This document shows positions 1 to 64,000 of a DNA stretch of 64,000 nt, in pieces; within the stretch, counting starts at the first letter, position 1, and each line of letters starts with the position of its first letter. The notes beneath the pieces were generated by a model that saw only the letters and a program-made list of their open reading frames with translations, made no database searches and had not been told where the DNA came from. Source of the DNA: an uncultured Eubacteriales bacterium (GTDB taxonomy: Bacteria; Bacillota; Clostridia; Oscillospirales; Acutalibacteraceae). The translations under genes were made by a program, and so were the position numbers. The stretch covers positions 1-64,000 of the forward strand of contig OMYH01000001.1 in the NCBI GenBank assembly GCA_900315255.1, in the 5' to 3' direction.

Positions 1-47
1 GTGATATGTTAAGCTTGGCAGTACTAATAGGTCGACAGCTTGACCAT
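1..47 (+). rRNA. 23S rRNA, 3' end (partial)
   Basis: The first bases carry the conserved 3'-terminal 23S rRNA segment (ACTAATAGGTCGA followed by GCTTGACC), which pairs with the 5' end of 23S. The gene enters from outside the window on the plus strand. The exact last base is estimated. No 5S rRNA-like sequence follows before the terminator at about 121-144. Confidence 0.85.
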
Positions 48-118
48 TTCAAAGGTCTATTGAAGTTTAGAAGCTTTGTTCAGTTTTGAGGGTGCTTGGA
101 TCATGCACTGAAATTGTT

Positions 119-144
119 AAGGGTACGGTATGTACCCTTTTTTT
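119..144 (+). terminator. Rho-independent terminator of the rRNA operon
   Basis: A perfect hairpin (AAGGGTAC, loop GGTAT, GTACCCTT) is followed by a run of T. It lies about 70 bp after the 23S end and immediately before the next gene, so the ATG inside its loop is not a sensible start for that gene. Confidence 0.8.
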
Positions 145-165
145 GTTACATGGAGTGTGATAATT

Positions 166-1482
166 GTGAGAACAAGACGTATACCTCGTCCGCTGATTAT
201 TGTGCCGCTTGTGATCGGAATATGCTTTGTGTTGTATATTCTCCTGAACTTCATCTTCAGTCCCTATTGGGACAGTGTGTACACACCGACCGGGTATTTT
301 TCGATGGCTTCCATGAAGCGTACCGGGCAATCCGATACCGTGTATACAAAACAGCAGGCTTGTGATGATATTGACTATCTTGTAAAATATCTGAAAAGAG
401 TTCATCCCGATTTCATCGACGGGATACCCGATGATCTTACAAAGCTTATAGAAGATAAGAAGGATTCATTCGGTGAAGAGGTCGGTACGATAGAGCTGTG
501 GCGGGCTGCAGCCGAGATTACGTCTGCCGTCGGCGATTCCGAAACCCTGGTTATGCCATCGTTTGAACAGGATTACCTTGTCGATTATATCAATAAAATC
601 GACTCCGGATATACTCCTGTTTCCGTAAACGGCAAGACTGTCGGTGAGCTCCTTGACGATAACTCACGATTCTTTTCTTATGATACCGATGTGTACGGTG
701 AAAGGCTTATCACAGCACTGATTCAGAGTAGGGACGGGCTTGAATTCCTGAATATAAATTCCGATAAGATTATCATAACCTATCTTAATAACGGTGCAAC
801 AGAAACCGCCGAATATACCGAAAGTGACTTTTTCCCATATGAAGACGCTGTGAGTATGATCGTTCAGACTGATCAGCAGCCTTATAACTATGAGATATTA
901 CCGAAGGAGAATATAGGTCTGTTAACTATTGATTCATGCGACTTCGACAGTGAATTCAAAAAGTTTCTGTATGAGTTCTTCGGCGAGGTTGACGAGAATG
1001 ACATACATAATATTATTATAGATTTTTCCGATCTGTCTTCGGGTACATCGCAGGTTGCCGATGAAATAATCATGTATCTCTCCGTCGATGAAGTCACTAT
1101 CCCCGGCGGCGAACAGCGTATGGGTCCGTATATGATGAAGTGGGACTCCGAGAAACAGCAGATCAATCATTATGACGATCTTCTTTATGACGGTAATGTT
1201 TATCTGTTGATCTCCGAAAAAACTGCCTCGGCAGGTGTTATGGCTTCGGAGATGCTCATTGACAACGGCCTTGCAGTGTCTGTCGGCACTCCGTGCGGCA
1301 CCATGCCCGATTGCTGCGGCGATGTTGCAGTGTTCCAGACTCCTAACGCTGTGTTGTCGTTTCAGATCTCCACAAAGCGATTCAATAGGATAGACGAGAG
1401 TAAATCGGGGCTTCCGCTTGAACCCGAGGTTATTTGTGAGGGCGATCCTTTAGAGGAAGCAATAAACATGATCAATAAGTAA
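166..1482 (+). CDS. Membrane-anchored S41-like (tail-specific protease) family protein
   Basis: About 438 residues. The start is placed at GTG 166, ten bases after GGAG; GTG 157 is possible, and ATG 130 lies in the upstream terminator. An N-terminal basic stretch and one hydrophobic segment (about residues 8-28) indicate a signal anchor with the bulk outside the cell. The C-terminal half resembles peptidase S41: a short PDZ-like stretch (GYTPVSVNGKTVGELLDDN), a strand with NIGLLTIDSCDF, and the nucleophile region EKTASAGVMASEML followed by VGTPCGT. In S41 enzymes the Ser of this region attacks the substrate; activity here is inferred. It is monocistronic and follows the rRNA operon. Remote similarity only, so the substrate is unknown. 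Confidence 0.7.
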   Translation: MRTRRIPRPLIIVPLVIGICFVLYILLNFIFSPYWDSVYTPTGYFSMASMKRTGQSDTVYTKQQACDDIDYLVKYLKRVHPDFIDGIPDDLTKLIEDKKDSFGEEVGTIELWRAAAEITSAVGDSETLVMPSFEQDYLVDYINKIDSGYTPVSVNGKTVGELLDDNSRFFSYDTDVYGERLITALIQSRDGLEFLNINSDKIIITYLNNGATETAEYTESDFFPYEDAVSMIVQTDQQPYNYEILPKENIGLLTIDSCDFDSEFKKFLYEFFGEVDENDIHNIIIDFSDLSSGTSQVADEIIMYLSVDEVTIPGGEQRMGPYMMKWDSEKQQINHYDDLLYDGNVYLLISEKTASAGVMASEMLIDNGLAVSVGTPCGTMPDCCGDVAVFQTPNAVLSFQISTKRFNRIDESKSGLPLEPEVICEGDPLEEAINMINK

Positions 1483-1483
1483 T

Positions 1484-1530
1484 TTAACCGCTTGCAGGTG
1501 CTTAAAAACCTTGCTGAGCGGTTTAATCTT
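1484..1530 (+). terminator. Possible terminator after the S41-like gene
   Basis: Arms AACCGCT (1486-1492) and AGCGGTT (1517-1523) enclose a second imperfect stem (GCAGGT/ACCTTGC). The T-rich tract is delayed and broken, so termination is plausible but not certain. Confidence 0.4.
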
Positions 1531-1554
1531 ATAATAATATTTTTATTTTTATAA

Positions 1555-1583
1555 TTGTATTTATGTGTTGAGTATGGTATAAT
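1555..1583 (+). promoter_or_regulatory. Sigma-A-type promoter before the dockerin remnant
   Basis: -35 TTGTAT (1555-1560), 17-bp spacer, -10 TATAAT (1578-1583). It now points at a broken dockerin gene, suggesting that a functional gene once followed. Confidence 0.6.
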
Positions 1584-1611
1584 TTCTATGCCAAATAATT
1601 CTTAGACATTA

Positions 1612-1870
1612 AAACCTTCTGTGACACAGCAACAGAAGCTGAAACGGATACCGAAACAGAGAGCGATACAGATACGGCGATGTAAACAACGACGGCAACG
1701 TTACCGCTAAAGACAGTATGCTCATTCAGCGTTATGCAGTACACCTCATCAAACTTGACGACACACAGCTCAAAGCCGCAGACGTGAACGTCGACGGCAA
1801 GGTTACCAATAAAGACGCATTAGCTATTCTCCGCTTTACGATCGGATATAAGGTCGAAGGACTGTCATAA
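1612..1870 (+). pseudogene. Frameshifted dockerin-domain remnant
   Basis: Bases 1676-1870 encode a complete two-repeat type I dockerin (GDVNNDGNVTAKDSMLIQRY, then ADVNVDGKVTNKDALAILRF) ending in TAA. The Thr/Glu/Asp-rich linker just upstream (ATEAETDTETESDTDT) lies in a different frame and hits TGTAA at the junction, so one or two bases were lost. No signal peptide or upstream module remains. It looks like the 3' end of a secreted protein whose front has been deleted. The dockerin closely resembles that of the 8835-10139 protein, suggesting a shared ancestor. Confidence 0.75.
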
Positions 1871-1878
1871 TTTTTTTG

Positions 1879-1910
1879 ATCTCCCTCTGTAAAAAAGAGG
1901 GAGATTATTT
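1879..1910 (+). terminator. Terminator after the dockerin remnant
   Basis: Nine-base arms ATCTCCCTC and GAGGGAGAT are followed by TATTT, with a T run on the other side as well. It sits ten bases after the dockerin stop codon. Confidence 0.7.
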
Positions 1911-2042
1911 CAGTATTATAGAAATTCAAGCAGGTGAAATTTAAAACTTTAAAGTGCAACTCTCAATTATGTGAGATTGTCAGTAAAACATCAGTTTATA
2001 TTTGTATAAACATACAAAAATTACATTTCTAACTGAAAACTA

Positions 2043-2071
2043 TTGACTAATTGGCGATTTTAGAGTACAAT
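2043..2071 (+). promoter_or_regulatory. Promoter of the CAP-dockerin gene
   Basis: -35 TTGACT (2043-2048), 17-bp spacer, -10 TACAAT (2066-2071), about 33 bp before the start codon. Confidence 0.65.
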
Positions 2072-2104
2072 TAAACCATCAAAGTTAAAGGGGGAGTCCG
2101 CCTT

Positions 2105-2869
2105 ATGGTCAGATCAAAGCGCAATCTTATTATTTTTTTACTCGCATCGTTAGTTTTTCTAATAGCTATTCTATCCCCTTGTCTTGTTTTATCTGCAGGA
2201 GCATCACAGCCGGTCAGGGGAGATATTAACCATAACGGAAGGCTTGATGCAAAGGACGCTATGCTTATACAGCGTTTCACAATTAATTTATCCAGCTTTA
2301 CGGCAGAAGACTTTAAAACCGCCGATGTTAACCAAGACGGAAGTGTAACGGCCAAAGACGTTATTTTTGTTCTGCGTTGTGTTATCGGACTGAGCTCTCT
2401 TGACAATATTATGCCGAGTGTGAGCGACTTCGAACAGATACAGGCCAATGTCACCGTGACGAAAGCAGACGAAGAGAACGAAGCTTTAAGGCAGCAGGCG
2501 ATCGAGGTCACACGTCTTGTGAATATCGAGCGTGAAAAAGAAGGTCTTGTACCGTTGGAGCTTGACGAAACTCTTTGCAAGTATTCAACTGTCCGCGCCG
2601 AAGAAACGATTGAGCTTTTTGCTCATGAAAGACCCGACGGCAGACCGTGGTACAGTATTATGGATGATAATGACATAGATTACTGCAAGGGCGGAGAGAA
2701 TATTGCTGCAGGTTACAAGTCGGCAGAGATAGTGGTTACAGCATGGATGGGTTCGGAAGGACACAGAGCAAATATCATGAATCCCGCATTCCGCAAGATC
2801 GGAGTAGGCTATGTTTATTATGCTGATGATCCGTACGGACATTATTGGCAGCAAATGTTTACAGACTAA
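2105..2869 (+). CDS. Secreted CAP (SCP/PR1-like) domain protein with internal dockerin
   Basis: 254 residues, with GGGGGAG nine bases before ATG. Residues 1-33 form a signal peptide ending near LSAGAS. Residues about 38-100 are a type I dockerin with two F-hand repeats (GDINHNGRLDAKDAMLIQRF and ADVNQDGSVTAKDVIFVLR). After a short helical linker, residues about 130-254 are a CAP domain: VNIEREKEGLVPL, HERPDGR, GGENIAAG, WMGSEGHRANIMN and IGVGYVYY, covering the usual CAP signature boxes. Dockerins bind cohesins on scaffoldins, so the protein is predicted to join an extracellular complex. The dockerin is N-terminal, whereas most are C-terminal. What the CAP domain does in such a complex is not known from the sequence. 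Confidence 0.88.
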   Translation: MVRSKRNLIIFLLASLVFLIAILSPCLVLSAGASQPVRGDINHNGRLDAKDAMLIQRFTINLSSFTAEDFKTADVNQDGSVTAKDVIFVLRCVIGLSSLDNIMPSVSDFEQIQANVTVTKADEENEALRQQAIEVTRLVNIEREKEGLVPLELDETLCKYSTVRAEETIELFAHERPDGRPWYSIMDDNDIDYCKGGENIAAGYKSAEIVVTAWMGSEGHRANIMNPAFRKIGVGYVYYADDPYGHYWQQMFTD

Positions 2870-2890
2870 AATCAATACATAACAAGTATC

Positions 2891-2917
2891 GCCGTCTTAG
2901 GACGGCGGTTTTTTTTA
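2891..2917 (+). terminator. Terminator of the CAP-dockerin gene
   Basis: GCCGTC, loop TTAG, GACGGC, then a long T run. Confidence 0.85.
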
Positions 2918-2926
2918 ATAATGCTA

Positions 2927-4087
<1,161 letters not shown>

Positions 4088-4177
4088 TAGTAAGATTAAT
4101 AATTTTAATATAACTAAAGCAGGGCAGCTCATCAGAGGTGCGCCGATAAAGAAGTTTTTAGGATTTGAAGATAAGGT

Positions 4178-4215
4178 TGCATAACCTATGCGGTTATGCA
4201 GCCTTTCTCTTTTTG
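4178..4215. terminator. Hairpin at the end of the recombinase remnant
   Basis: Nine-base arms TGCATAACC and GGTTATGCA around TATGC, followed on the plus strand by a pyrimidine-rich CTTTCTCTTTTT. It covers the stop codon of the minus-strand recombinase fragment, and could terminate ilvC transcription or be a scar of the element. Confidence 0.45.
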
Positions 4216-4530
4216 TCGTACTTCATACTGTCAGCAACGGCAGTCGTTACGGCAACGTCGAAACGATAGTGAATCTCGATCTCCTGTGTGCGATGCCCAC
4301 TGCTCTTGTCAGGAGCGTGAACGACTATCTTGCTGATAAGCTCATGCATGAGCTCAGGTGTCAGCTCCGTGATATGCTCATACTTCCGTACTGCCCGAAT
4401 GAATGCAGTTACATCGGAGGACCTCTGCTCTGCCGTTTCGATATAAGCAGTCAACCCAGCTACGGTTGATCGGAGTGCCTTCTGTTCATCCTCATATCCC
4501 GCTGACATCACCGAAAATCTTTCACACCAT
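4194..4530 (-). pseudogene. C-terminal fragment of a large serine recombinase
   Basis: About 105 codons survive. The region ELTPELMHELISKIVVHAPD followed by SSGHRTQEIEIHYRFD is typical of the C-terminal end of TnpX/DUF4368-type serine recombinases of clostridial integrative elements. The N-terminal catalytic resolvase and zinc-ribbon parts are absent; the upstream end is joined to the start of an unrelated transposase. This marks a former mobile-element insertion and deletion beside ilvC. No intact element remains. Confidence 0.75.
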
Positions 4531-4591
4531 ATTTCATTGAATATTTAATCAGGGATTGACGAAACATCATCTTTTGTGTTACAGTATTCAT
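4508..4591 (-). pseudogene. N-terminal stub of an IS-type transposase
   Basis: A 27-codon ORF begins ATG at 4591 (MNTVTQKMMFRQSLIKYSMK, then YGVKDFR and stop). It resembles the N-terminal helix-turn-helix of DDE transposases that begin with RQSL..YA.KYGV. It breaks off after YGV where it runs into the recombinase fragment in another frame, so the two genes are fused by a deletion. Confidence 0.5.
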
Positions 4592-4665
4592 AGCAAATAG
4601 GAGTCTCCTTTGTTATTGTTTGCTGTGGTAAATTAACTGTAACACAGATTCTTCCTATTTGCTAT
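4590..4665. repeat. 13-bp inverted repeat upstream of the transposase stub
   Basis: ATAGCAAATAGGA (4590-4602) and TCCTATTTGCTAT (4653-4665) form perfect arms about 50 bp apart, with a smaller GGAGTCTCC palindrome inside. It may be the transposon end or an operator; it is just upstream of the transposase stub start. Confidence 0.5.
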
Positions 4666-4735
4666 TATTTTTTATATCTGTAACATATCAATTGTAAACC
4701 TACAGTTCAGAATGTAAGAAATGCACTTCCATCAC

Positions 4736-4764
4736 TTGAAAAATACAGAGAATTGTGATATAAT
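4736..4764 (+). promoter_or_regulatory. Promoter of the helicase-HNH gene
   Basis: -35 TTGAAA (4736-4741), 17-bp spacer, -10 TATAAT (4759-4764), about 44 bp before the ATG. Confidence 0.7.
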
Positions 4765-4807
4765 ATTATGTATCAGCTATTAATATATCAAAATCGAGGT
4801 GGATACA

Positions 4808-7066
4808 ATGAAAACATATGTTGAAACTAAGTCGAACGGTATCGTTTCTCCCAAGAAGGGCAGTAACAAGCGTGCCTTATATGAACATCAGAAAAAGGCT
4901 ATGGCTAATCTTGATATTATCAATCGTAACAGTTCATACAGCACTCTTGTTGTCCTTCCGACTGGTGGAGGAAAGACTTATACCGCTGCCGTGTGGCTTC
5001 TAAGAAATGCCATTGACCGCAAAAAGAAGATACTTTGGATTGCTCACAGGCAGACGCTTCTCGATCAAGCTGCTGAAACATTTCAGAACTACGCTTATTC
5101 TGACGTCATACCAAGCATTTCGTCGTTCCGCTACAGAATCATTTCAGGAGCGACCGAACATGACCGGACAATAGATATAAACAAGAAGGATGATTTGCTT
5201 ATCATCAGTAAGGATAGTATAGGACGTAATCTCGGAGCTTTGGACGCATGGCTCAACGGCGAAGATGAAGTATACCTGATTGTTGATGAAGCACATCACT
5301 CAACTGCAAAGACCTATCGAAAAGTGATTGATTATGTGAAAGGAAAAGTAGCAAACGTTAAGCTGATTGGACTAACCGCAACGCCTTTCAGAACAGCCGA
5401 AAGCGAACAAGGTTTGCTTGCCAAGATATATACGGACGGAATAGAAAATGGAATGTTCGTCCACAACGATAAGGGTATCACATATCAAATATCGCTGAAA
5501 GAGCTAATCAACAGGCAGATACTTTCACAACCGATTATAGAGAGCTATCATACAGGCGAGGATTACGGTCAGTTTCTGGGAGCGAAAGACCTTGAAACGA
5601 TACAACATTTTGATATTATCCCAGATGACCTTGCGGAAGAAATGGTCAATAATGCTGCCCGCAACAAGTTCATCGTCGAGAAATACGTTGAGAATAAAGA
5701 AAAGTACGGGCAAACTATAGTGTTTGCTTTGAACGTCAATCATGCAATCGCGCTGTCTGCGCTGTTCAATCATTATGGCATCAAAGCAGGGTATGTTGTG
5801 TCATCTGTAAAGGATATGGTCACAGGTGCAGTGATTAGCCGTGAAGATAACGCCGCAGTTTATGAGGGGTATAAAAACGGTGAGATCCAAGTTCTCGTCA
5901 ACGTTAATATCCTGACAGAGGGCGTTGATCTGCCCAAAACACAAACAGTATTCCTTACAAGACCTACCGTTTCCAAGATACTCATGACCCAGATGATCGG
6001 CAGAGCCCTCAGGGGCGAAAAGGCAGGCGGAACCAAGAATGCCTATATTGTTTCCTTTCTCGACAATGGATTGGATAAGATCGCATGGTCTAACCCCGAA
6101 ACGATATTTGAGGACAACAACGATTTTGCCAACACCAAGACCGAATATGAAAAGCGTGATATTCGACTTATCGCCATATCGAAGATAGAAGAATTTGCAA
6201 AAATGCTTAACGATTCCGCTGATACGAAAGAGCTTGAAAAGGCTCCTTTCACACAGCGTATCCCTATTGGTATGTATGCCTTTACATATCTCGAAGAAAA
6301 CGGCTTGGATATTTCCTATCAGGTCATGGTTTATGACAGCACCAGAAGTGCTTATGAGCAGCTTATGGAGAACTTGCCCGTTCTGTTCAAGGAGTATGGC
6401 GAAGACAAAGAATACATATCGACCGAAAAGCTGTCGGAAATGGCAGGGCAATGCCGTGATACCTTTTTCTTGGGCGAGATGATTCCTCCCTACGACGAAA
6501 AGGACATCATCAATATTTTGAAATACTATGCTCAGTATGATTCTGCGCCTACATTCTATACCTTTGATGATCTTGATAAAAGCAAGATTGACGTATGTGC
6601 AATAGCCGGATACATCGTTAAGCAGAAAATGGATCCCGTTACGCAGTCTGCTTATATTCAGCAGCTTTGGAATGACGGAGATGACAATGTTCTTAGACTG
6701 TTTTTCGGCAGACAGAAGTATTTCTACAACCAGCTTAACCGAGAGATACTCAGGATAACTTCGCCTTTCCTTTTTGAGGATGATGAGGATAACGTAGTAT
6801 ACGGTAAACGTCAGTTTGAGGATATGACACTATATGAGATTGGAAGAATAGACCCTAACTACGAGAAAACACTCCGTGATACAGCTTTTGATAAAGCCAA
6901 GACATCAGATGGACAGTATGCCTGTGCACACTGTGGAAGAAAATATACCAACCGTATCATGTTGCAGGTCGATCATATTACTCCGATGAATAAGGGCGGC
7001 AAGACCAAGCCAGAAAACTTGCAGATACTCTGCCGTTCCTGTAATGCCGAAAAGCGTGATAAATGA
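4808..7066 (+). CDS. DEAD/DEAH-box (SF2) helicase with C-terminal HNH nuclease
   Basis: 752 residues from ATG 4808 (AGGTGG five bases upstream; an in-frame GTG at 4799 overlaps that site). Motif I LPTGGGKT lies at about residues 50-57, DEAH within IVDEAHHST near 158-165, motif III-like LTATPFR, and the C-terminal RecA lobe has the arginine-finger motif QMIGRALRG near 395-403. The last 50 residues are an HNH module with two CxxC pairs (CAHCGRKY, CRSC) and VDHITPMNKGG, so a nucleic-acid cutting function is likely. SSL2-like helicases of this type are common in restriction and defence loci. It is coupled by an ATGA overlap to a small gene, and lies next to a mobile-element scar. Antiviral function is inference. 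Confidence 0.85.
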   Translation: MKTYVETKSNGIVSPKKGSNKRALYEHQKKAMANLDIINRNSSYSTLVVLPTGGGKTYTAAVWLLRNAIDRKKKILWIAHRQTLLDQAAETFQNYAYSDVIPSISSFRYRIISGATEHDRTIDINKKDDLLIISKDSIGRNLGALDAWLNGEDEVYLIVDEAHHSTAKTYRKVIDYVKGKVANVKLIGLTATPFRTAESEQGLLAKIYTDGIENGMFVHNDKGITYQISLKELINRQILSQPIIESYHTGEDYGQFLGAKDLETIQHFDIIPDDLAEEMVNNAARNKFIVEKYVENKEKYGQTIVFALNVNHAIALSALFNHYGIKAGYVVSSVKDMVTGAVISREDNAAVYEGYKNGEIQVLVNVNILTEGVDLPKTQTVFLTRPTVSKILMTQMIGRALRGEKAGGTKNAYIVSFLDNGLDKIAWSNPETIFEDNNDFANTKTEYEKRDIRLIAISKIEEFAKMLNDSADTKELEKAPFTQRIPIGMYAFTYLEENGLDISYQVMVYDSTRSAYEQLMENLPVLFKEYGEDKEYISTEKLSEMAGQCRDTFFLGEMIPPYDEKDIINILKYYAQYDSAPTFYTFDDLDKSKIDVCAIAGYIVKQKMDPVTQSAYIQQLWNDGDDNVLRLFFGRQKYFYNQLNREILRITSPFLFEDDEDNVVYGKRQFEDMTLYEIGRIDPNYEKTLRDTAFDKAKTSDGQYACAHCGRKYTNRIMLQVDHITPMNKGGKTKPENLQILCRSCNAEKRDK

Positions 7067-7599
7067 TGAAAAGCTACCTATACACGCCATATGAATTAGC
7101 TCTCATCATTCAGTTTCACCACATGGACAGCGAGCGATATATAGAACTGCTTCAAAACATACATCGTTATGATAATATCTACGTTCAACCCGAATATCGG
7201 CAGGATCAGAAGAAGTTTATCCTCGCTGTTATGGATAAGCTGAATTATATTAGCGACCCAGAAACATATATCTCCGAGCAGAGCGACATAGAAAAGGATA
7301 TGAGCGACTTCGGACTCCCCAACACCAGTCAAACCAATGATACGGAGCATACCTTTTCACACCTAATCTTCAAGGAACTTCGGTTGCGGATACTGTACAT
7401 AAACAGGAAGGGCTTCGCAAAAATGAAGCTCCGCACTTTACTTTCGGAGCTTGGATACAAAAGGCGTTCACCAAATGTGATAGGGTATATTTACGATTGT
7501 TTCCTGTTCTACCATATCGAAACAACGCTGAAAGGGAACGTGCCGTGCAGTATTGATACGATCGATATTGATGATATGGTTATTTTCAGGACAGTTTAA
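7063..7599 (+). CDS. Hypothetical protein coupled to the helicase-HNH gene
   Basis: 178 residues, starting inside the helicase stop (ATGA overlap), so the two are translationally coupled. No recognised family. The N-terminal half is helical and aromatic-rich (YTPYELALIIQFHHMDSERY), the middle is acidic, and the C-terminal part contains a basic helix pair (FAKMKLRTLLSELGYKRRSP) that could be a winged-helix or DNA-contact element. No signal peptide, no transmembrane segment, no visible catalytic motif. A partner or regulator of the helicase is the natural guess from context. Confidence 0.75.
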   Translation: MMKSYLYTPYELALIIQFHHMDSERYIELLQNIHRYDNIYVQPEYRQDQKKFILAVMDKLNYISDPETYISEQSDIEKDMSDFGLPNTSQTNDTEHTFSHLIFKELRLRILYINRKGFAKMKLRTLLSELGYKRRSPNVIGYIYDCFLFYHIETTLKGNVPCSIDTIDIDDMVIFRTV

Positions 7600-7610
7600 A
7601 TATACACAAA

Positions 7611-7650
7611 CAGGCAGATACCTCGTTATGAAGTATCTGCCTGTTCTGTT
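7611..7650 (+). terminator. Terminator of the helicase operon
   Basis: Eleven-base perfect arms CAGGCAGATAC and GTATCTGCCTG followed by TTCTGTT. Closes the two-gene unit. Confidence 0.75.
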
Positions 7651-7768
7651 CCATAGCCTGCTGTAAAAGTCTTTCGTATAGTAGTTGTGATAAAACTTCT
7701 ATATTAGCGCACTCTTTCACGGGCTGTCCTGTTTTGTTATATATTTTGATGAATATTATTAAAATGGC

Positions 7769-8551
7769 TTGGGTTCGCCTGCGTTATCAACAAAGCCGGA
7801 AACATACGGCAGTAACTATGCTTTTCCATCAGATCCGACAAGAACAGGTTATACATTTTCAGGCTGGTATAACGGCGGCGATAGGCTCTCATTGCCGATA
7901 ACAAATGATGTTTCCGCCGAAGCTCGTTGGGAGGAGATCACGGGTTCTGATACGGATATAACAAGCGACAGCGATGTACCATATGTTATTAAGGGCGACT
8001 TTGAGTATAACCTGCTCGACAACGGAACGATAGAGATCACAGCCTACAGAGGCAGCAAAGAGAATGTTGTTATCCCTGCAGAAATCAACGGATTTGCAGT
8101 TGCGGAAATAGGCGAAAATGCGTTTGCGGATCGGAGCGACGTGAAAAGCGTTACACTGCCTGAGGGAGTGACAAGCATAGGTTCGTCGGCATTCAACTCA
8201 TGCACAAGCCTGATAACCGTTACTATTCCCGAAAGCGTTACGGTAATTAATATGCAGGCATTCCGTGAATGCTCAAGTCTCGCCGAAATAATATTCGGCG
8301 GCACTAAGGAGCAGTGGGAAAGAATATCGATAGACAACGGCAACGATAAGCTCAAAAATGCAACTATTACCTTTAAAAACGGCGATACATCAAAGATAGA
8401 CACATCGTCCGATACGGATACGGAGAAAACAACCGATACAGACACAGATCAGTCTCCGGATTATAAGCCTATGGCACGAGGCGACGTTGACAGCGACGGC
8501 AAGGTGACAAACAAAGACGCTATGAACATTCTGCGTTACACAATTAAATAA
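7769..8551 (+). pseudogene. 5'-truncated surface protein: InlB_B repeat, BspA-type LRR, half dockerin
   Basis: The frame encodes an InlB_B-like repeat (GYTFSGWYNGGDRL), a 70-residue linker region, BspA-like leucine-rich repeats (IGENAFADRSDVKSVTLPEG, then IGSSAFNSCTSLITVTIPES), a Thr/Asp linker and one dockerin half (GDVDSDGKVTNKDAMNILRY). The only possible start is TTG 7769, with no ribosome binding site or signal peptide, and a stop lies just upstream in frame. Proteins of this kind are secreted and longer, so the front is missing. The dockerin has one of its two F-hand repeats, so cohesin binding would probably be impaired. I read this as a decayed gene; a domain-only product is less likely. 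Confidence 0.7.
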
Positions 8552-8600
8552 GATATGCAATAGGCGAGATAATCTGACAGACTTGTATTTATAGATTACG

Positions 8601-8633
8601 GCAGACAAAGATATGAGCTTTGTCTGCTTTTTC
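8601..8633 (+). terminator. Terminator after the LRR-dockerin remnant
   Basis: Ten-base arms GCAGACAAAG and CTTTGTCTGC around ATATGAG, followed by a T run. Confidence 0.85.
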
Positions 8634-8763
8634 TTACGGAAAAAATAAAAAAATATCAAAATTTTTTTAAAAATAGCCGTTTTCTTTAGATGAACTTCAG
8701 ATGAATGTGATATAATGAAAAAAGTAAGCATTTTCGTTGGTTACAAGTAATTTTTCATAAGTG

Positions 8764-8791
8764 TTGACTTTTTGTGTTAATTAAATATAAT
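8764..8791 (+). promoter_or_regulatory. Promoter of the dockerin/CBM gene
   Basis: -35 TTGACT (8764-8769), 16-bp spacer, -10 TATAAT (8786-8791). A GAGGAGGAATT ribosome binding site precedes ATG 8835. Confidence 0.65.
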
Positions 8792-8834
8792 TAAATATAA
8801 AATTACATTAGAATCTTTTTGAGGAGGAATTATC

Positions 8835-10139
8835 ATGAAAGCAAAAAAATTATTATCCGTTCTGATGAGTGCATTGCTGTTATGCTCTGCGGCCGTTGTT
8901 CCGGTAAGCGCGGCAGAAGTACCGGAGCGTTCGTCTATTGCAGCGGAAGCAAATGACAGCAAAGACGAAAACTCCGCCAAAGGCACGTTCTTCTTAGATC
9001 TCGGAGATAGCTGGTCGTCTGACGACAGAATCAGCTTCTATGTCTGGGCAAAGACAGACAAAAACGAAACACGCTATCTCTATAAAGGCGAGTGGTCGGA
9101 GGTTAATCCTTGGGGTTCAAAAAAGACAGTCGGCACACCCGTTGAGGGAAAAGAGGGTGTTGTTGAATCTCCGGAGATCGAATTCGTTGACGGCTGGGAT
9201 TACGGTGTCATTTTCTATGATATGGACACGGGCGAGCAGTCGATTAATTCTCTTGCCATTACAAAAGGCAGCATAGGCAAGACGATATATTTGTTCGAAG
9301 ATCCGCTCAACGAGCCGCAGGACGGTCCGAAGGATTATTACGCGTCGTTCGACAAGCCCGATACGAACACACCCGACATACCTGTAACAGACCCTGACGA
9401 TACAACCGATAGACCCGTCAGACCCGACACACCCGATAAACCTGCAAAGCCGCATGATTTTGCGATAGGCGACGCAGACGGCGACGGCAAGATCTCCGCA
9501 AAGGACAGTATGTCTATCCAGCGTTACGCAGTAAATCTCAAAAAGCTCGATGATAATCAGCTTAAAGCCGCAGACGTTGACGGAGACGGCAAGGTCACGA
9601 ATAAAGACGCTATAATTATTCTCAGATACACGATCAATATAGATGTGGATTATCCTGTGGGTATGGTGACTTATTATTTCATGGCTCCCGACAGCTTTTT
9701 TGAGAAGAATGATAAGGTCGGCTGTTATTACTGGCAGCCTGAAGAGCCTGCTCCTTGGCCGGGGCTTGAAATGACACATGCACCCGAGGTCGGAAAGAAT
9801 GTTTTTAAATGCACCGTTCCGTATATGGATAAAACCGGCACGATAATCTTCAATGACTATGTAGACCCGGGCAACCCTTCAGATCAATACACTCACCAGA
9901 CTGTAAATATCAACACCGAGGGTTATATCAAGGAAGTTGACGAAAGCGAGATCTACGACTCTCTTGACAATTTCTACGGCATGATCTATGTTTGCAAACA
10001 ACCTTATATATATACAACTGCCGAATTTCCGGGTGTCTATCTCGAACAAGGCGAGTGGTTCTCCATTGATCCCGAGGATTATAATTACTACAAGAACTAC
10101 AAGGATTATTATGGCACATACGGTTTGAACGGAGAATAA
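8835..10139 (+). CDS. Secreted dockerin protein with CBM26-like starch-binding module
   Basis: 434 residues. Signal peptide about 1-27 (MKAKKLLSVLMSALLLCSAA onward, cleavage near VSA-A). Residues about 50-155 form a beta-rich domain of unknown family; a Pro/Thr/Asp linker follows; residues about 212-272 are a full type I dockerin (GDADGDGKISAKDSMSIQRY and ADVDGDGKVTNKDAIIILRY). Residues about 278-355 resemble CBM25/26 starch-binding modules (VGCYYWQPEEPAPWPGLEM, then TIIFNDY and QYTHQTVNI). The last 80 residues are Tyr-rich and unassigned. No catalytic glycosidase domain is visible, so the protein probably helps an extracellular complex hold starch. Ruminococcus bromii-type amylosomes use similar dockerin/CBM proteins; the parallel is inference. 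Confidence 0.85.
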   Translation: MKAKKLLSVLMSALLLCSAAVVPVSAAEVPERSSIAAEANDSKDENSAKGTFFLDLGDSWSSDDRISFYVWAKTDKNETRYLYKGEWSEVNPWGSKKTVGTPVEGKEGVVESPEIEFVDGWDYGVIFYDMDTGEQSINSLAITKGSIGKTIYLFEDPLNEPQDGPKDYYASFDKPDTNTPDIPVTDPDDTTDRPVRPDTPDKPAKPHDFAIGDADGDGKISAKDSMSIQRYAVNLKKLDDNQLKAADVDGDGKVTNKDAIIILRYTINIDVDYPVGMVTYYFMAPDSFFEKNDKVGCYYWQPEEPAPWPGLEMTHAPEVGKNVFKCTVPYMDKTGTIIFNDYVDPGNPSDQYTHQTVNINTEGYIKEVDESEIYDSLDNFYGMIYVCKQPYIYTTAEFPGVYLEQGEWFSIDPEDYNYYKNYKDYYGTYGLNGE

Positions 10140-10215
10140 GCATTACTCAAATGGTATTGTATGCAGACGTTGGCTATCTGATAGTCAAGATGTGATAATT
10201 TGATAAGAACAGGGG

Positions 10216-10256
10216 CTGACCGCAGTAATCTTTGCTGCGGTCAGTTTCCTTTTTTG
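10216..10256 (+). terminator. Terminator of the dockerin/CBM gene
   Basis: CTGACCGCAG and CTGCGGTCAG arms followed by TTTCCTTTTTT. Confidence 0.85.
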
Positions 10257-10322
10257 TGATATTGTCAGGTTTATTGTTGCACTCTGCACAACGATTATAT
10301 TAAATTTTCGTCACAATAACGA

Positions 10323-10358
10323 TTGACAAATTTGCACGCTTAGTGTAGAATTACACTA
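10323..10358 (+). promoter_or_regulatory. Promoter with perfect dyad operator over the -10
   Basis: -35 TTGACA (10323-10328), 17-bp spacer, -10 TAGAAT (10346-10351). A perfect inverted repeat, TAGTGTA (10341-10347), GAAT, TACACTA (10352-10358), covers the -10 box, where a bound repressor would block RNA polymerase. The XRE regulator encoded in the same unit (11101-11550) is the obvious candidate to bind it. Confidence 0.7.
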
Positions 10359-10438
10359 TAGTAGTTATTGTTCGTTTTGCACAGTCTTTGATATGATGAA
10401 AGGGTGTTTGTGATGAGATCAAAGGAGTACCGATACAG

Positions 10439-10750
10439 ATGGCAAGATTGATCGTAATCAGTATTCTGCTGATTGTAACGGCAGTGTTATGCGTTGTATA
10501 TCGCAGAAGTAAAAAGCGAATGCTTGTCTGTTCGTTTATGCCCGCTCTCGTTATAACTGCTCTGGCATTCGGACATTCCTTCACGGCAGGACTTGACACA
10601 GCGTTAACAGATATACTTGTAATGGGATTAGGCGGTCCGTTTCCGCTTTTCCCCTCGTGCTTTGCTTTTCAGATAATGCTGTTACGCTATATTTACAAAG
10701 AAAAGAAAGCGGCAGTTCGGGAAACGGAAACAAAAACAGACGCAGATTGA
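10439..10750 (+). CDS. Small membrane protein, unknown function
   Basis: 103 residues with AAGGAG upstream. It has a hydrophobic N-terminal segment (residues about 2-21), a short basic loop, a second segment (about 28-46), a third around 60-86 (ILVMGLGGPFPLFPSCFAFQ) and a charged C-terminal tail, giving three predicted membrane segments. First gene of an apparent operon with another small membrane protein, an XRE regulator and a DUF2339-type protein. No family recognised. Confidence 0.7.
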   Translation: MARLIVISILLIVTAVLCVVYRRSKKRMLVCSFMPALVITALAFGHSFTAGLDTALTDILVMGLGGPFPLFPSCFAFQIMLLRYIYKEKKAAVRETETKTDAD

Positions 10751-10779
10751 AGATCAATTATAAGAAGGGGCGTTCAGCT

Positions 10780-11088
10780 ATGTCACTATTGACAATATTT
10801 TTAGCAGTATTACTAACTGTTCTTACGATCGCATTTTCCGATTATCCGAAGAAGCTGTTGGACATCATACCTGGTATAATCGTTTTAGATGCGATTGTGT
10901 CATTGCTGATCGGGGGCGGTTTGTTTTGGTTTATTATGTTCTATTTCGTGTATTACTATACGCTCAAAGTCCCTCTGCTGCCTGTATTCCTTGTTATCCA
11001 CATAATAATTTACGTTTTCAAAAATAAGAAAAAAGCCGTCGGGGAAGAAGAGGAAAACGAAATCGCAGAGTACCCCGGAGAAAGTTAG
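10780..11088 (+). CDS. Small membrane protein, unknown function
   Basis: 102 residues from ATG 10780, preceded by AGAAGGGG. The frame is open further upstream, but that part overlaps the previous gene and has no ribosome binding site. Three hydrophobic stretches (about residues 2-20, 28-53 and 60-80) and an acidic tail (GEEEENEIAEYPGES). Similar size and topology to the preceding gene, so the pair may act together in the membrane. No family recognised. Confidence 0.7.
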   Translation: MSLLTIFLAVLLTVLTIAFSDYPKKLLDIIPGIIVLDAIVSLLIGGGLFWFIMFYFVYYYTLKVPLLPVFLVIHIIIYVFKNKKKAVGEEEENEIAEYPGES

Positions 11089-11100
11089 GTGAGAAACAGA

Positions 11101-11550
11101 ATGGATAGAGATGAATTCATAAAAATATGCAACTCAAAGCTGAAGCTTGTGCGTACCGAGTTTTCATTCAGTCAGGATAAAATGGCTGTCATGCTCGGCA
11201 TATCAAAAAAGACGCTGGTCGAAATAGAAAAAGGCAGAACGTCATTGGGCTGGTCGGGCAGCGTGGTGCTTTGCACGGTGTTTATCGAAAGTCAGATCCT
11301 CAGAGATGCTTTTCCCGAGAATACGCTTGATATGATCCATGTAATAGCCTTTGAAAACAGCGAGCCGGAATATCACCGCGCCAACGCTCACAGAATATGG
11401 TGGCAGACGATAATGCAGAATGATAATTATATTCTTGAACAGAACATAGTTTCACAGCATTACAGGTTGATAAACAAAAATCTTGAAGTCATTGCGTCGT
11501 CGTTCAATATGGACGATCTCAAAGCTATGATGAACACGAAAGGAGAGTAG
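11101..11550 (+). CDS. XRE-family (Cro/CI-type HTH) transcriptional regulator
   Basis: 149 residues from ATG 11101 (AGGTGAG seven bases upstream; GTG 11089 overlaps that site). The N-terminal 65 residues form an HTH_3 domain: LKLVRTEFSFSQDKMAVMLG then ISKKTLVEIEKGRTSLGW. The C-terminal 80 residues carry no recognised ligand domain and are Trp- and His-containing. It sits between membrane-protein genes, so it probably regulates this operon through the dyad at 10341-10358. Only 2 bp separate it from the downstream DUF2339-type gene. Confidence 0.85.
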   Translation: MDRDEFIKICNSKLKLVRTEFSFSQDKMAVMLGISKKTLVEIEKGRTSLGWSGSVVLCTVFIESQILRDAFPENTLDMIHVIAFENSEPEYHRANAHRIWWQTIMQNDNYILEQNIVSQHYRLINKNLEVIASSFNMDDLKAMMNTKGE

Positions 11551-11552
11551 TT

Positions 11553-14500
11553 ATGGGCTTTTTTGTATTTATTTGTATTATAGCTATAGTTATTCTTGTG
11601 ATAAACTTTGAGTCGCTTAAAAAGGAGAACACCGAGCTTGCAATAAAATTGAACCGCCTTGAAGCCCGGTACCAGGACGTTGTCGGCAAGGCCTATTATA
11701 ACTACCTGCAGATCAAGGGCATAAATCAAAAGCTCGGTCTGAACGAAGACGAAAACCGCAGGGTCGGCGAATCTGTCCGAACGAATGTCGTTACAGGCAG
11801 TGGCAGCCTGTCGCAGAGATTATCGCATATAGCTCCCGTGAACGAACACCCCGCTCCCACATCTCCCGTACATAACGTACCCCATACGGCGGCGAGAACG
11901 GCGAGAGCACCGAGAACACCTCTGTCCGACAGACTGGCAGGCATAGAGCCTGTTGTAAATAAGCCTGTTAATACCGCTGTACACTCCACCCATGTAACAT
12001 CGGCAAGAACCGATACTACGGTAAATACACCTGCCGCACCTGTACAGAATAACCCCGTATCGCCCGTAAATACGGAAACAGCGGCTGATACATTAACCGA
12101 TACACCTGTACAGAATAACCCCGTATCGCCCGTTAAAGCGGAAACAGCGGCTGATACATTAACCGATACATCTGTACAGAATAACCCCGTATCGCCCGTA
12201 AATACGGAAACAGCGGCTGATACATCAATCAATACGTCTGTACAGAATGCTCGTTTGAATCAAATGCCGTATACTCAGCCTGTCAATAATCGGATCAACA
12301 TCAATCCTTATGCGCAAGCTCAGTCTGAAAATGCGGCTTATCATCGGAGCGCGCCCGTTCCGAAGCCGACATTCAGACCCAAAGCCGCTAAAAAGTCAGA
12401 GCCTATGTCTGTTGAAAGCTGGCTCGGCACACGCCTGTTCAATATAGTAGCTTCGGTTCTGATATTTATCGGACTTATACTTTTCTGTATGCTCGGCTAT
12501 GAGTATATAACGGACGGCATGAAGATAGCCGCCATGCATATCGTCAGCCTCGCCTTTATCGGTATCGGCGGATACCTCACAAAGAAGAACCGCTCGGTGT
12601 TCTCTCTCGGACTCACGGGCTGCGGCGTGGGAGCGTCTTTCATTTCCATACTGCTCACACACGTTTATTTCCACGCTATAAATGATATAACGGCATTCTC
12701 GCTTCTTTTCGTCTGGATAATCCTCGCATTGTTCTTATCCAAAAAGCTCGATTCGCTCATGCTCAGCATTACGGCTCACATCGGCATGGCAATATCGGTG
12801 TGCTTTGCGTTTGCAATGGGCTTCTCGGCAGACAGGATCATTCTTCCGATAATATATCAGATGGCGTCTATCGCAGTTATCATAATCGGCAACATAATCT
12901 GCTGCAAAAAGACATACCGATTCGGACTGTTCATGTCTATGGGACTGCTCGTGTATTCCTCGGGTGTTATCACATCTGTATTGGGAAAATCGGGTATTGT
13001 TCCTTTTGAAGTATCGTCTGCCTTGGCGATCGCAGTGTATGCCGCTCAATTTGTCGCTTTGTCGTTTGTATCGTACCTTATTGCGGTATCCTGCAACAGG
13101 TTATTGACCGAAGAAAAGAATAAATATATATATCTGCCGTATTTTATCCACAATACAAACAAGGTGCTGTGGAGCGCAGGCGTTATCGAAACAGTCGGCA
13201 GTGTGGTATATATCTTATGCAGAGCGTCGTTCGGGATCACAACCTTGGTTTATCCTTCGATAGCTGTCTGCATAGCGACTGTGTGTCATCTGCTTGTGAC
13301 GCTGTTCATGAGCGAAAAGCTCGGCTTCAGCGAGAAGCTGACTAAGATATCAATGTATTTTATCTCGTGCTTTGTGACGGTGTCGCTCTTTATCCAGGCA
13401 ACTCAGAGAACCACGCTTCACGGAATGCCCCTGCTGTTTATCTATACGGGTCTTGTAATGCTGATCAGAAGATATACAAGAAACAAGAAACTCAATCACC
13501 TTATCTCCGCCTTGATAGCGGCAGAAATGCTCTATGTGGCATTCTACGGCTACAGCACGCTCGGCAATGTAGTGATAAGCCTGCTGTATCTTGCCATGCT
13601 CGGCTTCATGGTGCTGCTGCACTGGTTCGGGCAGACAGGCGAGAGCAGACAAAAACGCTTCTCGCTGTTCAAGCTGGCTGAATTCCTGTGGGTTTGCCTG
13701 TCTATTATACCGATCAATGTAAGCGAGTTCAGCGACATTTCGCTGCCGCTGATAATCTCGGAGTTCTCTCTTGTGGCAATTATAGCGTATCTGACAAGAT
13801 ATGATGAAGGAAACGATACAACGCTCTGGGCTGTGGTGAAGATCGAAGCGTTCGCTTCAATACTTGCAGTCTGTGTGACGCTTAGCTGCGCAGGCAGCGG
13901 CTTGCTCGGAGATAATCTTGCGATAAGGATAGTTTATTTTCTGATGACGGTATCGTTATTTGTAGTATACTGCTATGACTTTGCGACAAGCAGTCAGACG
14001 GCGATGCAGATGCTTTCATCGGTATTGGCAGCAGCATATATTTCGGCATTTTGTATCGGCTACGGCGATAAATTTGCGATCGCAAGTGTTTACAGAGATA
14101 TACTTTTCTGTATGCCGTTCTTCTTTATCACGGCAGTGGGGGCATTCGTGATATATATGATCAATAAGAATACAATGCTAAGCCGTGCGCTGCTCATACC
14201 TCTTGGCATAGATATGCTGTATATGCTCACAAACGGCTATTCGCAGCTGCGCAATGCGTCACAGGATGCGGGCGGTATGATACCGTTTGATATAGGATTT
14301 ATAGGTGTTTTGCATTTTATTATCGTTACGGTAATGATCGTGCTGCTGTGGAGAACGCAGCCCGAGAAGGAAAGGCAGCATAATTTCATTACTATGCTCA
14401 AAGCAACGCTGTACTTCTGGTCTATGCTTGCAGTCAGTGTGATAACAGCGGTACTCAGCGCCGATCTGAACGCAGGCTCGGGTTATCCGTGGTCGTTCTC

Positions 14501-15164
14501 GATAATATTTGTGATCATAATTAATCTTGCAGCGATAAAGCTCGGCTGCGGCAAAAACAGATCGGCAGAGAACGGCGAGCCGACATACAGCGGTCTTGAA
14601 CTGATCATCTACACGACCGCAAGCATTGTACTGTATATATCAATGATCTTTATTGCGATAAGGATCAAGACGGTCTACACGGGGATCGACTATTCTCACC
14701 TTGAATATTCGATACGGTTTGCGCAGATAGTAACCGCTTTGGGATTATTCTATCTGCTGTCGAAGGAGTTCCTCAGATCGACGAGTCCGGTATCTCATTT
14801 AGCGGTATGCTTTACGGCGACATTGTTTGTCAATGCAGTGTGCAGAGGCTTGCCGATGTTTGAGGGCGTGATGTATGTTTACAGTATTGCGTCGATGGTA
14901 GTAGCGCTTGTATGTATCATAGCGGGCTTTGTATCAAAATCAAAGGGCATGAGAATGTACGGACTGATCCTCATCATGCTGTGTGTGCTGAAGCTTGTGA
15001 CAATAGACATCAGCAGCGAAAACAGCCTATCCAGAGTGCTTGCTTTTGTAGTGGGCGGCATAGTATGCTTCATTATCAGCGGTATATATAATTTTGTTGA
15101 GAGAAAAATTAAGGCGCAGACAGAGATCGGCGAGAGTGTTGAAGTAACTCGGAGCGCAGATTAA
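11553..15164 (+). CDS. Large polytopic membrane protein, DUF2339 type
   Basis: 1203 residues with AAAGGAG eight bases before ATG. Residues 1-20 form an N-terminal membrane segment followed by a coiled-coil-like stretch (ESLKKENTELAIKLNRLEAR). Residues about 60-280 are a Pro/Thr/Asn-rich region with three tandem 22-residue repeats. From about residue 290 a DUF2339-like region begins (VESWLGTRLFNIVASVLIFI), giving more than twenty hydrophobic segments to the C terminus. The short cytosolic tail ends EVTRSAD. DUF2339 proteins are predicted membrane proteins with no proven function. Last gene of the XRE operon, which suggests a membrane-linked role under XRE control. Confidence 0.85.
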   Translation: MGFFVFICIIAIVILVINFESLKKENTELAIKLNRLEARYQDVVGKAYYNYLQIKGINQKLGLNEDENRRVGESVRTNVVTGSGSLSQRLSHIAPVNEHPAPTSPVHNVPHTAARTARAPRTPLSDRLAGIEPVVNKPVNTAVHSTHVTSARTDTTVNTPAAPVQNNPVSPVNTETAADTLTDTPVQNNPVSPVKAETAADTLTDTSVQNNPVSPVNTETAADTSINTSVQNARLNQMPYTQPVNNRININPYAQAQSENAAYHRSAPVPKPTFRPKAAKKSEPMSVESWLGTRLFNIVASVLIFIGLILFCMLGYEYITDGMKIAAMHIVSLAFIGIGGYLTKKNRSVFSLGLTGCGVGASFISILLTHVYFHAINDITAFSLLFVWIILALFLSKKLDSLMLSITAHIGMAISVCFAFAMGFSADRIILPIIYQMASIAVIIIGNIICCKKTYRFGLFMSMGLLVYSSGVITSVLGKSGIVPFEVSSALAIAVYAAQFVALSFVSYLIAVSCNRLLTEEKNKYIYLPYFIHNTNKVLWSAGVIETVGSVVYILCRASFGITTLVYPSIAVCIATVCHLLVTLFMSEKLGFSEKLTKISMYFISCFVTVSLFIQATQRTTLHGMPLLFIYTGLVMLIRRYTRNKKLNHLISALIAAEMLYVAFYGYSTLGNVVISLLYLAMLGFMVLLHWFGQTGESRQKRFSLFKLAEFLWVCLSIIPINVSEFSDISLPLIISEFSLVAIIAYLTRYDEGNDTTLWAVVKIEAFASILAVCVTLSCAGSGLLGDNLAIRIVYFLMTVSLFVVYCYDFATSSQTAMQMLSSVLAAAYISAFCIGYGDKFAIASVYRDILFCMPFFFITAVGAFVIYMINKNTMLSRALLIPLGIDMLYMLTNGYSQLRNASQDAGGMIPFDIGFIGVLHFIIVTVMIVLLWRTQPEKERQHNFITMLKATLYFWSMLAVSVITAVLSADLNAGSGYPWSFSIIFVIIINLAAIKLGCGKNRSAENGEPTYSGLELIIYTTASIVLYISMIFIAIRIKTVYTGIDYSHLEYSIRFAQIVTALGLFYLLSKEFLRSTSPVSHLAVCFTATLFVNAVCRGLPMFEGVMYVYSIASMVVALVCIIAGFVSKSKGMRMYGLILIMLCVLKLVTIDISSENSLSRVLAFVVGGIVCFIISGIYNFVERKIKAQTEIGESVEVTRSAD
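12041..12238 (+). repeat. Three tandem 66-bp units inside the DUF2339 gene
   Basis: Units start at 12041, 12107 and 12173, each beginning TGTACAGAAT and differing at a few bases. They encode 22-residue repeats of the type VQNNPVSPVNTETAADTLTD. A fourth unit has only its first ten bases. The period is a multiple of three, so copy number can change without breaking the frame. Confidence 0.9.
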
Positions 15165-15232
15165 CGGGATCAGCGATAGATTCGCACCTTTGACAGTGCC
15201 GTATCTTGTCAATTCCTGAAAATATTTATTCG

Positions 15233-15268
15233 GAAGTTGCATAGTTGTATGCAACTTCTGTTCTTTTT
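15233..15268 (+). terminator. Terminator of the XRE/DUF2339 operon
   Basis: GAAGTTGCAT and ATGCAACTTC arms followed by TGTTCTTTTT. Confidence 0.8.
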
Positions 15269-15284
15269 AGGGGGAATAGTGAAG

Positions 15285-15498
15285 GGCGGGCACACGCCCG
15301 TCGGTATTTCCGTCATGCTTTATTTGATGCGAGATTCTTCTCCGCGCAGAAGCTTTACTTCGGGTAACGACTTAGTAAAGTGGCGGGCACACGCCCGTCG
15401 GTATTTCCGTCATGCTTTATTTGATGCGAGATTCTTTTCCGCGCAGAAGCTTTACTTCGGGTAACGACTTAGTAAAGTGGCGGGCACACGCCCGTCGG
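15285..15498 (+). repeat. Palindromic repeat family, two 97-bp tandem units plus a partial
   Basis: Units start at 15285, 15382 and 15479 (the last about 20 bp long). Each begins with the palindrome GGCGGGCACACGCCCG, then TCGGTATTTCCGTC, a spacer ending in CCGCGCAGAAGCTTTACTTC. The two full units are nearly identical. The same sequence family occurs at 16166-16300 (in a gene), 16555-16795 (opposite strand) and 18425-18515 (in a gene). Confidence 0.9.
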
Positions 15499-15574
15499 GG
15501 ACGGCTCCCGGCTGCAGGTATTATGCAGGCAAATACCGCAAAATCAGTTTCGGCAATTAAAAGGAGGTTACGAA

Positions 15575-16489
15575 ATGAGCGAGTTTGACGGCGGATTCAT
15601 ATCGCTATGGAGAAAAATCAACGAATGGGAATGGTACGAGGATGACTCAGTATTCAAAATCTACATCGGACTGATCTGTCTTGCCAATTATAAAGACGGA
15701 CAGTGGAAGGGGATTCCGATAAAAAGAGGCAGCTTTGTCACAAGTACAGAAAAGCTATGCAATTATTTCCGCAAAAATAAAAACACGGTGTTAAGATGTC
15801 TTAAGTGTCTGTCGGATACAGGAGAGATCCGCAACGAAGTAGTACCGAATAAGTATCGCGTCATAACGATAGTGAATTATGACAAATATCAGTCGGTTGT
15901 TCAAAATTTGAACAACACAAGGGATAACCAAAAGGGCAACAGAAAGGGTAACGACCGGAACAACAGTCAGAACAAGAACAGGGATACAACGAATAAAGAA
16001 ATAAGGTGTGTGTGCCATAAAGGCACACACACACCGGAGAAGGGAAAAATTTCGGCTCTGCCGTCGGTTACGCCCTCGGGGGACGCACCGACGGGCGAGC
16101 ACAGTGAGATATTGAATATGTCGGATGCGAGCGGTGAAGCAAGTATGGCGACGAAGCGTGAAGGTGTAATGTCAGCGGGCGCACGCCCGCAGGCAAATTC
16201 CGCCCAACATTATCAGGAGCAGGATTCCTCGCCGCATAGAAGCAGTGATGTGAATCCGACCGTAATGTCGGCGGGCACACGCCCGCAGGCAGATGATAAA
16301 GGCGAAACACCGGCGGTGACTAAAGATCTTACACAGAGAGAGTGGCGAGTCTATTGTGAGCTGAAAGGGCATAACGAGTTCGAAGCGGCAGATTTCTGGA
16401 TTAAGCAGAAGGGCATATTCGACGAGATTCAGAAACGCAAGGTGAGGGGATTCCTGAAAGCTCATGGGGAACGGACGGAGGGAGGTTGA
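15575..16489 (+). CDS. Phage-type replisome organizer-like protein with in-frame palindromic repeats
   Basis: 304 residues with AAAAGGAGG seven bases before ATG. Residues 1-115 resemble the winged-helix N-terminal domain of phage or plasmid replication proteins (GFISLWRKINEWEWYEDDSV, IPIKRGSFVTS, ITIVNYDKYQS). Residues 115-265 are low complexity and include two palindromic-element segments (VMSAGARPQ and VMSAGTRPQ, 32 residues apart). The last 40 residues (REWRVYCELKGHNEFEAADF onward) look like a folded tail. No other phage genes are adjacent, so it is an orphan or a domesticated remnant. It lies between palindromic repeat arrays. Confidence 0.65.
   Translation: MSEFDGGFISLWRKINEWEWYEDDSVFKIYIGLICLANYKDGQWKGIPIKRGSFVTSTEKLCNYFRKNKNTVLRCLKCLSDTGEIRNEVVPNKYRVITIVNYDKYQSVVQNLNNTRDNQKGNRKGNDRNNSQNKNRDTTNKEIRCVCHKGTHTPEKGKISALPSVTPSGDAPTGEHSEILNMSDASGEASMATKREGVMSAGARPQANSAQHYQEQDSSPHRSSDVNPTVMSAGTRPQADDKGETPAVTKDLTQREWRVYCELKGHNEFEAADFWIKQKGIFDEIQKRKVRGFLKAHGERTEGG
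16166..16300 (+). repeat. Palindromic repeat copies in frame inside the 15575-16489 gene
   Basis: Two copies start at 16166 and 16262, 96 bp (32 codons) apart. Both read GTAATGTC then a GCGGGC...GCCCGC palindrome and AGGCA. The first continues into AAATTCCGCC and a CCGCATAGAAG tail matching the intergenic family. The period is 96 bp here but 97 and 104 bp in non-coding copies, as expected if frame was kept. Confidence 0.8.
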
Positions 16490-16540
16490 TTCAATGTGCA
16501 ATGTACATTGCGTAATGCGGAGTTGGAATTATAAATCATT
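16484..16540 (+). repeat. Second dispersed repeat family (TTGATTCAATGTGCAATG)
   Basis: The block TTGATTCAATGTGCAATGT...TGCGTAATGCGGA overlaps the stop codon of the preceding gene. The same block, also overlapping a TGA stop, follows mcsB at 49263. Confidence 0.7.
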
Positions 16541-16795
16541 GTCGTTAACAATAAAGCTGGACGGAATTTGCCCGCCGCCGTGCGCCGACCCCCTTCATGA
16601 TTGTCAATAAGAAATAAAGCTGATGCGCGGAAAGGTCTATTGTTAACAACAGAGTATGACGGAAATACCGACGGGCGTTTGCCCGCCGCCGACCCCCTTC
16701 ATGATTGTCAATAAGAAATAAAGCTGATGCGCGGAAAAGTCTATAGTTAACAATAAAGTCGGACGGAACTCGCCTGTCGCCGTGCGGCGACCACA
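16541..16795 (-). repeat. Palindromic repeat array, reverse orientation (104-bp units)
   Basis: This fills the 380-bp gap before the next gene. Read on the minus strand it carries GGCGGGCAAACGCCCGTCGG, TATTTCCGTC, TTGTTAACAATAGAC, CCGCGCATCAGCTTTATTTC and GACAATCATGAAGGGGGTCG in order. The GACCCCCTTC block recurs at 16587 and 16691, a 104-bp period. It belongs to the same family as 15285-15498. Confidence 0.85.
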
Positions 16796-16803
16796 AAAAA
16801 TAG

Positions 16804-16832
16804 TTGATGTTTTTCGGACAATATGATAGAAT
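16804..16832 (+). promoter_or_regulatory. Promoter of the 16874 lipoprotein gene
   Basis: -35 TTGATG (16804-16809), 17-bp spacer, -10 TAGAAT (16827-16832). It begins right after the end of the repeat array. Confidence 0.6.
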
Positions 16833-16873
16833 AAAAAATAAGAGAATATAATTCTCGGGAAAGGGAGATCGTT

Positions 16874-18061
16874 ATGAAAAAAAGAATTCTGTCAATTATT
16901 ATTATCGCTGTACTGTCATGTGCGGCATTAACCTCGTGTACACCAAAAACCGCAGAGGTTACATCACAAAGCAATCCTGCCGAAACAGCTGACGCAAGCT
17001 ATGAGGACTTTGTTGAGTTTTATGCAAACGGCGAGAGGGTAACTCTGAATACTGATCAGCTTCAGGAGGTCGTAAATATCGCCGAATATTGCGCAGACAA
17101 CACAGGCACTACAATGAATACCGTCATCACCGACACTGTCTTTGAAGAATCAAAAAATGACGGTATCGCAGTGAGGGTTAATAATTATGACGAGCCGAGA
17201 AGAAGTATCGTGCTGATAGTGTCGTCATCTCACGGAGCGCTTGCGAGCAGAGGCGGCGCCAGCGCCCACATGGTGGATTCCTATCTTGCAGGCAGACTTA
17301 TGGAAATAGCAGGGCTTATCGAAACTGATACCGATTCGTCAGGCTCCCTCGAGGTAACTCAGAGCAACGGCCGTATGATTGCTATGATGACGATGGGGCA
17401 GAGCGCTTCGGTAAAAGAAGAGGACATTGAGCCGATCTTTGCATTGGCAGGAGAGATCAATAAGAATGATAATAAAGTGAGCGTTATTCTGTCAAAGGGT
17501 TATGTCGAGGCAGTGCGCGCGCAGGGCGTTTATATTGAGCTGTATGATCAGACACAGGGCAGTCATATTACCGTATATCTTCCCACGGGTCACGAGGGTG
17601 TGGCGGTGTTCGACGATAAGGACGCATATAACATCGCAGACGACACACGCAAAAAGCTTGATGACATAGCTTCGGGATATATCACCGCAGAGATCGACTT
17701 TGCAGATGATCCCCTGAGTGAGGATACGGGTATTGATATTACGTATTTCACAAAGGATTTCAGAACGGACGTACAGACAAAGAAGGACGTACAGGCGGCG
17801 CTTATCGAAGCAACTCAGAACGCAGAGCCGCTCCACGAGGTCGATATGTCGTCTGTAGAGGGCTATGACGATATAGAGCAGTACGCCTTTGAGAAGGGCG
17901 TTGTCGTGACGATAGCAAACGAAGATGCGCCGTTCAAGGCTTTCATGACGCAGGAGATCGACGGCAAGAAGTTTGATCTGGTTTATGCGAATAATGCTTA
18001 TTACGAAATAGACGAGTCACATCTCGGTCAGCTCGGAGAGATTCTGGGAATATCGCTGTAA
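16874..18061 (+). CDS. Lipoprotein, unknown function
   Basis: 395 residues with AAAGGGAG upstream. A lipoprotein signal with lipobox LTSC (Cys near residue 22) indicates anchoring to the outer face of the membrane. The rest is soluble, acidic and of mixed alpha/beta content; two stretches of similar layout (a helix NTDQLQEVVNIAEYCADNTG and a strand IAVRVNNY early; VQAALIEATQNAEP and VVTIANED late) suggest a repeated fold. No catalytic motif recognised. Monocistronic, with its own promoter and terminator. Confidence 0.8.
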   Translation: MKKRILSIIIIAVLSCAALTSCTPKTAEVTSQSNPAETADASYEDFVEFYANGERVTLNTDQLQEVVNIAEYCADNTGTTMNTVITDTVFEESKNDGIAVRVNNYDEPRRSIVLIVSSSHGALASRGGASAHMVDSYLAGRLMEIAGLIETDTDSSGSLEVTQSNGRMIAMMTMGQSASVKEEDIEPIFALAGEINKNDNKVSVILSKGYVEAVRAQGVYIELYDQTQGSHITVYLPTGHEGVAVFDDKDAYNIADDTRKKLDDIASGYITAEIDFADDPLSEDTGIDITYFTKDFRTDVQTKKDVQAALIEATQNAEPLHEVDMSSVEGYDDIEQYAFEKGVVVTIANEDAPFKAFMTQEIDGKKFDLVYANNAYYEIDESHLGQLGEILGISL

Positions 18062-18066
18062 ATAAA

Positions 18067-18112
18067 AGAGTTTTCCTCACGAATATGTTTCAATGAGGAA
18101 AACTCTTTTTTA
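18067..18112 (+). terminator. Terminator of the 16874 lipoprotein gene
   Basis: Thirteen-base arms AGAGTTTTCCTCA and TGAGGAAAACTCT followed by T6. Lies between convergent genes and may serve both strands. Confidence 0.9.
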
Positions 18113-18130
18113 TGTTAGTGTCAACATGCC

Positions 18131-19057
18131 CTAAATATCATAATTATTGTTGGCATATTGCGTGGGGTCTTCATAGCCAATAACGTCTGTATCTGTAAAT
18201 TCTTGTGAAATAACGATTGTGGGATTTTTTTGAATTTCTGCCAGCTTGTCGTAATAACGTATCAGCAATATAATAAAAACACTGTATGCCGCAGAGCCTG
18301 CAGAGAAGATCAGCAGCGATAATGTCATAGGCGATACTTTCATTGGTATCACAGAGAATAACAGAATAGCTGAAAAAAATGCTTTTGTCGCCGAAACAAA
18401 TTCAAAATAATTCGTTAACCTCGGGTGTTCGGGCGGCGGGTATGCACCCGCAGGCAAATTCCGTCTAACTTTATTGTTAACGATAGTCTTCCCCGCACAA
18501 TGAATTTTACTTCCTCCCGACAACCAAGCGGGCGTTATGTAATAGCTGTCAAATTTTACGGCTATTACTATAGCGATAATGAGATTGATCACAAATATCA
18601 GTATTAAAGGTACGAACGCAACAACCATTGTAATTTTAGCAAATATTTCAAGAAGTTCAGCTTTAAGAGCCGCCATTGCGCCGCCGAAGTATTTACTGTC
18701 TGATCCGCCGTTTGTTAAGATCTGATTTAATCCGATAGTGATAACTGCATAGACAGATAATGCAAAAATTATTATATATGCTATATCCAGCTTTTTGAGC
18801 GAGCTTTTCAGTGTTGTTTCAATATTGTCTGGGATACCTGAATATATTTTTATCATCTGAACTATCGCAAAAAGGAACGTGACCACCAGAAGCGAATATA
18901 TAGCCGCATGAAAGGGGAGCGGTATCGGCAGCCTGTAATCGGTAAAAACGCAAACGGAAAAAGCCGCAAATCCCACCGTAAATACAATAACGGAAACAGC
19001 CGTACAGAGAGTTAGTATTTTCATTTTCCCGATAACAGAGAGGAGCTTTTCATTCAT
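18131..19057 (-). CDS. Multi-spanning membrane protein with an in-frame palindromic element
   Basis: 308 residues from ATG 19057, nine bases after AAGGAG; ATG 19063 is too close to that site. Hydrophobic segments lie around residues 15-36, 50-67, 90-112, 135-165, 215-233 and 238-260. A soluble loop between the fourth and fifth (about 175-205) reads LSGGSKIHCAGKTIVNNKVR then RNLPAGAYPPPEHPR and is encoded by a palindromic repeat copy. The tail (EFTDTDVIGYEDPTQYANNN) is polar. Begins 8 bp after maf and is probably co-transcribed with it. Function unknown. Confidence 0.75.
   Translation of the reverse strand: MNEKLLSVIGKMKILTLCTAVSVIVFTVGFAAFSVCVFTDYRLPIPLPFHAAIYSLLVVTFLFAIVQMIKIYSGIPDNIETTLKSSLKKLDIAYIIIFALSVYAVITIGLNQILTNGGSDSKYFGGAMAALKAELLEIFAKITMVVAFVPLILIFVINLIIAIVIAVKFDSYYITPAWLSGGSKIHCAGKTIVNNKVRRNLPAGAYPPPEHPRLTNYFEFVSATKAFFSAILLFSVIPMKVSPMTLSLLIFSAGSAAYSVFIILLIRYYDKLAEIQKNPTIVISQEFTDTDVIGYEDPTQYANNNYDI
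18425..18515 (+). repeat. Palindromic repeat copy inside the 18131-19057 gene
   Basis: On the plus strand it reads GGCGGGTATGCACCCGCAGG, CAAATTCCGTC, CTTTATTGTTAACGATAGTC, CCCCGCACA and TTTTACTTC, matching the family at 15285 and the reverse complement of 16541-16795. It keeps the minus-strand frame open and supplies an extra loop between two membrane segments. Confidence 0.8.
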
Positions 19058-19070
19058 ATTCATATTCTCC

Positions 19071-19622
19071 TTAAAGCAGCTTAAGACGCTGTCTGATCTC
19101 GGCTATCGGCATACCGACAACATTGAAGTAATCACCGCTTATTTTCTTGACAAGCAAAGAGCCTTTGCCCTGTATACCGTATGCTCCCGCTTTGTCCATA
19201 GGTTCGCCTGTTGAGATATACTCCCGAATTTCTTCGTCCGACAGACGATAGAACTCCACCTCGGTGACCTTTGAAAAGCTGACGGTTTTGCCCCTTTGCA
19301 TTATGCAGCAGCCCGTTATCACCTTGTGCGTTCTGCCCGACAGAAGTGAGAGCATTTCCTTTGCCTGACTCTTGTCGGCAGGCTTGCCTAACATCAGATT
19401 ATCTATGAACACGCCCGTATCGCAGCCGATCACCATATCCTCGGGGGAATGCTTTTCTGCGATATGACGGGCTTTTTTTACTGCAAGATATTCGGGATAC
19501 TGCTCTATATCTATGCTTTTTCTCACGGTTTCGTCAATGTCGGCGGGTTCGACAGTGAATTCTCCGAAAAGTATCTTTAGAAGCTCCTGCCTGCGTGGAG
19601 AAGCAGAGGCGAGTATTACCAT
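19071..19622 (-). CDS. maf: Maf family nucleotide pyrophosphatase
   Basis: 183 residues, normal length, with AAGGAGG eight bases before ATG. Maf enzymes hydrolyse non-canonical or modified nucleoside triphosphates (dTTP/UTP or m7GTP class) and have been linked to septation arrest. The N-terminal signature LASASPRRQELLK, the catalytic-region MVIGCDTGVFIDN, GKPADKSQAKEML, SGRTHKVITG and GAYGIQGKGSLLVKKISGDY are all present. First gene of a two-gene unit with the downstream membrane protein. Intact and housekeeping-like. Confidence 0.95.
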   Translation of the reverse strand: MVILASASPRRQELLKILFGEFTVEPADIDETVRKSIDIEQYPEYLAVKKARHIAEKHSPEDMVIGCDTGVFIDNLMLGKPADKSQAKEMLSLLSGRTHKVITGCCIMQRGKTVSFSKVTEVEFYRLSDEEIREYISTGEPMDKAGAYGIQGKGSLLVKKISGDYFNVVGMPIAEIRQRLKLL

Positions 19623-19735
19623 AATATAGACCTCCTTATGATTGTAATATGTATTATAATCATAGCATAATAAGACGGATTAATCACCGATAACGGGGCG
19701 AAATTAACAAATATTTTACATAGCTGCCTATGATA

Positions 19736-19764
19736 TAGACTTTTTATATAAATTGTGATAAAAT
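19736..19764 (+). promoter_or_regulatory. Possible promoter of the RlmD-type gene
   Basis: -35 TAGACT (19736-19741), 17-bp spacer, -10 TAAAAT (19759-19764), 28 bp before ATG. The -35 is a weak match. Confidence 0.45.
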
Positions 19765-19791
19765 AATCTAACAAAAACATGGGGTGAGATC

Positions 19792-21204
19792 ATGAGCGAG
19801 AGAAAATGCAGCGTATCAAAAAAATGCGGCGGCTGTCAGCTTAGCAATATGGACTACGCAAGGCAGCTGAAATTCAAGCAGGCTATGGTGGTAAAGCTGC
19901 TGCGGAGATATTGTCATGTAAACGATATTATAGGCATGAGCGAGCCGTATCATTACAGAAATAAGGTTCAGGCTGCCATACGCAGGGCGGCAAACGGAAG
20001 AACAATATCGGGTGTGTATCAGTCGGTCAATTCGGGAATAGTTGTAACCGACGACTGCTTTATCAATGACAAAAAAGCCAACGAGATGATAAAGTATATA
20101 AGAGAACGGATAATAAAATTAAATATCAGACCGTACGACCCGAAAAGCCGCAGGGGATATATTCGTCATATCATGGTAAGGAAGGGTCATGCAACGGGCG
20201 ATTATATGGCGGCGATAGTATCATACAGCGAGGACGTACCCGAAATAGATACGCTTGCGAAAAACATTGCGGAAAAGTACAAAGAAGTAAAAACGGTAGT
20301 TTTATGTATAAATAAAAGCGATAAGCTTATGCTGGGCAGGAACGAGAAGATACTGTACGGCAAGGGGTACATAGAGGACATTCTGTGCGGTCGGAGATTT
20401 CGCATATCGGCGAGGTCGTTTTATCAGGTGAACCCGATACAGACCGAGGTGCTGTATAATACGGCGATAGAGGCGGCGAAGCTTTCGGGGCGGGAGAATA
20501 TTCTTGACGCATACTGCGGAACGGGAACGATCGGGCTTTGCGCGGCGAACAGAGCGAAAACGGTATTGGGCATTGAGATAAACCGCGACGCAATAAGCGA
20601 CGCTGTTGTTAATGCAAGGCTGAATAACATCGCGAATGCGGATTTCATCAATGGTGACGCAGCTGAGTTTATGAGTGAAGCGGCGGAGAACGGGGAGAGG
20701 TTTGACGTAGTATTTGCAGACCCGCCGAGGGCAGGGTGCAGCAGGGTGTTCCTGGAGAGCCTTATCACGCTTGCGCCGAAGAGAGTTGTTTATATATCGT
20801 GTAATCCCGAAACTCTTGCAAGGGATATGTATATACTCACGAAGGGCGGATATAAAGCGGAGATGGCGCAGCCTGTGGATATGTTCCCGCATACGAGGCA
20901 TGTTGAGACGGTTGTTCTTTTAAGTCGGAAAAATATCGACGATCATATTTCATTCACCTGGACGGATAAAGACTTTGGTACGAAAGGCAGCAGGGCAACA
21001 TATCCCGATATAAAGGCATATGTCCAAGATAAGTATGATATTAAGGTTTCTACCCTTGCTATAGCACAGACTAAGGCGAAGTGTGGTATAATCGATAGGG
21101 AGAACTACAACAAGCCTAAGTCGGAAAATTCAAAGCAGCCAGTCTGTACAAAAGAAAAAGAAGATGCTATAATGGATGCGTTCAGACACTTCAAGCTAAT
21201 ATAA
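19792..21204 (+). CDS. rlmD: 23S rRNA (uracil-C5)-methyltransferase RlmD/TrmA family with C-terminal extension
   Basis: 470 residues. It methylates C5 of a uridine in RNA with S-adenosylmethionine. A Cys cluster at the N terminus (CSVSKKCGGCQL) would bind an iron-sulfur cluster. The methyltransferase part has DAYCGTGTIGLCAANRAK, GIEINRDAI and VVFADPPRAGCSR, the catalytic ISCNPETLARDM, and QPVDMFPHTRHVETV. About 85 more residues follow the usual end (SFTWTDKDFGTKGSRATYPD, VSTLAIAQTKAKCG, RENYNKPK); I have seen similar tails on clostridial members. There is no TRAM domain at the N terminus. The exact site (U747, U1939 or U54 type) cannot be told. The R-M pair follows 25 bp downstream. Confidence 0.85.
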   Translation: MSERKCSVSKKCGGCQLSNMDYARQLKFKQAMVVKLLRRYCHVNDIIGMSEPYHYRNKVQAAIRRAANGRTISGVYQSVNSGIVVTDDCFINDKKANEMIKYIRERIIKLNIRPYDPKSRRGYIRHIMVRKGHATGDYMAAIVSYSEDVPEIDTLAKNIAEKYKEVKTVVLCINKSDKLMLGRNEKILYGKGYIEDILCGRRFRISARSFYQVNPIQTEVLYNTAIEAAKLSGRENILDAYCGTGTIGLCAANRAKTVLGIEINRDAISDAVVNARLNNIANADFINGDAAEFMSEAAENGERFDVVFADPPRAGCSRVFLESLITLAPKRVVYISCNPETLARDMYILTKGGYKAEMAQPVDMFPHTRHVETVVLLSRKNIDDHISFTWTDKDFGTKGSRATYPDIKAYVQDKYDIKVSTLAIAQTKAKCGIIDRENYNKPKSENSKQPVCTKEKEDAIMDAFRHFKLI

Positions 21205-21229
21205 GAGTTCGAGACAGGAGAAAAGAACA

Positions 21230-22195
21230 ATGACTATAAACGGATATCAGTTTTCCATTTTTGATACAGTTGTTGACGGAACAACTGACAAAGGGGTGAA
21301 TAATGACCCCGCACCATTTAACTTTGATAATCTTTTTCTACGAAGAATAGGAAAAGAGCGAATGAATAGCGGGAATTCAATGGCTATATTGGGCGATAGT
21401 ATTGAAGTCCTCGAAGGAATGAAAGGTGATTCAGTAAACTTAATATTTGCAGATGCTCCGTACAATATTGGAAAAGATTTCGGCAATGATTCTGATAAGT
21501 GGGGATCTGTTCAAGACTATATCGAATGGTGCAAAAAATGGATCGACGAGTGCATGAGAGTTTTGTCTGACAATGGGACTATGTACTTTATGACCGCAAC
21601 TCAACATATGCCATATCTGGATATGTATGTTTCATCTAAGTACAATGTTCTTTGCAGGATCGTCTGGATTTATGACAGTTCAGGTGTGCAATCAAAGAAA
21701 ATGTTCGGTTCTCTTTACGAGCCTATATTGATGATCAATAAATCCTCAAAAGCTAAATATATATTTAACAGCAATGATATACTTGTTGAAGCAAAAACAG
21801 GTTCTCAAAGAAAACTAATTGATTACCGCAAAAATCCACCGCAGCCATACAGTACGGAAAAGGTCCCAGGCAATGTGTGGGAATTTAGCAGAGTAAGATT
21901 TAAGATGGATGAATATGAGAATCATCCAACTCAAAAGCCAGAAGCTTTATTGGAAAGAATAATCAAAGCATCCTCGAATAAAGGGGATGTTGTCCTGGAT
22001 CCTTTCTCTGGTTCATTTACTACATCTGCGGTTGCTATCCGATTGGGAAGAGTTGCAATTGGAATAGAACTAAATGAAGAGTATTATGAAATGGGGTTAA
22101 GACGAACTGGAATTGCATTTGAACGGAATGGCCATTCTCTTGAGAAAGAGAAAGCCAGAAAGACAAATGCAAAATCAAAATATGTGAGAGGGTAG
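21230..22195 (+). CDS. Type II DNA methyltransferase (N6-adenine/N4-cytosine beta-type)
   Basis: 321 residues, with ACAGGAGA upstream of ATG. It methylates DNA at a target site to protect it from the partner endonuclease. The order of motifs is catalytic first: VNLIFADAPYNIG (motif IV as DAPY, in place of the common DPPY), then a target-recognition region (about residues 150-215), then HPTQKPEALLERIIKASSN, the SAM-binding DPFSGSFTTSAVAIRLGR and GIELNEEYYEMGLRR. This order fits the beta class. The next gene begins 3 bp after its stop and is the likely endonuclease. AT-richer than the flanking housekeeping genes, suggesting acquisition by transfer. Recognition sequence not determined. Confidence 0.88.
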   Translation: MTINGYQFSIFDTVVDGTTDKGVNNDPAPFNFDNLFLRRIGKERMNSGNSMAILGDSIEVLEGMKGDSVNLIFADAPYNIGKDFGNDSDKWGSVQDYIEWCKKWIDECMRVLSDNGTMYFMTATQHMPYLDMYVSSKYNVLCRIVWIYDSSGVQSKKMFGSLYEPILMINKSSKAKYIFNSNDILVEAKTGSQRKLIDYRKNPPQPYSTEKVPGNVWEFSRVRFKMDEYENHPTQKPEALLERIIKASSNKGDVVLDPFSGSFTTSAVAIRLGRVAIGIELNEEYYEMGLRRTGIAFERNGHSLEKEKARKTNAKSKYVRG

Positions 22196-22198
22196 AAT

Positions 22199-23290
22199 AT
22201 GAAGATAACGGAAGATTTCATTAAAGAAATTTTGGCAGAGGATTATCCATCCGAGTATCAAAGTATCTATGATCAAAGCCTTCTTCTGCAATATCTGGAT
22301 AAAAAGATGAAAGCCGTTCATGGAAATAGTAAAACCAGAAGAAGCCTCGCAAATATTTACGCTATCTATTCGATTCTCTATTTTTATCAGTTTGATTTTT
22401 ATAATCAGCCTGATGCGTATCGACAGTTTGGCGGATATGATTATATGCGTCTGTTTAATTATTATCGGGGATTGTACGGTGGTAGTAAGCTGCAAAACCA
22501 TGCGTTAAACTCAAGGGTAAATGGAGAGTTTAAGAATAAGTTTCCCGATATTACCAACGATTTAATCATCATCGACAATGGCAAGTATTTGCTACACATT
22601 GATTATTTGTATGTTGGTAAGTACGACATTAGCAAAACATGTTGTAGGGTGATTGAAAAATATGTCGAGTTACTCATGGCAAAGGATCATGCTCTAATTA
22701 GCGTTCTCCAACAAATGGAATCCTTAACGGACTATGATGAGAAGAAAAAGCAAATCAATGCGCTATTAACCGAAGATGCCGAGGCTCGTATATTTGAGAT
22801 TATTAGTTATGCAATTTTGAAAAACCATTACAAAAACATAAAAGTATATTTTGGGTATTCTTTAGATAACATCAAAGAAGAAGAGCTGCAATTATATAAA
22901 ACTGGGCGCACAAATGCAAACGACGGAGGAATTGATTTTGTTATGCGCCCTGTCGGAAGATTTTTTCAAGTTACCGAAGTCAATAATTATGATAAGTATT
23001 TATTAGACATAGACAAAGTGCTCCATTTTCCGATTACTTTTGTCATCAAAACAAATCAGACAAAAAAGCGTGTATTGGTTGAACTTTCCGAATATATCGC
23101 CGTAAGGGCAAATGGAATGAAAGTAATTGAAGATAGGTACAATATGGCTATTGAAGAAATCATTACTATAAATGATTTGCAGCAATGGACATACGATTTA
23201 GATAATCCAGGCATTGATGAGATTCTCCGAGATATAGACATATACTATAAATTGGAAATGAACATGGATGCAGAGGATGAAGATGAATAA
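22199..23290 (+). CDS. Probable type II restriction endonuclease
   Basis: 363 residues, 3 bp after the methyltransferase stop. Position and pairing are the main evidence that it is the cognate endonuclease. A possible PD-(D/E)xK-type core lies at residues about 205-262: EARIFEIISYAILKNHYKN, then NANDGGIDFVM (Asp near 246) and RFFQVTEVNNY (Glu near 259); the usual catalytic Lys is not obvious. No helicase or HNH motif. Lys/Tyr/Ile-rich and AT-rich like the methyltransferase. No controller protein gene is seen. Function inferred. Confidence 0.7.
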   Translation: MKITEDFIKEILAEDYPSEYQSIYDQSLLLQYLDKKMKAVHGNSKTRRSLANIYAIYSILYFYQFDFYNQPDAYRQFGGYDYMRLFNYYRGLYGGSKLQNHALNSRVNGEFKNKFPDITNDLIIIDNGKYLLHIDYLYVGKYDISKTCCRVIEKYVELLMAKDHALISVLQQMESLTDYDEKKKQINALLTEDAEARIFEIISYAILKNHYKNIKVYFGYSLDNIKEEELQLYKTGRTNANDGGIDFVMRPVGRFFQVTEVNNYDKYLLDIDKVLHFPITFVIKTNQTKKRVLVELSEYIAVRANGMKVIEDRYNMAIEEIITINDLQQWTYDLDNPGIDEILRDIDIYYKLEMNMDAEDEDE

Positions 23291-23373
23291 ACATAACAAA
23301 AACCTCTCATGGGTTTTCGATTATATATAATATTGTGATTCATTGGAAGGTATTTCTGAATTTATTTCATCGG

Positions 23374-23413
23374 GCGCAACTGAGAGCTTCATTACCTCTT
23401 AGTTGCGTTTTTC
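23374..23413 (+). terminator. First terminator after the R-M pair
   Basis: CGCAACT and AGTTGCG arms with an inner GAGAG/CTCTT stem, followed by TTTTTC. Lies in the 150-bp gap before cas5c. Confidence 0.75.
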
Positions 23414-23420
23414 AAACAAC

Positions 23421-23450
23421 AGGACCCCAGGTGGGGTCCTTTGTTTTATT
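23421..23450 (+). terminator. Second terminator, abutting the cas5c frame
   Basis: AGGACCCC, loop AGGT, GGGGTCCT, then TTGTTTTATT. The T-tract contains the TTG that is the only nominal start for the cas5c frame, so cas5c has no room for its own promoter. Confidence 0.85.
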
Positions 23451-24181
23451 CGTTCGGTTTTACAGCTTCACAGACTATTCGGATCAATTCTGATGTGCTT
23501 ACCCGTGTGGGGGGAGAGAAGTACAGCTACCCTATACCTACATATGAAGCGCTGAAAGGGATACTCCAGAGCGTCTATTTCAAACCGACCCTGATCTGGT
23601 ACATTGACGCTGTGCGTATTATGAACCCTATAAAGACCGTGCGAAAGGGGATCCGTCCTGTTAAATACGACGGAGGAAACGATCTTGCGTATTATAATTA
23701 TCTTGAAGATGTCTGTTATAAAGTAAGGGCGCACTTTGAGTGGAATTATAATCGACCCGAGCTTGAAGAAGACAGGAACGAACACAAACATCATAATATA
23801 GCCAGGCGCATGATCGAGCGAGGCGGCAGAAGGGATATTTTTCTCGGCACACGGGAATGTCAGGGGTATGTTGAGCCTTGTGATTTCGATGAAGGCGAGG
23901 GAGCTTATGATAAGGTGAATATGGACATGGCATTTATGTATTATGCCATAATATATCCCGATGAAGCCGAAAAGGAGGAGGATAAAGGATATATGACAGT
24001 ATGCTTCCGGCAGCCGAAAATGAAGGGCGGCGTGATAGAGTTTGTCAGACCGTCGGACATACCGCCCGAACACAAGCGTCATATCAAGAAAATGGAGATC
24101 AAAAAGTTCGGCAAAGATGATCAGAACTTTACAGGTCTTGGTGAGTTTGAGGGAGGTGAGCTTGATGAGCTGGACGAATGA
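23441..24181 (+). CDS. cas5c: CRISPR-associated Cas5c (type I-C), 5'-truncated
   Basis: Cas5c cuts pre-crRNA at the repeat hairpin and caps the 5' handle in type I-C Cascade. From DVLTRVGGEKYSYPIPTYEA onward the match to Cas5c is strong: LKGILQSVYFKPTLIWYID, RIMNPIKTVRKGIRPVKY, NEHKHHNIARR (Lys and His of the processing site) and RRDIFLGTRECQGYVEPC. The first 19 or so residues do not match the family, whose conserved first strand and YALFTDP-like segment are missing. No ATG or ribosome binding site exists; TTG 23441 lies in a terminator. The gene is therefore probably beheaded. It overlaps cas8c by 17 bp. cas3, normally upstream, is absent. Confidence 0.85.
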   Translation: MFYSFGFTASQTIRINSDVLTRVGGEKYSYPIPTYEALKGILQSVYFKPTLIWYIDAVRIMNPIKTVRKGIRPVKYDGGNDLAYYNYLEDVCYKVRAHFEWNYNRPELEEDRNEHKHHNIARRMIERGGRRDIFLGTRECQGYVEPCDFDEGEGAYDKVNMDMAFMYYAIIYPDEAEKEEDKGYMTVCFRQPKMKGGVIEFVRPSDIPPEHKRHIKKMEIKKFGKDDQNFTGLGEFEGGELDELDE

Positions 24182-26024
24182 ACTGTATAAGGTCTATGAA
24201 CTTGCGGCTTGTACTGATGACGGGAAGAATATGCTGCCGATCTCTCATTCAACAGCTCAGGCTCAGTTAGAAGTAACAGTAAATGAAGACGGGGATTTTG
24301 TCAGTGCAGAAATTGTAAATAAGGAAGATGCTAAAACCATCATACCCGTAACAGAGGATTCTGCTGCCCGCAGTAACGGAATAACTCCCATGCCGCTGGC
24401 GGATAAACTTGTATATATCGCAGGAGATTACGGAAGGTATTCCGAAGGTAAGCGCTCGGATAATGCCGATTATTATAACGCATATATGAAACAGCTTGGC
24501 GATTGGTGCGACAGCGATTATTCTCATTATGCAATAAGAGCTATCCGCACTTATCTTTCAAAGAAAGAACTTATCAAAGATCTTGTTGGCAGCGGAGTAA
24601 TAATACTTGATGAAAAGACCGGAAAGTTAAGCAACAAAAAATTTGGTGCAGTATCGCAGGAAGACGCTTTTGTAAGATTCATTGTCAGCGGGGAAAACGG
24701 CATATGTAATACATGGGAGGATTCCGGATTGCGTGATTGTTTTAGAAAGTATTATGAAGAATCACTCGGTGATGAAAGCTTATGTTATGCCGACGGAACA
24801 ATGGCGGCAGCTACATACAAGCACCCTGCCAAAATAAGAAACAGCAGAGATCAAGCGAAGCTTATTTCGGCAAACGATACATCTAACTATACATTCCGAG
24901 GACGATTCTCAACTAAAGAGGAAGCTGTTTCGGTAAGCTATGAGTATTCACAAAAGATGCATAATGCTCTGAAATGGCTGATAGAGCGAGAGCTTGTGAC
25001 AAGGTCTGACGGTAAAGGGAAGACGATAACTTTCAATCCGATGGCTTTTGATTCTCTGACTCTGATAGTGTGGAACAGTGCATTGAAATTTGTTCCGAGT
25101 GTGATCGAATCAGCTTTTGAAGTGATCGAAGAGGAATACAGCTCAGTTCCGGAGTTCTCGAAGATGATCCACAAAAAGCTGATGGGCGGAAAGGCGGAAT
25201 TTAAACCCGACAGCAAGGTCATGTTAATGGGACTGGACGCTGCAACCCCCGGCAGACTGTCGATCGCAATGTATACCGAGCTTTCGGAATCACAGTTTGC
25301 TGCCAATCTGGAAAAATGGCATAAGAACACAGCTTGGTGGCGATTTAACACGAAGCTGAAAAAAACGATCCCCGATTCATGCAGTCTTCTGCAAATCGCA
25401 AACTGTCTGTACGGAACGGAGAAGGAAGGACGCCTTGAGTGTGATAAAAAGCTGCTCAAAGCTACGATACTTCGCTTATTGCCGTGCGTATCGGAAGGCA
25501 GAAAGATTCCGAGAGATATTGTCACAACTCTGGTGAACAGAGCGGCAACACCGTTGTCATTTGAGAAGGAGTATAATCACAGGATTATCGTTGAAAATGC
25601 CTGCGCGCTTATTTCCAAAGAATATAAAGATTATAACAAAGGAGAGATCAGGATGGCTTACGATCCAAATTGTACCGACCGCAGTTATCTTTTCGGATGC
25701 TTGCTTGCAATAGCCGATAAAGCCGAAAGAGATACATATGAAAAGGACGAAAAACGTATTACAAACGCAAGACGTTTGTGGAATGCTTTTTCCGCAAGAC
25801 CTTATCAGACATGGCAGATCATCGAAGAAAGGCTTGAACCGTATCTTGAAAAAGAGCCTTGGGTAATGACAAAATACACAAAGCGCCTTAATGAGATAAT
25901 GGCAAAACTTTCACTCAAGGACTTTGCCGATAACAGCAAGCTTTCGCCTATGTATCTGATAGGATATCATCACTACGATACGATGCTCCGGAACGGAAAA
26001 GAAGAAATCAACGAGGAGGAATAA
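24165..26024 (+). CDS. cas8c: CRISPR-associated Cas8c (Csd1), type I-C large subunit
   Basis: 619 residues from ATG 24165, with GGGAGGTGAG just upstream; the frame is open earlier only because it overlaps cas5c. Cas8c is the large Cascade subunit that reads the PAM. Family features include YELAACTDDGKNMLPISHST, the MPLADKLVYIAGDYG block, LKWLIERELVT, VIVWNSA-like LTLIVWNSALKF, MLMGLDAATPGRLSIAMYTE, WHKNTAWWRF and PRDIVTTLVNRAATPLSFE. Length is normal and no frameshift is seen. Stop is 3 bp before cas7c. Confidence 0.93.
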   Translation: MSWTNELYKVYELAACTDDGKNMLPISHSTAQAQLEVTVNEDGDFVSAEIVNKEDAKTIIPVTEDSAARSNGITPMPLADKLVYIAGDYGRYSEGKRSDNADYYNAYMKQLGDWCDSDYSHYAIRAIRTYLSKKELIKDLVGSGVIILDEKTGKLSNKKFGAVSQEDAFVRFIVSGENGICNTWEDSGLRDCFRKYYEESLGDESLCYADGTMAAATYKHPAKIRNSRDQAKLISANDTSNYTFRGRFSTKEEAVSVSYEYSQKMHNALKWLIERELVTRSDGKGKTITFNPMAFDSLTLIVWNSALKFVPSVIESAFEVIEEEYSSVPEFSKMIHKKLMGGKAEFKPDSKVMLMGLDAATPGRLSIAMYTELSESQFAANLEKWHKNTAWWRFNTKLKKTIPDSCSLLQIANCLYGTEKEGRLECDKKLLKATILRLLPCVSEGRKIPRDIVTTLVNRAATPLSFEKEYNHRIIVENACALISKEYKDYNKGEIRMAYDPNCTDRSYLFGCLLAIADKAERDTYEKDEKRITNARRLWNAFSARPYQTWQIIEERLEPYLEKEPWVMTKYTKRLNEIMAKLSLKDFADNSKLSPMYLIGYHHYDTMLRNGKEEINEEE

Positions 26025-26027
26025 AAA

Positions 26028-26885
26028 ATGGCAGTACTTCAGAATAAGATCGATTTTTCGGTGATAATAACCGCAAAAAATGCAAACCCCAACGGTGATC
26101 CCCTGAACGGTAATCGTCCGAGGGAAAACTATGACGGCTACGGCGAGATAAGTGATGTTTGTATCAAGAGGAAGATCCGCAATCGTCTTCAGGATATGGG
26201 CGAAAAGATCTTCGTGCAGTCCGACGACAAACGTAATGATGAGTTTAAGAGCCTTCATGATCGGGCAAAGGGCTGCGAGACTCTTGCGGCGCTAAGCAAG
26301 CAGAAGAACACCAATCGTGATGAATACGCAAAAGCTGCTTGTAATGAATGGATAGATGTACGGAGCTTCGGGCAGGTGTTTGCATTCAAGGGTGACCCCG
26401 TTTCTGTCGGCGTAAGAGGACCTGTGACTATTCAGCAGGCTGTAAGTGTGACGCCGATAGACATAACAAGTATGCAGATAACCAAAAGCGTTAACGGTGA
26501 AAGCGGAAAAGAGGGCAAGGCTTCTGATACTATGGGAACAAAGCACAGGGTCGATTTCGGAGTGTATGTAGCTCACGGCAGTATCAACGTACAGCTCGCA
26601 GAGAAAACAGGTTTTACAGAAGAGGATGCCGAAAAAATAAAGCTTGCGCTTGAAACGCTGTTTGAAAACGACTGTTCTTCCGCAAGACCCGAAGGCAGCA
26701 TGGAGGTCAGGCGGTTGTATTGGTATAAGCATGAAGGCAAAACACCAAAGTATTCTTCTGCAAAAGTACATCGTCTGCTTAGCGTAACTCTGAAAGACGG
26801 TGTTGACAGACCCGGATGCTTTGAGGATTATGATATTAAGCTTGAAAAAGCCGAAGGATTGGAGCCGGAGATATTTGAGGGCTGA
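26028..26885 (+). CDS. cas7c: CRISPR-associated Cas7c (Csd2), type I-C backbone subunit
   Basis: 285 residues, normal length, with GAGGAGG upstream. Cas7 forms the filament that holds the crRNA spacer in Cascade. Recognised by NKIDFSVIITAKNANPNGDP then LNGNRPREN near the N terminus, DVCIKRKIRNRLQDMG, the SVGVRGPVTIQQAVSVTPID block and DFGVYVAHGSINVQLAEKTG. The coding frame is intact. Separated by 1 bp from cas4. Confidence 0.96.
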   Translation: MAVLQNKIDFSVIITAKNANPNGDPLNGNRPRENYDGYGEISDVCIKRKIRNRLQDMGEKIFVQSDDKRNDEFKSLHDRAKGCETLAALSKQKNTNRDEYAKAACNEWIDVRSFGQVFAFKGDPVSVGVRGPVTIQQAVSVTPIDITSMQITKSVNGESGKEGKASDTMGTKHRVDFGVYVAHGSINVQLAEKTGFTEEDAEKIKLALETLFENDCSSARPEGSMEVRRLYWYKHEGKTPKYSSAKVHRLLSVTLKDGVDRPGCFEDYDIKLEKAEGLEPEIFEG

Positions 26886-26886
26886 T

Positions 26887-27633
26887 ATGTACAGCGAAGA
26901 TGAATACCTCATGCTGTCGGGACTGCAGCATTTTGTGTTTTGCCGCAGGCAATGGGCGCTGATCCATATCGAACAGCAGTGGGAAGAGAATTATCGTACA
27001 GCTGACGGACAAGTTATGCATAGAAATGTCCATGACGCAGACTTCCGCGAAAAACGAGGGGATACCATTATAGCGAGAGCTATGGCTGTATCTTCTTCAA
27101 GGCTTGGGATCAGCGGAGAGTGTGATGTGGTTGAGTTCCGTAAAAGCAAAGACGGAATTGAGCTTTTTGGCGTTGAAGGTAAATATGACGTGATACCTAT
27201 CGAATACAAGAGAGGTTCGCCAAAAGAGAACAGCAGCGATATTATGCAGCTTGCGGCACAGGCTATGTGTCTTGAAGAGATGCTTTGCTGTGATATAAGC
27301 GCGGGTTATCTTTATTACGGAGAGATCCGCAGACGAACAAAGGTGGTAATAGACGCCGGACTTCGTGAGCGCACGGAAAAAGCAATAGAAGAGATGCACG
27401 AACTTTATCGGAAGCAGTATACACCCAAAGTCAAGCGCACAAAAGCCTGCATGCTGTTCAAAAGGTACTGTCTCTCCCCACACGGGGAGAGTGGATTGAA
27501 ATCCGATAGTAACACAAGTGCCAGACCCGGAAAGAGTCTCTCCCCACACGGGGAGAGTGGATTGAAATTTTGTAATTCGATGTTATTAACAGAAGGCTGG
27601 GACGTCTCTCCCCACACGGGGAGAGTGGATTGA
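26887..27633 (+). CDS. cas4: CRISPR-associated Cas4, 3' end replaced by the CRISPR array
   Basis: Starts at ATG 26887, one base after the cas7c stop. Cas4 is a RecB-type nuclease that trims prespacers with Cas1-Cas2. Present: LSGLQHFVFCRRQWALIHIE (first Cys ligand), HRNVHD, GISGECDVVEF (catalytic Asp) and PIEYKRG (catalytic E-x-K). The C-terminal three-Cys cluster is not complete: after KVKRTKAC and MLFKRY the frame enters the first CRISPR repeat at 27470 and reads through three repeats (LSPHGESGLK twice) to a TGA at 27633. The native stop, cas1, cas2 and the leader are gone. Fe-S binding and activity are doubtful. Confidence 0.88.
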   Translation: MYSEDEYLMLSGLQHFVFCRRQWALIHIEQQWEENYRTADGQVMHRNVHDADFREKRGDTIIARAMAVSSSRLGISGECDVVEFRKSKDGIELFGVEGKYDVIPIEYKRGSPKENSSDIMQLAAQAMCLEEMLCCDISAGYLYYGEIRRRTKVVIDAGLRERTEKAIEEMHELYRKQYTPKVKRTKACMLFKRYCLSPHGESGLKSDSNTSARPGKSLSPHGESGLKFCNSMLLTEGWDVSPHTGRVD

Positions 27634-27905
27634 AATAAAGTATAAAGATCCCGACATAAAAATAAAGGAAGTCTCTCCCCACACGGGGAGAGTGGATTGA
27701 AATGGAGGATTAGTGAGAACATTATCGGCAGGGAAAAGGTCTCTCCCCACACGGGGAGAGTGGATTGAAATCGCTAATTACAACCATTGATGATGTAACC
27801 ATGTTGTCTCTCCCCACACGGGGAGAGTGGATTGAAATTGAATAAATAGGTCTACGCCCTCTCTCACCATATGTCTCTCCCCACACGGGGAGAGTGGATT
27901 GAAAT
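27470..27905 (+). CRISPR. Type I-C CRISPR array, seven identical 33-bp repeats, no leader
   Basis: Repeats start at 27470, 27536, 27604, 27671, 27739, 27806 and 27873. Each begins GTCTCTCCCC, has a CTCTCCCC/GGGGAGAG hairpin and ends GTGGATTGAAAT, the type I-C form. Six spacers are 33, 35, 34, 35, 34 and 34 bp and all differ. All repeats look identical, including the last. The array follows the cas4 frame directly with no AT-rich leader. Orientation (plus strand) is set by the GATTGAAA end as 5' handle. Transcription would have to come from the cas genes. Confidence 0.97.
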
Positions 27906-28097
27906 CACGTGGGTATGTTAGTTATTTATTTATTTTATCGTCCGTGCCGCTTGATCTGCTGCTGTTAGAATTTTGGGTGTTTTTTGACTGGACGGATGTT
28001 GACAATTCCACCCTGTTTGTTATTTCCGAACCGTCAGAAACCAATATCGAACAAAAACTGATCAAGATCATATTGCTTACTGTATAGGACTTGTTTA
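27906..28097. other. Non-coding stretch after the array
   Basis: About 190 bp. The plus-strand frame from 27899 starts inside the last repeat and has no ribosome binding site, so I do not call it a gene. No leader, cas gene fragment, tRNA or repeat was recognised. Confidence 0.5.
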
Positions 28098-28292
28098 TCA
28101 TCTATTCCGAGATATTATAATTATTTGCATTGTAACAAAATCAAACTGCTTATAATGATGTTTGGAATCGGTTATTATTTCGTTGGCTTCTTCCTGTTCG
28201 CAGAATGCTTTTTGCCACTTGATTCTTTCTAAAAGGTAATTCCTGTAAACATCGCCGCAAAACATATCCATATAATCGCTCCTTGACAGCAT
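28098..28292 (-). CDS. Small hypothetical protein (possibly a fragment)
   Basis: 64 residues, with GGAG eight bases before ATG 28292. The sequence MLSRSDYMDMFCGDVYRNYL then LERIKWQKAFCEQEEAN looks protein-like and helical; the tail (FVTMQIIIISRNR) looks like chance read-out. No family recognised. It lies among decayed minus-strand frames beside the CRISPR array, so it may be a remnant. Confidence 0.4.
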   Translation of the reverse strand: MLSRSDYMDMFCGDVYRNYLLERIKWQKAFCEQEEANEIITDSKHHYKQFDFVTMQIIIISRNR

Positions 28293-28327
28293 GGTTTTTC
28301 TCCCGAACTGTGATTCATTATAAAAAT

Positions 28328-28360
28328 ACCGCCGAGCATTAAGCCGGGCGGTTTTGTGTT
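28328..28360. terminator. Hairpin at the end of the minus-strand remnant
   Basis: ACCGCC and GGCGGT arms, with a T run on both strands (ATTTTTA on the minus strand, TTTTG on the plus). It immediately follows the HEHSI stop on the minus strand. Confidence 0.6.
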
Positions 28361-28791
28361 ATATTGAATGCTCATGTCTTTCTTCATCTCGTCGTGCCAA
28401 TTCGTTCAATTTTTCAATAGTTTTTACAGCTTCGGGCGGTGCTTTTTCTGTTGCTATATAGTCACCATTGGGTGCTTTTGTATACAAATCATAATGACCT
28501 TAATTCATATATCAAGATTTCCTGATTATTTTTTATATGTTCTGCAATATCCTTCAATACTTGAACATCACCGCAATATGTGTCAAACCCACCGCATTTG
28601 CTGCCCTTTACATTGGCAAAAGCTATCCCATATTCGGATAAATTATCGGTGAACGCTTTCAATTTGTCACTCGTTATTTGAGTTCTGATATTGCGAGTGT
28701 CTCTAAAGCCTTTTGGAAACTGAGCTTTCATGTTTTGCATTACATTAATCTGTAAAATCTGTGCCTGCTCTTTTGTGAACCTTGTCGGCAA
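28359..28791 (-). pseudogene. Frameshifted small gene of unknown function
   Basis: Two frames look like one protein. The upstream part (28489-28791, nominal TTG start) reads TRFTKEQAQILQINVMQNMK, NIRTQITSDKLKAFTDN, AFANVKGSKCGGFDTYCGDV and ends IYELRSL then stop. The second part in another frame (28359-28499) reads GHYDLYTKAPNGDYIATEKA, PPEAVKTIEKLNEL and RRDEERHEHSI then stop. Joining them near 28500 needs a 1-2 base change. Small proteins of this look occur in mobile elements; I cannot name a family. Confidence 0.5.
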
Positions 28792-29017
28792 GTGTCAAAA
28801 CAACCTGATCAAAGGCATCTCTATATAATATCAAATTATTACGATGATCCGGCGGACGATAACGGAAATTATAATTATTGGATTTACCATGCTCAATCAG
28901 TCTGAAAAACAATGGCAATCTGCGGTATTTGCAGGCTGCCATTTTAAATTGATAATAAAACAATGTGTAAAATTCCACATGAATTCCTAAAACATTCCCT
29001 TTTAATTCCAAAGACAC
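28745..29017 (-). CDS. Hypothetical ORF, weak support
   Basis: 90 codons (MSLELKGNVLGIHVEFYTLF onward). The part FRYRPPDHRNNLILYRDAFD looks protein-like, but no family or good ribosome binding site is seen and its end overlaps the frameshifted gene in another frame. Possibly part of the same decayed locus. Confidence 0.3.
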   Translation of the reverse strand: MSLELKGNVLGIHVEFYTLFYYQFKMAACKYRRLPLFFRLIEHGKSNNYNFRYRPPDHRNNLILYRDAFDQVVLTLADKVHKRAGTDFTD

Positions 29018-29061
29018 ACGGTATAATACAGATAATCCAAACAGAAACGAGGTAAATTATC

Positions 29062-30477
29062 ATGAAAAAAACTACTCTTAATATTATCATAGCAGCAATA
29101 CTTGCAGGCGCTGTATTGGCAGGCTGTTCATCAAGAATCGAAGAAACGGCTGACAGCGGCATAGTGAACACAGTGGCAGTTACTGCGATCGAAGAAACAT
29201 CGGCAAGCGGCGAAGAGATCACAGATGAAGCAAGCGAGGATAACGACAGCACCGTCAGTCAGCCTGTATTTTCCAAGCAGAGCGATACCACAGGTTCAAC
29301 ATCTTCTTCCTCGGGGAACGGCACACAGAGCGGGGATAGCGAAACCGCAGAAAGCACAGTCGTAAGTTCTTCCACGGACGCAGTTGTTACCGAGATCTCT
29401 CTTAACACCTCCGGCATTCTTGATACAACCGATATGTTTAGTACGAGAGATCTCACTCAAACAGCAGATTTGTCCTCTGCAAAGTCGGTCACGGTATCTG
29501 ACGGCAAAACGATCGAGATCACCGAAGAAGGAGTCTACGTTATAAGCGGAACAGCAAAGGACTGCACGATAAAGGTAAATGCAGACAGCTCTTCAAAGAT
29601 CCAGCTTGTGCTTGACGGCGTAACGATCACTAACAGCAGCACGCCCGCAATTTATGTGGTATCTGCAGATAAATGCTTTGTTACCACGACAGACAGCGAA
29701 AACACCCTGACCGTTACCGGGACATTCACAGCCGACGGCGAGACTAACACGGACGCTGTTATTTTCTCAAAGGACGACCTTGTTCTTAACGGATCGGGCA
29801 CTCTCAATATTACCTCAACCGACAACGGTATTTCCGGCAAGGATGATATAAAGATCACGGGAGGAGCTTATAACATCACAAGTACGGCGGATGCGATCGA
29901 AGCAAATGATTCGATCAGAATATGCGGCGGCACATTCAATATAACATCTTCAAAAGACGGCCTGCACAGCGAAAACGATGAGGACGACACGCAGGGATAT
30001 ATCTTCATCTCGTCAGGCAGCTTCACGATCAATGCTTCGGGCGACGCAATTCAGGCGACAACGGCGGTTCAGATCGACGGAGGTACATTTAATCTGACAG
30101 CTTCGGAAGGCATTGAGGGTACATATGTGCAGATAAACGACGGCTCTGTCTATATTTCGGCATCCGATGACGGAATTAACGGCTCACAGAAAAGCAGATC
30201 TTATTCTACGCCTGTTATCGAGATCAACGGCGGAGAAATCACGATAGTTATGGGACCGGGTGATACGGACGCTGTCGACGTAAACGGAAATGTAATAGTC
30301 AGCGGCGGTACGATCGACATCACGGGGCAGTCTTCCTTTGACTACGACGGCACGGCACAGTACAACGGCGGCACGATCATCATAAACGGCTCACAGGTCA
30401 ACGCTATCCCACAGTCTATGATGGGCGGCGGAATGGGCGGCGGAATGTTCGGCGGCCGAGGCGGAAGAGGCTTCTGA
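29062..30477 (+). CDS. Carbohydrate-binding beta-helix lipoprotein (Cthe_2159/DUF4353 type)
   Basis: 471 residues, with ACGAGGTAAA upstream. Lipobox LAGC (Cys near residue 22), then a Ser/Thr/Glu linker to about 110. Residues about 130-440 form a repetitive parallel beta-helix: VSDGKTIEITEEGVYVISGT, KIQLVLDGVTITNSSTPAIY, then repeated GISGKDDIKITGGAYNITST, AIEANDSIRICGGTFNITSS and similar rungs. This is the pattern of the Cthe_2159 family, described as binding acidic polysaccharides. The tail is Gly/Met-rich (MMGGGMGGGMFGGRGGRGF). It has its own -10 (TATAAT near 29021). A surface polysaccharide-binding role is inferred. Confidence 0.88.
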   Translation: MKKTTLNIIIAAILAGAVLAGCSSRIEETADSGIVNTVAVTAIEETSASGEEITDEASEDNDSTVSQPVFSKQSDTTGSTSSSSGNGTQSGDSETAESTVVSSSTDAVVTEISLNTSGILDTTDMFSTRDLTQTADLSSAKSVTVSDGKTIEITEEGVYVISGTAKDCTIKVNADSSSKIQLVLDGVTITNSSTPAIYVVSADKCFVTTTDSENTLTVTGTFTADGETNTDAVIFSKDDLVLNGSGTLNITSTDNGISGKDDIKITGGAYNITSTADAIEANDSIRICGGTFNITSSKDGLHSENDEDDTQGYIFISSGSFTINASGDAIQATTAVQIDGGTFNLTASEGIEGTYVQINDGSVYISASDDGINGSQKSRSYSTPVIEINGGEITIVMGPGDTDAVDVNGNVIVSGGTIDITGQSSFDYDGTAQYNGGTIIINGSQVNAIPQSMMGGGMGGGMFGGRGGRGF

Positions 30478-30523
30478 CAACAAGTATCATATCCTCAATT
30501 AGCGGGATTAATGATATAAAAAA

Positions 30524-30679
30524 TTAAGGAGACACTGATTAAATCGAGTGCCGAAGTTGCGCCGTCAGATTTTCAGACAAATTGTTCGAAAAATCTGCAG
30601 GAATACTGACGTATTTCAAGGAATGCAAGCAAATTTGGTGCTCAGTCCGAAGGACGTGATTTATTCAGTGGTTCCTTAA
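30524..30679 (+). mobile_element. MITE-like element, copy 1
   Basis: About 156 bp bounded by inverted ends: TTAAGGAGACACTGATTAAA on the left and TTATTCAGTGGTTCCTTAA on the right, with TTAA at both edges. Internal blocks GTGCCGAAGTTGCGCCGTCA, ATACTGACGTATTTCAA and TTTGGTGCTCAGTCCGAAGG are shared with copies at 33479 and 38090. No coding capacity. Confidence 0.85.
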
Positions 30680-30726
30680 GGCGCTGCCTCTGTGTGGCGT
30701 TGCCTTAAAGAAAGGAAATGGTCAAA

Positions 30727-31200
30727 ATGAAAAACAAAAAGGCTTTGGCGGCTGTCTTTATTCTTGCATCAATGACGCTTACAGGAGGTTCGCTTGCCGC
30801 ATGCGCAGCCGAAACATCTTCTGCAAGCTCCGCAGGAAATGATACAAGTTCGGTAACGCAGAAGGTCGGCTCCGACAAGAAGGAATCCGGGGGCGGGACC
30901 TCCGGGAAAAAGCATAAGGGCAAAAAAACAAAAACGACCGATGACACCGAGGACACCGCTTCTGCTGACGGTACAAAAAAGCGCAGAAAGAAATCGGAAA
31001 ACACTGACAGCGATTCAACTACCGACAGTACCAAGAAGCGCAAAAAGAAGAGCGCCTCCGACGAGCAGAGAAGTACGTCAGGAGATTCAGGTAATTCAAG
31101 CAGCACACAAAAAGATAGTTCTTCAAAGTCAACATCAAGCAGCGCCGAAAAGAGCAGCGCATCAAGTCAGCCGACAAGTTCCTCGTCAAGCAGTAAGTAA
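30727..31200 (+). CDS. Secreted low-complexity Ser/Thr/Lys-rich protein, possible lipoprotein
   Basis: 157 residues from ATG 30727, about nine bases after AAAGGA; ATG 30718 is too close. The signal sequence ends in SLAAC, a lipobox-like site near residue 24. The rest is low complexity: blocks of basic residues (SGKKHKGKKTKTTDD, TKKRRKKSE, TKKRKKKSAS) alternate with Ser/Thr, ending in a long Ser/Gln/Lys tail. No globular domain or catalytic motif. It lies between MITE copy 1 and the two-component genes. Function unknown; a cell-wall-contacting role is only a guess. Confidence 0.7.
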   Translation: MKNKKALAAVFILASMTLTGGSLAACAAETSSASSAGNDTSSVTQKVGSDKKESGGGTSGKKHKGKKTKTTDDTEDTASADGTKKRRKKSENTDSDSTTDSTKKRKKKSASDEQRSTSGDSGNSSSTQKDSSSKSTSSSAEKSSASSQPTSSSSSSK

Positions 31201-31329
31201 CAATACAGATTCCGGATCGTTCATTATTGTGCGGTCCGGAAACCTGTTTAAATAATTGCTTCTCAACTCTATACATACAAAACTATTTGGTGTATAATAA
31301 GGGCAGCAACTTCCGGGAGGGAATAGAGG

Positions 31330-32007
31330 ATGTATAAGATCTTGATCGTTGACGATGAACCCGATATTATAGAGCTGTTAAGGCGTTATGCCGAGCGTGA
31401 GGGCTACGAGGTTACAAGCACAGACGACGGCTGCCGTGCGGTGAATCTTTGCCGCAGCAATGATTATGACGCTATCGTTATGGACGTTATGATGCCCGAT
31501 ATGGACGGCTTCACTGCCTGCAAGAAGATTCGGGAATTCAAGGATATTCCCGTTCTGATGCTCTCCGCAAGGGGAACCGAGTACGACAAGCTTTTTGGTT
31601 TTGAGGTAGGTGTGGACGACTATGTTACAAAACCGTTTTCTCCTAAGGAGATTATGGCGAGAATCAAAGTGATAATCAGCCGTCACAGCGCAAAGGATCC
31701 GACAAAAAACAGCCGTATCAACGCAGGCGGAATCGAAATAGATACGCTTGGTCACGATGTTTATATTGACGGTGAAAAGACTGATCTGACCGCCAAGGAG
31801 TACGGAATACTTGTTTATCTTATCGAAAACAAGGGTATCGTTTTGTCGAGAGATAAAATACTCAATGCTGTTTGGGGTTATGACTATTTCGGAGATGACA
31901 GAACGGTTGACTGGCAGATCAAGCTTTTAAGGAACAAGCTCGGAAATTACCGTGATATGATTCACACGATAAGAGGGGTGGGTTATAAATTTGAAGAAAA
32001 AACCTAA
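31330..32007 (+). CDS. OmpR/PhoB-family response regulator
   Basis: 225 residues, with CGGGAGGG upstream. Receiver domain 1-115: acidic pocket VDDEPD, phospho-acceptor Asp52 in VMDVMMPDMDGF, switch Ser in MLSARG and Lys in VTKPFSPKE. The C-terminal winged-helix DNA-binding domain (about 128-222) contains LTAKEYGILVYLIENKG, VLSRDKILNAVWGYDY, DDRTVDWQIKLLRNKLG and TIRGVGYKFE. Overlaps the downstream kinase gene by 17 bp, so the two are co-expressed as a cognate pair. Target genes are not evident. Confidence 0.96.
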   Translation: MYKILIVDDEPDIIELLRRYAEREGYEVTSTDDGCRAVNLCRSNDYDAIVMDVMMPDMDGFTACKKIREFKDIPVLMLSARGTEYDKLFGFEVGVDDYVTKPFSPKEIMARIKVIISRHSAKDPTKNSRINAGGIEIDTLGHDVYIDGEKTDLTAKEYGILVYLIENKGIVLSRDKILNAVWGYDYFGDDRTVDWQIKLLRNKLGNYRDMIHTIRGVGYKFEEKT

Positions 32008-33457
32008 AACATTCAGAACTAAGCTGCTGCTGTATTTCATGTTTTTTGCAGCAATGATCTTTTCTGTTCTGTGGCTGCTCCAGACCGTTTTTTTACAGAG
32101 CTTTTACAATAAAATGCTGATCGAAAACACAAAAAAAGCCGCCCGTATGATAACGGAAAACAGCGGCAGTGAAAACGTTACGAACATTATTGATTCGGCG
32201 TCTTTACATAATTCGATACTGGTTTATGTTACCGATCAAAGCGGAAACGTCCTGTATTATTCCGACGAATACAAGGGCGCGCATCAAAGAAATCGTATGG
32301 GCAAGGATAATAACAGCGGCGGCTTTACCGATAAAAGCATGGTGAAAAGCAAGCCCAATGACATCTCCGGGAATCTTCCCGAAGGATACGAGGAATTTCT
32401 TGCTGCGCTGAAGCAAAGCGATGAAGCCACGATAGAATACAGTACCGACCACATTTATGTTTACGGTACATATATTGATTATTACGGCTCGGACGAAAGG
32501 TCGGTGCTTTATGTGAGCACGACGCTTGATCCGGTTGGCTCTGCTGTTTCCATAATACGATTTCAGCTCGTTTGGGTAACAATGCTTTCGCTGATAGTCG
32601 GTTTCATACTCGCTTGGTTTATTGCACGAAGCTTTGGCAAACCGGTAGCACAGCTGTCAGAAAAAGCAAACCGTCTTGGTCAGCAGGATTATCCAAAGGA
32701 TTTTCAGGAGGGCTTCTGTTCCGAGCTTGACGACCTCAGCCGAAAGCTTGACAACACCTCCGACAAGCTGATCGAAGCGCGCGCATTCCAGACAGAGCTG
32801 CTTGCTAATGTTTCCCATGATCTGCGGACGCCGCTCACAATGATCAGAGGCTATGCCGAGCTAATACCCGATACCTCATGGAACGATGAGGAGCAGTGCA
32901 GAGCAGATGTTGCGGTTATTGTCAGAGAAACTGACAGGCTGACGGCACTTGTAAATGAGATACTCGAATACTCCGAATTGAAGATGAGCGACGATCCCCG
33001 GGAACTGACAAAAGTCGATCTCAGCGGATTGTGCGAAAGGGTATGCAGCAGCTTTGACGCACTTTACAAGGGCAAGGACGAGAGTATTGAAAAACAAATT
33101 GAAAGCGGAATATTTGTTAACGGTATTGCCGGCAGGTTAGAACGTGCAGTTTATAATCTTATCGACAATGCATTCCGTCATACGGACAACAGCCGCAGAG
33201 TGACCGTTAGACTTACGTCGGCAGAAGATAAAGCAAAAATCGAGGTGATTGATTACGGCAGCGGTATTCCGGAAACGGAGCTTGAAAATATCTGGGACAG
33301 ATACTACACCTTCCGTCAAAGGAAGGGCAGGGGTGTTTCGGGTCTGGGGCTTGCAATAGTAAAGCAGACCACAGACATACACGGCGGAAAATGCTATGCA
33401 AGCAGTGAAATGGGAAAAGGCAGCACGTTTGTCATTGAGCTTGATAAATGTCAATGA
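31991..33457 (+). CDS. Membrane sensor histidine kinase
   Basis: 488 residues from TTG 31991 with GAGGGGTGGG upstream, inside the end of the regulator gene. Membrane segments near residues 12-33 and 183-207 enclose an extracellular sensor of about 150 residues without a named fold. HAMP follows (about 208-260), then HisKA with phospho-accepting His276 in NVSHDLRTPLTMIRGYAELI, and HATPase_c with the N box NLIDNAFRHTDN, G1 DYGSGIP and G2 GVSGLGLAIVKQ. It phosphorylates the regulator encoded just upstream. The signal is unknown. A MITE copy begins 22 bp after the stop. Confidence 0.95.
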   Translation: MKKKPKTFRTKLLLYFMFFAAMIFSVLWLLQTVFLQSFYNKMLIENTKKAARMITENSGSENVTNIIDSASLHNSILVYVTDQSGNVLYYSDEYKGAHQRNRMGKDNNSGGFTDKSMVKSKPNDISGNLPEGYEEFLAALKQSDEATIEYSTDHIYVYGTYIDYYGSDERSVLYVSTTLDPVGSAVSIIRFQLVWVTMLSLIVGFILAWFIARSFGKPVAQLSEKANRLGQQDYPKDFQEGFCSELDDLSRKLDNTSDKLIEARAFQTELLANVSHDLRTPLTMIRGYAELIPDTSWNDEEQCRADVAVIVRETDRLTALVNEILEYSELKMSDDPRELTKVDLSGLCERVCSSFDALYKGKDESIEKQIESGIFVNGIAGRLERAVYNLIDNAFRHTDNSRRVTVRLTSAEDKAKIEVIDYGSGIPETELENIWDRYYTFRQRKGRGVSGLGLAIVKQTTDIHGGKCYASSEMGKGSTFVIELDKCQ

Positions 33458-33478
33458 TATGATGAATAATGCAAAGTC

Positions 33479-33660
33479 GAGGGAACCACTGATTAAATCA
33501 CGTCCTTCGGACTGAGCACCAAATTTGCTTGCATCTTTTTGTCAAATTGCACTCAAAATCCTTGAAATACGTCAGTATTATTCCTGCGGATTTTTCGCAC
33601 AATTTGCCTAAAAATCTGACGGCGCAACTTCGGCACTCGATTAAATCAGTGTCTCCCTAG
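33479..33660 (-). mobile_element. MITE-like element, copy 2 (reverse orientation)
   Basis: About 182 bp. Left end GGGAACCACTGATTAAATCA and right end ATTAAATCAGTGTCTCCCTA are the family ends, with outer bases changed. It carries the same internal blocks as copies 1 and 3 in reverse, plus about 25 extra bases near the middle (around TTTTTGTCAAATTGCACTC). Follows the histidine kinase gene. Confidence 0.85.
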
Positions 33661-33784
33661 TACAATCGGAAAGCTCTTGTTTCTGCTGCGCTTGCTGATG
33701 GTAGATATTATGAGGCAACAGACTAAACTATTTTGATTTTTGAAAGGTGGGTAATAAGTTTTTATATATTACTGTATAAAATTC

Positions 33785-33813
33785 TTGTCTGATTCCAATA
33801 AACATGGTATAAT
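33785..33813 (+). promoter_or_regulatory. Promoter of the glycerol-3-phosphate oxidation operon
   Basis: -35 TTGTCT (33785-33790), 17-bp spacer, -10 TATAAT (33808-33813), then a GC-containing leader and CAGGAGGAA before ATG 33876. Confidence 0.65.
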
Positions 33814-33875
33814 ATAGCTAAAACAATCCGCTCTATTACGGAGGCGGGAAAAAAGGTACAGACAGGAGGAATTAG

Positions 33876-35273
33876 ATGAAAAAAAGGACATATGACGCTG
33901 TTGTCATCGGCGCGGGCGTGATCGGCTGTGCTGCCGCAAGAGAGCTTTCACGATATGAGCTTAACGTTGCCGTGCTGGAGAAGGAGAGCGACGTCTGTGA
34001 GGGTACGAGCAAAGCAAACAGCGCAATAATCCACGCAGGGTTCGACGCCATGCCGGGCACAATGAAAGCACGATTCAACGTCGAAGGCAACAGACTTATG
34101 GACAGTGTTTCCAAGGAGCTTGATATTCCTTTCAGGCGAAACGGCGCAATGGTCGTCTGTATGCAGGAAAGCGATATGCCGCAGCTTCAAAAGCTTTATG
34201 ACAGAGGTATCGCAAACGGTGTTGAGGGACTCAGCATTTTATCGGGAGATAAGGCGCGGGAGATGGAGCCGTCACTCGCAAAAGATGTTTATGCGGTACT
34301 TTATGCGCCGTCCTCGGGCATTGTATGCCCGTTTGAGATGACGATCGCTTATGCAGAGAATGCGTGTGAAAACGGTGTTGATTTCAGCTTTTTAACGGAA
34401 GTCACTTCAATATCACACTGTGACGACGGTTTTGTGATCAACACGACTAATGGTGAATATTGCGCAAAGATCGTTGTAAACTGTGCAGGTGTTTATGCCG
34501 ATAAGGTTCACGCAATGCAGGGAACACCAGACTTTTCGATCAGGGCACGAAAGGGCGAGTATATGCTGCTTGATAAGAGCGCAGGTTCGCTTGTGTCGAG
34601 TACGATCTTTCAGGCGCCCACAAAAATGGGTAAGGGCGTACTTGTTTCGCCTACTGTTCACGGTAATCTGATCGTCGGACCGACTGCCGAGGATATCGAC
34701 GATAAAGAGGACGTTTCCACAACGCAAGGAGGACTTTCGACCGTCAGGACAGTTTCGGCAAATTCCGTTTCAGACATTCCGTACGGCAAGGTGATAACGT
34801 CGTTTTCGGGACTTCGTGCAACCGCCGACACGGGCGATTTTATAATCGGGGATCACAGCGGGTTCATTGATGCTGCGGGGATAGAATCTCCCGGTCTCAG
34901 CAGTGCGCCTGCAATCGCTCTGTATATCGCACAGCTTGTGTGTTCAAGGCTTTCGCCGAGAAAGAAAGATAATTTCAAAGCGCAGCGGCGCGGGATACCA
35001 AAACTTGCGCAGCTTGACAAAGAGGAGCGTGCGAAGCTTATTGAAGAAAGACCCGACTACGGGCAGATAGTCTGCCGCTGTGAGCAGATAAGCGAGGGTG
35101 AGATAATCGACAGCATTCGCCGTCCCCTCGGCGCAACAACGCTCGACGGCGTCAAGCGCAGAGTCAGGGCAGGCATGGGCAGATGTCAGGCGGGGTTCTG
35201 CAGTCCGAGAGTCATTGAGCTTCTGGCAAGAGAACTGAATATTCAGCCTTGGGAGGTGAAGAAGAATGGATAA
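33876..35273 (+). CDS. FAD-dependent glycerol-3-phosphate dehydrogenase-like oxidoreductase with BFD domain
   Basis: 465 residues. The likely role is oxidation of glycerol 3-phosphate to dihydroxyacetone phosphate. FAD-binding fold at the N terminus (AVVIGAGVIGCAAARELSRY, then EKESDVCEGTSKANSAIIHA), a DAO/GlpA-type body (FRRNGAMVV, APSSGIVCPFEMTIAYAENA, GLRATADTGDFIIG), and a C-terminal [2Fe-2S] BFD-type domain with four Cys (IVCRCEQISEGEI and GRCQAGFC). Overlaps the next gene by 8 bp. The fused BFD domain and the two following genes match a known clostridial three-gene set. L-2-hydroxyglutarate-type oxidation is a less likely alternative. Confidence 0.88.
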   Translation: MKKRTYDAVVIGAGVIGCAAARELSRYELNVAVLEKESDVCEGTSKANSAIIHAGFDAMPGTMKARFNVEGNRLMDSVSKELDIPFRRNGAMVVCMQESDMPQLQKLYDRGIANGVEGLSILSGDKAREMEPSLAKDVYAVLYAPSSGIVCPFEMTIAYAENACENGVDFSFLTEVTSISHCDDGFVINTTNGEYCAKIVVNCAGVYADKVHAMQGTPDFSIRARKGEYMLLDKSAGSLVSSTIFQAPTKMGKGVLVSPTVHGNLIVGPTAEDIDDKEDVSTTQGGLSTVRTVSANSVSDIPYGKVITSFSGLRATADTGDFIIGDHSGFIDAAGIESPGLSSAPAIALYIAQLVCSRLSPRKKDNFKAQRRGIPKLAQLDKEERAKLIEERPDYGQIVCRCEQISEGEIIDSIRRPLGATTLDGVKRRVRAGMGRCQAGFCSPRVIELLARELNIQPWEVKKNG

Positions 35274-36531
35274 GCATTCACTTGTTGTGATCGGAGGAGG
35301 TCCTGCCGGTATGGCGGCGGCGATTGCTGCAAAAAAGGACGGTATTGATGATATAGTTATCTATGAGCGTGACGCTCAGCTCGGAGGCATTCTCAATCAG
35401 TGCATACACAACGGATTCGGACTGCACACGTTTAAAGAGGAGTTGACAGGACCCGAGTATGCCGAAAGGTTCAGCAAACAGGTCATTTCCCTCGGCATAA
35501 AATACGAAACGGGCAGTATGGTGCTGTCGATAAGCCGTGACAAGGAAATTACCGTTGTCAGCCGTGAAAACGGTCTGCGTACCGTTCAGGCGGACGCTGT
35601 CGTGCTTGCAATGGGCTGTCGTGAAAGACCTCGGGGCGCACTGAATATCCCCGGAACAAGACCGCAGGGCATATATACGGCAGGCACGGCACAGAAGCTT
35701 GTCAACTGTGAGGGCTGGGTGCCGGGTCGTGAGATCGTAATACTCGGCTCGGGCGATATCGGGCTTATCATGGCACGCAGAATGACTCTCGAGGGAGTGC
35801 GCGTAAAGCTTGTGGCGGAGCTTATGCCGTATTCAGGCGGATTAAAGAGGAACATAGTACAGTGTCTTGACGATTACGGTATTCCTCTCAGACTCAGTCA
35901 CACCGTGATCGATGTAAAGGGTAAACGCAAGCTTGAAGGTGTGACGATCGCCGAGGTTGACTCAGGCGGCAAGCCTATACAGGGTACGGAGGAATATTAT
36001 CCATGCGACACTCTTCTGCTTTCATGCGGACTAATTCCCGAAAACGAGCTTACTCTCGGTGCGGGAGTCACAATAAATTCTGTCACAAACGGTCCGTTTG
36101 TCGATGATACGCTCCAGACTGACGTTCCGGGTATATTCGCCTGCGGCAACGTGCTGCACGTTCACGATCTTGTGGACTTCGTTTCGGAGGAATCGGGCCG
36201 CGCCGGTCATAATGCCGCTGATTATATCAAAAACAACGGCTGCAAAGCTAATTCAGCTAAGATCGTTACTGTCTGCGTCGGTAACGGAGTGAGATATACT
36301 GTTCCCTCAACAATAGACGTCGGCAATGCCTCTGAAAATATACACCTGCGTTTCCGAGTGAGGGGAGTATATAAGGGCAGTGCGATCGTTGTGAGATCGG
36401 GAGAACACGAGCTTCTCAGAAAGAAGAAAAAAATTATGGTACCGAGCGAGATGGAGGACGTCATAATAAAGCCCGGACTGCTTGAAGACGTATCAGAAAT
36501 ATCGGTAGCGATAGAGGAGGGTACTGTATGA
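35266..36531 (+). CDS. FAD/NAD(P)-binding pyridine nucleotide-disulfide oxidoreductase, GlpB-like partner
   Basis: 421 residues. Two nucleotide-binding folds: FAD motif VVIGGGPAGMAAAIAAKKDG at residues about 7-26 and NAD motif IVILGSGDIGLIMARRMTLE near 162. LAMGCRERPRGALNIPGTRP and CGNVLHVHDLVDFVSEES are typical of the NAD(FAD)-dependent dehydrogenase placed between the GlpA-like and DUF1667 proteins. It probably passes electrons from the GlpA-like subunit to an acceptor. Overlaps both neighbours (8 bp and 4 bp), showing a tight operon. Confidence 0.88.
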   Translation: MDKHSLVVIGGGPAGMAAAIAAKKDGIDDIVIYERDAQLGGILNQCIHNGFGLHTFKEELTGPEYAERFSKQVISLGIKYETGSMVLSISRDKEITVVSRENGLRTVQADAVVLAMGCRERPRGALNIPGTRPQGIYTAGTAQKLVNCEGWVPGREIVILGSGDIGLIMARRMTLEGVRVKLVAELMPYSGGLKRNIVQCLDDYGIPLRLSHTVIDVKGKRKLEGVTIAEVDSGGKPIQGTEEYYPCDTLLLSCGLIPENELTLGAGVTINSVTNGPFVDDTLQTDVPGIFACGNVLHVHDLVDFVSEESGRAGHNAADYIKNNGCKANSAKIVTVCVGNGVRYTVPSTIDVGNASENIHLRFRVRGVYKGSAIVVRSGEHELLRKKKKIMVPSEMEDVIIKPGLLEDVSEISVAIEEGTV

Positions 36532-36878
36532 TAAGAAATATGATCTGTATAGGTTGCCCGATGGGCTGCGATCTGACCGTAGAAGTTGAGAGCGGCCGAG
36601 CGGTGTCGGTTTCAGGCAACAGCTGCGCCGTGGGCAAAAGATATGCCGAAACAGAGGTTTCTTCACCGACAAGAATGGTAACCTCAACGGCGAAAACCGC
36701 AGACGGAAAGCCTGTTCCCGTTAAAACACGCATACCTGTCCCGAAAGACAAGATTTTCGATGTGATCGCAGCGATAAAAAGTGTGATCGTTACGCTTCCT
36801 GTATCTGTCGGAGATGTGGTGATCGAAAATGCCGCAGGAACGGGAGTTGAGATAGTAGCAACGGCGAGCTTCTCCTGA
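36528..36878 (+). CDS. DUF1667 domain protein (third gene of the glycerol oxidation operon)
   Basis: 116 residues, starting in an ATGA overlap with the previous gene. The N-terminal Cys motif ICIGCPMGCDLTVEVE, then GNSCAVGKRYAETEVSSPTR and PVKTRIPVPKDKIFDVIAAI, is the DUF1667 pattern. The four Cys may bind an iron-sulfur cluster or zinc, fitting an electron-transfer subunit beside the two flavoproteins. Normal length. Ends the operon; no strong hairpin is seen right after it. Confidence 0.9.
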   Translation: MIRNMICIGCPMGCDLTVEVESGRAVSVSGNSCAVGKRYAETEVSSPTRMVTSTAKTADGKPVPVKTRIPVPKDKIFDVIAAIKSVIVTLPVSVGDVVIENAAGTGVEIVATASFS

Positions 36879-36981
36879 TGAAATGACAAGCTGTAATAAG
36901 CTGATCTGAAAATGATATTAAACGCAATATCACAATTGTACAACAATCGACGTTAGTTTCATAAAAAGAAAAAATCTCTCC

Positions 36982-37010
36982 TTGATTTATTCAGACTTCT
37001 ATATTATAAT
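36982..37010 (+). promoter_or_regulatory. Promoter of the 37149 lipoprotein gene
   Basis: -35 TTGATT (36982-36987), 17-bp spacer, -10 TATAAT (37005-37010), leaving a leader of about 130 nt. Confidence 0.65.
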
Positions 37011-37100
37011 ACAAATAGCATAATATTACATAGCGAATCGTTATTTTATAACCTATGTATTTTTGCATACATTGTACAGAATACGCTAAAAGACAGATTG

Positions 37101-37124
37101 TCTGATGCATTATCTGATGTATTA
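37101..37124 (+). repeat. Two tandem 12-bp units in the lipoprotein leader
   Basis: TCTGATGCATTA followed directly by TCTGATGTATTA, one mismatch, about 25 bp before the start codon. Could be a regulator site or a chance slippage product. Confidence 0.6.
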
Positions 37125-37148
37125 TACAAAGGGGAGGAGGTGGAAAAT

Positions 37149-37637
37149 ATGAAAAAATTGTCTTCGCTGATAAAAGCTGTTTTGTGTATGGCTGTCGCAG
37201 CAGCTGTGATTCTGAGCTTTGCCGCGTGTGATCTTTCAAAAGAAACTGCAACTGCCGATTCTTTTAAAACTGCTGCCGAGGATCTCGGATTGACTGTTGA
37301 GGATACGACGGGACAGTATGCAGGATACGAATTTCTGACAAGCTGTACAACGGCAGGTTCGATTTCGGGTGAAAATGTAGAGTGGTCAGTTGACTTCATG
37401 GTGCTTGACTCCGAAGCGAATGCTCAGAGTTCGTTTGAAACAAACAAAGATACATTTGAAAGTGTGTCAGGAGGTGCAACGACAGAGGTTAACGGCACAA
37501 ATTATTCAAGCTATACAAAGAATGCAGACGGGAAATATATGTATGTTTGCCGTGTAGATAATACTCTGGTATATGCAAATGTTGATTCGGAGTATAAGGA
37601 TGCTGCAATTGCACTGATTCAGGCAATAGGATATTAA
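37149..37637 (+). CDS. Small lipoprotein, unknown function
   Basis: 162 residues from ATG 37149, eight bases after GGAGGAGG; the longer frame from 37098 lacks a ribosome binding site. Signal peptide with lipobox FAAC (Cys near residue 27). The mature part is acidic, about 135 residues of alternating helix and strand (SFKTAAEDLGLTVEDTTGQY, VEWSVDFMVLDSEANAQSSF, YMYVCRVDNTLVYANVDSEY). It has the look of a small extracellular sensing or binding domain. No family recognised. Confidence 0.8.
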   Translation: MKKLSSLIKAVLCMAVAAAVILSFAACDLSKETATADSFKTAAEDLGLTVEDTTGQYAGYEFLTSCTTAGSISGENVEWSVDFMVLDSEANAQSSFETNKDTFESVSGGATTEVNGTNYSSYTKNADGKYMYVCRVDNTLVYANVDSEYKDAAIALIQAIGY

Positions 37638-37661
37638 GGAATAATAAAAACTATAATTCAG

Positions 37662-37697
37662 AAAGGACAGCCGGTATGTGACTGTCCTTTTTGTTGA
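37662..37697 (+). terminator. Terminator of the 37149 lipoprotein gene
   Basis: AAAGGACAG and CTGTCCTTT arms followed by TTGTTG. Confidence 0.8.
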
Positions 37698-38089
37698 GTA
37701 ATTTCAACGGTGGCTGCGTAAACCATGTCACCGAAATAACTGCCGGTACATATCCCTGAAATATTCCGGGAGAAACAAAAGTCCGAAGATGAAAATTCAG
37801 ATGTTTTTGCAGCCGTTCATGAATGAGCGACTGCGATTTTTTTCTTAAAAACTGCTGAAAGGGTCATGCTCTTGCAGCAAGTTTTTAATCCGCAGCCGTT
37901 TGTCACTGCGAGAATATCGTATTTTAAAGGGTAATTCGCATAATAACCAAACGTTTTCGTGTATATTTACCTCAATTTGTAACATTTGTGGTTTGTTTTC
38001 AGAGCGTTTATATGATAAAATTGATATTGTCGAGAAAAATGTCTAATTGTGTACGCAGACTGACGTTTACTTTTATATAATTTGTTTTA
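37698..38089. other. Non-coding region before the opp operon
   Basis: About 390 bp with no supported ORF. It holds a weak CCCTGAAATATTCCGGG palindrome near 37751 and AT-rich tracts with possible -10 boxes (near 38075) whose -35 boxes are poor. No riboswitch or RNA family was recognised. Confidence 0.5.
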
Positions 38090-38246
38090 TTAAGGAGACA
38101 CTGATTAAATCGAGTGCCGAAGTTGCGCCGTCAGATTTTTAGGCAAATTGTGCGAAAAATCCGCAGGAATACTGACGTATTTCAAAAAGATGCAAGCAAA
38201 TTTGGTGCTCAGTCCGAAGGACGTGATTTAATCAGTGTCTCCTTAA
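38090..38246 (+). mobile_element. MITE-like element, copy 3 (most intact)
   Basis: 157 bp. The ends TTAAGGAGACACTGATTAAA and TTTAATCAGTGTCTCCTTAA are perfect inverted repeats of more than 20 bp, with TTAA at both edges. Internal sequence agrees closely with copy 1. It lies 155 bp before oppB and could shape opp expression by adding a hairpin or promoter elements. Confidence 0.9.
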
Positions 38247-38401
38247 TTATTCAGCTGATATTAAAAAGCTCCAACAAGCTTGCTTGATTGGAGTGAGCGA
38301 CGTTTGTTATATATGCTGACAACTCCAGGCGCTGCAAAAATATATGATGACATTTTGCCGCAGGCAGCGGCACTCGGAAAAACTAACATAAGGTTGGATG
38401 A

Positions 38402-39334
38402 ATGATGAATTCAAAAACAATGCTTTACATCGTAAAGCGTATCCTGCTCGCCATCTTCACCGTCTGGGTCGTTATCACCGTGACATTCTTTGTCATGCAC
38501 GCAGTACCCGGGGGACCGTTTGTCGGCGAGAAAGCGACAACTCCTGCCGTGCAGGCGGCGATGGAGGCGAAGTATGGACTGGACAAACCTCTTGCCGAGC
38601 AGTACTTCACATATCTTAAAGATATTATCACAAAGTTTGACTTCGGTCCTTCGCTCAAGCAGCGTGGACGAATGGTCATCGACATTATCGGAGACGGTAT
38701 GAAGACCTCCGCAAAGCTCGGCGTTATTGCCGCTGCTCTTTCTGCAGTGTTCGGGATCGTCCTCGGGGCAGTTGCGGCGCTTCGCCGTAACAAGCTGGTT
38801 GACCGTGTCATTATGGTCATCACAACAGCATTTGTTTCTATGCCCTCCTTTATCATGGGTTCGCTTCTGCTGGCGCTTTTTGCGATCAAGCTCAAGGTTC
38901 TTCCTGCTAACGGCTCTACGGCTGCAGGTCTTGTACTGCCGATAGTGACGCTTGCGCTGTATCCTATGGCATATATAACCAGACTGACACGTTCTTCAAT
39001 GCTTGACGTACTCGGTCAGGATTATATCCGCACAGCAAAGGCAAAGGGCGTTTCGGGTGCAAAGATCATCTTTGGTCATGCACTGAAAAACTCACTTATC
39101 CCGGTTCTTACATATCTCGGACCGATGCTTGCGTATATCGTAACCGGTTCGCTTGTCGTGGAGCAGATTTTTGCCGTGCCCGGGATCGGCAGAGCTTTTG
39201 TCAGCTCCATCACAAACCGTGACTACCCGATGATCATGGGTACGACGATCATTCTCGCCGCACTCATCGTTATTATGAACCTTGTGACAGATATCCTGTA
39301 CAAGGTCGTTGACCCAAGAATCACGTTGGAATAA
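38402..39334 (+). CDS. oppB: Oligopeptide ABC transporter permease OppB
   Basis: 310 residues, starting at ATG 38402. OppB and OppC form the membrane channel of the peptide importer. Six membrane segments and the binding-protein-dependent transport domain are visible: TVWVVITVTFFVMHAVPGGP near the N terminus, and the EAA loop DYIRTAKAKGVSGAKIIFGH that contacts the ATPases. The last part FAVPGIGRAFVSSITNRDYP is typical of the family. First gene of a five-gene operon with a MITE copy upstream. Confidence 0.95.
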   Translation: MMNSKTMLYIVKRILLAIFTVWVVITVTFFVMHAVPGGPFVGEKATTPAVQAAMEAKYGLDKPLAEQYFTYLKDIITKFDFGPSLKQRGRMVIDIIGDGMKTSAKLGVIAAALSAVFGIVLGAVAALRRNKLVDRVIMVITTAFVSMPSFIMGSLLLALFAIKLKVLPANGSTAAGLVLPIVTLALYPMAYITRLTRSSMLDVLGQDYIRTAKAKGVSGAKIIFGHALKNSLIPVLTYLGPMLAYIVTGSLVVEQIFAVPGIGRAFVSSITNRDYPMIMGTTIILAALIVIMNLVTDILYKVVDPRITLE

Positions 39335-39349
39335 GGAGGCAGCACCAAA

Positions 39350-40408
39350 ATGGAAAAGAAAAAATTCTCCTTCCACGTAGATCTCGAATCGTTCAATCCT
39401 GCGTCGGATAAGGAAAAAGAATACCTCGTACGTATGCGCCCGTCTACAACCTTCTTCAAGGACGGCGTTAAGCGGCTATACAAAAATAAGATAGCTTTTA
39501 TCAGCTTTATCGTGATAATTCTGATCACGCTGGCAAGTATTGTGATCCCGTTTTTCTGGCCGTACTCTTACGAAACACAGCTCGGCGTCACACCGGGCAG
39601 ACCTGTAGATTCATCGTTTAATAATCTTGCCCCGTTTGAATACGGAAGAACGGAACAAAAGCTGATTGAATCCGGAGAAACCGTTTTCCCGCATATCTTC
39701 GGAACGGACGCTGCAGGGCGTGACTATTTTATCCGTGTGGTTTACGGAACTCGTGTTTCACTTGCTGTCGGATTTTTTGCCAGCATTATCGTGCTGGTGA
39801 TCGGTACGATAATCGGTTCGGTTTCGGGATATTTCGGCGGCAAGGTCGATCTGATCATCATGAGAATTGTCGATATAATCTACTCTCTTCCCGATATGCT
39901 GATGGTAATACTGCTCTCAACAGTTCTCAAGCTAACGCTGACTCCTGTTATCGAAGGAACGGTTTTTCAATCGATCGGAGCAAACATAATCAGTCTGTTT
40001 ATTGTTTTTGCGCTGTTGTATTGGGTAAGTATGTCCCGACTGATAAGAGGTCAGATTCTCTCTCTTCGTGAGCAGGAATACGTCCTCTCTGCACAGGCAA
40101 CAGGCGCACGGGGCAGATGGATAATTACAAAACACCTGATCCCGAACTGTATCAGCGTTGTCATTATCTCGGCAGCGCTCCAGATACCCTCGGCGATCTT
40201 TACCGAAAGCTATCTTTCGTTCCTCGGACTTGGCGTAAATGCGCCGATGCCTTCGCTCGGTTCGCTTGCGTCTGACGCTCTCAACGGAATCACAAGCTAT
40301 ACATACCGCCTTGTCATTCCCGCCGTTGTTATTTCGCTTATCGTTTTAAGCCTTAATCTCTTCGGCGACGGTCTTCGTGACGCATTTGATCCGAAGCTCA
40401 ACGGTTAA
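39350..40408 (+). CDS. oppC: Oligopeptide ABC transporter permease OppC
   Basis: 352 residues, with AAGGAGG before ATG. Partner permease of OppB. A cytosolic N-terminal stretch precedes the first membrane segment (FISFIVIILITLASIVIPFF), then FGTDAAGRDYFIRVVYGTRV, the marker of OppC/DppC, five more membrane segments, and the EAA loop EYVLSAQATGARGRWIITKH. The C terminus ends NLFGDGLRDAFDPKLNG, as usual. Separated from oppB by 15 bp. Confidence 0.96.
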   Translation: MEKKKFSFHVDLESFNPASDKEKEYLVRMRPSTTFFKDGVKRLYKNKIAFISFIVIILITLASIVIPFFWPYSYETQLGVTPGRPVDSSFNNLAPFEYGRTEQKLIESGETVFPHIFGTDAAGRDYFIRVVYGTRVSLAVGFFASIIVLVIGTIIGSVSGYFGGKVDLIIMRIVDIIYSLPDMLMVILLSTVLKLTLTPVIEGTVFQSIGANIISLFIVFALLYWVSMSRLIRGQILSLREQEYVLSAQATGARGRWIITKHLIPNCISVVIISAALQIPSAIFTESYLSFLGLGVNAPMPSLGSLASDALNGITSYTYRLVIPAVVISLIVLSLNLFGDGLRDAFDPKLNG

Positions 40409-40426
40409 AAGGAGGAAACACGAACT

Positions 40427-41470
40427 ATGGCTTTACTTGAAGTGAAAAATCTTAAGACATCTTTCTTTACTGATGCAGGAGAGGTCAAGGCAGTTAATGA
40501 TGTATCATTTACTCTTGACCGCGGAAAGGTACTCGGTATCGTGGGCGAATCAGGCTCGGGCAAATCCGTTACCGCATACTCTGTTTTACAGATTCTTGCA
40601 GGTACGGGAAAGATCGTAGGCGGTTCGATCAAATTTGACGGTCAAGAGCTTGTCGGCGCAGGAGAAAAGGTAATGAAGAATATCCGGGGCAACAAGATCT
40701 CGATCATCTTCCAGGATCCAATGACCTCTCTCAATCCGACTTATACCATCGGCCATCAGCTGATGGAGGCGATCCTGCTGCACACAGACCGAAATCGTAA
40801 GCAGGCTTATGATCGTGCTGTCGAGATGCTCCGCTTGGTTAATGTAAATGAACCCGAACGCAGAATGAAGCAGTACCCATATGAATTTTCCGGAGGTATG
40901 CGCCAAAGAGTAATGATCGCAATGGCGCTTGCCTGCGAACCGGATATACTCATCGCCGATGAGCCGACAACGGCTCTCGACGTTACGATACAGGCACAGA
41001 TACTTGAACTGATGGGATCTCTCCAAAAAGAACTGGGTATGGCGATTATCATGATCACCCACGATCTCGGTGTCGTTGCACAGATCTGCGATGAGGTTAT
41101 TGTAATGTACGCAGGCTCTATTTGTGAGCAAGGGACAGCAGATGAAATATTCTATAATCCGTGCCACGAATACACAAAGGGTCTGCTTCGCTCGATCCCG
41201 TCGGCAGACACAGCAGGACGCAAGCTTCAGCCGATAACAGGCACGCCTATTGATTTGCTGAATATGCCGAAGGGCTGTCCGTTTGCTCCTCGCTGTAATT
41301 TTGCAATGAAGATATGCATTAACCATTGCGCAGAGCGTATGCTTATCAATAAGGACCATGCCGCAGCGTGTTGGATGAATGTAAAGCACGGAATCCAGAA
41401 CGGTGAGATAGAGATCGAATCAGAAGAAAGTACGGAAGAAAAGAAGGAAGGCGGTGAGAGCGTTGGCTGA
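40427..41470 (+). CDS. oppD: Oligopeptide ABC transporter ATP-binding protein OppD
   Basis: 347 residues, with AAAGGAGG upstream. One of two ATPases driving peptide import. Walker [14 protein letters not shown]-loop [12 protein letters not shown], signature FSGGMRQRV, Walker [13 protein letters not shown] and H-loop MITHDLGV are all intact. The C-terminal oligo_HPY region with the Cys cluster ([15 protein letters not shown], then AACW) would hold an iron-sulfur cluster as in dipeptide transporters. The acidic tail [17 protein letters not shown] overlaps the start of oppF. Confidence 0.96.
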
Positions 41471-42443
41471 GAATAAACCGATAATTGAAGTAAAGGATCT
41501 TAAGGAATATTTTTACATCAATACGGGAATGTTCCGTTCCAAGCCGCTCAAGGCGGTTGACGGTGTTTCATTCTCCATTAACAAGGGCGAAACGCTCGGT
41601 CTTGTCGGCGAATCAGGCTGCGGCAAGACTACCGTGGGACGAACGCTGCTCCACCTTTATAAGCCGACTTCGGGAGAAATATGGTATGACGGTAAACAGA
41701 TCAAAAGCCGTTCCGATATAAAGGAATTCCGAAAGAAAGCTACAATGGTTTTTCAGGATCCGTATTCGTCATTGAATCCTCGTATGACCGTATCAGATAT
41801 TATAGGCGAGCCGCTCGATGTTCACGGACTTTGCAAGTCGAAGCAGGAGCGCCAGGACAGAATACTGGAGCTTATGGGATATGTGGGTCTGAACTCCGAA
41901 CACGCCGCACGTTATGCGCATGAGTTTTCGGGCGGACAGCGTCAGAGAATCGGTATTGCCAGATCCTTGGCTGTTAATCCCGATTTTATCGTATGCGACG
42001 AGCCTGTTTCTGCGCTTGACGTATCTATTCAGGCGCAGGTTATCAATATGTTTGACGATCTTCAGGAGAAGCTCGGGCTGACCTATCTTTTTATTGCACA
42101 TGATCTGCTTGTTGTAAGACACATCTCCGACAGGATCGCCGTTATGTATCTCGGAAAGATGGTGGAGCTTGCTCCGGCAGCCGAGATCTATGACAAACCA
42201 CTGCACCCGTACTCTAAATCGCTGCTTTCGGCTGTGCCGATCCCCGACCCCAAGATTGCGAGAGCAAATCAGCGAATCGCTCTTTCAGGTGATATTCCGA
42301 GTCCGCTCAATGCACCTTCGGGATGTCCTTTCCGCACACGCTGCAAATATGCGACTGAAAAGTGCGCCGAGGCAATGCCTGATTTCAACGAAGTTTCCAA
42401 GGGACACTTCGTTGCCTGCCACCGTGTGGCGGAAATCAATTGA
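41454..42443 (+). CDS. oppF: Oligopeptide ABC transporter ATP-binding protein OppF
   Basis: 329 residues from GTG 41454, which overlaps oppD by 17 bp; TTG 41463 with GGTGAG before it is an equally good start. Second ATPase of the importer. Walker [14 protein letters not shown]-loop [12 protein letters not shown], signature FSGGQRQRI, Walker [13 protein letters not shown] and H-loop FIAHDLLV are intact. C-terminal oligo_HPY Cys cluster [15 protein letters not shown] and ACHR. Gene order B-C-D-F-A. Confidence 0.95.
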
Positions 42444-42509
42444 TCGAATATGATGCAATCATGCTTCATCATATAAAATATTTTTCACCTTAGAAAGGAT
42501 TGAACAGTC

Positions 42510-44375
42510 ATGAAATTTAAAAGAATGCTGTCAGCTGCTCTTGCAGTTGCCATGATCGCAAGCTTAGCTGCTTGTAGTAAAGATGGCGGCGTAGCTACTG
42601 ACGGTACACCTGCATCCGACAATAATACAACAGCAGACAGTTCTGCAAGCGAGCTTTCTGTTTGTCTTGCCAGTGAGCCGGATACGATCGACCCTGCGCT
42701 CAACTCTTCCGTTGACGGCGCTACTCTCCTTGCGCACCTCTTCTCGGGTCTTGCAAAGTGGGCACAGGATGAATCAGGCAAGCTTGAGATCGTTGCCGAT
42801 GCAGCCGAGGAGCTTACCGAAGGCGTTGAGAATGAGGACGGCACCGTTACTTACACCTACAAGCTGCGTGACGGTCTGAAATGGTCAGACGGCAAGGATG
42901 TAACGGCAAACGACTATGTTTATGCATGGCAGCGTGCCGCTTCTACAGAGCTTGCAGCCGACTATGGCTATATGTTCGAGGTTATTGACGGCTATGCTGA
43001 TATTTGGGAAACCGACACCAACGATGAGGCAACCTATGTTAATCCCGATGCGAAGCTCAATGTTAAGGCAGTTGATGATAAGACGATCGAGGTAACACTT
43101 GCAAACGCTGTTTCCTACTGGAACGAGCTGCTTGCTTTCCCGACCTACTTCCCGGTTCGTGAAGATGTCGTAGGAAATGACGCATGGGCAACAGATCCGT
43201 CAACATATGTTTGCAACGGTCCGTATTCGCTCAAGTCATGGGAGCACAACAGCCTTATCACACTTGAGAAGAACGATAATTATCCCGATGCTGACAAGAT
43301 CACTATGCAGACGCTGAACTTCTATCTTTCAGACGATGCTAACAATATGCTCTCCAACTTCAAGAACGGTACATGGGCGCTTATCGATGACGTACCCACA
43401 AATGAGATTGCTGCTCTGAAAGACGAATATCCCGACGAGTTCTTTAATGTTGGTCAGATCGGCACATACTATGTATGCTGGAACATCAACGAAAACATTC
43501 TCCCCGAGGGTTCGGAGCTCACAGGCGCTGAGGCAGAAAAGGCTGAGGCTGAGATCAGAAATGCAATCTCCCTTCTCTTCGACAGAAACTATATTGTTGA
43601 CGAGATCGCACAGGGCGGTCAGCTTCCTGCTTCTTCCTTCGTTGCAATGGGTCTGACAGATGCAGACGGCTCACAGTTCTATAAGAACACAGGCGTAAGC
43701 AAAGACTATGACGGCTACTTTGACGCTTCCGCAGATGCACTCCAGGCAAACTACGATGCTGCTATTGAAACGCTCAAGAAGTATTATGACTTTGATGAGT
43801 CTACAAGTAAGTTCACGAACTTCCCGACCATGACATACCTCTACAACACAAGCGAAGGTCACAAAGCGATCGGCGAGTATCTCCAGAGCGCTTTGGACGG
43901 TGTTGGTATCACAATGAGCCTTGAAAATCAGGAGTGGGCAACGTTCCTGAATACCCGTAAGAAGGGTGACTTCTCTATCGCAAGAAACGGCTGGCTCGCT
44001 GACTACAATGATCCGATCTGCTTCCTTGATATGTGGACAACTGCTTCAGGAAACAACGATGTTCAGTACGGTAAGGGCGATCATGCTTCGGTTGCAGCTT
44101 ATGACCTCGACCTCACAGAGTACGGCATCGACGTAAAGGTCGAAAACGGCACATGGGGCGAGACATATGACGTTCTGATCTCAGAGATCAAGAGCTGCAC
44201 AGACCCCGAGAAGCGTTACGGAATGATGCACAAAGCCGAGGATATGCTCATGGCAAGCGGCTGCATCACACCTCTCTACTACTATACAGATCTTTATATG
44301 CTTGATTCGAGCGTAAAGGGATTCTTCTCTAATCCGCTTGGCTACAAGTACTTTATGTACTGCACAGTTGAGTAA
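42510..44375 (+). CDS. oppA: Oligopeptide-binding lipoprotein OppA
   Basis: 621 residues, with AGAAAGGA upstream. Surface-anchored receptor that hands peptides to OppBCDF. Signal peptide with lipobox LAAC (Cys near 22), a short Thr/Asp linker, then an SBP_bac_5 domain (about 45-615): ELSVCLASEPDTIDPALNSS, LRDGLKWSDGKDVTANDYVY, CNGPYSLKSWEHNSLITLEK and GWLADYNDPICFLDMWT. Last gene of the operon, 66 bp after oppF. A peptide other than nutrients (for example a signal peptide) cannot be excluded. Confidence 0.95.
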   Translation: MKFKRMLSAALAVAMIASLAACSKDGGVATDGTPASDNNTTADSSASELSVCLASEPDTIDPALNSSVDGATLLAHLFSGLAKWAQDESGKLEIVADAAEELTEGVENEDGTVTYTYKLRDGLKWSDGKDVTANDYVYAWQRAASTELAADYGYMFEVIDGYADIWETDTNDEATYVNPDAKLNVKAVDDKTIEVTLANAVSYWNELLAFPTYFPVREDVVGNDAWATDPSTYVCNGPYSLKSWEHNSLITLEKNDNYPDADKITMQTLNFYLSDDANNMLSNFKNGTWALIDDVPTNEIAALKDEYPDEFFNVGQIGTYYVCWNINENILPEGSELTGAEAEKAEAEIRNAISLLFDRNYIVDEIAQGGQLPASSFVAMGLTDADGSQFYKNTGVSKDYDGYFDASADALQANYDAAIETLKKYYDFDESTSKFTNFPTMTYLYNTSEGHKAIGEYLQSALDGVGITMSLENQEWATFLNTRKKGDFSIARNGWLADYNDPICFLDMWTTASGNNDVQYGKGDHASVAAYDLDLTEYGIDVKVENGTWGETYDVLISEIKSCTDPEKRYGMMHKAEDMLMASGCITPLYYYTDLYMLDSSVKGFFSNPLGYKYFMYCTVE

Positions 44376-44388
44376 TAAACAGTGAATG

Positions 44389-44430
44389 ATCAGGATCACC
44401 ATCCGTAATGGTGGTCCTGATTTTAATTTT
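44389..44430 (+). terminator. Terminator of the opp operon
   Basis: ATCAGGATCACCAT and ATGGTGGTCCTGAT arms (one wobble pair) followed by TTTAATTTT. Confidence 0.85.
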
Positions 44431-44436
44431 AAGTAC

Positions 44437-44478
44437 AAAAAATCCGACAACCAATTCCTCGGCTGTCGGATTTTTCAT
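44437..44478. terminator. Bidirectional terminator between opp and glgP
   Basis: Twelve-base arms AAAAATCCGACA and TGTCGGATTTTT with A and T tracts on either side; it can end transcription of glgP on the minus strand and back up the opp terminator on the plus strand. Confidence 0.85.
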
Positions 44479-44508
44479 TTTAAACAAGGAGCTAAAGTTC
44501 CTTAAATA

Positions 44509-46902
44509 TCAGTCAATCGGACTAAGCTTCCAGATACCGTCAGCGTAATCTCTGATAGATCTGTCTGCAGCAAATATGCCTGCATTTGCTATATTGGTGA
44601 GAGAAACCTTGTTCCACTGCGTCTTGTCTGCGTACAGCTTTGAAGCTCTCTCCTGGGCTGCCTTGTAGTCTGCAAAGTCTGCGAGTACCATGTACGGATC
44701 CTGCTCGGTGAGGTTTTTTGCAATATGACTGAAGCGTGTGCTGTTGAGCTCGTCTATTGCTCTCTTGATAACATGGTTATTCATGTAATAGTTCATGGGA
44801 TTGTAGTTATTGGCCTTGAGTCTTACTACCTCGGGTGTTGTAAGACCGAACAAGAACATATTATCGTCGCCTACTGCGTCGTGTATCTCAACATTCGCAC
44901 CGTCAAGAGTACCGAGAGTGAGCGCACCGTTGATCATGAACTTCATGTTGCCCGTACCCGAAGCCTCTGTTCCGGCAAGAGAGATCTGCTCACTGATCTC
45001 CGAGGCAGGCATTAGCTTTTCTGCGACCGTTACTCTGTAATCTTCAAGGTATACTACCTTGAGCTTGTCGTTTACTTTTGGGTCTTCGTTGATTTTCTTA
45101 GCCATGTTCACGATAAACTGAATTATCTGCTTTGCAAAGTAATAGCCCGGAGCTGCCTTTGCACCGAAAATGTATGTCTTGGGTGTGAACTCTGCGTTCG
45201 GGTTATCTCTGAGATACTGCCACTGTGAGAGTATATGTAAAGCGTTGAGAAGCTGTCTTTTGTACTCGTGCAGACGCTTTACCTGTACGTCAAAGATAGA
45301 GTTCGGGTCAACAATAATGCCGTTGTTGTCCTTAATATACTTTGCCATAGCGATCTTGTTGTCGAGCTTGATCTTAGCAAGCCTGTCGAGAACAGCATTG
45401 TCGTCTTTATATTTCAGAAGCTTTGAAAGCTCGGAAGCGTCACTGCGGAAGCCGCCGCCGATAAGCTCGGTGATAAGCTTGTCAAGCTCGGGATTAGACT
45501 GGTTGAGCCAACGTCTGTGAGCGATACCGTTTGTTACATTTGTGAACTTTTCGGGAGTTACAAGATAATAGTCATGGAATACTGTATCCTTGAGTATCTG
45601 ACTGTGCAGCGCTGATACACCGTTCACCTTATAGCTTGCCATAACGGCGAGGTTAGCCATCTTTACAACACCATCGTTGAGAATAGCCATTCTGCCTACC
45701 TGATAGCCGTCTACACCTATAGCGTGGAGAGATTCGCAGTAACGTCTGTTAAGCTCTGAAACTATCTGATAGATTCTCGGCAGCTTTGATTTGAACATAT
45801 CTTCACCCCAACACTCGAGAGCTTCACGCATTACGGTGTGGTTTGTATATGCGATAGTCTTTGAAACGATGTTCCACGCTTCGTCCCAGCCGTAGCCGTA
45901 GTCGTCCATGATGATCCTCATAAGCTCGGGTACTGCAAGAACGGGGTGTGTGTCGTTTAAGTGCAGTGTTACATACTCGGGGAGATTGTCGAGAGTTCTG
46001 TTGTTTAAGAAGTGACGTCTGAGTATATCCTGGATCGTAGCGGATACAAGGAAGTACTGCTGATTAAGACGCAGGCTCTTGCCCTCTGCGTGATTGTCGC
46101 CCGGGTACAAAATTTGAGTGATGGATTCTGCCATAGCCTTTTGTTCCATAGCTCTCATGTATTGACCGTCGTTAAAGAGGTTCATGTCTATATTCTCTGC
46201 CTTTGCAGACCAGAGTCTTAAACGGCTGATACCCTTGCCGTCGTTGCCCGATACATACATATCATAAGGCACTGCAACTACCTTTGTTGCATTGACAACC
46301 TTGATGGTGCACTTGCCTTCGCCCCATGTTTCTTCAACATTACCGTTGAACATTACTTCAACCGCCTTATCGGGGTGTGACTGGAGCCATACGCTGCCGC
46401 CCGGAAGCCAGTTGTCGGGCAATTCGGTCTGCCAGCCGTCAACGAGCTTCTGTCTGAATATACCCATCTCGTAGCACAGTGAGTAACCCATTGACGAATA
46501 TGCCTGCGAAGCAAGTCCGTCTAAGAAACAGGCTGCAAGACGTCCCAGACCGCCGTTGCCCAGACCTGCGTCGGGTTCCTGATCGTATATCTTTTCGATG
46601 TCTGTGCCGAGGTTCTTCAAAGCAGCAGATATGGAGTTTTCAAGATTAAGATTATAAATATTATTTTTCAGTGAACGTCCGAGAAGGAACTCCATGCAGA
46701 GATAATATACGGTTTTTTTCTTCTGCTCAACTGTTTTTGTCATGAATTCCTTATATCCTTCGCTCATAAGGTCACGGACAACAAGCGCTGTAGCCTTGTA
46801 GAAATGCTCATCGGTAGCGTCCTTAACGGATACGCCCATATTGTGAGACAGCTTAGCTTTGATAAGCTCTTCGGCCTGCGCAGCGGTAAGATTGTAGTTC
46901 AT
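44509..46902 (-). CDS. glgP: Glycogen/starch phosphorylase
   Basis: 797 residues, with TGGAGGT before ATG. It releases glucose 1-phosphate from alpha-1,4-glucans using phosphate and pyridoxal phosphate. Conserved regions: LGNGGLGRLAACFLDGLASQ, the substrate-loop region near 330 (TLHLNDTHPVLAVPELMRII), VTNGIAHRRWL, VQVKRLHEYKRQLLNALHIL, and the PLP-lysine motif EASGTGNMKFMINGALTLGT. Length is normal for bacterial enzymes. Monocistronic with its own promoter. In an amylolytic anaerobe it would serve stored glycogen or imported maltodextrins. Confidence 0.97.
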   Translation of the reverse strand: MNYNLTAAQAEELIKAKLSHNMGVSVKDATDEHFYKATALVVRDLMSEGYKEFMTKTVEQKKKTVYYLCMEFLLGRSLKNNIYNLNLENSISAALKNLGTDIEKIYDQEPDAGLGNGGLGRLAACFLDGLASQAYSSMGYSLCYEMGIFRQKLVDGWQTELPDNWLPGGSVWLQSHPDKAVEVMFNGNVEETWGEGKCTIKVVNATKVVAVPYDMYVSGNDGKGISRLRLWSAKAENIDMNLFNDGQYMRAMEQKAMAESITQILYPGDNHAEGKSLRLNQQYFLVSATIQDILRRHFLNNRTLDNLPEYVTLHLNDTHPVLAVPELMRIIMDDYGYGWDEAWNIVSKTIAYTNHTVMREALECWGEDMFKSKLPRIYQIVSELNRRYCESLHAIGVDGYQVGRMAILNDGVVKMANLAVMASYKVNGVSALHSQILKDTVFHDYYLVTPEKFTNVTNGIAHRRWLNQSNPELDKLITELIGGGFRSDASELSKLLKYKDDNAVLDRLAKIKLDNKIAMAKYIKDNNGIIVDPNSIFDVQVKRLHEYKRQLLNALHILSQWQYLRDNPNAEFTPKTYIFGAKAAPGYYFAKQIIQFIVNMAKKINEDPKVNDKLKVVYLEDYRVTVAEKLMPASEISEQISLAGTEASGTGNMKFMINGALTLGTLDGANVEIHDAVGDDNMFLFGLTTPEVVRLKANNYNPMNYYMNNHVIKRAIDELNSTRFSHIAKNLTEQDPYMVLADFADYKAAQERASKLYADKTQWNKVSLTNIANAGIFAADRSIRDYADGIWKLSPID

Positions 46903-46951
46903 AGGATTACCTCCATAATTCTATTTTACTGATTTACTATACAGTAGGTTT

Positions 46952-46980
46952 ATTATACAACATTCAAGAACAAATTACAA
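46952..46980 (-). promoter_or_regulatory. glgP promoter
   Basis: On the minus strand, -35 TTGTAA (46980-46975), 17-bp spacer, -10 TATAAT (46957-46952), 50 bp before the start codon. Confidence 0.65.
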
Positions 46981-47131
46981 CAGGCTTTTGTCAATTTGCT
47001 ATAATTTTTTCTGTTTACCGACTGCTAATTTTGACTTCAAGAATATTTTTAGACGTGTGAAATAATTAAAAAAAGTGAGAATAACTCTGAATTAGTGAGA
47101 AAACAAGAGATAAATTTAAATAACAGACGTT

Positions 47132-47204
47132 ATTGACCTTTTTTGACTTTGACTTTTCCTGACTAATCGCATATAATATAATCACAAGGTCAAAGAAAGT
47201 CAAA
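47132..47204 (+). promoter_or_regulatory. ctsR promoter with two CtsR boxes
   Basis: -35 TTGACT (47149-47154), 17-bp spacer, -10 TATAAT (47172-47177). A CtsR heptad pair GGTCAAAGAAAGTCAAA (47188-47204) lies over the transcription start, and an inverted one (TTGACCTTTTTTGACT, 47133-47148) ends at the -35. Both match the known direct-repeat CtsR operator, one base off in the second. CtsR should repress its own operon until heat or protein stress. Confidence 0.88.
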
Positions 47205-47246
47205 GACAAGTGAACCTGAAGAATATACAGCAAAGGAATGAATGAA

Positions 47247-47696
47247 ATGCGTATCAGCGATCTGGTTGCCCGGTATATCATGGATATGCTGGACGAAAAC
47301 GAAGGCGGCGCAGAGATACGCCGCAATGAGCTTGCCGAAACGATAGGCTGTGTACCTTCGCAGATAAACTATGTCATCACCTCACGCTTTACACCTGAGC
47401 AGGGATATATAGTAGAGAGCAGACGAGGCGGCGGCGGATATATCAAGATAACGAGAGTTAGCATGGATAAGCGTTCGGCAATACTGCATATAATAAATTC
47501 GATAGGAGAGAGTATAGATTCAAAGTCGGCTCAGGGTCTTATCGCAGAGCTGCATAACCGAAGTATTATCAACATGCAGACAGCAAAGCTGCTGACAGCA
47601 GCGGTGACAGACAGACCCTATCAAAGTATTCCGCAGGAATACAGAGATACGGTAAGAGCAGGGATCCTTAAAAGCCTGCTGCTGAATATAGAATAG
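47247..47696 (+). CDS. ctsR: Transcriptional repressor CtsR
   Basis: 149 residues from ATG 47247, nine bases after AAAGGA; ATG 47238 touches that site. CtsR represses clp and mcs genes by binding tandem heptads. The winged-helix reads RISDLVARYIMDMLDENEGG, AETIGCVPSQINYVITSRFT and the glycine-rich wing ESRRGGGGYIKI, whose Arg is the McsB phosphorylation/DNA-contact site in Bacillus. The C-terminal dimer domain contains LLTAAVTDRPYQSIPQEYRD. First gene of the operon. Confidence 0.97.
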   Translation: MRISDLVARYIMDMLDENEGGAEIRRNELAETIGCVPSQINYVITSRFTPEQGYIVESRRGGGGYIKITRVSMDKRSAILHIINSIGESIDSKSAQGLIAELHNRSIINMQTAKLLTAAVTDRPYQSIPQEYRDTVRAGILKSLLLNIE

Positions 47697-47713
47697 AAAA
47701 GGAGTGTCAAGTT

Positions 47714-48247
47714 ATGTTATGTCAATCATGTCAAAAGAATCAGGCAACTACACATATTAAAAACATTGTAAACGGTGAGCTTACAGAAAAACATCTTTGC
47801 TCGGAATGTGCCGCAAATCAAGGATACGGGAATGTGTTTGACCATATGTTCGATATAGGCTCGTTTATGAGCGGGTTTATGGGTGAGCCGTCTTTTGCTC
47901 TTGCAGCAGAGAAGCGCTGCCCGAACTGCGGGATAACCTTCTCTCAGATAACAAAAGGCGGAAGAGTCGGCTGCGCAAGGTGTTATGATACGTTTTACGA
48001 CAGACTTATTCCGTCGATAAAGCGAATTCACGGCAATACGTATCATACAGGAAAGCGACTCAAAAAGCCCGAGCTTGAAAGCGGAGAAAAGAACGTAAAG
48101 GCAGATGTTAAAACGCCGCCGAAATCTGAACTCGAAACTTTGAACGAAGAGCTTAAATCAGCCGTGAAAAGTCAGGAGTTTGAGAGAGCAGCTCAGCTTC
48201 GTGACAGGATAAACGCATTAAAGGCAGAGCAGGGAGGGAATATATAA
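47714..48247 (+). CDS. mcsA: McsA, zinc-binding activator of McsB
   Basis: 177 residues, with AAGGAG upstream. Two zinc-finger pairs are present: CQSCQKN with HLCSECAANQG, and RCPNCGITFSQITKGGRVGC with ARCY. A C-terminal UVR motif (SELETLNEELKSAVKSQEFE, then AAQLRDRINAL) would contact ClpC or McsB. McsA activates the arginine kinase encoded next, with which its stop overlaps the start by 1 bp. Normal length. Confidence 0.95.
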   Translation: MLCQSCQKNQATTHIKNIVNGELTEKHLCSECAANQGYGNVFDHMFDIGSFMSGFMGEPSFALAAEKRCPNCGITFSQITKGGRVGCARCYDTFYDRLIPSIKRIHGNTYHTGKRLKKPELESGEKNVKADVKTPPKSELETLNEELKSAVKSQEFERAAQLRDRINALKAEQGGNI

Positions 48248-49266
48248 TGGATACAAAGTGGTATGAGAAAAACGGAAAAGACGGCGAGGTCGTAATAAGC
48301 ACCCGTGTACGTTTTGCAAGGAATCTGGAGGATTACCCCTTCCCGATAAGAGCGTCTGCCAATATAAAGAAAGAGATTACCGAAAAGGTAAAAGACGCAG
48401 TTCTTAATAATAATTCAGTGATTGCGACAAGATTTTCCTGCATAAACATGGATAATATAGATACGGGGAAAAAAGTTTCTCTGGTGGAAAGACACCTCGT
48501 AAGCCCCGAGTTTATTTCGGGCAGCGATGAAAAAACGTTATTGCTGCTTGATGACGAAAGCGTATCGATCATGATAAACGAGGAGGATCACATCAGACTT
48601 CAGGTAATGACAGAGGGTTTTGACCTTGACAAAGCGTATGAGCTTGCAAGCCGTATAGACACTCTGCTGGACGAGAGACTGAAATTTGCGTTCTCGGAAA
48701 GACTGGGTTATCTCACGCAGTGCCCGACTAATTTAGGCACGGGTATGAGGGCGTCGGTAATGCTTCATCTGCCTGCTCTCAGAGCCACCAAAGCGATGAG
48801 AAAGATCGCAGAGAACCTCACGAAGCTGGGACTCACGATCAGAGGTGCATATGGTGAGGGAACAGACCCCGTTGCGGGAATGTATCAGCTGTCGAATCAG
48901 ATATCGCTCGGTATAAGCGAGAAAACAGCGATAGAGAATCTGAAAAACATCACACGTCAGCTTATCGACCGGGAGCTGAAAGCTCGTCAGGCTGTCTGCA
49001 CCCAAACAGTGATTCAAGATAAGATATATCGCAGCGAGGGTACGCTAAGGTATGCAAGACTGATCAGCTGCGACGAAGCTCTGAAGTGCCTGTCAGACAT
49101 CAGAATGGGCGTAACTTCGGGACTTGTGAAAAACGTTACTCTCGACACGATAAACAGACTGTTTGTAGAGATCCAGCCTGCAACTCTTATGCAGAACGCA
49201 GGAAAATCACTTGAACCTGCCGAACGTGACGAGATGAGGGCGAAGCTTATCAGGGAAACGATTTGA
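48247..49266 (+). CDS. mcsB: Protein-arginine kinase McsB
   Basis: 339 residues, with GGAGGG upstream. It phosphorylates arginine residues, marking proteins for ClpC-ClpP. Related to guanidino kinases: VVISTRVRFARNLEDYPFPI (ATP-contact Arg residues), the acidic substrate loop with NEEDHIRLQV, ERLGYLTQCPTNLGTGMRAS (in place of the creatine-kinase Cys loop) and IRGAYGEGTDPVAGMYQLSN. Stop codon TGA is supplied by a dispersed repeat that starts there. About ten residues shorter than Bacillus McsB. Confidence 0.95.
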   Translation: MDTKWYEKNGKDGEVVISTRVRFARNLEDYPFPIRASANIKKEITEKVKDAVLNNNSVIATRFSCINMDNIDTGKKVSLVERHLVSPEFISGSDEKTLLLLDDESVSIMINEEDHIRLQVMTEGFDLDKAYELASRIDTLLDERLKFAFSERLGYLTQCPTNLGTGMRASVMLHLPALRATKAMRKIAENLTKLGLTIRGAYGEGTDPVAGMYQLSNQISLGISEKTAIENLKNITRQLIDRELKARQAVCTQTVIQDKIYRSEGTLRYARLISCDEALKCLSDIRMGVTSGLVKNVTLDTINRLFVEIQPATLMQNAGKSLEPAERDEMRAKLIRETI

Positions 49267-49545
49267 TTCAATGTGCAATGTGCAGTGAGCAATTCCGAAT
49301 GCGAAATGCGTAATGCGGAATTATTATTCGGAATCAGGCTGTGTTCGGTCATTTTTATAAAGTGTGGAGTGTGGAGAGTGGAGTTGATTAAATGTGAAAT
49401 GTGCAGTTATTGAAAATGAGGAATTAGGAGTGAGGAATTAGGAATTATTATGAGGAATCACGCTGTGTTCTGTCATTAAAGACTTTGATTTATAATTCCA
49501 ATTCCGAAATACGCATTCAGAATTCCGCATTGACATAAGTCTGCC
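49263..49545 (+). repeat. Dispersed repeat block after mcsB
   Basis: TTGATTCAATGTGCAATGTG starts at the mcsB stop, as at 16486. Then follow AATGCGTAATGCGGAATTATTA, a second copy-like stretch at 49384 (TTGATTAAATGTGAAATGTG) and two versions of GAATCA.GCTGTGTTC.GTCATT (49330 and 49454), in part inverted (AATTCCGAAATACGCATTC near 49500). No coding capacity. Confidence 0.7.
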
Positions 49546-49599
49546 CAATAATCTCACCGTCCCTAAGGACTGTAAGTTATATGAGATAATTGGAACAAA

Positions 49600-49830
49600 C
49601 CCGCATGGAATCAGGGCTTTTTCAATTTTCTCATGGTGAGACAATTGGGAGATCATATGAGATTCATGAGAATAATGTGACTTTGTCATCAATTGTCTCA
49701 CGTGAAAGAAGGTTGAGAAAATTGAATAGACCCGCATAGAATCAAGGTTTTTCTCAATTGTCTCATTTAAAACATTGTATTAAGGGAATCGTGAGAATAT
49801 TGAGACTATTGAGATTTCAAAGTCCGGTAT
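49600..49830. repeat. Cluster of TGAGACAATTGA-like motifs before clpC
   Basis: Within 230 bp are GTGAGACAATTGG (near 49638), CAATTGTCTCACGTG (near 49691), CAATTGTCTCATTT (near 49756) and related GAGAATATTGAGACTATTGAG (near 49794), plus two CCGCAT.GAATCA.GGTTTTTCAAT stretches (49602, 49732). Motifs occur on both strands. No CtsR heptad pair was found here, so clpC may be driven by other control. Confidence 0.65.
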
Positions 49831-49855
49831 TAGTTATATACAAGGAGGGTAATAT

Positions 49856-52321
49856 ATGTATAAATTTCAGGGATTTACAGAAAAAGCCAATTTGGCTATG
49901 AACTACGGAATAGAAACAGCAGAGGAGATGTGCTGCACATGGATAGGCTCGGAGCATATCCTCTCAGGCTTGCTCAAAGAGGGCAGCGGAGTAGCCTATA
50001 GCGTACTGTCCGAAGAGGGAGTAGAGTTTGATCAGGTTTATGATCTTCTTCGGGAAAAGTTCGGTGAGGGCAGCCAAAAAGTGAAGCTCACCGTGGGTGA
50101 TTTTACCCCGAGGGCAAAGAATGTAGTTCAAAAGGCAAATATGCTCAGGGCAAGGCTGCATAACAGCTATATCGGTACGGAGCATTTGCTGCTTGCTATT
50201 CTTGACGATGACGAGAGCTTCGCCGCAGGTATGCTCAAAGAGCTTGGAGTGAATATCGACACACTCACCAAAAAGCTTGCCGAAACCATAAGCGCTGATC
50301 TCGGAAGAAACGAAGGCTTTACAAATTCGGGCGGCAAGTATACATCAAAAGCATCGGGAAAGAAGGGTTCGACCAAAACCCTCGAGCAGTTCGGCAGAGA
50401 TCTAACAGCCCTTGCAAGAGAGGGCGAGATAGACCCTGTTATCGGCAGGGAAAAGGAGATCGAGAGGGTTATACAAATACTCTCCAGACGCACAAAGAAC
50501 AACCCGTGCCTTATCGGTGAACCGGGAGTCGGCAAGACTGCCGTAGCAGAAGGACTTGCGCTTAAAATCGCAGACGGCGAAGTGCCGGAGCTGCTCAGGG
50601 ATAAGAGAATATTCTCACTTGATCTTACCGGAATGATTGCAGGAACAAAATACAGGGGCGATTTTGAGGAGCGTATAAAGAACGCTATCGACGAGGTTAA
50701 AAGTTCCAAGGACATTATCCTTTTCATTGACGAGCTTCACACTATTGTCGGAGCAGGCTCTTCCGAAGGCAGCACGGACGCCGCAAATATCTTAAAGCCC
50801 AGCCTTGCAAGAGGAGATTTCCAGATAATCGGAGCAACTACGCTCAACGAGTACAGAAAATATATCGAAAAGGACGCTGCGCTTGAAAGACGTTTTCAGC
50901 CTGTTATGGTAGGCGAGCCGACACAGGAGGAGTCGATAACGATTCTCGAAGGATTGCGTGACAAGTATGAGGCACACCATAAGGTCAAGATAACAGATGA
51001 GGCTATCAAGGCTGCCGTAACGCTAAGCTCACGGTATATTGCAGACAGATACCTGCCGGATAAGGCGATAGACCTGATCGACGAGGCTGCTTCCCGTGTA
51101 AGGCTCAACGCATATACTGCGCCCGAAGAGCTGAAAGAAATAGAGAACAAGATATCCGAGCAGGAGAGTGAGCTTGAAAGCGCTGTCAATGCGCAGGAGT
51201 TTGAACGCTGCGCAAAGATAAGAGATAAGATAAAAACTCTGAAAGAGCAGCTTGAAAACAACAAAAAAGAGTGGAAAGAGAAAACAAGCAATATTTCAGG
51301 GCAGGTTACCGCAGAGGATATAGCAAATATCGTATCCATGTGGACAGGAGTTCCCGTCGTGCAGCTCACGCAGGAAGAGAGCGAAAGGCTCTTAAAGCTC
51401 GAGAGTATTCTTCACGAAAGAGTTATCGGTCAGGACGAAGCCGTAACAAGTGTAGCTAAGGCTATCAGACGAGGCAGAGTAGGGCTTAAAGACCCGAAGC
51501 GTCCGATAGGCTCGTTTATATTCTTAGGTCCAACGGGCGTAGGCAAAACCGAGCTTACAAAAGCTCTGGCACAGACAATGTTCGGTACGGAGGACGCTAT
51601 GGTAAGGCTTGATATGTCGGAATACATGGAGAAGCACACGGTCGCTAAGCTGATCGGCTCACCTCCGGGATATGTGGGCTATGACGATGGCGGACAGCTT
51701 ACGGAGAAGATTCGCAGAAAGCCGTATTCGGTGGTGCTGTTTGACGAAATAGAGAAGGCACATCCCGATGTGTTCAATATGCTGCTCCAGATCCTTGAGG
51801 ACGGCAGACTGACGGATTCGCAGGGCAGAACGGTGGACTTCAAGAATACCGTTATCGTAATGACCTCAAATGTCGGTGCGTCACTGATAACAGAAGCCAA
51901 TAAACGCAAAACTCTCGGATTCGCCAACAGCGATACAGACCCGAGAGATGGTAATATTAAAGAAATCGTACTTGATGAACTCAAAAAGGTGTTCAAACCC
52001 GAGTTTATCAACCGTGTTGACGATATTATCGTATTCAACAAGCTAACGCACGATGATATCAAAAAGATAGCGGGCAATATGCTCGATGCTCTTGCACAGA
52101 GATTGAAGACTATGGATATTACATTGGAGTTCACGGAAGCCGCAAAGGATAAGCTTGCTGACGAGGGCTTTGATGATACTTACGGTGCAAGACCGCTGAG
52201 AAGAACGATCCGTTCAAAGATAGAGGATGCAGTGAGTGAAAAAATACTCGACGGAAGTATCGCAAAAGGCGATAAGGCAGTCTGCGATTTCGTTGACGGA
52301 GAGTTTGTTTTTAACAAGTAA
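49856..52321 (+). CDS. clpC: AAA+ unfoldase ClpC
   Basis: 821 residues, with AAGGAGGG upstream. It unfolds proteins for ClpP, including those marked by McsB. Two Clp_N repeats lie at residues 1-145, AAA-1 with Walker A GEPGVGKTAVAEGLA and Walker B ILFIDELH, a middle domain with UVR motif (ESELESAVNAQEFERCAKIR), then AAA-2 with FLGPTGVGKTELTKALA, VVLFDEIEKAHPDV and sensor-2 GARPLRRTI. Length and order match ClpC. It is the fourth member of the ctsR-mcsA-mcsB-clpC set but lies 590 bp after mcsB. Confidence 0.97.
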   Translation: MYKFQGFTEKANLAMNYGIETAEEMCCTWIGSEHILSGLLKEGSGVAYSVLSEEGVEFDQVYDLLREKFGEGSQKVKLTVGDFTPRAKNVVQKANMLRARLHNSYIGTEHLLLAILDDDESFAAGMLKELGVNIDTLTKKLAETISADLGRNEGFTNSGGKYTSKASGKKGSTKTLEQFGRDLTALAREGEIDPVIGREKEIERVIQILSRRTKNNPCLIGEPGVGKTAVAEGLALKIADGEVPELLRDKRIFSLDLTGMIAGTKYRGDFEERIKNAIDEVKSSKDIILFIDELHTIVGAGSSEGSTDAANILKPSLARGDFQIIGATTLNEYRKYIEKDAALERRFQPVMVGEPTQEESITILEGLRDKYEAHHKVKITDEAIKAAVTLSSRYIADRYLPDKAIDLIDEAASRVRLNAYTAPEELKEIENKISEQESELESAVNAQEFERCAKIRDKIKTLKEQLENNKKEWKEKTSNISGQVTAEDIANIVSMWTGVPVVQLTQEESERLLKLESILHERVIGQDEAVTSVAKAIRRGRVGLKDPKRPIGSFIFLGPTGVGKTELTKALAQTMFGTEDAMVRLDMSEYMEKHTVAKLIGSPPGYVGYDDGGQLTEKIRRKPYSVVLFDEIEKAHPDVFNMLLQILEDGRLTDSQGRTVDFKNTVIVMTSNVGASLITEANKRKTLGFANSDTDPRDGNIKEIVLDELKKVFKPEFINRVDDIIVFNKLTHDDIKKIAGNMLDALAQRLKTMDITLEFTEAAKDKLADEGFDDTYGARPLRRTIRSKIEDAVSEKILDGSIAKGDKAVCDFVDGEFVFNK

Positions 52322-52334
52322 TTATTACACACAA

Positions 52335-52380
52335 AATGCCGCAGAGAACACTGTTAAAGGGTTCTTTGCGGCATAGATTT
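52335..52380. terminator. Bidirectional terminator after clpC
   Basis: AATGCCGCAGAGAAC and GTTCTTTGCGGCAT arms (imperfect at one base), followed by ATTTTTTAT on the plus strand; serves the convergent clpC and GNAT genes. Confidence 0.8.
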
Positions 52381-52381
52381 T

Positions 52382-53128
52382 TTATCGGGATATCAGCTTA
52401 ACGAACTTTTTGTCATTCATCTGTTCGTTTGTCAGATATTCTCCGTTATAAAACAGCGCATATGTGGTAATTGGCGTGGGGGCATTCTGTGCTTCTTTCT
52501 TATTATCAATATGAAAAGCCTTGAATGGAATATCAAGGTCTTTGGCAGTTTTTTCAACTATGGGCACGTATTTCGCATTAAAAGGACATTGGCTTGTGTA
52601 ATAGAGTACATATCCCGGCTCGTTTGTATGAGGGTGTCTGGCGCACTCTTTAAACTTTGGCGGCTGCGCATCGCTGCTAAACGGCAAATACCACAGCTGA
52701 ATGCCGTTATCGGCTTCATCGCTTACGGTAAATCCTTTGTGTTTCAGAAATTTCGGATCTGCAAGGAAAGGCTTTTTCTTCGCTGAGCACAAGATACAAA
52801 GACCGTTCTTGCCTTTTTCTTTGCTGTCCTCAATACATTCACCCAGCAAATCGTTTGAATATCCATGACCCTTGAATGAACCGGATACCCACAGACAGTT
52901 TATGTACATGAAGCCTTCCGCTATGATAGGGTTCCATGCGTTTTCCGCAGGTATATATTCAATAAAACATTTTCCTCGTTCTACGCTTTTCAGAAACACA
53001 AGACCGTCGTCAAAACGCTCCGATAACCATGCTTTCTTGGAAGCAACCTGTACATCCTTATCGTTGGAAATAGCACAACAGATATGCTCTCTGTCTAAAT
53101 TTTCTTTTGTGACTTTTATATATTCCAT
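52382..53128 (-). CDS. GNAT-type acetyltransferase with YoaP-like C-terminal domain
   Basis: 248 residues, with AAAGGAAG upstream. Residues about 1-145 look like a GNAT domain (IKVTKENLDREHICCAISND, then INCLWVSGSFKGHGYSNDLL with the acetyl-CoA loop, and FLKHKGFTVSDEADNGIQLW). The C-terminal 85 residues (GYVLYYTSQCPFNAKYVPIV onward, FKAFHIDNKKEAQNAPTPIT, LFYNGEYLTNEQMN) match the YoaP domain with a thioredoxin-like CPFN site. The acyl acceptor is unknown. Monocistronic, convergent with clpC. Confidence 0.85.
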   Translation of the reverse strand: MEYIKVTKENLDREHICCAISNDKDVQVASKKAWLSERFDDGLVFLKSVERGKCFIEYIPAENAWNPIIAEGFMYINCLWVSGSFKGHGYSNDLLGECIEDSKEKGKNGLCILCSAKKKPFLADPKFLKHKGFTVSDEADNGIQLWYLPFSSDAQPPKFKECARHPHTNEPGYVLYYTSQCPFNAKYVPIVEKTAKDLDIPFKAFHIDNKKEAQNAPTPITTYALFYNGEYLTNEQMNDKKFVKLISR

Positions 53129-53181
53129 AACTAACTTCCTTTTTCTGAATTAGAATAGACTGAAGCGCTCATAAAGCCTTG

Positions 53182-54375
53182 TTAAAGGTCTGTTGCTCTG
53201 AGTATCTCGTCAAATATCCTTGCAGCGGTTTCTTGTTTTGAAAGACATGGCAGCTCGTTGATCTTGGACTTTGTGATAATTGTCACAACATTGGTATCCG
53301 TGCCAAAGCCTGCGCCCTCGGTTTTCAGACTGTTTGCGCATATCATATCAAGGTTCTTGCGTTCGAGCTTGCCCTTTGAGTTTTCCACAAGATTTTCTGT
53401 TTCCATGGAAAACCCGCACAGAAACTGATGTGTTTTTCTTTTGCCAAGCTCGGCTAAAATATCGGGATTCCGTTCGAATTCCACTGTCATATTACCGTCC
53501 GATTTTTTTATTTTATGGTCGGCGGTGCTCAAAGGCCGATAGTCCGCTACGGCGGCAGCTTTTACAACAATGTCGCAGTCCTCAAAGCGTGACGTCACCT
53601 CGCTGTACATCTCACGGGCGGTGTTTACCCGTACTGTATTCACAAACATGGGCGGCTCAACATCTGCGTGGGCAGTGACAAGAGTAACGTCTGCTCCTCT
53701 GAGCATGGCATTTTCTGCAAGGGCATAGCCCATTTTTCCGGTAGAATGATTTGTGATAAAGCGAACGGGGTCGAGCGGCTCTCTTGTAGCGCCTGCCGTG
53801 ACGAGAACCATTTTGCCCGCCATATCCTTTTTGTATGCACATTCTCTGAGAATATATGCGAGAAGCACGCTTTCATCGGGCATTCTGCCGTCGCCCGTAT
53901 CTCCGTTTGCAAGCATACCGTTATCGGGCTTGATTATCTCGTATCCGAAAGAAGCAAGCTTTTTGATATTGTCCTGCACGATAGGGTTGTGGAACATATT
54001 GTGGTTCATTGCAGGAGATACTATTTTTTTGCATGTACACGCCATTACGGTAGTGGTCAGCATATCGTCGGCGATACCGCCTGCGATTTTTCCGATAACA
54101 TTTGCGCTTGCGGGGGCGATCATGACTACATCGGCTTTCTTGGCAAGAGCAACGTGCTCAACGCTGTACTGAAAATTCCTGTCGAAAGTATCGATAAGGC
54201 ATTTGTTGCCCGTTAAGCTCTCGAAGGTTATGGGGTTGATGAAGTTTACCGCATTTTTTGTCATTAATATCTGAACATTTGCATGAAGCTTTTTGCACAT
54301 TCTTGCAAGGTTGGCGATCTTATATGCCGCTATACTTCCGCTTACGGCGAGAACAATGGTTTTTCCTGTCAGCAT
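53182..54375 (-). CDS. coaBC: Bifunctional phosphopantothenoylcysteine decarboxylase/phosphopantothenate-cysteine ligase
   Basis: 397 residues, with AAGGAG upstream. It adds cysteine to 4'-phosphopantothenate and decarboxylates the product in coenzyme A synthesis. The N-terminal CoaC flavoprotein domain (1-180) has VLAVSGSIAAYKIANLARMC, active-site His in SVEHVALAKKADVVMIAPAS and MNHNMFHNP. The C-terminal CoaB domain has VLVTAGATREPLDPVRFITN, HSTGKMGYALAENAMLRGAD, the KAAAVADYRP strand and KIKKSDG. Both halves look complete. Single gene. Confidence 0.97.
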   Translation of the reverse strand: MLTGKTIVLAVSGSIAAYKIANLARMCKKLHANVQILMTKNAVNFINPITFESLTGNKCLIDTFDRNFQYSVEHVALAKKADVVMIAPASANVIGKIAGGIADDMLTTTVMACTCKKIVSPAMNHNMFHNPIVQDNIKKLASFGYEIIKPDNGMLANGDTGDGRMPDESVLLAYILRECAYKKDMAGKMVLVTAGATREPLDPVRFITNHSTGKMGYALAENAMLRGADVTLVTAHADVEPPMFVNTVRVNTAREMYSEVTSRFEDCDIVVKAAAVADYRPLSTADHKIKKSDGNMTVEFERNPDILAELGKRKTHQFLCGFSMETENLVENSKGKLERKNLDMICANSLKTEGAGFGTDTNVVTIITKSKINELPCLSKQETAARIFDEILRATDL

Positions 54376-54587
54376 TTTGTGTACTCCTTTTTTATATTAT
54401 ATCTATATTTTAACAGAAATAATCAAGTAAAGCTATAGGATAATCTGATTTTATTTTTTATTTCATCAAAATTTATCAAAATAGAAAATTTTATTTTACA
54501 AAAATATAAAAAAGTCTTTTATTATTTTTTTGTTTCTGTTATAATATATAATAATTCATTACATCGAAGTGAAAAGGAACTGCATTT

Positions 54588-56339
54588 ATGAAAAAGGCAA
54601 TAGCGGCGATACTTGCTGCATTAATGCTTGCTGCAGTGTTTACTGCCTGTAACTCTGAAAAAAAGACAGAAACATATGATGAATCAATGACTTATACAAA
54701 TATGACATCAGAATCGTCCGATGAAGATACAGACGAGGAGATCACTCCGGAAGAACTCCCTTCTGCCGTTGATCTGAGAGATTATAACGGAAAGAATTAT
54801 GTAACAGTGGTCAAACGTCAGGCTTTCGGAGATTGCTGGTCTTTCGGCAACATCGCAGCCGCAGAAACTTCTTATATCTACAAAAACGATCTGGGAGTTC
54901 CTGCAGGTGAAGATATTGATAATGTTAACTTTTCGGAGAGGTATCTCTCATGGTATCTGTTTCACAGTATTACCGAAGATGATGTGAAGCCCGGCAAGGT
55001 TCGTGCGTCGCAGGTCGGAGAGGGCTACGATGTGAGCGAAGCGGAAGACAGAAATCCCATTATCATGTTTACTTTCGGAGGAGCAGGCCGTTCGGGAATG
55101 AATTTCTTTGCTTCGGGGTTCGGGCCTGTTGACGAAACGACCGAAGTTAACGGAGAATTTCCTTATGCATACTCGGATAAAAACATCGTGAATACCGCAG
55201 ATTATGAGGATTATGACCAGACGGGCGATTGGTCGATCCCGCTCAATGCTCAGTACCGTAATCCGCCGATAAAAGCATATCTCCGAAACGGTAATATGTT
55301 GCCGTGTCCTGCTTCGACAGACTCCGACGGTAATTATCAATACAACGAAGACGGTGTTCTTGCGATAAAGTCAGAAGTTGCAAACGGACGCGCCGTATGT
55401 ATAACCGCTCTGGTCTACGGCAGAATGAACTATGATAACTGGGCTGCATATACTCCCTCTAATGAGGCAAATCACACAATAACTATTATCGGGTATGATG
55501 ATAATTATCCGAAGGAGAATTTTGCCGTAACCGATTCTGAGGGCGAGATGAATCCTGAGAGTATACCGCCGACAGACGGCGCATTCATCATCAGGGACAG
55601 CTACGGAGAAATGGGCGGCATTGACGGCAAGGGAACATTTTATATTTCCTATCATGATCAATCGCTCAAAGATCCGATGAGCTTTGAATTCGATAAGAAC
55701 GACTCTGTCAAATATTCAACCCTTAACTATGATCAATATGATTTTCTGATGATAGGCTGGTGTGGGTATACGGACTATGACAGTGAAGCAAAGATGGCGA
55801 ATGTATTTGACGCCGAAGAGGACGAATATCTTTATCAAATATCATACAAAACGCAGAAGGCAAAAACCACAGTGCATTACGAAATATATAAGGGTATTCA
55901 GGACGGAAATCCCGATTCAGGTACTTTGCTTGAAGAGGGGGAGAACTTACATAACTTTGCAGGGATACATAAAATCGATCTTAAAGACCAATACGAGCTT
56001 AAAAAGGGCGAGAAATATTCGGTAGTATTAACGATGACCTATACGAACGATGACGGTAACACCACTTATACAGACGTAATTCCGTATGCAAACTCTCTTT
56101 CGCAAGGAGCAATTGTAAAGGGTGTTGTCAATAAAGGCGAGAGCTATCTGTTCAATAACGGCAAATGGACCGATATTACCGAGCTTGAAGACAAACGTGC
56201 CGAACGGGCGTTCAGTGACAATGAAGATATGAATATTGCAGATGTTTTCAAAGCGAGAACCATAGATGACATTGCAGTCGACAACTATCCGATAAAGGCG
56301 ATTCTAATCCCCGCAGGCGATTATAGATCATCGAACTGA
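54588..56339 (+). CDS. Lipoprotein C1-like (papain-type) cysteine peptidase with lectin-like domain
   Basis: 583 residues, with AAAGGAAC upstream. Lipobox FTAC (Cys near 21). The peptidase part (about 55-365) begins LPSAVDLRDYNGKNYVTVVK, then the nucleophile region RQAFGDCWSFGNIAAAETSY, the His in NEANHTITIIGYDDNYP and the third site GAFIIRDSYGEMGG, where papains have Asn (NSWG) but here Asp. The C-terminal part (about 385-520, MIGWCGYTDYDSEAKMANVF, KTTVHYEIYKGIQDGNPDSG) resembles the lectin-like domain often fused to clostridial C1 peptidases. A surface-anchored peptidase is expected; substrate unknown. Confidence 0.85.
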   Translation: MKKAIAAILAALMLAAVFTACNSEKKTETYDESMTYTNMTSESSDEDTDEEITPEELPSAVDLRDYNGKNYVTVVKRQAFGDCWSFGNIAAAETSYIYKNDLGVPAGEDIDNVNFSERYLSWYLFHSITEDDVKPGKVRASQVGEGYDVSEAEDRNPIIMFTFGGAGRSGMNFFASGFGPVDETTEVNGEFPYAYSDKNIVNTADYEDYDQTGDWSIPLNAQYRNPPIKAYLRNGNMLPCPASTDSDGNYQYNEDGVLAIKSEVANGRAVCITALVYGRMNYDNWAAYTPSNEANHTITIIGYDDNYPKENFAVTDSEGEMNPESIPPTDGAFIIRDSYGEMGGIDGKGTFYISYHDQSLKDPMSFEFDKNDSVKYSTLNYDQYDFLMIGWCGYTDYDSEAKMANVFDAEEDEYLYQISYKTQKAKTTVHYEIYKGIQDGNPDSGTLLEEGENLHNFAGIHKIDLKDQYELKKGEKYSVVLTMTYTNDDGNTTYTDVIPYANSLSQGAIVKGVVNKGESYLFNNGKWTDITELEDKRAERAFSDNEDMNIADVFKARTIDDIAVDNYPIKAILIPAGDYRSSN

Positions 56340-56419
56340 TCTTTGTATCATTGAAAGACATATTATTGATAAGTAAAAGAAAATAAAAGAAAAAGCGGTC
56401 AAAAGAAAGGAGCATTATT

Positions 56420-56944
56420 ATGCTGTGTCCAAAATGTAACACAAACAACCCATACGGCAGCACGTTCTGCGCAGGCTGCGGTGCAGCTTTAATTGATTCC
56501 GAGAAGGCTCAGTTAAGCATTGCAGACTCGTCAAACAACTACGGAAAGACTACGGTCAACGCCAACAACAATTATTATGAAAACTCTCCGTATAATACTC
56601 AACCTCAGGCTCCCGCATATTCCGGGCAGACTAATCAGGTTCAGAACCAACAGCCATATCAGCAGAATATGATAAACTACGGTTCATACACCAATCCCGA
56701 AGAGGGTCATGTTTCGACACTGGCATGGATAGGAATATTCTGTATTCCGCTTATCCCTGTTGTAGGCTGGCTTGTACAGCTTATACTCATGTTTGTATGG
56801 GCATTTGGAGGCACTAATAAAATTTCGCTTAGAAACTACGCCCGTGCTGCGCTGATCGTAGCAGCGGTCGCTATTCTGTTAATGATACTGATCTTTGCTG
56901 TGGCAGGAGTATCGTTCAGCGAGATCATAGATCAATTAGACTGA
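56420..56944 (+). CDS. Zinc-ribbon membrane protein, unknown function
   Basis: 174 residues, with AAAGGAGC upstream. The N terminus is a zinc ribbon (CPKCNTNNPYGSTFCAGCGA, four Cys). Residues about 30-95 are Asn/Gln/Tyr/Pro-rich and disordered. Two membrane segments follow, LAWIGIFCIPLIPVVGWLVQ with its extension to about 131, and AALIVAAVAILLMILIFAVA. Proteins with this layout are frequent in Firmicutes; the role is unknown. Own terminator follows. Confidence 0.8.
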   Translation: MLCPKCNTNNPYGSTFCAGCGAALIDSEKAQLSIADSSNNYGKTTVNANNNYYENSPYNTQPQAPAYSGQTNQVQNQQPYQQNMINYGSYTNPEEGHVSTLAWIGIFCIPLIPVVGWLVQLILMFVWAFGGTNKISLRNYARAALIVAAVAILLMILIFAVAGVSFSEIIDQLD

Positions 56945-56959
56945 TATTTTTATCATAAC

Positions 56960-56988
56960 AAAAGGCAGCCCGACGGCTGCCTTTTATA
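56960..56988 (+). terminator. Terminator of the zinc-ribbon gene
   Basis: AAAGGCAGCC and GGCTGCCTTTT arms around a short loop. Confidence 0.85.
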
Positions 56989-57113
56989 CTTTAATAAATG
57001 ATTATTATATCAACGTTTTATACTTGTCGAGCTGTGAAGGGGATTTATAGCTACCAATCCCTCTATGATTCCTTCTACGAGAATCTCGGCGGAGGTGGTG
57101 GGAATATGTCGCT

Positions 57114-58541
57114 CTACTGCCCTATGTGCAGCTTCTTGAAGCTCTCTTTTACCTTCGCTTTTAATTCTTCAAGCTTTGAATCAAACTCATACTCGTCCTC
57201 GTCATTATCGGAAAGATCAATGTTTCCTCCGGCTTCCTTATATTTTTTGAGAGCCTCGGACAATTCGGTGTAAAATTCTTCGTCTTCGTTGGGATTTGTT
57301 TCATCGGTATACTTTTCAAGCCCGGCATATGTAAGCGTGTCTTTGTATTCGGCTGCGGTGGCTTTGATCAGGTCATATACCTTATATGCGGAGTCCTTGT
57401 TGTTGAGCCGTTCACAGCTTTCTCTCATAGACAGAAGTCTGTCGGGATATTTGAGCAGCTGGAAAAGAGTATCTGCGACGGTGTTTTTTCTCACGCTGAT
57501 CGCCAGGTTATTATTGCACAAGTATTCTGTGTTGTCTGTTTCCTGCCCCGGGATACCTCTGAAAAGCACCATCGGCAGACAGCTTGCGAGCGACTCGGTG
57601 ACAGTGAGACCGCCGGGCTTGGTTATGATGAGATCGGACAGCTGCATATATTTATGAACTTCATTGGTGAAATATATGAGCATTGTCTTTTTTGTAATGT
57701 TCATCTTTTCTTCCTTGCGGGTCGGTTCTTTTTCGTAATTGAAATTAATCTCACGTCTTCCTACCCTCATGTTTTCGTTGCACGAGAGGATAGAATTGAA
57801 CTTATCGAAAAGCTTTGTGTTTTTCCCTGTGATAACTATTATTTGGAAATCAAGCTCGATCTCGTTGATGTTTTCATACAGCTTCAGTATATCGGTAACA
57901 CCGAAGCTGCCTGCCATAACCAGTACGGTCGGAACGTTGGGGTCAAAGCCCATTTCTCTGAGATGAGCTTTCTTGTTTTCGTCTTTTTCAAAGAATACAG
58001 GGTCGATCGGTATTCCCAGAGGGTGTACTATATTTCTGTCTACTCCTGTTTTTTCAAGCTCGTCCACCATCTGTACGCTTGATACAACATAATTGGTAAC
58101 ACCGGGATTGACATAAATATTATGCGGAGCAAAATCTGTTATGATAGATATCACGGGAACATTGATGTATCCCTTTTCTATGAGCTTGGAACACATCACT
58201 GACATAAACGCATGAGTAGTCACCACAATATCGGGTCTGAATTCGGCAAACAGAGGGATCAGCTTTTTGGCAAAAATATTGTTTGACTGCAAAATCAGCT
58301 TGTTCAGGCTGTTTGTGTTGTTTGCCATATGATAAAAAATCCCGTAAAGCTTTGAAAGCTTCGTTGCAGAAAATTTGTATCCGTCCACCACGAACCTGTT
58401 GAAATATCTGTTTACGTATTCGAGTCCGTCTACTATTCTTACTTCTCCGTCGGGGTCACTTTCGCTTAAAACTTTCTGCAGCGCCTGAGCGCACCGCATA
58501 TGCCCTCCCCCCGTTTTTGCGGATAGAATCAATACTTTCAT
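57114..58541 (-). CDS. UgtP-like diacylglycerol glycosyltransferase (MGDG synthase family)
   Basis: 475 residues from ATG 58541, nine bases after GGAG; the longer frame starts inside that site. Such GT28 enzymes transfer a hexose from a UDP-sugar to diacylglycerol at the inner membrane face. Residues 5-170 match MGDG_synth: ILSAKTGGGHMRCAQALQKV, IVVTTHAFMSVMCSKLIEKG and PVISIITDFAPHNIYVNPGV. The GT28 C-terminal half has VLVMAGSFGVTDILKLYENI, the donor-binding DLIITKPGGLTVTESLASCL and RGIPGQETDN. A charged C-terminal extension of about 75 residues (DEDEYEFDSKLEELKAKVKE) is unusual. The product could be a glycolipid or lipoteichoic acid anchor. Confidence 0.88.
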   Translation of the reverse strand: MKVLILSAKTGGGHMRCAQALQKVLSESDPDGEVRIVDGLEYVNRYFNRFVVDGYKFSATKLSKLYGIFYHMANNTNSLNKLILQSNNIFAKKLIPLFAEFRPDIVVTTHAFMSVMCSKLIEKGYINVPVISIITDFAPHNIYVNPGVTNYVVSSVQMVDELEKTGVDRNIVHPLGIPIDPVFFEKDENKKAHLREMGFDPNVPTVLVMAGSFGVTDILKLYENINEIELDFQIIVITGKNTKLFDKFNSILSCNENMRVGRREINFNYEKEPTRKEEKMNITKKTMLIYFTNEVHKYMQLSDLIITKPGGLTVTESLASCLPMVLFRGIPGQETDNTEYLCNNNLAISVRKNTVADTLFQLLKYPDRLLSMRESCERLNNKDSAYKVYDLIKATAAEYKDTLTYAGLEKYTDETNPNEDEEFYTELSEALKKYKEAGGNIDLSDNDEDEYEFDSKLEELKAKVKESFKKLHIGQ

Positions 58542-58628
58542 AAATGCACTCTCCAAAGATTGGTTAAGGTTAATAAGTATATTATTATATATTATATAAA
58601 GGATAATTTTGCTAATAATTTATTAAAA

Positions 58629-58662
58629 ATTCAGCCTCTCTGTAAATCTGAGAGGCTTTGAT
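58629..58662. terminator. Terminator of the ABC-2 transporter operon
   Basis: GCCTCTC and GAGAGGC arms with T runs on both sides; acts on the minus strand just after the permease stop. Confidence 0.75.
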
Positions 58663-58663
58663 T

Positions 58664-59491
58664 TTAATTAAGCAGAAAATCTATTTTGTTGTACCTTGCA
58701 CAGCTGAGCATAACACTGATTATAGACATTAGAACACCTGCAATGATACCGATATAGAACATACTGTGTCCTCCCGATACTATCGAATATACGCTGATAT
58801 ATTTATACGGTGAGAAGAAGGTCAGCGCATTGAGCGACGGCGACAATGAGCCGACAAAGCCGAACAGAACCGTGATGGTCACGATCACTGCGGAGATAGA
58901 CGCCGCCTGAGAGCTTGTGTTCATAAATGTCGAAAGCAGGAACGATATAGAAAGATAGATTATCTCGATCAGCATAAATGCAAGTACGGCTAAGGCGATC
59001 CTGCCTGTAAAGTTCATTTTGTGGTTGGAGTACAACACGCCGAGAGCCACGGCGAATACCGCAATATTGTAAAACAAAAGTATAACTATCTGGGCAAAAT
59101 AGCTTGTGAGAACGGTGCATACTCTGGAAACAGGCATTGAATATATAAATGTAATATCGTTATCGCCTCTGCTGCCCGTGTTTGCGGACGCTCCGAGATA
59201 GCTTGCATAAATACATCCGACAATCAGCATGAGCTGCATACAAACTCCGAAGTTTACGCCGAAATCCTTGAAGTCGGGAAGGTCAGCAGGCTGTTCACCG
59301 CCCGAAACGGACGTCGGAACGGACGAAAGCATATCGCCGATGAATTCGGGAAGTCCTGCATTCAGCAGATTTGTAAACATAACTACTATCAGTATGAAAA
59401 GACATACCGAAATGATCATCCACACGATGAAGTTTCTTCGTCTGGATTTTAAGTCGTACGACAAGAGCGGCATAGACAGAAAATCACTCAT
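58664..59491 (-). CDS. ABC-2 type transporter permease
   Basis: 275 residues; its ATG shares a base with the stop of the ATPase gene (TAATG), so the two are translated in a coupled way. Six predicted membrane segments: near residues 20-40, 80-103 (CMQLMLIVGCIYASYLGASA), 125-150, 160-185, 190-215 (ASISAVIVTITVLFGFVGSL) and 240-262. The first loop (60-85, MLSSVPTSVSGGEQPADLPD) is extracellular. YSMPVSRVCTVLTSYFAQIV is the usual ABC-2 coupling stretch. Probably exports a lipid, peptide or drug together with the upstream ATPase. Confidence 0.88.
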   Translation of the reverse strand: MSDFLSMPLLSYDLKSRRRNFIVWMIISVCLFILIVVMFTNLLNAGLPEFIGDMLSSVPTSVSGGEQPADLPDFKDFGVNFGVCMQLMLIVGCIYASYLGASANTGSRGDNDITFIYSMPVSRVCTVLTSYFAQIVILLFYNIAVFAVALGVLYSNHKMNFTGRIALAVLAFMLIEIIYLSISFLLSTFMNTSSQAASISAVIVTITVLFGFVGSLSPSLNALTFFSPYKYISVYSIVSGGHSMFYIGIIAGVLMSIISVMLSCARYNKIDFLLN

Positions 59492-60396
59492 TACGACTCA
59501 CCTCCGTTTTCTTGTTCAAGCTTTTTCTCATAATATCTGACGAGTGCGTCGCCGAGTGACGGCAGGGTTATCTGCAGATCGTCAAGGTTATAGTGAGTCA
59601 GAGCTTCCACCAGGTCGTTTATATCCTGCTTGTACAGGAAGGATATATATCCGTTTTCCTCGGTGATCTCGGTTATGTTGAACAGCGTGTAGAGCGCCGT
59701 AAGATTATCGTCTGTCTTGACGCTGATGCGTCTTGTGTCACTCTTCATGAGGACTTGCTTTTCGGATATCTCAAGCAGCGAGCCTTTTCTCATGATGGCG
59801 ATCCTGGAGCACATCTGCTGGAGAAGATCGATGTTGCGATCGCTTATAACTACCGTTACTCCTGCTTTGTTGAGGTCGAGCAGATAATGCGCCAGCTTGT
59901 TTTTGGTGTCACTGTCGAGGGCGACAAATGCGTTGTCCATGATGACCAGCTCGGGATCACCCATAAGAGCAATAACAATGGCTACCTTTTTTCGGCAGGA
60001 CATTGGCAGGCTGCCGATACGCTTGTTCTTGTCAACGCTGAAATGCTTGCAAAGCGACATCACCGCATCGTGATCCTTAATACCCTTGAGCTTTTCTGCC
60101 GTGCGTATAACGTCGATCGCCTTCATCGTTTCGCAGTACATGGGATTTGAAGGCATAAAGCCGATCCTGCGCTTCCTTTGAACATCCTGCGAATATGATT
60201 TTTGCCCCAGAACGGTAACTGTACCGCTTGTAGGGCGGATAAAATCCATAATAATATTGATTATGGTACTCTTTCCGCTTTTCTTAGGCCCTGCAATGCC
60301 AAAAAAATCGCCCTTGTTTACGGCAAAGGTCGTATCTCCCAGAGCAGGCCTTTTTGTATAGTATTTTGAAACCTTGTCAAGGGTTATTACAGCCAC
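59491..60396 (-). CDS. ABC transporter ATP-binding protein with degenerate catalytic motifs
   Basis: 301 residues from GTG 60396, seven bases after AGGGGAG. Walker A GPKKSGKST (36-44) is intact. The other motifs are altered: the Q-loop Gln is absent (IGFMPSNP, Ser83), the signature LSGGQ reads MSCRK (132-136), Walker B has Asp154 but Asn155 replaces the catalytic Glu (LVIMDNAFVALD), and the H-loop His is Arg187 (VVISDRNID). Such a protein can bind ATP but is unlikely to hydrolyse it well. The frame is clean and the gene is coupled to the permease, so it looks conserved, not decayed. A regulatory or slow-cycling transporter is inferred. Confidence 0.85.
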   Translation of the reverse strand: MAVITLDKVSKYYTKRPALGDTTFAVNKGDFFGIAGPKKSGKSTIINIIMDFIRPTSGTVTVLGQKSYSQDVQRKRRIGFMPSNPMYCETMKAIDVIRTAEKLKGIKDHDAVMSLCKHFSVDKNKRIGSLPMSCRKKVAIVIALMGDPELVIMDNAFVALDSDTKNKLAHYLLDLNKAGVTVVISDRNIDLLQQMCSRIAIMRKGSLLEISEKQVLMKSDTRRISVKTDDNLTALYTLFNITEITEENGYISFLYKQDINDLVEALTHYNLDDLQITLPSLGDALVRYYEKKLEQENGGES

Positions 60397-60844
60397 ACAA
60401 AACTCCCCTTTTTAAAAATCGTAAGCTTTCTTTTCTTCAGCAGCGCTGTTATGTAAACAAACGCCTACATATATTTTATCATATTTTTCCATTTATTCAA
60501 TACATAAAGCAAAAACTTTTCCAATTTAATTGTAAAAAAATTTTTGTCGAATATTATCAATGAAAAAATTGCAAAAATAAACCCTGCGAAAATGCAGATA
60601 ATATATTTGAAAAGACGAAATTGCTTAATTTACAAATTTGTAATACTAATTGGCTTTACAAATTCAGATTTATCTTGTATCATTACTATGTATCGGACTA
60701 TGTATCGGGAAGCTTATCGGGCGACCCGCAGGGTTATTTATTTTTTTATGTTTTTTATTATTATAACCTGATATCTTAAAAAAATCACAGTGACTTGCCT
60801 TAGAAGCTTCACACTGACAGATTATTGCAGGGAGGTTATAATAA
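60397..60844. other. Intergenic region between divergent ABC and VanW units
   Basis: About 450 bp, AT-rich. It contains two tandem ACTATGTATCGG units (60685-60708), a GGGCGACCCGCAGGG stretch near 60718, and probably promoters for both directions, none with a convincing full match. ORFs here are short and lack ribosome binding sites. Confidence 0.6.
60685..60708 (+). repeat. Two perfect tandem 12-bp units
   Basis: ACTATGTATCGG repeated directly, followed by GAAGCTTATCGGG. A possible regulator site about 140 bp before the VanW unit. Confidence 0.7.
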
Positions 60845-60877
60845 ATGACTTTAAAGAAAAAGAAGGAAGAGAAATGA
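60845..60877 (+). CDS. 10-codon leader ORF coupled to the VanW gene
   Basis: ATG 60845 follows a strong GGGAGGTT; the peptide MTLKKKKEEK ends in a TGA that overlaps the ATG of the next gene (AAATGA). The downstream gene has its own AAGGAAGA inside this ORF. The arrangement suggests translational coupling through a very basic short peptide. Alternatively the ORF is fortuitous. Confidence 0.5.
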   Translation: MTLKKKKEEK

Positions 60878-62508
60878 ACAAAGATGAATTGAAAGAGAAG
60901 GTTGACATTTCCGCAGAAGAAAACGATATGGAAAAAAAGTCGGTTTCTCCCATAGCGGCAGTCAAAAATGCAGCATCGTCTTTATCAGGCAGGCTTTTCG
61001 GCAAATCTCAGGACAGCGATAGCGAAAAAACACAGCGAAGGGTTCCTCTTATAGTTCCCGTTGTAATCATCGTGGCTGTACTGACGGCAGGCGTCGTTGT
61101 GTCAAGCGTGGCAATGGGTGCGCTTAATTCAGAGAAGTATGAGGCTTTCATTGCAACAGAGCAGAGCAATGTTACGCTCAAAAGCCCGTCGGGTATTTTC
61201 CTTGAAGGAATTTCCGTTCAGGGTATCGATCTCGGTGGAAAAAGCATGAAGCAGGCGCAGGATATTCTCTGCATAGAGGAGTCCGAGATGATCCCGAATA
61301 TTGATTTCACTCTGAATTGTCTTGATAAGCTCGTATATATCACAGAAGACGATCTTGTTTTCGAATTTGATACTGTCAAGGTCCTCAATGAAGCATACGA
61401 ATATAGTGAGTATATGAGAAATATTCTTGCAAAAGAGGAGCGTAACGAGCTGAAGTCCGACGAGAACAAAGACTACACAATTACAATGACATTCAACGAA
61501 GCGTCTATTGCGGAGGCAGTAAAGTCGGTTGCGGAGAAAGTAAACGTAGACGTTCAGGACGCTCATGTTACGAAGATAAATGTTGAGGCGATCAATCCCG
61601 ATGAGATGTTTGTCTTTGCAGACGGTGTTGTCGGATATGATATTGATACAGACGACCTTACTACTCAGCTGTCTACGCTTATCAGGAACGAGAATTACAC
61701 AGCGGAGATAATAGGCGAGATGAAAGAGATAGAGCCTGACATTACTCTTGAAGATCTCAAGCAGAATCTTGTTCTGATTTCTCAGTATCAGACATGGTCG
61801 GGCAACACATGGGCCGGCAACATGAATATGATGACGGCTATGGAGTCCATGAACGGCTCGGTTATCAAAAACGGCGAGACATTCTCTTTTAACGAGCATA
61901 CGGGCAACAGTAACCTTGCCGAAAACGGATATTATGCAGCAGGTGTTATCGTAAACGGTCAATCCGCAGACGGTATCGGCGGAGGTATCTGTCAGGCAGC
62001 AACGACTATCTATAATGCAGCTATCAGAGCAGACATGACTGTTGTTGCCAGAGAACCCCACACATGGCCGTCGGTGTATGTTCCCGTAGGCATTGATTCC
62101 GCTATCGACTACGGCAATATTGATATGGCGTTTAAGAACGAAACAGGTCACGATGTCTATCTTATCTGCTATATGGACGGCGGTCAGCTCAACGCTTTTA
62201 TCTACGGCTACAAGCCAACAGAATATGACGAGATAGTTGTATCCTCATGGTTCACAGGTTCATCGGGCGCAGGATTCGGAGCAGCAGCGTGCCGTAATTA
62301 TTACAAAGACGGAGAGCTGGTTAAAACAGAGGATCTTCCTTCATCTTTTTACAGTAACGGAGGCGGCACGAGCTATTCGTATGACGAGCCTACAACAGGC
62401 TATGTTTACAAGAGAGTGTTTACCAATCAGCAGGCTGCCGACGGAAAAACACAATATGAGATAACTACCTTAGAGGAAACCGAAGACGCCGAAGAAACAG
62501 AAGAATAA
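60874..62508 (+). CDS. VanW family protein with peptidoglycan-binding-like domain
   Basis: 544 residues from ATG 60874 (AAGGAAGA upstream). Cytosolic N terminus of about 57 residues, one membrane segment (VPLIVPVVIIVAVLTAGVVV), then an outside region. Residues about 95-310 hold a YoaR-like/PG_binding_4 region (GIDLGGKSMKQAQDILCIEE, FNEASIAEAVKSVAEKVN). Residues about 320-460 are the VanW domain: NMNMMTAMESMNGSVIKNGE, FSFNEHTGNSNLAENGYYAA, GIGGGICQAATTIYNAAIRA and REPHTWPSVYVPVGIDSAID. VanW proteins occur in cell-wall contexts and glycopeptide loci, with unproven function. No van genes are nearby. The tail is Glu-rich (LEETEDAEETEE). Confidence 0.9.
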   Translation: MNKDELKEKVDISAEENDMEKKSVSPIAAVKNAASSLSGRLFGKSQDSDSEKTQRRVPLIVPVVIIVAVLTAGVVVSSVAMGALNSEKYEAFIATEQSNVTLKSPSGIFLEGISVQGIDLGGKSMKQAQDILCIEESEMIPNIDFTLNCLDKLVYITEDDLVFEFDTVKVLNEAYEYSEYMRNILAKEERNELKSDENKDYTITMTFNEASIAEAVKSVAEKVNVDVQDAHVTKINVEAINPDEMFVFADGVVGYDIDTDDLTTQLSTLIRNENYTAEIIGEMKEIEPDITLEDLKQNLVLISQYQTWSGNTWAGNMNMMTAMESMNGSVIKNGETFSFNEHTGNSNLAENGYYAAGVIVNGQSADGIGGGICQAATTIYNAAIRADMTVVAREPHTWPSVYVPVGIDSAIDYGNIDMAFKNETGHDVYLICYMDGGQLNAFIYGYKPTEYDEIVVSSWFTGSSGAGFGAAACRNYYKDGELVKTEDLPSSFYSNGGGTSYSYDEPTTGYVYKRVFTNQQAADGKTQYEITTLEETEDAEETEE

Positions 62509-62520
62509 TAATCAGAAATT

Positions 62521-62557
62521 CAGACTCCCGAAATTTTTTCGGGGGTCGTTTTTGGGC
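62521..62557 (+). terminator. Terminator of the VanW gene
   Basis: GACTCCCGAAA and TTTCGGGGGTC arms followed by GTTTTT. Confidence 0.85.
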
Positions 62558-62648
62558 AGTTATTCGTTAGAGGAATAATTGGGAAATATAATCAAAAAAA
62601 TCACGGTAAACAATATTTACTTGTATTAAAGAAAATGTTTCATTTTTG

Positions 62649-62677
62649 TTGCTTTTTGGAGAATTTTGTAATATAAT
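62649..62677 (+). promoter_or_regulatory. Possible promoter of the MBOAT gene
   Basis: -35 TTGCTT (62649-62654), 17-bp spacer, -10 TATAAT (62672-62677). A second TATAAT at 62728 lacks a good -35. Confidence 0.5.
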
Positions 62678-62757
62678 AAGAACATATCTGATTTTTGGGT
62701 AATAAATTCTAATTTACCGAACAAAATATAATATAATAAAAGAAAAGAGGAACTATA

Positions 62758-64000
62758 TGGTTTTCGCTGACTTGTTTTTTCTGTATATCTTTTTGCCTGC
62801 GTGCCTCATATGCTATTTTGCCATTAAGAATATCAAATATAAAAATGCGGTGTTGATAATATTCTCGCTGATTTTTTATGCTTGGGGCGAACCGACTGTT
62901 GTATTGCTGCTGATACTGAGTACGATAGTCAACTGGCTGCTCGGACTGGCTATAGACAAGCACCGCAAGGACGCGTTTGGCAAGCTGGCCGTTGCAGGAT
63001 CGCTGATATTCAGCCTTGGCATGCTGGTGATATTTAAATATCTCGGCTTTATCGTTGAGAATTTAAATCTGATACCAGGGGTGGATATACCTGTCCCCAA
63101 TATTACTCTTCCGATAGGCATAAGCTTCTATACATTCCAGATACTGTCGTATATTCTTGACTGCTATTGGGATCAGGTCAAGGTTCAGAAGAACTACTTC
63201 AAGTTCCTCTTGTTTGTATCCTTGTTCCCGCAGCTTATCGCAGGTCCTATCGTCAGGTACAGCGTTATTGAAAAAGAGATCTATGACAGAAAAACCACAG
63301 TTGCCGACATGAGCGACGGCGCATGCAGATTTATGATAGGTCTTGCAAAGAAGGTTATCCTTGCGAATAATCTTTGGGTGATCGTGGAGAATTTCTTTAC
63401 CGATGATATTACGGGACTTTCCGTGTTCGGCACATGGTACACGGTCATTGTTTATGCCTTATATGTGTTCTTCGATTTCAGCGGCTATTCCGATATGGCT
63501 ATCGGATTGGGCAGAATCTTCGGGTTCCATTTTGACGAGAACTTCCGTCATCCTTTTATGTGCAGAAACATTGCCGAATTCTGGCAGAGATGGCATATCT
63601 CGCTCGGCTCATTCTTCAGAGATTATCTTCTGTACGTACCCATAGGCGGAAAGATACACAAGTACCTCAACCTGTTTCTTGTGTGGTTCTGCACGGGTAT
63701 GTGGCACGGCGCTTCGTGGAACTTTATTATCTGGGGACTTTACTTCGGTACGTTCATACTGATCGAGCAGCTGCTCGGCAAGAAACGTATGAAGGCGATA
63801 CCGGCTGTGATCTCTCATATTTACAGCAAGATAGTTATCATAGTAGGTTTTGGTATATTCTATTTTGAGAATTTCTCGCAGCTCGGCGATTTCTTCAAGA
63901 ATTTAGTCGGCGCAAATCACAATGCGCTTGCTGATACGATCACGACCACAAGTATGGTGAACAACTGCTTCTTGCTTGTTGTATCTCTGATAGCCTGCTT
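62758..64000 (+). CDS. MBOAT family O-acyltransferase (AlgI/DltB-like), partial
   Basis: At least 414 residues, open to the window end; AGAGGA lies seven bases before ATG 62758. It transfers acyl groups to an extracellular polymer through the membrane. Signs: MVFADLFFLYIFLPACLICY at the start (as in AlgI), many membrane segments, PIGISFYTFQILSYILDCYW, FPQLIAGPIVRY, VFFDFSGYSDMAIGLGRIFG, NIAEFWQRWHISLGSFFRDY and the catalytic-His region MWHGASWNFIIWGLYFG. A partner SGNH/AlgJ-type protein usually follows and would lie beyond the window. Acetylation of a surface glycan is the likely role. Confidence 0.93.

Follow-up and report, generated by a model that had tools for sequence, protein, structure and literature searches.

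Type I-C CRISPR-Cas systems rely on Cas5c, which cuts the pre-crRNA, and on Cas3, which degrades the targets. Cas4 works together with Cas1-Cas2 in prespacer processing, and the normal point of attack of the I-C Cas1-Cas2 complex is the border between the leader and the first repeat (PMC6519985). The two nearest relatives of the locus described here, both from the same genus, keep the intact order cas3-cas5-cas8c-cas7-cas4-cas1-cas2-leader-array. One is locus L032 on contig C89 of genome G004, the other is locus L033/L088 on contig C20 of genome G003, which is the Ruminococcus MAG RUG13064. Most of 80 further public I-C loci have the same gene order, with the first repeat usually located about 150-200 nt past cas2. 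Nearly all leaders listed (about 58 type I-C loci) carry TTTGC[T/A/G] directly before the first repeat, and this motif at the repeat border can serve to recognise I-C leaders that are intact. Cas4 and Cas5c of the intact relatives are clear homologues of the type I-C Cas4 (8D3L) and Cas5d (BH0337, 4F3M) of B. halodurans.

The window, a stretch of 64,000 nt, is part of the 127.5-kb contig C113 of a draft genome of 2.69 Mb (137 contigs, 99.85% complete). Its host is a rumen-type Ruminococcus in which the middle part of a type I-C locus is left while both ends have been cut off (Table 1). The cas5c-cas8c-cas7-cas4 order is shared with G003 and G004, and DNA identity over this shared core is 82-87%. 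Both relatives keep cas3, complete cas5 and cas4 genes, cas1, cas2 and a leader of about 150-190 nt, all of which have been lost in the window. As the relatives have retained the intact order, the loss occurred in the lineage of the window. Very probably, the locus is what remains of an ordinary type I-C locus after recent truncation through three or more breaks, and it is most likely inactive. At least this number is needed because cas3 with the start of cas5, the segment from cas4 to the leader, and the distal end of the array have all been lost. Starting from a full ancestral locus, as in the two relatives, one break would have removed cas3 and the cas5 start, a restriction-modification cassette now preceding the cas remnant. 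A second would have taken away everything from the cas4 tail through cas1 and cas2 to the leader, perhaps with the newest spacers, and a third would have cut off the far portion of the array, where an IS3-like stub now lies. Sequence is missing at each of the three joints; the order of the breaks and the processes behind them (illegitimate recombination, IS activity) we infer.

Table 1 Features of the truncated type I-C locus and its surroundings in the window
Feature	Position	Strand	Remarks
Type II DNA methyltransferase (N6/N4 class)	21230..22195	+	Pfam PF01555, E 9e-57; PADLOC MTase_II; GC 0.37
Type II restriction endonuclease	22199..23290	+	PADLOC REase_II, E 1.5e-82; GC about 0.35
Strong intrinsic terminator	23421..23440	+	AGGACCCC-AGGT-GGGGTCCT, then TTGTTTT; RNA fold z -5.1 (23405-23455)
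Joint A, between foreign DNA and cas5 codon ~22	23487..23488	.	Homology to L032/L033 from 23488-23489
cas5c, 5'-truncated	23488..24181	+	TIGR01876; first ~21 aa lost; compare L032:2877-3629
cas8c (csd1), intact	24042..26024	+	PF09709, E 2e-108; no stops; branch nonsynonymous/synonymous ratio 0.14
cas7 (csd2), intact	26028..26885	+	TIGR02589; branch ratio 0.01
cas4, 3'-truncated	26887..27469	+	Cut in C-terminal Cys motif, tail lost; homologous to 8D3L Cas4
Joint B, cas4 to repeat 1	27453..27470	+	Includes 15-17 nt of uncertain origin
CRISPR array	27470..27905	+	7 identical 33-nt repeats, 6 spacers, no leader
34 nt, spacer-sized, no repeat after	27906..27939	+	
Joint C and 71-nt end of IS3-like insertion sequence	27940..28010	-	Family assigned by eye

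The repeats of the window array, GTCTCTCCCCACACGGGGAGAGTGGATTGAAAT, start at 27470, 27536, 27604, 27671, 27739, 27806 and 27873. They are of the I-C type, ending in GATTGAAAT, and the spacers between them measure 33-35 nt each. The 33-nt repeat of G003 is identical and that of G004 differs by one base; the G003 array contains about 105 repeats as against the seven in the window. A whole-genome search revealed no second copy of the repeat in the rest of the genome, no protospacers for the spacers were found in IMG/VR using 24-nt exact cores, and Rfam models gave no match in the window at gathering thresholds.

An earlier note on this DNA had described a cas4 frame that runs directly into a leaderless array, and this description holds. 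From its ATG at 26887 the frame stays open into repeat 1 and reaches its first stop at 27631-27633, inside repeat 3, after two LSPHGESGLK segments. Neither cas1 nor cas2 nor a leader is present between cas4 and the array; the last bases before repeat 1 are AAAGGTACT, and the TTTGC leader-end motif is absent. The C-terminal Cys motif of Cas4, which is KACNACSLKNICLP in the relatives, has become KACMLFKRYC in the window, and homology to the relatives fades within it, at about 27454-27459. Compared with B. halodurans Cas4 (8D3L), the window protein is without the CxxCSLxxxCLP end. The proposed loss of the cas4 tail, cas1, cas2 and the leader was supported by comparison with related genomes, as the intact segment is present in G004 and G003. 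The open cas4-array frame came about as a side effect of joint B. Such a frame is little more than could be expected by chance, since the window repeat is free of stops in two of its three phases. Selection for it was considered and rejected on the same grounds.

The sequence of joint B, TACTGTCTCTCC, matches that in the earlier note. The last 15-17 nt or so before repeat 1 resemble the cas4 genes of the relatives weakly (p = 0.02-0.09); when anchored at TGTCT, p is 0.016 against G004 cas4, 0.076 against G003 and 0.036 when the better relative is taken. Of the suggested match of TGTCT between cas4 and the repeat start, the pentanucleotide itself was recovered at the corresponding position of cas4 in G004, whereas G003 has TGCCT there and the flanking 15-17 nt are only marginally cas4-like. 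No clear source of these nucleotides was found in the missing cas4-to-array DNA of G003 and G004. A microhomology joint at TGTCT is possible and, equally possibly, the 15-17 nt are the leftover tail of a deleted spacer. The earlier note attributed the fusion of cas4 to the array to one deletion, which a short TGTCT match at the joint would fit, and suggested that the array is now transcribed at the end of the cas mRNA, as an unusual source of crRNA. The contiguity of the cas4 frame and the array on the same strand is in line with this proposal, as are the TGTCT in G004 cas4, the weak cas4 likeness of the last 15 nt (the p values for G004 and for the better relative) and the conserved cas5c, cas8c and cas7 open reading frames. 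It is nonetheless highly improbable, since a single deletion does not account for three or more joints: cas3 and the start of cas5 have also disappeared, homology beginning at 23488, and the distal array has been cut at the IS3-like stub.

The region upstream of the cas remnant argues against expression as well. The DNA preceding 23488, with the restriction-modification pair, has a GC content of 0.35-0.37 as compared to 0.43-0.46 in the cas genes, and nothing substantial homologous to 21230-23290 was found in 21 congeners. The type II cassette, which has its own terminator, was probably acquired horizontally. The end of this terminator precedes the start of the cas5 homology by 47 nt. At joint A, cas3 is missing altogether and cas5 lacks its start; the cas5 frame extends back merely to a TTG at 23441, with no obvious Shine-Dalgarno sequence. 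The segment of Cas5c that has been lost aligns, in an intact relative, with the start of B. halodurans Cas5d (BH0337, 4F3M), from residue 4 of the chain. Since the original operon start is gone, a terminator lies just upstream and Cas5c is short of about 21 residues, transcription of the array as a cas mRNA tail is unlikely. Judging from the sequence, the loss of the N-terminal part of Cas5c would probably make crRNA processing impossible, and crRNA production from the window array, as put forward in the earlier note, is unlikely.

Searches of the whole genome gave no Cas1 (the family was detected in control genomes), no Cas2 (the same query was positive in congeners) and no I-C Cas3 (the same query was positive in G003, G004 and G015). 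The lack of a Cas3 is a further point against the crRNA route proposed in the earlier note. Of the cas4-cas1-cas2 adaptation module, only the truncated cas4 is thus left, and its product has no Cas1-Cas2 partners. Without cas1, cas2 or a leader, spacer acquisition is impossible for the locus and, without cas3, so is target degradation through Cas3.

The presence of three joints within 4.5 kb of a 137-contig draft, with repeats and an IS end close by, could point to a misassembly of two or three DNA pieces. Such an artefact is very unlikely. At joints A and B, the overlap with the intact gene order of the relatives is nowhere long, amounting to about 5 nt at most (joint B). A de Bruijn assembler could presumably not have bridged so short a stretch unless real reads spanned it. 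The missing pieces were not found in the rest of the genome either, and a comparable joint is present in an assembly unrelated to this one. This is contig JAFLUD010000050.1 (L109) of the Oscillospiraceae MAG HAN070, with a cas1-to-array joint at L109:9405-11773. Here, cas1 has been cut after about 146 aa, and its reading frame continues into a type I-C array that has at least 29 repeats and no leader; no other Cas1 was found in the L109 genome. As in the window, the frame of an interrupted cas gene carries on into an I-C array without a leader, but the cut is in cas1 instead of cas4 and cas3 to cas4 are present. With these genes and an array of this size, interference may still work in L109. 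The two cases together indicate that cas-to-array deletions stripping cas1, cas2 and the leader recur independently. A search of the literature on leaderless arrays and cas-array fusions yielded nothing directly on point.

The likeness of the two joints also bears on the possibility that Cas1-Cas2 itself joined a broken cas-gene end to the leader-side edge of the repeat, thereby deleting the segment between them. This would explain joint B and is compatible with the locus being a relic. Both in the window and in L109, the cas1/cas2-leader side has been lost up to an intact first repeat, the sequence GTACT is found just before the repeat, and the leader-repeat border is where I-C Cas1-Cas2 normally acts (PMC6519985). 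Only two cases are at hand, however, the shared GTACT may be due to chance, and about one in two breaks within spacers would likewise leave an intact repeat; the involvement of Cas1-Cas2 is therefore considered most improbable. The same low probability is given to the broader proposal that Cas1-Cas2 can remove its own genes together with the leader, as a recurrent 'self-sterilising' event after which the array is frozen; the window and L109 would then each have arisen independently in this way.

What is left of the effector module is well preserved. The products of cas5c, cas8c and cas7 match TIGR01876, TIGR01863 and TIGR02589 above the curated cut-offs and identify the effector genes as those of type I-C, albeit with cas5c truncated at its 5' end; the true start of cas8c may be near 24178. 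When changes on the window branch were counted against the other two genomes, the ratio of amino-acid to silent changes was 0.01-0.14, without stops, in the remainders of cas5 and cas4 and in cas8c and cas7. The truncations are thus recent, as the surviving genes do not show decay and selection has acted over most of the period since the genomes diverged. Low ratios and the lack of stops, though expected after a recent truncation, could also fit a locus that is still in use, which is the main point against regarding it as a relic. The retention in Cas5c of the Lys-His pair of the NEHKHH motif, which is catalytic in B. halodurans Cas5d, counts in the same direction. As a truncated remnant, the locus provides a well-bracketed snapshot of a dying CRISPR locus, in that comparison with the relatives reveals precisely which parts are gone, and the survivors have not yet decayed. 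Should the remnant be expressed after all, it would test whether another promoter can feed a leaderless array.

The distal end of the array has also been cut, as the last repeat is followed by 34 nt and then by the IS3-like stub. These 34 nt are probably a seventh spacer or the remnant of one. The 71-nt stub recurs elsewhere in the same genome (G000:C74) and in four congeners, several of the copies lying near contig ends; it is 96-100% identical in G000:C74, G018, G006 and, in part, G015. In locus L079 the frame adjoining the stub resembles the C-terminus of an IS3-type transposase (...YYNTLRVNSFNPGGLPPVAYR). The flanks of the locus are conserved in congeners, on the left to about 20940 and on the right from 28969. 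They are on different contigs in the relatives, and this explains why no simple empty site was found in congeners. To the right of the stub, at 30524-30680, a dispersed, MITE-like palindromic element of about 156 nt with TTAAGGA terminal inverted repeats is present (fold z -5.9). More than 10 copies of this element occur in the genome, among them two more in the window (33482-33660 and 38089-38246), and many are found across the genus.
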